Assembly: GCA_019310725.1 (NCBI GenBank)
Contig: JAFDDT010000023.1
Location: 1 to 32,898, forward strand
Reading direction: 5' to 3'
DNA from: Deltaproteobacteria bacterium
GTDB lineage: Bacteria; Desulfobacterota; DSM-4660; Desulfatiglandales; B25-G16
DNA length: 32,898 bases
The stretch's first letter is position 1, and every line of letters begins with the position of its first letter. Both the position numbers and the translations under genes were made by a program. This document shows positions 1 through 32,898 of the stretch, piece by piece. A model generated the notes under the pieces. It was not told where the DNA came from. It was given only the letters and a program-made list of their open reading frames with translations, and searched no databases.

Positions 1-3000
1 AACGCTGTTGTAATCAACGACAAGGAAGAGCTCGTTTGCGAACATCCTTACAAGAGACATTTTGGCGGGGTGGAGACAGCTGTCTTTGAGATCGTAGATG
101 AGCTGTACAGTCGTTTTTCTTTTGAGAAAATAAAAGCCCTGGTCTTTACCGGAAATCACGGAGGTATCATAAGTGAAAGGATAGGTGCATTCTATGAATT
201 CGAATCCATTGCCCAAATCCTTGGTTCCGTGTTCCTGCAACCGGATGTGCGGTCTATTATCAGCATGGGCGGGCAGGATACCGCCTTATATATCCTCAGT
301 TATAATAGTGATACGTGGGAGCTTGAGGATTTTAACACGAACGGTCCCTGTGCCTCTGGTACAGGATCCTTTATTGACCAGCAGGCCGAAAGGTTAGCGT
401 CATCTATGTACGGCAAAGAGACCGACATATCCGAGGCTCACATCTCGAAGATCCTCGAAGATTTCATTGCATTAGGTCTAAAAAGTCAGCATCCTGCACG
501 GGTAGCCTGTCGCTGCACGGTTTTTACCAAGTCAGACATGATCCACCTCCAGAATAAGGGTGAAAAACTCGAGGATATCATTGCTGGTCTTCACGAGGGG
601 AATGCGTCTAATTACCTGAGTACTATTGTCTCAAACCGGGTGCTCCCCAAACCAATACTGTTTATTGGGGGCCTCGCCGCCAACGAGCTCCAGGTTAAGG
701 CCTTCCTAGATCACTTTCCCGAACTGATTGTCCCCAAGCATGTCACATCAGTTGGCGCCATAGGGGTTGCCCTCCAGGCAAAAGAGCTCGGTATAACAAA
801 CAGGCCTGAATTGAGCGCATTAAAATCCATGACAGAGAAAAAAGCATTCACATTCGTGGGGGCCCCCAGATTGCAACTGGAGAAAACAGATTTTCCGGCA
901 GACAACCAGGTAAAAACACTACCCAAGGACAGTGGGAAGATCCCGGTTTTCTTAGGGATCGATATAGGTTCAACAACCACAAAGTATGCCCTCCTGAATC
1001 AAGATCGAGAAATAATAGACAAGGAATATCGCCAGACCATGGGCAAACCGATTGAGGTAACCCAAAATCTTCTGAGCGTAGTACGAGGCAGATGGGGAAA
1101 AACGATCGATATCAAAGGAGTAGCAACGACAGGTTCAGGAAGGATGGTAGTTGGTGATTTCCTGAATGCAGATCTGATTATTGACGAGATCACTGCCCAT
1201 GCACGGGGTGCAGTTGAGATCGACCCTCTCATCGACACTATTTTTGAAATAGGGGGCCAGGACAGCAAGTATATTTCTATTTCCAATGCCCATCCCCTTG
1301 ACTTTGACATGAACAAGGTATGTGCGGCTGGAACAGGAAGTTTTCTCCATGAGCTGGCAAATAAAAATGGCATAAACATCGTTGAGGAGTTTCAAGAGAT
1401 AGCCTTATCCTCGACAAGCCCAATCAAGTTGACCGAACGATGCACCGTTTTTATGGAATCTGATCTGGTATCCTATGCGCAAAAGGGTGCCAAAAAAAAT
1501 GATCTTATCGCTGGACTGTGTTATGCCATCGTGTACAATTACCTCCACCGGGTGGTTGGCAACAAGAAGATAGGCAACAGGATAATGTTCTTGGGAGGCC
1601 CTTCACTCAATAAGGCAATAGTATCAGCCTTTGAGGCAGTGTTGGAAAAAGGCATCTTGATTCCCAAACATCGGGAGGTGCTGGGTGCTTACGGGGCTGC
1701 TATCAGTGCACAAGAAATGATGGAGAAGGAAAATATCCAACTATCGTCTTCCAGAGGACTTGGGGAGGCAATAAACGACAAACTGGACTATCGAGAGACT
1801 ATATGCCACGCAGATCCCCAGTGCCACAACGAATGCAAACTGAAGATATACAACTTTAGTGGCAGAAAGAGCATATGGGGAGGAGAATGTGGCAGATATG
1901 AAATAAGGGGCCAGTATGGAGAAAAAAAAGAGGACTATTTTAAGGTGAGAGATGCTCTCTGGGAAAAACACCTCGAAGGTCTCTATTACGATCTTGGTGA
2001 CGCGAAAAAGGGCGCTCAGGAGGATAGCAGGGCTATCTTTCAAATTGATGGAAGGCCAACTGTTGGTATGCAGCGGGCATTGTATAACCATCAGATAGCC
2101 CTTTTCTGGGCCAGTTTCTTTGACGAGATTGGGATGCGTGTTGTGCTAACACCAAAAACCAACGATCGCATCTCAAAATTAGGTATTGAATCAATGACAA
2201 CCGAGACATGCTATCCGGTCAAGGTGTCACATGGGCACGTCATAGATTTACTTGGCAAAACACGGTTTCTGTTTCTCCCGAATATGATTGATCTTCCCTC
2301 TCAGGATGAAAAGAAAAACAGCTTTTTCTGCCCCCTGGTGCAAGGCAACCAATACATGCTCAAGACGGCCCTGGGATTCAAGGATAGCGAGGTCCTAAAT
2401 CCTACAGTCCATCTCAAATACAACCCGGATTTGCTTAGCGCAGAACTGCATAAACAGATCGGCAAACCGTTGGAGCTTAGCCTGAGCAAAGTAAGGCACG
2501 CGTTAGATGTAGCATTTGGGAAACAGCAGGACTTTGAAAATGGGATGCATAAGAAAGGTGCGGAGATTATCACTTCCCTAGAAAATCATCAGCCACTGGT
2601 TGTTGTGACTGGTCGACCGTATAACCTCTACGACGAGAAGTTGAATCTCAGAGTTGGGCAGAATCTGTCTAAAATTGGGTTGACCGCTCTCCCCATGGAC
2701 TTCTTGGATATCAGTGATATTGATCTGTCAGACTTCCCAAACATGTATTGGGCTTACGGTGCCCTCGTATTGAAAGTAGCCAAGCTCATCAAGACGATGC
2801 CGCATTTCTTTGGCCTCCACCTCACTAATTTCAGCTGTGGCCCAGATTCCTTCAATGAACACTTCTACAAATATATTATGGGAGACAAACCATATTTGAT
2901 CCTCGAATTGGATGAACACACTGCCGTCGCTGGTGTTATGACAAGGCTCGAGGCATTCAAAAACGTAATACAATCGGTTCAAAAGATTGAAGCATCAGAT

Positions 3001-3036
3001 ACCCAAACCGCCGAATTTGCTGCTGTAGCGTCCTAA
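1..3036 (+). CDS. Acyl-CoA dehydratase activase-type double ATPase with DUF2229 (5' partial)
   Basis: The frame is open from base 1, so the GTG at 70 is internal and the true start lies off the window; 1011 residues are visible. Numbering from the codon at base 1, there are two BadF/BcrA/HgdC-type ASKHA ATPase domains, about 1-280 (its first phosphate loop is missing) and about 315-580. The second has the phosphate-1 loop GIDIGSTTTK and both domains have GGQD and a C(A/S)xGTGSF motif. A Cys-rich stretch follows (C602, C608, C612, C630; spacing C-x5-C-x3-C-x17-C), then a DUF2229-type region with ETCYP and CPLVQG cysteines. In this family ATP hydrolysis drives low-potential electron transfer through an Fe-S cluster to an HgdB/BcrC-like partner, which is encoded 4 nt downstream. 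The natural substrate of the DUF2229 subfamily is, to my knowledge, not settled. Fused single-chain versions of about 1400 aa exist; here the protein is split. Confidence 0.9.
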   Translation, partial: NAVVINDKEELVCEHPYKRHFGGVETAVFEIVDELYSRFSFEKIKALVFTGNHGGIISERIGAFYEFESIAQILGSVFLQPDVRSIISMGGQDTALYILSYNSDTWELEDFNTNGPCASGTGSFIDQQAERLASSMYGKETDISEAHISKILEDFIALGLKSQHPARVACRCTVFTKSDMIHLQNKGEKLEDIIAGLHEGNASNYLSTIVSNRVLPKPILFIGGLAANELQVKAFLDHFPELIVPKHVTSVGAIGVALQAKELGITNRPELSALKSMTEKKAFTFVGAPRLQLEKTDFPADNQVKTLPKDSGKIPVFLGIDIGSTTTKYALLNQDREIIDKEYRQTMGKPIEVTQNLLSVVRGRWGKTIDIKGVATTGSGRMVVGDFLNADLIIDEITAHARGAVEIDPLIDTIFEIGGQDSKYISISNAHPLDFDMNKVCAAGTGSFLHELANKNGINIVEEFQEIALSSTSPIKLTERCTVFMESDLVSYAQKGAKKNDLIAGLCYAIVYNYLHRVVGNKKIGNRIMFLGGPSLNKAIVSAFEAVLEKGILIPKHREVLGAYGAAISAQEMMEKENIQLSSSRGLGEAINDKLDYRETICHADPQCHNECKLKIYNFSGRKSIWGGECGRYEIRGQYGEKKEDYFKVRDALWEKHLEGLYYDLGDAKKGAQEDSRAIFQIDGRPTVGMQRALYNHQIALFWASFFDEIGMRVVLTPKTNDRISKLGIESMTTETCYPVKVSHGHVIDLLGKTRFLFLPNMIDLPSQDEKKNSFFCPLVQGNQYMLKTALGFKDSEVLNPTVHLKYNPDLLSAELHKQIGKPLELSLSKVRHALDVAFGKQQDFENGMHKKGAEIITSLENHQPLVVVTGRPYNLYDEKLNLRVGQNLSKIGLTALPMDFLDISDIDLSDFPNMYWAYGALVLKVAKLIKTMPHFFGLHLTNFSCGPDSFNEHFYKYIMGDKPYLILELDEHTAVAGVMTRLEAFKNVIQSVQKIEASDTQTAEFAAVAS

Positions 3037-3040
3037 GAAA

Positions 3041-4393
3041 ATGAATAAAGTACAGCAATTAGATACCTTTCGGGTTATATCAGAGGGGGTTGGCCGGTTT
3101 GACGTTCAGGGAAAAACATGCCTGATTCCGGAGATGAATAAGATTGGCTGCCACCTTATGGCAGGGGTGTTCCATGGCTTTGGGATAAACGCCACGGTTA
3201 TGGACACCTACAAAGGTCTCGATCTGGGGAAAGAGTTCACCTCTGGGAAAGAGTGCTTTCCCTGTGTTGTCACCCTGGGAGATATCCTCCAGTTTATGAA
3301 AACAGAAAAGGAGCGACTCGGAAACAGGTTCAATCCTGAAAACTACATATATTTTATGCCAGAGTCGAACGGTCCCTGCCGTTTTGGTATGTATAACAAA
3401 TATCACAGGATAGTGCTTGATTCCATCCCTGGTTTAGACAAACTGAAGATTGCCAGTCTCACTGCAGAGGATGACTATGCACTGGATGGATTGATACCGC
3501 AAGAGAAGCTGCAAGGTTTCTATAAGGCTGGATATCTCTCCGTTGTCATTGGTGATATTCTGGATAGATTACTGTGGAGGATCAGGCCCTATGAGAAAAA
3601 CACGGGGATGGCCGACACTTTTATTAACCAGGCAATGGAAAGGATGAGGGAGGCGTTTGCTCATTATGCCGGTGAAAAGAACTTCTCCGGTATTCTCAAC
3701 GATCTGGTTCACATTGTTCAGCAAGGAGGAGACATTATTGACCCACAGGTTCCCAGAAAACCCCTCATAGCAGTGGTAGGAGAGATCTATCTGAGGTCAC
3801 ACTTGAAATCCAATCAGGATACCATTCGAACCCTTGAAGGATATGGCGCAGAGGTAATTAATGCCTCAATTGGGGAATGGGTAAACTACATTACCTATGA
3901 TCAAGTAAGGCTAGCCAAGACCGCCCTAAGGCTTAATGTTAGAAAATTCCACCTCAAAGCGGTATGGGAATCACTTCTCAAATATCTCAAATATGATCTC
4001 AAACTCTTCTATCAGTATGCAGTACAGAGAAAGGTTTACCGGCTGGTGAATGCCTATATTGATATAATGGGAGACCACAAGATCGGGCATCTGGAAAAGG
4101 CACTGAAAACGGACAATACCTTCTCCTTTGACGTTGGTACTGAGGCCTGTCTCAGTATCTCATCAGCACTAGAGCATGCCCAACAGGGATATAACGGCAT
4201 TGTGAACATCTTTCCTTTTACCTGTATGCCCAGCAATCTCACCTCATCCATAGCCAAACCACTCATGGCCAAGCTCAATGTGCCCTACATCGATGTCTCC
4301 TATGATGGTTCCTATGAGCCCGGCAGGGAGGCAGCGTTACGAACCTTTATGTACCAGGCCTATCAACACTTTAACACCAACGGTAGACGGTAA
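3041..4393 (+). CDS. HgdB-like / DUF2229-associated partner of the dehydratase activase
   Basis: 450 aa with no signal peptide or membrane segment. It corresponds to the C-terminal part of the large activase-dehydratase fusion proteins and resembles 2-hydroxyacyl-CoA dehydratase (HgdB/BcrC) or double-cubane-cluster folds. Candidate cluster ligands are C27, C37, the pair C72/C75 (ECFPC), C113 (GPCRFG) and C395 (FPFTCMP). The start ATG is 4 nt after the upstream stop with only a weak Shine-Dalgarno, so translation is probably coupled to the ATPase, and its own stop overlaps the RNase G start by 1 nt. Inference: together with the upstream ATPase it makes a two-component ATP-driven reductase. The electron acceptor cannot be told from sequence. 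No dehydratase alpha/beta pair or CoA-ester pathway gene is visible nearby. Confidence 0.82.
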   Translation: MNKVQQLDTFRVISEGVGRFDVQGKTCLIPEMNKIGCHLMAGVFHGFGINATVMDTYKGLDLGKEFTSGKECFPCVVTLGDILQFMKTEKERLGNRFNPENYIYFMPESNGPCRFGMYNKYHRIVLDSIPGLDKLKIASLTAEDDYALDGLIPQEKLQGFYKAGYLSVVIGDILDRLLWRIRPYEKNTGMADTFINQAMERMREAFAHYAGEKNFSGILNDLVHIVQQGGDIIDPQVPRKPLIAVVGEIYLRSHLKSNQDTIRTLEGYGAEVINASIGEWVNYITYDQVRLAKTALRLNVRKFHLKAVWESLLKYLKYDLKLFYQYAVQRKVYRLVNAYIDIMGDHKIGHLEKALKTDNTFSFDVGTEACLSISSALEHAQQGYNGIVNIFPFTCMPSNLTSSIAKPLMAKLNVPYIDVSYDGSYEPGREAALRTFMYQAYQHFNTNGRR

Positions 4394-5892
4394 TGTCATC
4401 AAAAATGCTCATCAATGCGGTAGAACCTGAAGAATACCGTGTTGCCATACTGAAAGATGGTGACCTGGATGAGTTCTACATCGAGACCTCAGCAAAGGAA
4501 GAGACAAAGGGTAATGTCTATAAAGGTATAGTTTCCAGGATTGAGCCCTCACTCCAGGCCGCCTTTATTAATTATGGGGCAGAAAAAAGCGGTTTTTTGA
4601 CCATGGGAGAGATACACCCGGAATATTATGAGCCGGAAGGAATAATATCTGATCCCAAGGCACCCGTTCCAATAGCAAATGCACTCAAGCAAGGAAAGGA
4701 AATCCTTGTTCAGGTAACCAAAGAAATGGGAGGCAAAAAAGGCGCCTACCTGACCACTTATATATCCTTGGCAGGTCGTTATCTTGTGCTAACCCCAGGT
4801 AAAGCAACAACTGGTATCTCCCACAACATAGAGCAAGATGAAGAGAGGCAAAGGCTTAAAGCCGATATGAACCAACTCATGCGGCCGGATGGGGTAGGTT
4901 ATATTGTAAGAACTGCAGCTGCAGGTCAAAAAAAACGTGTAATAGCTCGTGATTTGAATAATCTCTTGAGAATATGGCAGGATATTAAAAAAAGGGCTGA
5001 GACGCAACCTGCCCCATCACTTATCTTCAAAGAACAAGATCTTGGCCTCAGAACCCTCAGGGATTATTTTACCGCAGAGATAGATGAAGTTCTGGTTGAT
5101 GACAAAGAAACCTGGTCTGAGATGAAGGATTTTATGAAAATTATCTCACCCAGACACCAGAGAAGGGTAAAACTTTACAGGGAGAGTAAGCCGATATTTT
5201 CTGAACACGGCATTGAAAAACAGATCGAACAAATCTATAGTAATAGGGTACCCTTACGAACTGGGGGTTCAATCGTAATTGACTCCACTGAGGCCCTGAT
5301 TGCCATTGATGTAAATAGTGGAAAATCAAAAACAGGAAAAGACCTCGAGAGTACTGCGTATAAAACCAATCTGGAGGCCGCTCGGGAGGTAGCCAAACAA
5401 TTAAGGCTCAGGGACTTGGGTGGATTAGTAGTAATAGACTTTATTGACATGAAGGACCCCAAACATGAGCGAGCGGTGACAAAACAGCTCAGGGAGGAAT
5501 TCAAAAGGGACAAGGCAAAGATAAATGCCTCTCATATCTCAAAATTTGGATTACTGGAGCTTTCAAGGCAGAGACTAAGGCCATCAATAGAATCAAAGAG
5601 CTACCAGATATGTGAGTACTGTCAGGGAAGAGGAATGATTCGCTCTGTGGGGGCTACCTCAGTTTCTTTCTTGCGTCAGATCTGGGTTGGAGCATCCAAA
5701 GGAAATATAGAGAGGGTAACTGGGGTGCTGCCCAGCACTGTGGCCAACTATCTCCTAAACAAAAAAAGGGCAGAACTCGCCGAACTTGAAAAACGCTATG
5801 GGGTCAGTATAGAGATTCAAGGAAACCCTGATCTCCCACCTTGGGGCGGCAACCTTGAGTTCGTAGAGAGAGCTGAAACAAAACAAACCTAA
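4393..5892 (+). CDS. rng: Ribonuclease E/G family endoribonuclease (RNase G)
   Basis: 499 aa, the size of RNase G (E. coli about 489) and lacking the long RNase E scaffold tail. It cleaves single-stranded A/U-rich RNA and matures rRNA and tRNA 5' ends. An S1 domain lies at about 38-128. The catalytic DNase-I-like core carries the Mg ligands D306 (AIDVNSGK) and D349 (VVIDFIDM). The Zn-link is CEYC (C407, C410), which in this family joins dimer halves. The start overlaps the upstream stop (TAATG); the N-terminus MSSKMLINA closely matches the usual MKRMLINA, which supports this start. It is the third gene of the activase operon and is followed after 7 nt by tRNA-Arg, so the enzyme and a possible substrate share a transcript. 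Confidence 0.95.
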
Positions 5893-5899
5893 AATCCCT

Positions 5900-5976
5900 G
5901 CGCCTGTAGCTCAGTTGGATAGAGCAGCGGACTTCTAATCCGCAGGCCGCAGGTTCGAATCCTGCCAGGCGCACCA
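5900..5976 (+). tRNA. tRNA-Arg (anticodon UCU), CCA encoded
   Basis: A full cloverleaf can be drawn: acceptor stem GCGCCTG pairs with CAGGCGC, then discriminator A and an encoded CCA at 5974-5976. The D-loop contains AGCTCAGTTGGATAGAGC. The anticodon stem GCGGA/TCCGC encloses the loop CTTCTAA, giving anticodon TCT (Arg, AGA/AGG codons). The T-arm contains GGTTCGAATCC. It lies 7 nt after the RNase G stop and has no obvious promoter of its own, so it is probably processed from the upstream mRNA. Confidence 0.97.
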
Positions 5977-5990
5977 GTAAGCGCAGGGGG

Positions 5991-6018
5991 CTAGCCTTTA
6001 CCGGGTGGCTCTTTTTTT
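5991..6018 (+). terminator. Weak intrinsic terminator after tRNA-Arg
   Basis: A short AGCC (5993-5996) / GGCT (6007-6010) stem with a 10-nt loop is followed by seven T residues (6012-6018). The stem is short, so the call rests mostly on the T-run and on its place at the end of the operon. Confidence 0.4.
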
Positions 6019-6249
6019 GTCTATTTCAGCAATAGCATCTCTCCTCGGGCAGCAGACCCTGTTTCATCTCTCCCAAAATGAGATTTTTTCTTTTCTGCCT
6101 GACAACCCGCTGAGGAACTCTGTCATGGAGTAAAGAGTCCACGCCCAAAGGAAGTGGTTTTCTGAGACGAAATAAATGGATGGAAACGCCGGAAAATAGG
6201 TTTCAATACATCTAAAACATGGTTCAAAACACCCAAGAAACTAATATTG

Positions 6250-6278
6250 TTGACAGAGAAAGAGAAATTCAATAGAAT
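6250..6278 (+). promoter_or_regulatory. Sigma-70-type promoter of the beta-barrel gene
   Basis: A perfect -35 TTGACA (6250-6255), a 17-nt spacer and -10 TAGAAT (6273-6278, five of six consensus bases). The predicted start, near 6285, leaves a leader of about 30 nt carrying AAGGAAAGGAG at about 6297-6305 ahead of the ATG at 6314. Confidence 0.8.
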
Positions 6279-6313
6279 CGAGGCTGTCAATCTCTAAGGA
6301 AAGGAGTTCCGTT

Positions 6314-7012
6314 ATGTCTCTGAGAAAGATATTACTTTTAGCGCTGGGGGTTGTCTTACTAAGCGGGACAGTTTATGCAGAAGATGCCCCTTTACACCTG
6401 GATAGAAAAAATGCGATTGCACTTAAATTAGGGTGGCACTGGTATGAAACCAGCGATGTGTTTGATTTCTGGCACTTTAACGAAAATAATTTTGACTGTC
6501 CCGTGTGGACTTTCGCTTACGAGAGAATGATTCGTGAGCGCCTCGGGATTGAGGTTTCCCTCGGGCTTTTTGAATCAAGCGAGAGCAATACAGCCGGCTC
6601 TGATCTTGCTATAACAAACATCTTTATATCCCCCACCGCCAAATACTACCTTCCCATGGGGGATAGCTTTGTGTTTTATGCCGGTGCAGGATTTGACTAC
6701 TATAATACCAAGTGGGATCACAAATACTCAGGCGCCTTTACCTATGCATATGGACATGATCGTTTCAACACCTTTGGACTCCACGGGCTGGGAGGAGTTG
6801 ACTGGTATATTTTTAAGGACCCGGAAAAATACGGTTTTTACGGCGCCCCGGTAAGCCTTTTTCTGGAATACCAATATACCTATCTCAATATAGATGGTGC
6901 TGATGATAGGGTGATACGAGAACGCAATGCTCAATTGGGCGAATCCAATCCCACGCATGATCTCGATCTAGGAGGATCAATGGTTTTTCTTGGTATCAGA
7001 TGGCACTATTAG
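6314..7012 (+). CDS. Small outer-membrane beta-barrel protein
   Basis: 232 aa. A signal peptide is clear: basic MSLRK, a hydrophobic core, and a probable cut after VYA (residue 22). The mature part has alternating hydrophobic/aromatic strands (for example FVFYAGAGFDYYN, VSLFLEYQYTYLN) and ends in an aromatic residue (GIRWHY), as recognised by the BAM machinery. This fits an OmpW-like or general eight-strand porin-like barrel, but I do not recognise a named family. It has its own near-consensus promoter and a strong Shine-Dalgarno, which suggests a monocistronic, well-expressed gene. It faces the agmatinase gene convergently. A function beyond outer-membrane location cannot be assigned. Confidence 0.85.
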   Translation: MSLRKILLLALGVVLLSGTVYAEDAPLHLDRKNAIALKLGWHWYETSDVFDFWHFNENNFDCPVWTFAYERMIRERLGIEVSLGLFESSESNTAGSDLAITNIFISPTAKYYLPMGDSFVFYAGAGFDYYNTKWDHKYSGAFTYAYGHDRFNTFGLHGLGGVDWYIFKDPEKYGFYGAPVSLFLEYQYTYLNIDGADDRVIRERNAQLGESNPTHDLDLGGSMVFLGIRWHY

Positions 7013-7051
7013 TGAACCGAGAGGCTTCCTCCCCCTACGCATCGCTCATAC

Positions 7052-7091
7052 TCTCAAAAAAAGATATCTATTTGAGAATTGGGAATTTTTT
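7052..7091 (+). terminator. Possible terminator after the beta-barrel gene
   Basis: TCTCAAA (7052-7058) and TTTGAGA (7071-7077) form a 7-bp A/T-rich stem; a run of six T lies at 7086-7091, farther from the stem than usual. It sits between convergent genes and the hairpin forms on both strands, so it might serve either direction. Confidence 0.3.
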
Positions 7092-7153
7092 AACCGGAAA
7101 AAAGCCTTTGATGTCTTTTGCGCGGCCTGCCTTTCCAGCTTACCTTACGGTAG

Positions 7154-8008
7154 TTATCGGTTTTTGAAGATATAACTCAAGAATTTGAAGACCAGTTTGG
7201 CAGCAATAAAATCAGGAGCCCTGTTGTGTCTGTTTGGCTTCAGTTCTACCACGTCAAAGCCAACTACATGCTTTTTTTCAGCCACTTCCTCTAAAAGCCT
7301 GATTACTTGGTGCCAGTCAAGCCCTCCTGGCTCAGGAGTTCCGGTAGATGGCATTATGGAGGGATCAAATACGTCGAGATCGATGGTTACATAAACATTG
7401 CGCGACAAAAGATCAACTACCTTCTGAATCCAGTCACTTCTCAAGAAGATATCTTGCTCAAAAAAAACCCTTGATATATCCAATCGATTAAATTCTTCCC
7501 TGCTCATCGACCTAATTCCTACTTGCACCGTTGGGCAAACTTCCTCTATTCTCGCCATTACGCAGGCATGATTGAACATAGAGCCATGGTATGATTCCCT
7601 CAGATCGGCGTGAGCATCAAGCTGCAGAACGGTAAGGTCTGAAAAGTTATCCTTGAGTGCCTGGACAGCCCCTGGAGTTACTGAATGATTCCCTCCCAGC
7701 ATAACCGGAAATTTGCCATCTTCAGTAAAGGACAAGAAATTCTGTTTAATAACCTGAGCGAGCTTTTCCGGTGATCTTGGAAGATGGGGCAACTCAAAGG
7801 TGTGTATCCCATGTAGATGCACCTCGCTATCGGTCTCAATATCATACAATTCTACATGTGCTGAGGCCTCAATAATTGCCTCTGGCCCTAGATCTGCACC
7901 CTTTTGCCAGGTAGCGGTATAGTCATACGGAACCGGCATTACGATTATCCTGGCCGACTTATAATCGGTCCAATTGCAGTCCTTTCCTCCAAATGGGGTG
8001 TTACTCAT
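7154..8008 (-). CDS. speB: Agmatinase (ureohydrolase family)
   Basis: 284 aa. It hydrolyses agmatine to putrescine and urea in the cytoplasm, a route of polyamine synthesis. All binuclear Mn ligands of the arginase/agmatinase fold are present: H108 (GGNHS), D131, H133 and D135 (DAHADL), D210 and D212 (IDLDVFDP). The TGTPEPGG signature favours agmatinase over arginase or formiminoglutamase. The ATG start overlaps the stop of the upstream AdoMet-decarboxylase-like gene as ATGA, so the two are translationally coupled. No arginine decarboxylase of another fold is visible in the window, which makes the neighbour's activity important for where agmatine would come from. Confidence 0.95.
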   Translation of the reverse strand: MSNTPFGGKDCNWTDYKSARIIVMPVPYDYTATWQKGADLGPEAIIEASAHVELYDIETDSEVHLHGIHTFELPHLPRSPEKLAQVIKQNFLSFTEDGKFPVMLGGNHSVTPGAVQALKDNFSDLTVLQLDAHADLRESYHGSMFNHACVMARIEEVCPTVQVGIRSMSREEFNRLDISRVFFEQDIFLRSDWIQKVVDLLSRNVYVTIDLDVFDPSIMPSTGTPEPGGLDWHQVIRLLEEVAEKKHVVGFDVVELKPNRHNRAPDFIAAKLVFKFLSYIFKNR

Positions 8009-8532
8009 GCTGTGACCTGAGCTCCATAGATGTCTCTTGGAAACCCTGTTCCACTTTCAACCATACAAACCTCTGGCTTCAAAGAGGCAAATGCTCCGAC
8101 AATGAGATCTCTCGCCATATCCGTATCAAACGGTTTACATGAAAAAAGATCAACAAAACTATAACCCTTATCCACAAAGGCATGAATCGATAAATGACCC
8201 TCAGCTATGACCACAAAACCTGTTATACCCTTGCCATCAGGTATCTTTCCAGTATAGGGAAATACATACGGTTGAGTGATTTCAGTCATCCCAATCTTAT
8301 GAGGTAGGGTATTGAGGAAACTTGAGATGAAATCAAGATCGCAGATCCTTTCCTGATCGCACTCAGATAAATCCAGCATAAGATGTAGGGCCAAAATAGG
8401 ATTTGTTGTCCATTTCTCATAAACCCTCCCTGTTGAAGATATCACCATATGATCAGCCAATAATACACAAAACGGGATTTCTCTCAACTTCTTTTTATAA
8501 AAAATCCTTTTCGCCATCAATCTCTGATGCAT
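8005..8532 (-). CDS. AdoMet decarboxylase (SpeD/SpeH) family protein lacking the pyruvoyl serine
   Basis: 175 aa. The core from about residue 48 matches class 1B AdoMet decarboxylases; bacterial SpeH is about 130 aa, so there is an N-terminal extension of about 45 aa. In the active-site block AEGHLSIHAF the processing His (H117) and catalytic Cys (C132, FSCKPFD) are at the canonical spacing. The Ser that self-cleaves to make the pyruvoyl cofactor is Gly112 (codon GGT at 8199-8197). By family knowledge such a protein should neither process nor decarboxylate. Related proteins have been shown to act as arginine or ornithine decarboxylases, which would suit the coupled agmatinase, but those keep the Ser. 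It may be an inactive regulatory partner, a repurposed protein or a decaying gene. The ATG at 8532 has no good Shine-Dalgarno; an alternative is the ATG at 8517, and the frame stays open upstream to 8628. Confidence 0.8.
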   Translation of the reverse strand: MHQRLMAKRIFYKKKLREIPFCVLLADHMVISSTGRVYEKWTTNPILALHLMLDLSECDQERICDLDFISSFLNTLPHKIGMTEITQPYVFPYTGKIPDGKGITGFVVIAEGHLSIHAFVDKGYSFVDLFSCKPFDTDMARDLIVGAFASLKPEVCMVESGTGFPRDIYGAQVTA

Positions 8533-8562
8533 TCGTAAAAATTCGATCTTGTTCTGTCCGTA

Positions 8563-8601
8563 AGCATTTTGGGCGCACTTGACTGTATCATCTAAAATGC
8601 T
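8563..8601. repeat. 8-bp inverted repeat upstream of the decarboxylase-like gene
   Basis: AGCATTTT (8563-8570) and AAAATGCT (8594-8601) are perfect reverse complements separated by 23 nt, just upstream of the annotated ATG at 8532. It could be an operator or RNA hairpin, or chance if the open frame here is really coding. Confidence 0.3.
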
Positions 8602-9075
8602 AAAACTCGGTATAACTCCCTCAAACAGTTAGGATTTCTTAACGCTGAACATCTCAAGCGCTTTTCTCCCAAAAATGCTCAATCTCGTTCACAAAATACT
8701 TTTTACGAGTTCGTCAATTTCTAAGTTCACCCTGTCACTTTTGGGGGGCTGGTGCCGCGGGTGAAAACAAAAAATCCCGTTCAGGCACCATATGAATATT
8801 ATTCTACACGGTGCAGGCTGTGTGGTAAACAATGGGATACCAAGCATTTGTAAGGCAGAAAATCTTGAAAGAAGGCAATGATAAGAGAGCATCGCCATTC
8901 CTGGCCGCGATCGCCCCCTATGGTTTTGTAGAAGAGAGCCAGACCCTCTTTACCCTTTCTAACCCAGGCGTTTTTCCCCTTGCTCATACAGCCTGAGTCC
9001 CTGGACAAAGAACTTTGCTCAAGAATTCATTGAGACAAACAGAAAAGTCAGTATATGAATGGCCAGGAAAACATC

Positions 9076-9105
9076 TTGACAACACAGGAAAAAAAATTTT
9101 AGAAA
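9076..9105 (+). promoter_or_regulatory. Sigma-70-type promoter of the LysM gene
   Basis: Perfect -35 TTGACA (9076-9081), an 18-nt A-rich spacer and -10 TAGAAA (9100-9105). The predicted leader is about 45 nt. Confidence 0.6.
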
Positions 9106-9145
9106 GGAATATATTTGATTTTTCGAAGGAAATCAACTTCTATCA

Positions 9146-9153
9146 GGGAGGAG
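9146..9153 (+). promoter_or_regulatory. Ribosome-binding site that fixes the TTG start of the LysM gene
   Basis: GGGAGGAG lies 4 nt before TTG at 9158. No ATG or GTG in frame gives an intact signal peptide with such a site, so TTG is taken as the start. Confidence 0.75.
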
Positions 9154-9157
9154 ACAA

Positions 9158-10228
9158 TTGAAATCCAAGGCTATTTATTTCTTTCTCGGTCTTTTCTTGT
9201 TCTCGGCTCTTCTATTAGGCCTATCTCCATCCATACTGGCAGGCCCAAAGCTTAAACATGTTGTAGCAAAGGGTGACAATCTGTGGTCAATCTGCCAGCG
9301 GTACTATAACGATCCTTGGATCTGGCCAGAGCTCTGGGAAATGAATCAATTTATAACCAACCCCCACTGGATTAGGCCAGGCGAGATCATAACCCTCTAC
9401 GACTATGAAATACTGAAGGCAAAGTCTGAGAAAAGAATTGTTGCAGCCAAAAAGGAACCCCTAAAGAAGGAAACCCTAAGGGAACGAATGGGCCTAGACG
9501 TTTCGGGCGTTATCAACACAAAAGCCCTCGGGTTTCTTCAGCTCGAAAAGGAGGAGCCGTGGGGCGCCATTTTTGACCATGAGTCCGAAAGAATAGTACT
9601 CGATAGAGGCGATATCGTCTATGTGAAGATGTATAAACAAGGCATCAACCCAGGAGACAAGTTTACCATATATAACACCTCTATCTTTCCTGTTACCCAT
9701 CCAGTGACCGGGAAGAATTGTGGATACATTCATTTTTTTAAGGGCATACTGGAGATTAAAAAAGCAGAGAAAGGCTTTTACACTGCTCAAATAAGCGAAT
9801 CGTTCAAAAGCATTCTAAAAAATGATCTCCTTATTCCTTACTATCCAATTTCCTCCTGTATACTCCCCCTTCCATGCCAGGGAACTCTCACGGCTCATAT
9901 TGTGGCCGCAAAAGATAATACCGTTTTGCTCGGCCAGCGCTCTGTGGTCTATATTGACGCTGGTCGTACCAGGGGCATACTGACGGGCAACCTCTTTGAA
10001 GTCCTAGAGGAAAGAGAATCGGTTCCTGGCCTGAAAAGAGAAGCGAAAGTTGCTTTGCCACGAGCTGTTCTCGGCAGGATGCTAATCCTGCAAACAAAAG
10101 AAAACACTGCCACCGGAGTGATATGCTGGGCTTCCAGAGACTTTACGATTGGGGCCAAGATCAGGTCGTGCGCCTGGGATGAGCAACCCCAAGAATTTAC
10201 TCTGGTGCCACCTTGTCCGATTCAATAA
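9158..10228 (+). CDS. Secreted LysM-domain protein
   Basis: 356 aa, TTG start. The signal peptide has a hydrophobic core at about 7-23 and a probable cut after SILA (residue 28). A LysM domain at about 34-80 (VVAKGDNLWSICQRYYNDP to RPGEIITLYD) should bind the glycan of peptidoglycan. A charged linker follows (85-110), then about 240 residues I do not recognise, with a beta-rich look (GDIVYVKM, GDKFTIYNT, a second GNLFEVLEE block). This is the layout of the periplasmic LysM proteins of deltaproteobacteria, whose precise role is unclear. It has its own promoter and strong ribosome-binding site. The following SDR gene is 67 nt away without a clear ribosome-binding site, so co-transcription is possible but a shared function is not indicated. 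Confidence 0.88.
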   Translation: MKSKAIYFFLGLFLFSALLLGLSPSILAGPKLKHVVAKGDNLWSICQRYYNDPWIWPELWEMNQFITNPHWIRPGEIITLYDYEILKAKSEKRIVAAKKEPLKKETLRERMGLDVSGVINTKALGFLQLEKEEPWGAIFDHESERIVLDRGDIVYVKMYKQGINPGDKFTIYNTSIFPVTHPVTGKNCGYIHFFKGILEIKKAEKGFYTAQISESFKSILKNDLLIPYYPISSCILPLPCQGTLTAHIVAAKDNTVLLGQRSVVYIDAGRTRGILTGNLFEVLEERESVPGLKREAKVALPRAVLGRMLILQTKENTATGVICWASRDFTIGAKIRSCAWDEQPQEFTLVPPCPIQ

Positions 10229-10295
10229 TGAGATGGCTAGCACCACAATACCTCTCACCACTCCACCTTACATAAGCCTATATTGATAGTTCGCC

Positions 10296-11039
10296 ATGTC
10301 GCTTTCAGGTCATACAGCCTTGATTACCGGAGCAGGCCAAGGCATTGGTAGAGCCTGCGCACTAATCTTCGCCTCCAGGGGAGCCGATCTGGTGCTGTTG
10401 GATAAAAACCCCAAAACTCTGGACACGGTTGTTACTGAACTACGAGAGATGGGGCGCCGGGTAGTGGATCACGTAGTTGACCTGATTGAACTGGAAAGGC
10501 TCAAGGATATGGCTGAAAAGGTCCACAATCTTGCCTTGATAGATATCCTGGTAAATAACGCTGGATTTGACCGACCGGGTACGACTGCCAAAATTGACAG
10601 AAAAGGGTTTGATGAGGTTCTCAGCATCCATGTCACCGTGCCGCTAACTCTCATCCAAATTTTCATGCCTGGCATGCGGGCAGCAGGATGGGGCCGGATC
10701 ATCAATGTAGGTTCCATATATGGGATCATCGGCGGCAAAGGAGAAGTGGCTTATTCTACAGCCAAGGCCGGAATCATTGGACTGACAAAATCCGTAGCAA
10801 AGGAATGTGGTCACGATGGAGTTACCGTGAATGCGGTTCTGCCCGGGCTAATCCGGACACCGGCCATAGAGACATCTATGGCCGAAAAATACAAACAGGC
10901 TATCATCGGCGACACAGCCTTGGCGCGAATGGCTGAACCTGAAGAGGTGGCACGTGTTATCGCATTCCTCGCCTCAGATGATGCCTCCTTTATCACGGGC
11001 ACCGCCTTACCCGTTTCTGGGGGATGGGGCATATTATAA
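10296..11039 (+). CDS. SDR-family NAD(P)-dependent oxidoreductase (FabG-like)
   Basis: 247 aa, a classical short-chain dehydrogenase. Rossmann motif TGAGQGIG (11-18), D36 after the second strand (suggesting NAD preference), NNAG (87-90), catalytic S140, Y153 and K157 (YSTAK), and a C-terminal ITG..LPVSGG. At the position of the usual catalytic Asn (D/N-x-N-L-T) it has H112 (SIHVTV), a change seen in some SDR subfamilies. Substrate cannot be assigned; 3-oxoacyl-ACP reductase and 3-hydroxybutyrate dehydrogenase-like activities are candidates. It is isolated from fatty-acid synthesis genes. The ribosome-binding site before ATG 10296 is weak. Confidence 0.88.
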   Translation: MSLSGHTALITGAGQGIGRACALIFASRGADLVLLDKNPKTLDTVVTELREMGRRVVDHVVDLIELERLKDMAEKVHNLALIDILVNNAGFDRPGTTAKIDRKGFDEVLSIHVTVPLTLIQIFMPGMRAAGWGRIINVGSIYGIIGGKGEVAYSTAKAGIIGLTKSVAKECGHDGVTVNAVLPGLIRTPAIETSMAEKYKQAIIGDTALARMAEPEEVARVIAFLASDDASFITGTALPVSGGWGIL

Positions 11040-11309
11040 GACACAGCTTATCAAAAAACCACCTCACCCTCATCAACAGTGGCGGTCCATCATAAGGAAA
11101 TTGTCATTACCAGATAGCTTTGAGATCTTTCCTTCCTCTTATCCACTCTTGCATAACTAATGAGTTTTTCCTGAAGCTCCCAGCAGCAAGACCTCGGCGA
11201 GCTGAGTTGAGTCGCGGCAGGGTATTCTAGCGAAGACGAATAAAAAACTTGACTAGGCTCGGTTTTGATTATATTCCACCACAAAACACAGTATGCGGTA
11301 ACAACCCTC

Positions 11310-12416
11310 ATGACAGACTGGTCGGATAGCAGATTAAGTTGGCTTGCATTAAAGATGATTCCAAATTTGGGGAACATTACCTACAAGCACCTTGTCGAGA
11401 GATTTGGTGATCCAGCTAGTGTATTCAAGGCCAAACTTAATGATTTACTTGAGATAGAAGGACTAAGGCTCCAGACTGCAAAGCGCATTTTAGATAGTGC
11501 CTGGGAAGGAAACCCACAAGACGAACTGATGGCCATAGAAAAGTCAGGCATCAGGCTCATCACCATGTCAGATTCCTCTTTTCCCAGGGATCTCCGAGAA
11601 ATTCATGATCCACCACCGCTTTTGTATCTAAGAGGCAATGATATCCCCTCAGGCCGGGCCATAGTTGCCGTTGTAGGCTCAAGAAACCCAAGTCACTATG
11701 GTCTCAAAGTGACGGAAGAGATATGCCAAGCCTTGGCACAAAGGAACATAAGCGTTGTCAGCGGCATGGCCAAGGGAATAGATTCAGCAGCCCATCGAGG
11801 TTGCCTAAGGGGAAGAGGGTTTACCATTGCTGTTTTGGGCTCAGGCATGGATATCATATACCCCGAATCAAACACCAACCTTTTCAACCACATAGCTGAA
11901 AAAGGGTCTGTTCTTACTGAGTTCCCTTTAGGGACTCCGCCAGAGGCATGGAATTTCCCTACAAGAAACAGGATAATCAGTGGCCTGTCAAAAGGTGTTG
12001 TGGTGGTAGAGGCCTCAAAACAGAGTGGCTCTCTGATAACAGCCTCTCTGGCCCTAGACCAGGGCAGAGAGGTCCTTGCCGTACCGGGTAGCATAGAGTC
12101 CTTCAAAAGCACCGGAACCCATCTGCTTATCAAACAGGGGGCCAGGCTGGTTGAGAATGCAGACGATATCGCGCAAGAGCTTGGATTGAATGACTACAGC
12201 CCTGAGCAGGCGGCCATAGACAAAAAAAGAGCGTTACCATTCATGGAAGAAGATGAGAAGACGATCTATAACCTCCTGAGCAATTATCCCCTTCACATAG
12301 ATCACATAACCCTGCACAGCAAAATGGATTCCGCCAGGGTGGCAAGCCTTCTAACAAGGCTTGAATTAAAGGGGATAGTTATGCAGTTACCGGGAAAAAT
12401 GTTTGTGATTTCTTGA
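11310..12416 (+). CDS. dprA: DNA-processing protein DprA
   Basis: 368 aa from the ATG at 11310. It loads RecA on incoming single-stranded DNA in natural transformation and is also widespread in non-competent bacteria. A helix-hairpin-helix-like N-terminus (about 15-70) precedes the Rossmann-like core with GSRNPSHYG, SGMAKGIDSAAH, VLGSGMDIIYP, NFPTRNRIISG and SGSLITA..ALDQGREVLAVPG. A C-terminal winged-helix DML1-like segment spans about 300-368. The frame also opens at a TTG at 11265, but a TTGACT / TATATT promoter-like pair (11248-11285, 15-nt spacer) lies across that start and the N-terminus from 11310 fits the family better. topA follows after 20 nt, a common pairing in bacteria. Confidence 0.95.
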   Translation: MTDWSDSRLSWLALKMIPNLGNITYKHLVERFGDPASVFKAKLNDLLEIEGLRLQTAKRILDSAWEGNPQDELMAIEKSGIRLITMSDSSFPRDLREIHDPPPLLYLRGNDIPSGRAIVAVVGSRNPSHYGLKVTEEICQALAQRNISVVSGMAKGIDSAAHRGCLRGRGFTIAVLGSGMDIIYPESNTNLFNHIAEKGSVLTEFPLGTPPEAWNFPTRNRIISGLSKGVVVVEASKQSGSLITASLALDQGREVLAVPGSIESFKSTGTHLLIKQGARLVENADDIAQELGLNDYSPEQAAIDKKRALPFMEEDEKTIYNLLSNYPLHIDHITLHSKMDSARVASLLTRLELKGIVMQLPGKMFVIS

Positions 12417-12436
12417 CCTTGTTGCCTTAGAAGCCT

Positions 12437-15082
12437 ATGAATTCAAAAAACTCAATAGATGCGCCCATAACGAAAAAGATGGCAAAAAAGAAAACAACAC
12501 GTTTCAGCAAAGGATTCACCAAAATACCCGATACTACGGGGAAACAATTGGTAGTTGTCGAATCCCCGGCCAAGGCTCGTACCATCAATAAATATCTCGG
12601 TCCGGACTATGTGGTCGCATCCTCGATAGGACACATTCGGGACCTACCCGACAAGAATCCCAAAGGAGCCAAAGATCCTGTCCCAGGGGTCGATCTGGAT
12701 CACGGTTTCAAACCTAATTACCAGATCATCAAGGGTAAGGCAAAAACAGTCATGGAATTGAAACGAGCAGCCAAAGATGCCTCAGGCATCTGGCTGGCGA
12801 CCGACCTGGACCGCGAAGGAGAAGCGATCGCCTGGCATCTTGCCGAGGCACTCATGGTCAAACCCAATCATGCCAATCGTGTGGTATTCAACGCAATTAC
12901 CAAGAGCGAAATCCAAAGGGCTTTTCGCCACCCCCGTGCGCTTGATATGGACAAGGTCAACGCTCAGCAGGCCCGAAGAATTCTGGACCGCATCGTGGGC
13001 TATCAGGTTTCACCCCTCTTGTGGAAAAAGGTGGCAGGCGGATTGAGTGCGGGCCGCGTGCAATCAGTGGCGGTCCGGCTGGTGGTCGAGCGCGAACGCA
13101 AAATTGCAGCGTTTGTGCCGGAAGAGTACTGGAAACTGACCGGTTATTTCACCACAGACTTAGACAATGCCACCGACCTGGGCAAAGAGTGGCGGGAGTG
13201 GCTGGCCGAGACCCCCCAGAAGCAAAACAGCACAAAGTCAAAAGGTCGGACTGTCCGCGAAAGAAATGACTGGCTAGCCACGCACAACAGCCTCACTGCA
13301 GAATTGGTTGAAATGGACGGGAAGAAATTTGAGCCAAAAGACAGTGAAACCGCGCTGGCAGCGAGCAAACGTGCAGGTTTTCACCTTCAAGAGCAAATCC
13401 AAACAAAAAATCCCAAAGCAAAGGGACCGGCACAGCGGATTATTCATTTCAGGGGCCATGTGATGGGCGGACCAGAGTGGAGGGTAAAGTCACTTCAAAC
13501 CAAGCGAATCAAAAGCCGTCCTTATGCACCCTTTATCACCAGCACCCTTCAGCAATCGGCCGCAAATCAACTCGGTTTTCCTGCTCAGTTTACTATGCGC
13601 ACCGCCCAGGAGCTATACGAGGGCGTATCTGTCACTGGGATCGGATCGGTCGGTTTGATAACATACATGCGAACCGACTCGACCCATCTATCGAATCAAG
13701 CCATCAACATGGTCAGAGATTACATCGGTTCCAAGTTCAGCCATCGCTATCTGCCAGCAAAGCCGAATGTCTTTTCCTCACCAAACAAAGCGGCTCAGGA
13801 GGCACACGAGGCGATCCACCCTACCGATGTAGGCCTTACCCCCGACCGGGTTCGCTCCTCGCTTACTGAGCAGCAATACAAATTATATAAAACCATCTGG
13901 GAACGATTTGTGGCCTGTCAAATGGCCGATGCCCTGTGGGATACTACAACCGTCCTCATCTCAGGCATTGACGAAGATGGAGAACTGGTGTTCCGAGCCA
14001 CCGGCCGGGTGCTTGTCTTTGACGGATTTTATAAAGTCGTAGGTTTACCTGCCACATCTGACGAGGTGATCCTACCGAAAATCGTTGAAAAACAGCAGCT
14101 GGCCGCGATTGGACTCTCTCCTGTACAAAACTTTTCCTCGCCCCCACCCCGATACACTGAGGCATCACTCATAAAAAAACTCGAATCAGAGGGTATAGGC
14201 CGACCAAGCACCTACGCCCAGATTATTCAGGTGATCCAGAACCGTAAGTACGTAGAAAAGATCCAAAATCTATTCCACGCAACCCATCTCGGTTCCGTGG
14301 TCACTGATAAACTAATCGAGGCATTTCCGGAGATCATGGAAGTGGGTTACACGCGCAACATGGAGCAGCAACTCGATGCCATTGAAGACGAGCATACCGA
14401 TTGGGTGCAGATGCTTAAGAGGTTCTACGGACCTTTCAAACAGGGTCTGGACGCAGCATACAGAAACATGGGGCACGCCAAAGCAGAGTCTCAGCCTGCC
14501 CCCTATACCTGTCCGAAATGTGGCAGCAGTACGGTCTATCGTTTGGGTCGAAATGGACGATTTTTGAGTTGTTCTCAGTACCCAGCATGCAAATATGCAG
14601 CACCAGTCGATACCGATGGAAACCCTGTTGCACCGGAGCAGACGGAGGTAGCCTGTCCCGAGTGTGGTGCACCAATGCTGCTCCGCAAAGGACGTTTCGG
14701 GCCATTCCTCAGCTGCAGCAGATACCCTGACTGCAAAGGTATTGTAAACCTCGATAAGAAAGGCTATGTGAGCCCGCCAAAAATACCACCATTGCTCACC
14801 GATCTCCCGTGCCCCAAGTGCGGAGCTCCATTGAATCTGCGTCGCAGCCCGCGGGGACCTTGGCTGAGTTGCTCAACCTTTCCCAAGTGCCGGGGCAGAC
14901 TGAGCTGGGGTTTACTCGGAGATGATACCAAGCCAAGGTTGAAACACGCCCTCGAAGAACATGAAAAGGCACATCAACAGGCAATCATCCGCAAACTCGA
15001 TGGAAGCGCTGTGGGCAATCACTACAAACCACAGGCCAAACAGTTAGATGAGCCAGGAGAAGAGGGTGAAGATTTGACTTGA
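12437..15082 (+). CDS. topA: DNA topoisomerase I (type IA)
   Basis: 881 aa; relaxes negative supercoils. The Toprim domain begins with VVVESPAKA (about 38-48) and has TDLDREGEA; the catalytic Tyr is Y410 (GLITYMRTDS). Three C-terminal Cys4 zinc ribbons start at about 692, 740 and 792 (CPKC/CPEC ... CSxxPxC). The segment between EEYW and FITSTLQQ (about 215-355) is roughly 70 residues longer than in the E. coli enzyme as I recall it, carrying basic and Gln-rich stretches. Base composition is higher in G+C than neighbours: I counted 65% and 58% in the 60-nt lines starting at 13021 and 12961, against 47% at 11701 in dprA. An alternative start is the ATG at 12479 (MAKKKT). It is convergent with dut. 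Confidence 0.95.
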   Translation: MNSKNSIDAPITKKMAKKKTTRFSKGFTKIPDTTGKQLVVVESPAKARTINKYLGPDYVVASSIGHIRDLPDKNPKGAKDPVPGVDLDHGFKPNYQIIKGKAKTVMELKRAAKDASGIWLATDLDREGEAIAWHLAEALMVKPNHANRVVFNAITKSEIQRAFRHPRALDMDKVNAQQARRILDRIVGYQVSPLLWKKVAGGLSAGRVQSVAVRLVVERERKIAAFVPEEYWKLTGYFTTDLDNATDLGKEWREWLAETPQKQNSTKSKGRTVRERNDWLATHNSLTAELVEMDGKKFEPKDSETALAASKRAGFHLQEQIQTKNPKAKGPAQRIIHFRGHVMGGPEWRVKSLQTKRIKSRPYAPFITSTLQQSAANQLGFPAQFTMRTAQELYEGVSVTGIGSVGLITYMRTDSTHLSNQAINMVRDYIGSKFSHRYLPAKPNVFSSPNKAAQEAHEAIHPTDVGLTPDRVRSSLTEQQYKLYKTIWERFVACQMADALWDTTTVLISGIDEDGELVFRATGRVLVFDGFYKVVGLPATSDEVILPKIVEKQQLAAIGLSPVQNFSSPPPRYTEASLIKKLESEGIGRPSTYAQIIQVIQNRKYVEKIQNLFHATHLGSVVTDKLIEAFPEIMEVGYTRNMEQQLDAIEDEHTDWVQMLKRFYGPFKQGLDAAYRNMGHAKAESQPAPYTCPKCGSSTVYRLGRNGRFLSCSQYPACKYAAPVDTDGNPVAPEQTEVACPECGAPMLLRKGRFGPFLSCSRYPDCKGIVNLDKKGYVSPPKIPPLLTDLPCPKCGAPLNLRRSPRGPWLSCSTFPKCRGRLSWGLLGDDTKPRLKHALEEHEKAHQQAIIRKLDGSAVGNHYKPQAKQLDEPGEEGEDLT

Positions 15083-15110
15083 ACCTTGGATTTTTACATC
15101 GAGCGCCACC

Positions 15111-15563
15111 TCAGACTCCACTGTGACCAAAACCGCCCTCTCCTCTTTCCGTGGAATCAAGCTCCTGCACCTCTTCAATGATTGCCCGAGAAACCCTGCT
15201 TATGATAATCTGGGCAATCCGGTCACCCCTCTTGATGGTTAAGGGTTTCTTCCCCCAGTTAACAGCAATTACACGAACTTCGCCCCTATAGTCCGAATCT
15301 ATCGTACCGGGAGAGTTGACCAACCCGAGCCCGTGTTGCAAGGCCAGACCACTCCTGGGCCGAATCTGTGCTTCATATCCTTTTGGAAGGGAAATAGACA
15401 AGCCAGTTGGAATAGGCCTTATGTCACCAGGTTGCAAGGTAATCTCTTCAGTAATGGCTGCCTGGAGATCAAGGCCAGACGAACCGTCTGATTGGTAGGA
15501 GGGCAGAGGTAAATCTGGATTACTACCCGATCTCTTTACCTTTACTATGACCGTATCCATCAT
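15111..15563 (-). CDS. dut: dUTP diphosphatase
   Basis: 150 aa, a trimeric dUTPase that converts dUTP to dUMP and keeps uracil out of DNA. All five motifs are present: SGLDLQA (29-35), RPRSGLA (68-74), the motif with catalytic D89 (NSPGTIDSDYRGE), GDRIAQII (113-120) and the C-terminal P-loop-like GEGGFGHSG. The start is one of two adjacent ATG codons (15563 or 15560). It is the last gene of the minus-strand operon, 42 nt after the M16 protease; a pnp, M16 protease, dut order is also known from Bacillus. Confidence 0.97.
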   Translation of the reverse strand: MMDTVIVKVKRSGSNPDLPLPSYQSDGSSGLDLQAAITEEITLQPGDIRPIPTGLSISLPKGYEAQIRPRSGLALQHGLGLVNSPGTIDSDYRGEVRVIAVNWGKKPLTIKRGDRIAQIIISRVSRAIIEEVQELDSTERGEGGFGHSGV

Positions 15564-15605
15564 AACCCACGCGTTACGTTTGTTTGGTGAGCGGAAATTC
15601 TTCTT

Positions 15606-16871
15606 TCAAGAGAAAGATACTGGGTCCACAAGCATCGAACCCCGGTCCACAGGGCCCAGCACTGTTAATGAGACGTTATCTGTAGAGAATACCCTCCTCG
15701 AGGCATCTACTACTTCGTCCAGGGCAACCTTTTCCAATTCTGCAATCAATTCCTCCTGAGGTATATATCGGCCAAAAATAGACTCGTTCTTAGCCAGTTG
15801 TATCATAAGGCTGTTCATACTCTCCGCAGCAAGCAAAATTCCCTCTGACAAATAGTCTTTTGCCGCAGCGATATCATTTGAAGAGAGATCCACCTTCTGA
15901 ATTCTCCTGATAAGCGACCCAATCAGTTCAAGCACCTCATTAACTGCCTCCTTGTCTGTGGCAACGTATATCTTTATCGCTCCGGTATCAGTATAGGCAC
16001 TCTGGTACGAATAAACAGAATATGCTAGACCCCGCTTCTCCCTGATCTCTTGAAACAGCCTGCTACTCATGTTGCCACCCAGGATAGTATTGAAAACAGC
16101 CTCAGCAAACCGTTCCTCCCCAGAAAGTGATGAGCTCTGAGCACCAAAGCACAGATGCACCTGCTCTAATTCCTTAGGGTAAAAAGATACACTTGGCGTA
16201 ACCAATGGGATAGGTCTCGCCACGAGACCATTGTGATTGCCTTGAAGTGGCTCAAAGAAGGGCCTAAAATAGCTAACGAAAACCTCGTGATCTACCATTC
16301 CAGCAGCTGCAATAATTACCCTCTCAGGGGAATAAAACCGTGATGAATAATCAAGGATCTGATTCCTTGTAATGGTGTCCACTGTTTCCTTTGTGCCCAG
16401 AATCGGCCTCCCCAACGGCTCCCCAGACCAAAACGACTGGTCATACAGAATTTGAACATATTCATCATGGGTATCTTCCATCATACTGATCTCCTGAAGA
16501 ACAACAGACTTCTCCAGGTCTAAGTCTTCTTCAGCAAAGACCGAATTAGTGAATATGTCGGAAAATATTTCGGTTAGAAATTTGAGGTGTTTATGGAGGA
16601 CTCTGGCATGAAAGCAGGTCTGTTCTTTAGTGGTAAAGGCATTCGAGAAACCACCAATCGCATCGAGCTCTTTTGCGATCTGCATCGCTGATCTGCGCCC
16701 GGTACCTTTGAAAATCATGTGCTCTATGAGATGAAATATTCCCCTTTCTTTCTCAAGCTCATCCCTGGATCCTGCATCCACCCAAATCCCTAAGGAGACA
16801 GATTTTGCATGCGATACACTTTTCGTAACTATCCTGGTTCCATTGGCGAAAACAGTCTTTTTAAAGGTCAT
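15606..16871 (-). CDS. M16-family zinc metallopeptidase (mitochondrial processing peptidase-like)
   Basis: 421 aa from ATG 16871. The inverted zinc motif HLIEH (H47, E50, H51) plus the distal E127 (VVLQEI) make a complete M16 active site; the second, inactive half (about 190-400) is the usual clam-shell partner with the R/Y-containing GLAYSVYSY. The open frame extends to 16919, but GGAG lies 5 nt before the ATG at 16871 and the family N-terminus (FANGTRIV) fits that start. It overlaps the end of pnp by 11 nt. The MlpA/YmxG subfamily of Bacillus has the same position between pnp and dut. No signal peptide is seen, so it is probably cytoplasmic. Confidence 0.93.
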
Positions 16872-18957
16872 CTGCACTCCGTCCCAATGCCGCTTTCCTA
16901 GAAAGCCGGATCTTCCCATTGCTGTCGATTTCGATAACCTTCACCAAGACCTCATCGCCTTCTTTCAGTACATCACTCACCTTCCCTACCCTCTCATGAC
17001 TTAACTGAGAGATATGTATGAGTCCTTCAGAGCCGGGCAAAACCTCAACAAAGGCCCCAAAATCCATGATCTTTTTTACCTTGCCCAGATAGAATTTTCC
17101 GACCTCTGCCTCTCTCACTATGTCCTCTATCATTTTTATGGCCTTGTCCGTGCCCTCACTCTCAGTAGATGCAATCATCACGGTACCATCATCATCAATA
17201 TTAATCTGTGTACCAGTTGTGAGACTGATATGTTTGATCATCTTTCCACCAGGACCGATAATATCCCTAATCTTTTCGGGCTTGACAGTGATGGTCACAA
17301 TTCTCGGTGCATATTTGGATATCTCAGATCTGGATTGCGATAGGGCCTTGTTCATTTCACTGAGGATATGTATTCTAGCCTCTTTAGCCTGGTGCAGAGC
17401 TTTTGCCATTATTTCTTTTTTGAGTCCGTCAATCTTGATATCCATTTGGAGCGCAGTTATTCCATACTCTGTTCCGGTAACCTTAAAATCCATATCACCG
17501 AAATGATCCTCATCACCTATTATATCAGTCAATATGGCCACGTTCTCGCCTTCTGAAATAAGACCCATTGCTACACCGGCCACTGGATCTTTAACAGGAA
17601 CACCTGCATCCATCAATGAAAGGGATCCCCCGCACACACTTGCCATAGAAGATGAACCATTTGATTCCACTATTTCAGAAACTACCCTGACAGCATAAGG
17701 AAAATCATCCTTCTCCAACAAAACAGGGAGAAGCGCTCTTCTCGCAAGGGCACCGTGCCCAATCTCTCTCCTGCCCGGAGGTCCCAATCTTTTGGCCTCA
17801 CCAACACTAAAGGGAGGAAAATTATAGTGAAAGGTGAATCCTCTATACGTGTCTCCGTAGATTGATTCTATCTTCTGTTCATCACTTTCAGTGCCAAGCG
17901 TCGTCAGAACCATGGCTTGGGTTTCACCTCTGGTAAATAGGGCCGATCCATGAACACGCGGTAAAATGCCCACCAAACACTCAATAGGTCTTACCTCAGT
18001 GAAGGACCTGCCATCGACTCTTTTGCTCTCCCTCAATATCTTATCCCTGGCCAATCTCTTCTCCAGATCGTAAATCGCATCGCGGATTTCTCTCTCCTTA
18101 TCTTCATATTCTTCTCTGAGTGATTGCATTACATAATCAACGGCCTCGGAAATCTTGTTTTGTCGCGCCACCTTCTCAGAACAAGATAGTGCCTCCCTTA
18201 TGTGAGGTTCACCGATCTCTCTCACCTTAAGCATCAATCCTTCATCTTTTGAAGGAGTAACAAAACGCCGCTTTTCCTTTCCGACGGCATCTTGCAGCTC
18301 TATCTGCATATCAATAATAGGCTGCATGGCTTGATGCCCAAAAAAAATAGCCTCGAGTATGTCATCTTCCGAGACAAACCTACCATCCCCTTCCACCATA
18401 ACAACATCTGTCTTTGTTCCAGCCACAATCAGATTCAAATCGCTCTTTTCTTGCTCCTCTAATGTGGGGAAGGCAATGAGTTTGCCATCAACCCTACCTA
18501 TCTGTGCACTGCCAACTGGACCTCCAAAGGGGATATCTGATATGGTGGTGGCAGCAGATGCACCAAAGATGCCCAAAGGGGCAGGGTCATTCTGTTTGTC
18601 AAAGGATAAGACACTGGCGATTATCTGGGTCTCAAAGTTGTAGTTCTGAGGAAAAAGAGGCCTCAGAGGCCTATCTATCAGTCGAGAGGTCAGGGTCTCC
18701 TTTTCACTTGGCCGTCCCATGTCCCGACGAAAAAAATTACCTGGGATCTTGCCTGCCGAATACGACATCTCTTGAAAATCAACTGTCAAGGGGAGAAAGT
18801 CGACACCCTCTCTTACCTTATCAGTAGAAACCACTGTCACCAGGACAACCGTCTCTCCCATTGTTACGATCACGGCTCCGCTGGATTCACGGGCGACCCT
18901 GCCAGTTTCAATGTTTAGGATCTTACCATTGACGTGTGCTTTTACATTCTTAATCAT
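16861..18957 (-). CDS. pnp: Polyribonucleotide nucleotidyltransferase (PNPase)
   Basis: 698 aa (E. coli 711). A phosphorolytic 3'-5' exoribonuclease and degradosome component. Two RNase PH domains flank a helical domain; the second holds the acidic catalytic region ([19 protein letters not shown]). A KH domain ([10 protein letters not shown]) and an S1 domain ([20 protein letters not shown]) close the protein. ATG start with AAAGGGGATAATAGGA just upstream. It follows rpsO by 39 nt, the classical rpsO-pnp arrangement. RNase G, which can work on the same transcripts, is elsewhere in the window. Confidence 0.97.
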
Positions 18958-18996
18958 TCCTATTATCCCCTTTCATTAAATTACCTTTCAGGCCTC

Positions 18997-19266
18997 CTAT
19001 TTCCTCAGACCTAATTCTTGAATGAGCGTCTTATATTGCTCTGGATCTTTCAGTCTAACATAGTTCAAAAGGCGCCTTCTTTGACCAACCATTTTCAAAA
19101 GGCCCCTCCTCGAGTGATGGTCTTTGGGATGTACCTTGAAATGACCGGTAAGGTCGTTAATCCGTTTTGTCAAAAGGGCGATCTGAACATTTGATGAACC
19201 GGTATCTTTTTCATGGACCTTGAATTGATCAATAATCTCCTCTTTCTCTTTGCTTGTTAAAACCAC
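18997..19266 (-). CDS. rpsO: 30S ribosomal protein S15
   Basis: 89 aa, the full family length. It binds the 16S rRNA central-domain three-way junction early in 30S assembly. Conserved features are [15 protein letters not shown], the [19 protein letters not shown] stretch and the basic RRRLLNY. It starts with GTG at 19266, supported by AAGGAGG seven nt upstream. It lies between truB (20-nt gap) and pnp. Confidence 0.98.
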
Positions 19267-19286
19267 TTTAATTCCTCCTTACCTAA

Positions 19287-20234
19287 TTATGTGAAAACCC
19301 TTTTAATATCATATCCACCACTGTCTTCTTCTAAGACTGCAACCAATTCCTCCCCTACTACTGCCTTGAGAGGGTCACCCGAATTAGGAGGTGACGGATT
19401 TTGCCCACAGAGTTCCTCTTTATTCGGCTTATGCCCGCTCCTAATCTTTCTTGCCAGTGCATCGGATATTTCGACCTCCATCATCCCTTTCAATGCTTGT
19501 TTCAGTGGTATTACCACATCATCAACCCTGTTGTTGAATAGGTATTCACTGACTTGTGTTGCCGTAAGGGCATCATCCACATGAAACGGGCCACTCTGCA
19601 GTCTCCTCAAAAACGTCAGATGTGCCCCTGTACCCAGACTTCTCCCCAAATCCGCTGCAAGGGCTCTGATATAGGTACCAGAACTGCAGCAAACCTCTAT
19701 CCAGACCGTAGGAAGATCTACACGTAAGACGTTGATATATTCAATCCTTACCTCCCTTTCCTGGAGATCGACGGCAACCCCGCTTCGCGCCAATTCATAC
19801 GCCCGCCTCCCCCTATGATGAAGCGCTGAAAAAACGGGGGGAACCTGCTTAATCGTACCTACAAATTGCTGTGTCTTCTCTTTGATACTATCCTCTGGTA
19901 ACACTCCTGTGTGTCTTATTTTGATGATTTGTCCTGTCAAATCCTGTGTATCTGTTTCTATTCCGAGCCTGAGAGCAGCTCTGTAAACCTTATCTTGGGA
20001 CATCAGAAACGAGGATAACTTGGTCCCCTGGTTCAAAAGAATTACCAGTACCCCACTTGCGAAGGGATCCAGTGTCCCTGCATGACCGGCCTTTTTTGCC
20101 TTTGTCAGACCCTTGATTGTCTCAACCACCTTGAATGAGCTGGGTCCAGAGTCCTTGTCTACTATTATGATCCCATCCTTTTGAATCATGGCAATGTGTG
20201 TGGATAGGTGCTGGTAGTCTGCTGCCAGAATCAT
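19287..20234 (-). CDS. truB: tRNA pseudouridine(55) synthase
   Basis: 315 aa. It makes pseudouridine 55 in the T-loop of tRNAs. The catalytic Asp is D56 in GHAGTLDPFASG; RxGxxTDTxD-like RLGIETDTQDLTG and the CSSGTYIRALAxDLG motif (C, G-T-Y-I-R-x-L) are typical. The frame starts at an ATG overlapping the nrnA stop as ATGA; a second ATG at 20189 (MIQKDGIIIVDK) aligns better with usual TruB N-termini, so the first 15 residues are uncertain. Confidence 0.95.
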   Translation of the reverse strand: MILAADYQHLSTHIAMIQKDGIIIVDKDSGPSSFKVVETIKGLTKAKKAGHAGTLDPFASGVLVILLNQGTKLSSFLMSQDKVYRAALRLGIETDTQDLTGQIIKIRHTGVLPEDSIKEKTQQFVGTIKQVPPVFSALHHRGRRAYELARSGVAVDLQEREVRIEYINVLRVDLPTVWIEVCCSSGTYIRALAADLGRSLGTGAHLTFLRRLQSGPFHVDDALTATQVSEYLFNNRVDDVVIPLKQALKGMMEVEISDALARKIRSGHKPNKEELCGQNPSPPNSGDPLKAVVGEELVAVLEEDSGGYDIKRVFT

Positions 20235-21196
20235 CTACTATTCAAAAACCCTTTTGCTTTAGAAAGGAATTCCTGCTTCACGGAGTCCAAACTCCCCTCT
20301 TTGGAGAACGCTGCCGCCCTTGGATGACCGCCGCCGCCAAAAAGACTCGCTAGTTCTGCTACATTCACCCAATCATTCGACCGCAAGCTAAATCGGTAAC
20401 AATCCTTTTTGATCTCCCTTATGAGAACAGCTATCTCAACCCCAGAGATACATCTGGCGTAATCCACAAACCTTTCACAGTTAAGATTGTCAGTGTCCGC
20501 CTTTGAGAGTGTGTCTCGTGCCATCGTTATAAGCCCAACCTTTCCAGCAGAATGCAACTCTATTGTTTTTAAGGCCGACTCCAGAATCTGCAACTTCTCC
20601 AATGTCCATTCATCCATGACCTTGCGTGATATCCTCCATGGATTAACGCCCCGACTTACCAGTTCCCCAGCAATAGAAAATGCCTCACTAGTAGTATTGT
20701 CGTACTTGAATGAGCCAGTGTCGGTTTGTAGGGCCACAAACAGGTTCTCTGCTACAGTCAAATCGAGCGGTAAATTCGCCAGCTTAATCAAGCGATATAT
20801 AATCTCACCAACAGAGGAACTCTGGACATCAACCAGATTAACGTCACCAAACCGAGAATTATTTTCATGATGATCTATGTTTATCAAAGGCCCTATTTTA
20901 GATAGATGACAAGAAGCCGATCCCACTCTTTCAAGATTTCCACAGTCCAGGACTAGGCCAGCATCAAATTCCAATTTCATATCAACGGTATCTACCACTC
21001 GCTCTATCCCTGCTAAAGAGCCTAAATGGTCCGGGATAGGGCCCTCATTGAATAAGACAACCTCTTTTCCAGCAAGCAAAAGCGTTCCACCCAAGGCCAA
21101 CAGAGAACCAATAGCATCCCCATCAGGATCTTTATGGCTGGCCAAAAAAAATTTTTTGCCCCCTTTCACGATACGTGCTATCTCATTCAACCTCAT
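20231..21196 (-). CDS. nrnA: DHH/DHHA1 phosphoesterase, NrnA-type oligoribonuclease / pAp phosphatase
   Basis: 321 aa from ATG 21196. It degrades nanoRNAs and/or dephosphorylates 3'-phosphoadenosine 5'-phosphate. Metal-binding motifs of the DHH domain: H21, D25 and D27 (SHKDPDGDA), LDCGN, the DHH motif IDHHENN and TDTGSF; the DHHA1 domain ends with GGGGHPRAAAF. In-frame ATGs also occur at 21238 and 21220; 21196 was chosen because GAGGG lies 9 nt upstream and the N-terminus matches the family. It lies just downstream of the inserted repeat element. rbfA-nrnA-truB is a common order in many phyla. Confidence 0.93.
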   Translation of the reverse strand: MRLNEIARIVKGGKKFFLASHKDPDGDAIGSLLALGGTLLLAGKEVVLFNEGPIPDHLGSLAGIERVVDTVDMKLEFDAGLVLDCGNLERVGSASCHLSKIGPLINIDHHENNSRFGDVNLVDVQSSSVGEIIYRLIKLANLPLDLTVAENLFVALQTDTGSFKYDNTTSEAFSIAGELVSRGVNPWRISRKVMDEWTLEKLQILESALKTIELHSAGKVGLITMARDTLSKADTDNLNCERFVDYARCISGVEIAVLIREIKKDCYRFSLRSNDWVNVAELASLFGGGGHPRAAAFSKEGSLDSVKQEFLSKAKGFLNSR

Positions 21197-21251
21197 AAAG
21201 AGCAACCCTCGCACAAGCATTCCTACATGCGTTTCCATCTTAGAATTGCTA

Positions 21252-21260
21252 ATTCATCCG
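21252..21260. repeat. Left copy of 9-bp target-site duplication
   Basis: ATTCATCCG, identical to 21358-21366, flanks the inverted-repeat element on the left. Confidence 0.65.
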
Positions 21261-21357
21261 TAACTTCTCAATAAGTTCGGGTTCTGTCATTGCGAGCAAA
21301 GCGAAGCAATCTCTATGTCAACGGCAAGGAATCAGCCGAACTTTTTGGGAAGTTACT
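21261..21357. mobile_element. MITE-like palindromic insertion element between rbfA and nrnA
   Basis: About 97 bp. Terminal inverted repeats 21260-21280 and 21336-21356 match at 19 of 21 positions when one is reverse-complemented. The centre contains TCATTGCGAGCAAAGCGAAG (21288 onward) running into CAATCTC, a sequence type I know as a dispersed palindromic repeat in many bacterial genomes. The element is flanked by perfect 9-bp direct repeats ATTCATCCG (21252-21260, 21358-21366), as expected of transposase-mediated insertion. It encodes nothing itself, so it would be non-autonomous. Its right end supplies the stop codon now used by rbfA. No second copy is in the window. Confidence 0.72.
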
Positions 21358-21712
21358 ATTCATCCGATCCCAGGCCCAATTTTGCCAAAAGCCTTTCCAT
21401 CTTTTGGCCATAGTCTAGTGATTCATCATACCTAAATTGAATATCTGGGACGTATCGCAATTGGAGCCTCTCTCCTATCTCTCTTCGTATGAATCCCTTT
21501 GCGCTTTCAAAACCTTCATAGACCTCCTTTTTCTGCCGACCCTCCCAAAAAAGGCTGTAATAAACATAAGCATGTCTCAAATCTTTGCTCATACGCACAT
21601 CTGTCACGGTTACCCCTTTGAGCCTCGGATCCTTAACCCTTCTGAGAAGAAGGTTTGATATTTCCTTCAAGATCTGGTCGCCAACGCGGTGAGTTCTGTT
21701 TCCTGCAAGCAT
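21356..21712 (-). CDS. rbfA: 30S ribosome-binding factor A
   Basis: 118 aa, a KH-fold protein that helps mature the 16S rRNA 5' end and late 30S subunits. It begins MLAGNRTHRVGDQILKEISN and has the conserved VTVTDVRMSKDLRHAYVYYS strand-helix core and the LRYVPDIQFRYDESLDYG block. Its stop codon (TAG, 21358-21356) is formed partly by the inserted element; without the insertion the frame would run about nine residues further into the nrnA start region. The core fold is complete, so function is probably kept. It follows the DUF503 gene by 14 nt. Confidence 0.95.
   Translation of the reverse strand: MLAGNRTHRVGDQILKEISNLLLRRVKDPRLKGVTVTDVRMSKDLRHAYVYYSLFWEGRQKKEVYEGFESAKGFIRREIGERLQLRYVPDIQFRYDESLDYGQKMERLLAKLGLGSDE
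21358..21366. repeat. Right copy of 9-bp target-site duplication
   Basis: ATTCATCCG, identical to the left copy; it encodes the last codons of rbfA on the minus strand. Confidence 0.65.
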
Positions 21713-21726
21713 AGTGCATGAATGAG

Positions 21727-22014
21727 TTAAATATTCAGTATCTCAATAGAGGAATCTACAATCTCCCCCAGGTAGAGGGATTCTAAAAAGGAAAGGATAG
21801 TGTCGAGTGACGAATTCACAAATCGCCTATCATTACCCACAGCACTGATACCCAGTTCGATCATCTGCCACTTGTCATTAGAACCGACCTCAGCAACAGA
21901 GACATTGAATTTGTTGCGAACCCTGGCAACAATACCCTTTACAACCTTTCTCTTCTCTTTGAGTGAATGGTTATTGTGGATATACAGGGAAAGCTTAAGG
22001 GTTCCAATCACCAT
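21727..22014 (-). CDS. DUF503 (YlxP-like) protein
   Basis: 95 aa, the normal size of the DUF503 family. It begins MVIGTLKLSLYIHNNHSLKEKRKVVKG and has VAEVGSNDKWQMIELGISAVGND, both typical. The family sits between infB and rbfA in many bacteria (ylxP in Bacillus) and is presumed to have a role linked to ribosome assembly, but I know of no defined activity. The start is 1 nt after the infB stop, so it is translationally coupled. Confidence 0.92.
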   Translation of the reverse strand: MVIGTLKLSLYIHNNHSLKEKRKVVKGIVARVRNKFNVSVAEVGSNDKWQMIELGISAVGNDRRFVNSSLDTILSFLESLYLGEIVDSSIEILNI

Positions 22015-22015
22015 A

Positions 22016-24553
22016 TCAAAGCTCCGCTTTCATCTCCTCAACTACATAAACCTCCAGGACGTCTCCGGGCTTTATATCATTATAATTTTCTATTCCGACA
22101 CCGCACTCAAAACCCGAGGACACGTCTTTGACATCGTCTTTGAACCGTTTCAAGGAACCAATCTGTCCATCAAACATGACTACCTCATCCCTCAATAGGC
22201 GCACCTTGGCATTTCTTTCAATCTTACCATCAGTTACGTAGCAACCAGCTATAGTGCCCAGCTTGGAGATATGAAATACCTCCTTGACGTCTGCCCGGCC
22301 AATAGTATTCTCTGTGTAAACCGGCTCAAGAAGCCCAACCATAGCTAATTTAATATCCTCTATCACCTTGTAAATAACATCATAAAACCTTATATCAACT
22401 CTCTCCTTTTCTCCAAGACTCCTGACGGTCGGGGTAGTCCTAACGTTAAAACAGATAATTATGGCCTCAGAGGCTGAGGCAAGCATTACATCACTCTCTG
22501 TAACGGCTCCGGTTGCTCCATGGATAACCTTTAATTTCACCTCTTCTGTGCTGAGTTTGGTCAAAGAATCCACGATAGCCTCTAACGAACCCTGTACGTC
22601 AGCCTTGACTATGATATTCAGTTCCTTCACCTTGCCTTCTTTGATCCTGTCAAAAAGACTGTCGAGGCTGAGGGAACCCTGGTTTCCCACAGTTTCCAAT
22701 CGTGCGTCAATTCTCCTGTGTTCGCTAATCAATTTTGCCTTCTTCTCATCCGCCACAACCACAAAATCATCGCCGGCCATGGGCACGCCAGAAATTCCAT
22801 AGATTTCAACAGGCATAGAGGGAGACGCCGATTTTATCTTCTGTCCTCTATCATCAAGCATCGCCCTTACCCTTCCATAGCTCTCTCCGCAAAAAAAGAA
22901 GTCACCTTGCTTCAGGGTGCCATTACGAATAAGAACCGTAGCAATTGGACCTCTATTCTTATCCAGCCGAGCCTCTATGATTGTTCCGCGCGCCTTTTTT
23001 CTGTAATTTGCTTTCAACTCTAGTATCTCTGATTGAAGTAGAATAGACTCAAGAAGCTCCTCCAGACCTTCCCCTGTTTTGGCCGACACATAACTAAAAA
23101 TGGTATCACCGCCCCACTCCTCTGCCAAAAGGCCATATTTTGATAACTCCCTTCTGACCTTTTCTGCGTCTGCGCTTGGCTTGTCCATCTTGTTAACAGC
23201 GGCAATAATAGGAATGCTGGCTGCCTTCGCATGATCAATGGCCTCTATGGTTTGTTCCTTTACCCCGTCATCAGCGGCAACAACCAATACAATCAAATCA
23301 GTTACCTGTGCGCCCCGTGCCCTCATCGCAGTGAACGCCTCATGTCCGGGTGTATCAAGAAAAACAATATCACCATGTGGGGTATCGACATAGTACGCCC
23401 CTGTGTGCTGTGTTATGCCACCGGCCTCTTTGTCAATAATCCTTGACTTTCTGATATAATCCAGGAGAGATGTCTTTCCATGGTCTACATGTCCCATTAT
23501 GGTAATCACCGGTGGTCGAGCAGAAAGATCTTCAGGTCTGTCCTCTTCTTCGAAAAGAATATCCTCCTCTTCAAAAGATGGGGGTTCCAATTCATACCCA
23601 AACTCGCCCGCCACAAGAGAGGCAGAATCAAAGTCAACCGTCTGGTTGAGGGTAGCCTTTATGTCTATCTCCATCAATTTCTTAACGAGCTCGCCTCCCT
23701 TGATCCCCATGCGCTTTGCCAGCTCAGCAACACTGATCACCTTAGGAACCTTAATCCTTCGTTTAATAGCCTTCGGGACAGTTATCTCCGTTTGTTTGAA
23801 CTTTTTCTTATCAAGCTTGGCCTTTGTCTTTAATTTCCCCTTGCCGGCAAAGCCCCTCTCAGCGTCCCCATATAGGTCTTTCCGCTCAAATACTTCCCTC
23901 CTCCGCCTTCGATATTCCCTCTTGGGAGCCAGTTCATCCTTCTCCTCTTTCCTTCTCTTTTTTATCTCCTTTTCTTTCCTACCTACCTCCTTTGAGGGCA
24001 ATACGATGTCAGCTGACGGCATCTTGGCTACGGGTTCCTGGATTTCCGGCTCAGGCGGCCGAACTTCAGCTAGCTTTATTATCTTTGCCGGAATAGTTTT
24101 GGGCTTAGGCTTCTTTTTCTTTTCAATCTTGGCCTCAACTTTTCCCACCTGCTGGTCAACAGCAGGTTTTACTTCCAACTCCTTGGCTTCCTCTTTTTCT
24201 TCCTTTCGTTTCTCTTCCAAAACCTCTGATACTTTCCCCTCCGGTACCGAAACAGTCTCCTCAGGAGATGGTTTAACTTCTTCATCAACTACCGGCTCCT
24301 CTTCCTTGATCTGTTCCGGCACCTTAGGAATGATCTTTTTTCTCCTGCGTATGATAGTCGACTTTATTCTTTTCTCCTCAAAGACCTCACTCGTTGCACC
24401 TGAAAGATAGTCCTTGGCCCGGGATACATCATCTCTATCGAGAGCACTCATATAATTGTTGATAGACAAACCGGCGGCCTTCAATTTCTCAACCAGTTCA
24501 CCGGAATTCATGTTCAGTTCTTTGGCTAACTCATAAACCCTTACCTTACTCAT
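22016..24553 (-). CDS. infB: Translation initiation factor IF-2
   Basis: 845 aa from ATG 24553. The GTPase places initiator tRNA on the 30S subunit. Order: an IF2_N domain ([12 protein letters not shown]..), a long Lys/Glu/Pro-rich linker (about nt 23830-24370), a second IF2_N-like domain, then the G domain with GHVDHGKT (nt about 23473-23500), DTPGHEAF and NKMDKPSAD, followed by domains II, III and IV. The frame is open to 24607, but GGAGGGG 4-5 nt before 24553 and the standard [14 protein letters not shown]-terminus fix the start there. It overlaps the nusA end by 8 nt. Confidence 0.97.
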
Positions 24554-25847
24554 GTACCCCTCCAGGCAATCCTTGCTTTTTTTCATCCCATACGTCTTTA
24601 CTATCAACGCTTAACGACTGTACGTAATCAACGGCCCCCTGTATCAAATCCCTGGCCTTTTTGTCACTGATGCCCTTAATGGTTGCCAAATCAGCTGGCT
24701 CGGCCCTGGAAATATCTTCTGCTGACCTGTACCCCATCTCATACAGGGCAGTGGCCAATTTGTCACCAACACCGGGAAGTATGTGCAAAGATTCATAACC
24801 CTCTTTCAGTTCCTTGTTGTACTCTGACTCACCATTCACATCCAGTTTCCAGTTGGTAACTCGGGATGCCAGCCTCACATTCTGACCCTTCTTCCCAATA
24901 GCAAGAGATAGTTGGTCGTCCGGTACAACCACCTCCATAGATCTATTCTCTTCGTCAACTATTACCCTCAGGATTTCAGCTGGGGCCAAGGCATTGCATA
25001 CAAATTTCGCTGGATCAGGATCCCACGGAACGATATCGATCTTTTCACCCCTAAGCTCTTGTACTACCGCCTGCACTCTCGAGCCCTTCATCCCAACGCA
25101 GGCCCCTACAGGATCAACATCCCTATCCTTTGAAGCAACGGCTATCTTGGCTCTACCACCAGGCTCCCGAGCTACCTGCATAATCGTCACAATGCCTTCG
25201 GAAATCTCTGGCACCTCACTTTCGAAAAGGGCAGACAAAAAGTTGGGGTGTGTTCGAGATAATATGATCTGGGGACCTCTGCTGAATTGCCTAACATCAT
25301 AGATGTAAGCCCTGACCCTATCGCCCTGTGTGTAACTCTCTTTGGGGATTTGCTCCTTCAAAGGAAGCTCGGCCTCTGCCTTGCCCAGATTAGCAATAAT
25401 CGCCCCTTTGTCGAAACGTTGAACAATGCCATTAATGATCTCCCCTTTCCTATCCTTAAAATCTTCATAAACCGCATCCCTCTCAGCTTCTCTTAACCGT
25501 TGCATGATTACCTGCTTGGCTGATTGCGCCGCTATCCTTCCCAAGTCATCGGTATCCATCTTGATGCCTAAACTGTCACCGACTTCAGACTCTGGATCAA
25601 GCTTCCTGGCATCTTCCAAAGATACTTGGACCCTCTCATCTCTTACCGTGTCAACTACCTCCTTAAACTCAAAGACCTCGATTTCTCCCATTTCTCTGTT
25701 AAATGTCACCTCTAACTCATACTCGAGGCCAAATCTCTTTTTAACAGCTGAGCGAACAGCCTCTTCCAATGCCTCGATCAGAATCTTCGCATCAATCCCT
25801 TTATCTCGACTGACCTGTTCGATCGTTCTTAACAAATCCGTAATCAT
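24546..25847 (-). CDS. nusA: Transcription termination/antitermination factor NusA
   Basis: 433 aa. It binds RNA polymerase and affects pausing, termination and antitermination. Order: N-terminal polymerase-binding domain (about 1-125), S1 domain (about 135-200, [22 protein letters not shown]), KH1 and KH2 with [14 protein letters not shown] and [14 protein letters not shown]-type loops, and one C-terminal helix-hairpin-helix unit ([17 protein letters not shown] ... [13 protein letters not shown]). ATG start with GGAGAACGGAAG upstream. It follows rimP by 21 nt, the classic order. Confidence 0.97.
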
Positions 25848-25868
25848 CTTCCGTTCTCCACCAACATA

Positions 25869-26345
25869 TCATTTATTATATTCATATTTTAATCTGGCCC
25901 TATCAATCCCCTCTAAGGGTAACTCAACCACATTCGTATCATCCAGTAAAAGATGAATCATTGCTTCCCTGACATCTACAAGACGACCGGTAAAATTCCT
26001 CCTGTTGTTGATAGGTTGTGACATAGTTACCTTTACCGTCTTGTCAATTGACTGAATAAAATCACGCTTCTTTTTCAAGGGCCTGTTGAGCCCAGGAGAG
26101 GAAACCTCAAGCACATAGGGATGGCCAATGATATTCTTTGCTTCAATAATATCCCCAAGCTCTCGGCTAACCCCTGCGCAGTCGTCCAAAGTCACGCCAC
26201 CTTCTCTATCTATGAAAACCCGGAGGATCCATCTGCCTTTCTCAGAAAGGAACTCCGTCTCCACCATCTCCATGCCCCGCGAATCTAACAGAGGTTCAGC
26301 CACGGATGACACCTCATGAACAATCCTTTTAGATGCCGATATCAT
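25869..26345 (-). CDS. rimP: Ribosome maturation factor RimP
   Basis: 158 aa from ATG 26345 (a TTG directly before it is also open). It is needed for 30S maturation. The N-terminal alpha/beta domain has ETEFLSEKGRWILRVFIDREGGVTLDDCAGVSREL and YVLEVSSPGLNRPL, the family hallmarks, and a C-terminal Sm-like domain follows (FTGRLVDVREAMIHLLLDD). AGAGG lies 7-11 nt upstream of the ATG. It is the first protein gene of the operon. An intrinsic terminator lies 16 nt upstream of its start, so expression beyond the tRNA probably depends on read-through or on another promoter in the leader. Confidence 0.96.
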   Translation of the reverse strand: MISASKRIVHEVSSVAEPLLDSRGMEMVETEFLSEKGRWILRVFIDREGGVTLDDCAGVSRELGDIIEAKNIIGHPYVLEVSSPGLNRPLKKKRDFIQSIDKTVKVTMSQPINNRRNFTGRLVDVREAMIHLLLDDTNVVELPLEGIDRARLKYEYNK

Positions 26346-26360
26346 CAAGAAGCCTCTTAC

Positions 26361-26386
26361 ATAAAAAGCGGGCGCTAAAGCCCGCT
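26361..26386 (-). terminator. Intrinsic terminator in the rimP leader, after tRNA-Gly
   Basis: On the minus strand AGCGGGC and GCCCGCT form a perfect 7-bp GC-rich stem (26386-26380 with 26373-26367, loop 6 nt) followed by TTTTTAT (26367-26361). It terminates minus-strand transcription only: the plus-strand side ends in CCCC. It may act as an attenuator for the rimP operon. Confidence 0.8.
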
Positions 26387-26504
26387 CCCCAAACTTACTC
26401 GTTTGTCGTCAGATTTAACTCATCCGCTTTTCAAAGTAATAACTTTCCTGCTAGCCACCGCTTTCTACCTCGAAAAGGGAACAGAACTCTTTTTTCACCC
26501 AATC

Positions 26505-26580
26505 TGGAGCGGGCAACGGGGCTCGAACCCGCGACACCAAGCTTGGGAAGCTTGTACTCTACCAGCTGAGCTATGCCCGC
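26505..26580 (-). tRNA. tRNA-Gly (anticodon CCC), CCA encoded
   Basis: A complete cloverleaf on the minus strand: acceptor GCGGGCA with TGCCCGC, D-arm TAGCTCAGCTGGTAGAGTA, anticodon stem CAAGC/GCTTG around TTCCCAA (anticodon CCC), T-arm GGGTTCGAACCCC, discriminator T and encoded CCA. It is the first gene of the rimP-nusA-infB transcript, the position that metY holds in E. coli. Confidence 0.97.
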
Positions 26581-26597
26581 CCGACTAAATATTTAAA

Positions 26598-26626
26598 TTT
26601 ATATTAGAATATCAAGGGATAGTCAA
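26598..26626 (-). promoter_or_regulatory. Sigma-70-type promoter of tRNA-Gly and the rimP operon
   Basis: On the minus strand TTGACT (26626-26621), a 17-nt spacer, and TATAAA (26603-26598). The predicted start is about 10 nt upstream of the tRNA 5' end. The surrounding DNA is very A/T rich. It is the only good promoter I see upstream of the eleven-gene operon. Confidence 0.8.
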
Positions 26627-26782
26627 GTACAATTTGCAGGGTGCCCCATCACCCTTTATGGAAGAAGAAACTTTTTTAATACGCACCTCCAGGAGAGAAT
26701 AGCAAAAAGGGTTTTACTATCAGAGTGTCAGGTAGTAGTCTAACTGGCAAACACAACGTGGCAATGGGTCTAGGGGTGTTAG

Positions 26783-28309
26783 ATGAACACAATGAGCTTA
26801 AAAGATGTAGGGCTCGCAGTGCTTTCAGGGCTCATGTTGACTGCCAGCTTTGCCCCTATCAACCTGGACTGGATAGCATGGATATCCCTCATTCCTCTTC
26901 TTTCGAGCCTCAGAGACAAATCCTCAAATATTGCGTTTCAACTCGGGCTTATCGCTGGCCTTTCACACTATTTGACACTGATATACTGGATAGTAGTAGT
27001 TCTTTCTTACTACGGAAACCTCCATCCGATTTTGACGCTCGGAGCCCTGTTCCTTCTTTGTCTCTATTTAGCACTTTACAGCGCCCTGTTTTCCCTGATC
27101 TGGAACAGTTTCAAAAAGGCTCGACTCTCTTGCTTTTGGGGAGCAGTTGTTTGGGTTGCACTGGAATATGTACGATCACACGTAATGACCGGCTTCCCCT
27201 GGTGCCTCTTAGGGTACACCCAGTATTTGAGGTTGCCGCTCATACAAATATCGGATATTGCCGGTGTCTACGGCATATCCTTTGTTATAGTGCTCGTAAA
27301 CCTGATACTGTTCACCACGGTGCTCGGCGCTCGCGCCAAAAAAAAGAAGTCTGCCATCCTAGAGATAATACTTGCCTCTTTTCTCGTAGGTTTTGTCCTT
27401 ATTTACGGCTTTCATAGGGTGAAAGTGAAAGCAGAAATGAGCTCACATGGAAAGGCGATCAGGGTAGTAATTGTCCAGGGGAATATTGATCAATCTGTTA
27501 AATGGGACCCGGAATTTCAAGAAGAGACAGTGGCTCTTTATACCAACCTATCCGTGGAATCTGGGGGTTTTAGACCACATCTCATTATCTGGCCTGAAAC
27601 TGCTGTTCCATTCTATTTTCAAGATAACTCTCCCCTTTCAAAACAAGTCTTTGGGGTCCCTGAAAAAACCAGCTCAAAACTCCTGTTCGGTTCCCCTGCA
27701 TATGTAAGGGATAAGAGCGGAATCCAGTACTACAACAGGGCCTATGTGATATCTCAAGATAGGGTTATTGATTACTATGATAAGGTTCACCTCGTCCCCT
27801 TCGGGGAATATGTTCCGCTCAAAAGATACCTTCCCTTTATCCGTCGGTTAGTAATGGCTGCAGGGGACTTTTCACCCGGTCAGAACCCGAAACCAATAGG
27901 CACTCCAGACCTTCAAATTGGAGTAATTATTTGCTTTGAGGCCATCTTTTCGGATATCTCTCGAGATCACTCTACCCATGGAGCCCAGCTCTTGGTAAAC
28001 CTTACCAATGATGCCTGGTTTGGTCGCACCAGCGCTCCCTACCAACATCTCAGCATGGCTGTCTTGAGGTGTGTAGAAAATGGTTTGCCCATGGCAAGGG
28101 CCGCCAATACTGGTATCAGTGCTATTATTCTTGCAAGTGGTAAGATTGTAGTTGAGAGTGAACTATTTGCTACAGAGGTATTACAGAAAGAACTAAATTT
28201 GAATCAGACCAAAACATTTTATTCACAATTTGGCAATGTTTTTGCTATACTAGTATGTGGAATAACGATTCTTACACTTTTCTGGAGATTAGGAAAAAAG
28301 AGGAGATGA
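26783..28309 (+). CDS. lnt: Apolipoprotein N-acyltransferase
   Basis: 508 aa (E. coli 512). It adds the third acyl chain to the N-terminal Cys of lipoproteins at the inner membrane. There are several N-terminal membrane helices (about 10-190), then a periplasmic nitrilase-type domain with the catalytic triad E272 (IWPETAVP), K334 (YDKVHLVPFGEY) and C384 (GVIICFEAIF), and a C-terminal helix at about 482-500. AGGGG precedes the ATG at 26783. prfB starts 5 nt after its stop, so the two are co-transcribed. It diverges from the tRNA-Gly promoter. It implies an outer membrane with triacylated lipoproteins. Confidence 0.96.
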   Translation: MNTMSLKDVGLAVLSGLMLTASFAPINLDWIAWISLIPLLSSLRDKSSNIAFQLGLIAGLSHYLTLIYWIVVVLSYYGNLHPILTLGALFLLCLYLALYSALFSLIWNSFKKARLSCFWGAVVWVALEYVRSHVMTGFPWCLLGYTQYLRLPLIQISDIAGVYGISFVIVLVNLILFTTVLGARAKKKKSAILEIILASFLVGFVLIYGFHRVKVKAEMSSHGKAIRVVIVQGNIDQSVKWDPEFQEETVALYTNLSVESGGFRPHLIIWPETAVPFYFQDNSPLSKQVFGVPEKTSSKLLFGSPAYVRDKSGIQYYNRAYVISQDRVIDYYDKVHLVPFGEYVPLKRYLPFIRRLVMAAGDFSPGQNPKPIGTPDLQIGVIICFEAIFSDISRDHSTHGAQLLVNLTNDAWFGRTSAPYQHLSMAVLRCVENGLPMARAANTGISAIILASGKIVVESELFATEVLQKELNLNQTKTFYSQFGNVFAILVCGITILTLFWRLGKKRR

Positions 28310-28313
28310 ACCC

Positions 28314-29424
28314 ATGTTTGAGACAGAGATAACAGAAACAACACATTTCTTGAATAGGAAACTCGATGATCTATGGGAGCATCTTTGACCTCTCCAAGGG
28401 TGAAGAAAGGCTAAATAGGATTGAAAAAATCTTATCTAAGACGGATTTCTGGCAAAATAGCCACCGTGAGGCAACGCAGCTGAGCCAGGAAAGAGGCTTT
28501 CTGAGTAATCAAATAGATCAGTGGCACCGATACAAAAACGAGTTAGAAGAACTCGACATCCTAACCAAGGTAGCCCAGGAAGAAAATGACCACGATTCGT
28601 TGGTCGATTTGGGGAAAGACCTTCTGGAGCTAAAAAGAGAGATAGAGCGTTACGAACTTCAGACACTGCTCGGAGATAAAGATGACAAAAGAAATGCAAT
28701 TGTAGCCATCAACGCAGGCGCAGGGGGAACAGAGGCCCAAGACTGGGTGGAAATGCTCTTGAGGCTTTATCTCAAGTGGACTGAGTCGAGAAAGATGAAG
28801 ACCCAAGTTGTTGACCAGTTACCTGGAGACGAGGCAGGCATAAAAAACGTTACCCTCACGGTGAGTGGCCCTTATGCGTATGGTTATCTGAAATCTGAAG
28901 ATGGCATTCACCGGATGGTACGGATCTCCCCCTTTGATGCCAATGCGCGAAGACACACCTCCTTTGCTTCCGTTTCTGTCTTGCCAGAAATCGAAGATGA
29001 CATCGCCATTGGGATAAATGAAAAGGATATCAGGGTTGAAACCTTCAGGGCGAGCGGTCCAGGCGGACAGCATGTTAACAAGACCAGCTCCGCTGTAAGG
29101 ATTACCCACCTGCCTACCAGTATAGTTGTTCAGTGCCAGAACGAAAAATCTCAGCACAGAAACAGGGAACTGGCGCTCAAAATTCTCAAAGCACGGTTAT
29201 ACGGGCTGGAAAAGGAGAAACAAAATAAGGAAAAACAGCTCAGACATCAATCCCAGAAAGACATAGCATGGGGAAACCAAATAAGATCATACGTATTCAA
29301 CCCTTACCAACTCGTAAAAGATCACCGGACGAACCTTGAAGTTGGGGATATTGAAAGGGTCATGAATGGGGATATTGACATGTTTATTGATGCCTACCTC
29401 AAATGGCTCCAGAATCAAAAATAA
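28314..29424 (+). CDS. prfB: Peptide chain release factor 2, expressed by +1 programmed frameshift
   Basis: 369 aa when read as 28314..28385 joined to 28387..29424. It terminates translation at UGA and UAA. The first 24 codons (MFETEITETTH...) end in CTT followed by an in-frame TGA at 28386; slipping by one base continues as DLSKGEERL. After the shift the numbering agrees with E. coli: SPF at 205-207 reads the stop codon and GGQ at 250-252 triggers hydrolysis; residue 246 is Ala. GAGGAG lies about 8 nt before the ATG at 28314. An ATG at 28366 in the downstream frame is not the start. It follows lnt and converges on the amidase gene with 6 nt between them. Confidence 0.96.
28375..28389 (+). 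promoter_or_regulatory. prfB +1 frameshift signal
   Basis: The internal Shine-Dalgarno GGGAG (28375-28379), a 3-nt spacer CAT, the slippery CTT (28383-28385), then stop TGA followed by C. This is the E. coli arrangement, where low RF2 slows reading of UGA and favours the shift, making prfB autoregulated. Confidence 0.93.
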
Positions 29425-29430
29425 TACATC

Positions 29431-31170
29431 CTATCCTCCCTTATACGCCAATCCCATATCCTTTATGTACGAGCCGATACCCTTCACTATGCCGGAAGCA
29501 GTCCTATTCAGATAGGTCTCGGTACAGAGGCGTTTGTTTTCAGTCCGGTTCGTAATATATCCTACCTCTACCAGAATTGCAGGCATCTCAGCACCAATCA
29601 GGACATAGAACGGGGCCTGTCTCACACCCCTATTCTGAACTCCTTTGTATCTCTTACGCAACTCCCTCACCAGACCTTTTTGCACAAATTCTGCCAGCCT
29701 GGCCGATTCGTTTATCTTTGTGTTCAGCATGAGGTCATTCAAAATCATCTGAAGATCGCCTATGTTCTTTGTAGAGGTAGCATTTTCTCTTGCAGCTAAA
29801 TTCATGGCATCTTCGTCTAAGGCGATATTCAAAATATATGTCTCTACCCCGCTAATTCTCCTGTCCCTATGGGCGTTTGTATGGAGAGAGATAAAAAGAT
29901 CCCCCTTTTTCATGTTGGCAATTGCAGTGCGATCTTCCAGTGGCAAAAACACATCACTCTTCCTGGTGAGAACTACCTCGCATCCGAGCTCTTGCCTCAC
30001 TTTGCCTGCCACTAATCGTGCGAGTTTAAGCATGACATCCTTCTCTCGTATCCCGTTTCTCCCTATTGCCCCCGGATCTTTTCCGCCATGGCCTGCATCG
30101 ACTATGATCCTCCTCACGCCGAGGCCTAATTGCTTGGCCAGAGATATTCCTTTCTGACTATCTTTCGGTCGTTTATGTCTTTCGGGGGTTGCTGGGGCAA
30201 CTCCTTTCCTTTCTGGTCTCAATCGCCGATCTTCACCCTGAACATCAACAACGATTCGAAAGGGATCATAAAGATGAAAAATCTTGTAGCTTTCCATATT
30301 CTCAATATCGAGGACTACCCGCACCGTCTTTGTGTTGTACTGGGCAGCGCGAGCCCTTCGCAACAGGCCATCCTTTATGGGTATAGAACTCTCTATATCC
30401 TTGCTAATACGGGCATTGTGAAGATCAACAAAAAGCCGTCCTGGCTTCTTGAGACTGGGGTCCTTTTTCAGGAGGTGCTCCTTGTATGTGACCTGATCCT
30501 CCAAATCCACAACTACTCTCGTGTAGGTCGGGGTTGACCAGTGTCTGATGTTATTGACTGAGACCAACTTTTTTTTCTTGGCCGCAGCCTTCCTACCGGT
30601 TTCTCTGGCTATTCTCTTTTCCCCCAAAACACGTTCCAGCTCATCCATCCTCTTAGATGCCTTAAGGCGTGCATCTCCACTCGGGAATTTTACCTCTACC
30701 TTCAGAAATTCAACATACGCCTGCATGGGATCCTTTTTATCTCTGTAAAAGATCTCCCCTAGCCGGTATTGGGCATCATCAGCCAGATTGTGGTCTTTGT
30801 ATCTCTTAACCAGCTCTCGATAAAGTGATATTGCTCTGCCTATATCAGATTCCCTTGATGAATACCGATAGAGGTAAGCCCAGAGCTCCCCGGCCTCAAA
30901 CAGCGCGCACGCTGCCTCGTCCGTATTGGGGAAGGACCTGTAAACCTTTTCATATCTTTTTATGCATTTCTCCCAATTATGCCGATACTTTTTCTTGGCC
31001 GGAGATCCATAGAGTTGTTTCGTGCACACCCGAGCCTTTTGCAAGAGAGGGGGAGCAGAACGAGGCAAGGCGATAGCTGCTTGCTGAAAGGGGATAAAAA
31101 AAAGGACAAAGAGAGAGGATAAGAGAAAAGGAGTCAGCACATACTTCACATATATCAATCTGCGGATCAT
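29431..31170 (-). CDS. N-acetylmuramoyl-L-alanine amidase with TPR-like and AMIN domains
   Basis: 579 aa from ATG 31170 (the frame is open to a TTG at 31218, but that has no ribosome-binding site and would precede the signal peptide). The signal peptide has a hydrophobic core at about 9-28 and a cut near AIA (33). Then come a YbgF/TPR-like helical region (about 45-190), a basic linker, an AMIN domain (about 205-310; VSVNNIRHWSTPTYTRVVVDL) and Amidase_3 with Zn ligands in VDAGHGGKDPG, REKD, SLHTN and the catalytic Glu of LVEVGYITN. It cleaves the peptide stem from MurNAc during septum splitting, as AmiA/B/C do. The TPR extension is absent from E. coli amidases. It lies 63 nt after lapB. Confidence 0.93.
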   Translation of the reverse strand: MIRRLIYVKYVLTPFLLSSLFVLFFIPFQQAAIALPRSAPPLLQKARVCTKQLYGSPAKKKYRHNWEKCIKRYEKVYRSFPNTDEAACALFEAGELWAYLYRYSSRESDIGRAISLYRELVKRYKDHNLADDAQYRLGEIFYRDKKDPMQAYVEFLKVEVKFPSGDARLKASKRMDELERVLGEKRIARETGRKAAAKKKKLVSVNNIRHWSTPTYTRVVVDLEDQVTYKEHLLKKDPSLKKPGRLFVDLHNARISKDIESSIPIKDGLLRRARAAQYNTKTVRVVLDIENMESYKIFHLYDPFRIVVDVQGEDRRLRPERKGVAPATPERHKRPKDSQKGISLAKQLGLGVRRIIVDAGHGGKDPGAIGRNGIREKDVMLKLARLVAGKVRQELGCEVVLTRKSDVFLPLEDRTAIANMKKGDLFISLHTNAHRDRRISGVETYILNIALDEDAMNLAARENATSTKNIGDLQMILNDLMLNTKINESARLAEFVQKGLVRELRKRYKGVQNRGVRQAPFYVLIGAEMPAILVEVGYITNRTENKRLCTETYLNRTASGIVKGIGSYIKDMGLAYKGG

Positions 31171-31233
31171 TGTATATCTTTGGTGCCTCTCGTGAAACAG
31201 CACGCGATCATCGAACAAGGAGAATAGGCAAAT

Positions 31234-32445
31234 CTAAGAGGGCAGTTGTCCATTTGATACATCATATGAAGACGGTTCTATAATTCTCATTGAATCCCAT
31301 TTCAGGCACTGCGGGCACCTCCAAACAAGCTTGTCTGGCCGGTATCCACAATTGCTACATTGAAACTGTACAAAAGGAAAATCCAGCGTTAAGAGAAGGT
31401 CCTTATAGGCCTTAATGGCCTCTTCATTTCTTCCTTGTTCCAAAAGCATTTCACCCATAAACCTCCTTGCATCCAAAAAGGAGGGAAACGATTCAATTGC
31501 CTGTCTCACATGGTCAAGGGCAGAATCTGTTTCTCCCTCTTGGTAAAGGTACCTGGCCAGGGCCAACTGGGTAGATGCATCAGAATTCCTTTCAGCAACC
31601 TCTTTCAAAAAGTCTCCTACAGGCTTAGGATTTTCCATCTTTGCATATGCCCTTTCCAGCCTCTGATAGGCAAGAAAAGTAAACTGGGGAGCCACATCCA
31701 CTACTTTCTTCCATTTAGCAAGAGCTGCTTTGTGCTCTTGCTGAGCAGAGTAAAGATCCCCCAGGTGAAGATATGCATCAACACACCCATCAAAGATAGA
31801 GATGGCCTTTTTGTAGGACTTCTCCGCACCTGCAATATCCCCATCCTTTTCATAGACCTTCCCAAGCTCGGTTTGGTGATGTGCCAAGATATGGCGGTGA
31901 TTTCCTTTAACTAATTTCGAAAGGGCCTGCCTGGCTTGAAATGCCTTCTCCCAATCATGTATGTCTTCATAGATCCGCTCGATCTGCTCATGGGCCTCGA
32001 CATTATTGGGTTCACTATCAATAACTTCCTGAAAGGCAGACACGGCGCGATTCAAAAAGCCACCTCTCTTATAGTCTAATCCGAGATCAAAGATCGCCCT
32101 CAACCTTATGGCCCCGTCCAGATTTGGTCTTAAGATAATCCCCTGTCGTATCCTGATGGCCCTCTCAATATCCCCCTTAGAGCTATAAAGATTGGCCAAG
32201 GCAACATAGGTCTCAATCGTGTCTGAATTGATCTGGACCGATTTTGTAAATTGTTCAATAGCCTGATCTGGCTCATTCGATAGTATATGTTGAACGCCTT
32301 GAAAGAAGGCCTCATCCCCCCTGTCCAGTTTTCTCCTGATTTTTTCTGCACCCCTCCATCTCATAAGCCTGTCTGCAATAAGACCTGCAACAAAGGCCAA
32401 GACTAACCAGATAGCAAATCCCACCCATGATAAATCAAATATCAA
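31234..32445 (-). CDS. lapB: LapB-type tetratricopeptide protein
   Basis: 403 aa (E. coli LapB 389). In E. coli it is an inner-membrane adaptor that directs FtsH to LpxC and so limits lipopolysaccharide synthesis. One N-terminal membrane helix (about 6-25) is followed by about nine TPR-like helix pairs and a C-terminal rubredoxin-type metal site, CSNC...CPQC, of the family. It lies directly after lapA (44 nt), the usual pair. Confidence 0.93.
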   Translation of the reverse strand: MIFDLSWVGFAIWLVLAFVAGLIADRLMRWRGAEKIRRKLDRGDEAFFQGVQHILSNEPDQAIEQFTKSVQINSDTIETYVALANLYSSKGDIERAIRIRQGIILRPNLDGAIRLRAIFDLGLDYKRGGFLNRAVSAFQEVIDSEPNNVEAHEQIERIYEDIHDWEKAFQARQALSKLVKGNHRHILAHHQTELGKVYEKDGDIAGAEKSYKKAISIFDGCVDAYLHLGDLYSAQQEHKAALAKWKKVVDVAPQFTFLAYQRLERAYAKMENPKPVGDFLKEVAERNSDASTQLALARYLYQEGETDSALDHVRQAIESFPSFLDARRFMGEMLLEQGRNEEAIKAYKDLLLTLDFPFVQFQCSNCGYRPDKLVWRCPQCLKWDSMRIIEPSSYDVSNGQLPS

Positions 32446-32489
32446 GTAATCGTTCCTCCCATACCAAAATCAACGCTTCTTCTTGTCGG

Positions 32490-32852
32490 CTATGAGGCAT
32501 TCTCCTGATCTGTCTCTACAAGGGCCGTATCCTCTATCTTTTCCTCTACGATAGGCAAGTTTCTGTAAGAATTCAGCTCTTTGTCTTTTTCCACACTCTC
32601 CTTTGAAAGCCGTCTTATTTCCCTCTTTAGCCGGAACCGCTCAAATATACCCAAAAATCCGGCTACAAAAATACCAAAGAGGAAGCCAATGATCACTACC
32701 AAATAAAAGGGCATTGGCGCGGTTTTCTGAGCCCAAAAAAGCAGGTCTACTCTCAGTGTCAGTGTCTTGGACAACTGTTCAAGGTTCTCAACAACAATTA
32801 TTATAATGAACAACATCACCAAAATGCTTGCAATAGCCTTTACGTGCCTCAT
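32490..32852 (-). CDS. lapA: LapA-domain inner-membrane protein
   Basis: 120 aa. Two membrane helices (about 5-25 and 48-70) and a coiled-coil, charged tail (about 72-105), the layout of LapA (DUF1049). It works with LapB in assembling lipopolysaccharide in E. coli. AGGAGG lies about 5 nt before the ATG at 32852 (32858-32863 on the plus strand). The 46 nt left at the window edge contain a short open frame ending at 32870 that may be the tail of another minus-strand gene. Confidence 0.88.
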   Translation of the reverse strand: MRHVKAIASILVMLFIIIIVVENLEQLSKTLTLRVDLLFWAQKTAPMPFYLVVIIGFLFGIFVAGFLGIFERFRLKREIRRLSKESVEKDKELNSYRNLPIVEEKIEDTALVETDQENAS

Positions 32853-32898
32853 AAGATCCTCCTATTCTTTTAGAATATCAGCAACGCCTCAGGGCCAC

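What the first reader, a model, noticed from the sequence alone, without database searches (positions are those of the whole stretch)
8005..8532. AdoMet-decarboxylase homologue with Gly in place of the pyruvoyl serine, coupled to agmatinase
Seen: the block reads AEGHLSIHAF, so the position of the cleaved Ser (ESH in Thermotoga SpeH) is Gly112, codon GGT at 8199-8197; His117 and Cys132 keep exact spacing. Known: the Ser becomes the pyruvoyl cofactor, and some relatives became arginine or ornithine decarboxylases. Inference: this protein cannot self-process, so it is either a regulatory pseudoenzyme (like the trypanosome prozyme), a repurposed binder or a decaying copy. Yet its stop overlaps the intact speB start as ATGA, which suggests a kept role in agmatine/putrescine metabolism.
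Basis: partly seen in the sequence, partly recalled or inferred. Interest (0 to 1): 0.62.

Follow-up and report, generated by a model that had tools for sequence, protein, structure and literature searches.

The report
Dead speD gene beside agmatinase
The gene is a broken copy of a known bacterial polyamine decarboxylase: the glycine that replaces its key serine is one of many decay mutations, and a frameshift sits near its start, so it is an ordinary pseudogene and not a new regulatory protein.

Summary
The letters are as reported: an AdoMet_dc domain with GGT (Gly) at the pyruvoyl-serine position, followed by speB with an ATGA overlap. The interpretation as a kept pseudoenzyme fails.

Fifteen orthologues from the same family and order all have Ser, including three same-genus copies 87-88% identical to this one. 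They start at a conserved ATG that is also in the window (8413). There the window carries a +1 change (CCCTACATC for CCCCCATC, 8387-8386), so the real frame stops at 8363.

On the window's own branch speD has 14 nonsynonymous and 4 synonymous changes, the neutral ratio; speB has 3 and 7. Over 19 kb aligned to a relative, this is the only frame-breaking indel inside a conserved gene. The genome holds no second AdoMet_dc protein to regulate. Its canonical speD plus nearly all of speE were removed by a 1,768-bp deletion shared with a sister species.

Best reading: a decaying pseudogene of a probable SpeD-type arginine decarboxylase that once fed agmatinase, in a lineage losing polyamine synthesis. 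The ATGA overlap is inherited from the intact operon. Interest is low.

The parts
8005..8385 (-). Remnant of the speD-type (AdoMet_dc) gene, in frame from HLMLD... to the stop; 88% identical to the intact G012 protein over this stretch
   Evidence: PF02675 1.7e-20; alignment with intact orthologues
8411..8413 (-). Original start codon (ATGGACAAC, MDNKSYFGP...), preceded by GGGAGGG at 8430-8424
   Evidence: ATG conserved at this place in L001-L006; coordinates
8386..8387 (-). +1 frameshift: CCCTACATC where same-genus relatives have CCCCCATC (TA in place of one C, so not a homopolymer slip)
8363..8413 (-). What the original frame now encodes: MDNKSYFGPTSYAGFI, then a stop
8414..8532 (-).
8197..8199 (-). 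GGT (Gly) at the pyruvoyl-serine position (AGT or AGC in aligned orthologues)
8182..8184 (-). His codon equivalent to Thermotoga His68 (kept)
8137..8139 (-). Cys codon equivalent to Thermotoga Cys83 (kept)
7154..8008 (-). speB, agmatinase; intact and under purifying selection
   Evidence: TIGR01230 225.8 bits against cut-off 174.3; dN/dS 0.06-0.11 against same-genus copies

Best explanation
This is a young pseudogene. The intact gene in relatives is a pyruvoyl-type SpeD homologue in an operon with agmatinase, and outside this genus often with a deoxyhypusine-synthase-like gene. It is probably an arginine decarboxylase (SpeDA) making agmatine for SpeB. In the window's lineage selection on it ceased: a +1 frameshift after codon 9 cut it to a 16-residue peptide, and Ser to Gly, Thr to Ala and about a dozen other replacements accumulated at the neutral rate. 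speB beside it is still conserved. Shown: the frameshift, Ser in all orthologues, the neutral ratio, and loss of the other speD and speE. Inferred: the original arginine decarboxylase activity, and that no protein is made now.
For: Ser and an open frame in 12 same-family and 3 same-order orthologues. +1 change and conserved ATG. Window branch 14 nonsynonymous:4 synonymous in speD against 3:7 in speB, Fisher p=0.02; P=4e-5 if omega were 0.12, while omega=1 fits. No other frame-breaking indel inside a conserved gene in ~19 kb aligned to G012. Only one AdoMet_dc in the genome; speDE deletion at C194. Cluster speD-speB-DHS-like in L003, L058, L059 matches the proven ADC cluster of Ca. Marinimicrobia (PMC10407285).
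Against: The genome is a 343-contig draft (93% complete, 3.1% contaminated); without reads an assembly error at the frameshift cannot be excluded. The domain downstream stays open for 126 codons without a stop, so decay is recent. A TTG at 8394 or ATG at 8379 could restart translation. Same-genus copies also show relaxed constraint (omega ~0.2-0.5), against which 14:4 is only marginal (P=0.08).
Confidence: 0.9

Rival explanations
1. Regulatory pseudoenzyme like trypanosome prozyme: an uncleaved SpeD paralogue that activates an active partner or modulates agmatinase.
For: Fold residues, His and Cys are mostly kept; speB beside it is intact. Dead AdoMetDC paralogues with this role exist in trypanosomes (PMC5201418).
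Against: No catalytic AdoMet_dc partner in the genome; canonical speDE deleted; frame broken; neutral substitution ratio; Gly in no relative.
Confidence: 0.03
2. Frameshift and Gly are both assembly or sequencing errors and the gene is normal.
For: Fragmented draft genome; reads not available here.
Against: Two independent lesions plus about 12 further replacements at the neutral ratio in this gene only; the adjacent speB is clean; the +1 is not in a homopolymer; no other such indel in ~19 kb.
Confidence: 0.04
3. Translation restarts at TTG 8394 or ATG 8379, giving a stable, uncleaved SpeD-like protein that binds a ligand (repurposed binder).
For: In-frame start codons exist just at the frameshift; the domain is open to the end.
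Against: Selection signature is neutral. Mutating the processing serine abolished the activity of the mutated domain in a related fusion enzyme (S79A, S229A; PMC10407285), so at best a non-enzyme would result. My look at the 20 bases before each start shows no Shine-Dalgarno-like run.
Confidence: 0.03

Closest known systems
SpeDA: SpeD-derived pyruvoyl arginine decarboxylase in SpeD-SpeB-SpeY clusters (Li et al. 2023, PMC10407285)
   Same: AdoMet_dc domain, next to speB and, in family- and order-level relatives, a DHS-like gene; no SpeA, ODC or PvlArgDC family found; the Pro said to mark true AdoMetDC is absent (HAFVDK here, HTFVDK/HTFVEK/HTFARK in family orthologues)
   Different: Window copy lacks the pyruvoyl Ser and has a broken frame; activity of the intact orthologues is untested; same-order copies (L058-L060) and L006 keep the Pro
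Class 1b AdoMet decarboxylase SpeD/SpeH (Thermotoga maritima, 1tmi/1vr7)
   Same: Fold family; His68 and Cys83 equivalents in place
   Different: Ser63 equivalent is Gly; linked to agmatinase and not to speE; relatives carry a separate canonical speD beside speE
Trypanosoma brucei AdoMetDC prozyme
   Same: AdoMetDC homologue without catalysis
   Different: Prozyme is an expressed partner of an active enzyme; here there is no partner, no constraint and a frameshift
Degraded SpeD domains in SpeD-SpeDC fusions (Lentisphaerota, Desulfobacter latus; PMC10407285)
   Same: Loss of active-site residues in a SpeD homologue
   Different: Those are fused to an active SpeD; this is a stand-alone broken gene

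Membership tests
SpeDA (SpeD-derived arginine decarboxylase) | AdoMet_dc (PF02675) domain | tested here: met
   1.7e-20, 73.8 bits against cut-off 25
SpeDA (SpeD-derived arginine decarboxylase) | Pyruvoyl-forming Ser with intact reading frame | tested here: not met
   Window: Gly and +1 frameshift; met in 15 orthologues
SpeDA (SpeD-derived arginine decarboxylase) | His68 and Cys83 equivalents | tested here: met
SpeDA (SpeD-derived arginine decarboxylase) | Pro that marks AdoMetDC not conserved | tested here: inconclusive
   Absent in the window and the same-family orthologues; present in same-order L058-L060. Position inferred from the paper's text, figure not seen
SpeDA (SpeD-derived arginine decarboxylase) | Genomic context: speB or AguA/AguB, no SpeA or ODC | tested here: met
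   speB adjacent; PF01862 and PF01276 absent; the sole PF02784 hit is lysA
SpeDA (SpeD-derived arginine decarboxylase) | Decarboxylates arginine | not testable with these tools
   Needs an assay of an intact orthologue
AdoMet decarboxylase SpeD (TIGR03330 equivalog) | Score over curated cut-off 75.65 | tested here: not met
   Window ORF 57.7; intact G012 orthologue 78.5
Prozyme-like pseudoenzyme | Active paralogue to regulate in the same genome | tested here: not met
   Single AdoMet_dc match in G000; draft genome caveat
Prozyme-like pseudoenzyme | Kept under purifying selection | tested here: not met
   14:4 nonsynonymous to synonymous on its branch
Pseudogene | Disrupted frame relative to orthologues and neutral substitution | tested here: met

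The most novel reading that the evidence does not exclude
The frameshift is an assembly error or is bypassed by a restart at TTG 8394, and this lineage makes a stable SpeD-fold protein without a pyruvoyl group that is kept as a non-enzymatic partner of agmatinase.
Probability: 0.03. Interest if true: 0.5.

Novelty: new member of a known kind. Interest (0 to 1): 0.15.

Why it matters
It removes a false pseudoenzyme candidate and shows why a missing catalytic residue should be checked against orthologue frames first. As a small evolutionary case, it shows a lineage that lost both of its SpeD-type genes, one by deletion and one by point decay, while keeping agmatinase. That predicts that the organism must get polyamines or agmatine in another way.

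Tried and rejected
Gly fixed in a clade: rejected; Ser in every orthologue inspected. A second Ser-containing speD as partner: none in G000, and the syntenic canonical speDE is deleted. Alternative source of agmatine: no PvlArgDC, OKR_DC or SpeA-like gene found; PF02784 hit is lysA. Second arginase-family gene of G000 (C331): lies by an aminotransferase-like gene and a BMP-type ABC transporter with no decarboxylase recognised in the ~11 kb around it, not informative. potA search gave generic ABC ATPases only, none over cut-off, so uptake is unresolved. No structure was predicted: a model of a frameshifted remnant would not decide between the readings.

Full report
Observation. The ORF at 8005-8532(-) exists and reads AEGHLSIHAF, with GGT at 8199-8197 where Thermotoga SpeH has its cleaved Ser. 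The AdoMet_dc domain is unambiguous (PF02675 1.7e-20) and the next gene is a convincing agmatinase (TIGR01230 over cut-off), overlapping by ATGA.

Gene boundaries. A genome scan returned six loci. A DNA alignment with these shows that all have a start codon at the place of window 8413 (ATGGACAACAAATCC in the window, behind a purine-rich GGGAGGG), followed after a few codons by FG-P/V-HL-M/I-LD.... The window shares this start but has CCCTACATC where same-genus relatives read CCCCCATC. The original frame therefore gives MDNKSYFGPTSYAGFI and stops at 8363. The N-terminal ~48 residues of the reported protein are thus an artefact.

Is Gly fixed? No. Twelve orthologues from the same family and three from the same order at about 60% identity all read ESH. 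The other family-level and order-level SpeD paralogues read here also carry Ser. Three same-genus copies, 87-88% identical to the window, have Ser and an intact frame.

Selection. Taking changes unique to the window against the unanimous state of three same-genus copies supported by outgroups, speD has 14 nonsynonymous and 4 synonymous changes over 126 codons (295 and 82 sites, so about equal rates), and speB has 3 and 7 over 271 codons. The synonymous rates are similar, so the excess is one of replacements. Fisher p=0.02; under the purifying selection seen between other genera (omega ~0.12) the probability of 14 or more of 18 is 4e-5, and omega=1 fits well. Under a genus-wide relaxed omega of 0.4 it is 0.08. 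The replacements include the pyruvoyl Ser, the Thr after the catalytic His, and conserved Asp, Glu and Arg positions.

Is the frameshift real? Over about 19 kb aligned to relative G012, seven indels were found. The one at 8386 is the only one inside a gene conserved in both; the others are between genes, or (6990) in the last bases of an outer-membrane-protein ORF whose body is not aligned. The lesion replaces one C by TA and is not a homopolymer miscount. Reads were not available, so a local error is not strictly excluded.

Genome context. The genome has one AdoMet_dc match, the window copy. In G012 a canonical speD lies next to speE (L074 5268-6501). In the window's genome the same neighbourhood is continuous at C194 but lacks 1,768 bp of it, removing all of speD and all but the end of speE; sister G011 has the same junction. 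No arginine or ornithine decarboxylase of the three other families was found; the only PF02784 hit is lysA. No deoxyhypusine-synthase-like gene was found in G000, though G013 has one elsewhere and G003 and G007 have it beside speB. The genome is 93% complete, so single absences other than the deletion are not proof.

What the intact gene does. In L003, L058 and L059 the order is speD-like, speB, DHS-like, the last matching NF002699, 1,9-bis(guanidino)-5-aza-nonane synthase, in L003. The same order in Ca. Marinimicrobia contains a SpeD homologue shown to decarboxylate arginine and not to restore spermidine (PMC10407285). By this analogy the intact gene is probably SpeDA, supplying agmatine. The absence of the distinguishing Pro in this family agrees, but the order-level copies have it, so the substrate assignment is inferred and not tested.

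Mechanism now. Mutating the processing Ser abolished the activity of the mutated domain in a related fusion enzyme (S79A, S229A), and by the known chemistry of this family Gly cannot give a pyruvoyl group. Together with the frameshift and the neutral ratio, the locus is best read as a pseudogene. The ATGA overlap is inherited from the intact operon (present in L001, L002 and L005) and says nothing of a kept role. A prozyme-like role (PMC5201418) lacks its partner.

Noticed in passing
L081 (G000:C194:20500-26645) around 2274; L082 (G011:C204) around 2274: A 1,768-bp deletion relative to G012 removes canonical speD and nearly all of speE, with the same junction in the window's genome and G011 (2-bp overlap at the join).
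   Followed up: yes
L019/L048 (G011:C93:3119-3523): The intact-frame speD of G011 has C9W and D10V (counting from HLMLD) in the ECD motif that the other copies keep, and no unique synonymous change; it may be decaying too.
   Followed up: partly
L074 6864-7005 and 1321-1570: Short stretches that match at tens of places in each genome of this genus: dispersed repeats.
   Followed up: no
L003 7548-8567; L058 and L059 downstream of speB: DHS-like gene beside speB matches the 1,9-bis(guanidino)-5-aza-nonane synthase model (tested for L003), suggesting that agmatine itself, and not only putrescine, may be condensed.
   Followed up: partly
L061 (G083:C329:2283-3015) and L065 (G084:C171): Two SpeD homologues side by side, like the speD-speDC pairs of Li et al. 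2023.
   Followed up: no
window 6314-7012 (+): Outer-membrane beta-barrel ORF directly downstream of speB whose body has no alignment in the corresponding part of G012: a lineage-specific insertion or loss.
   Followed up: no
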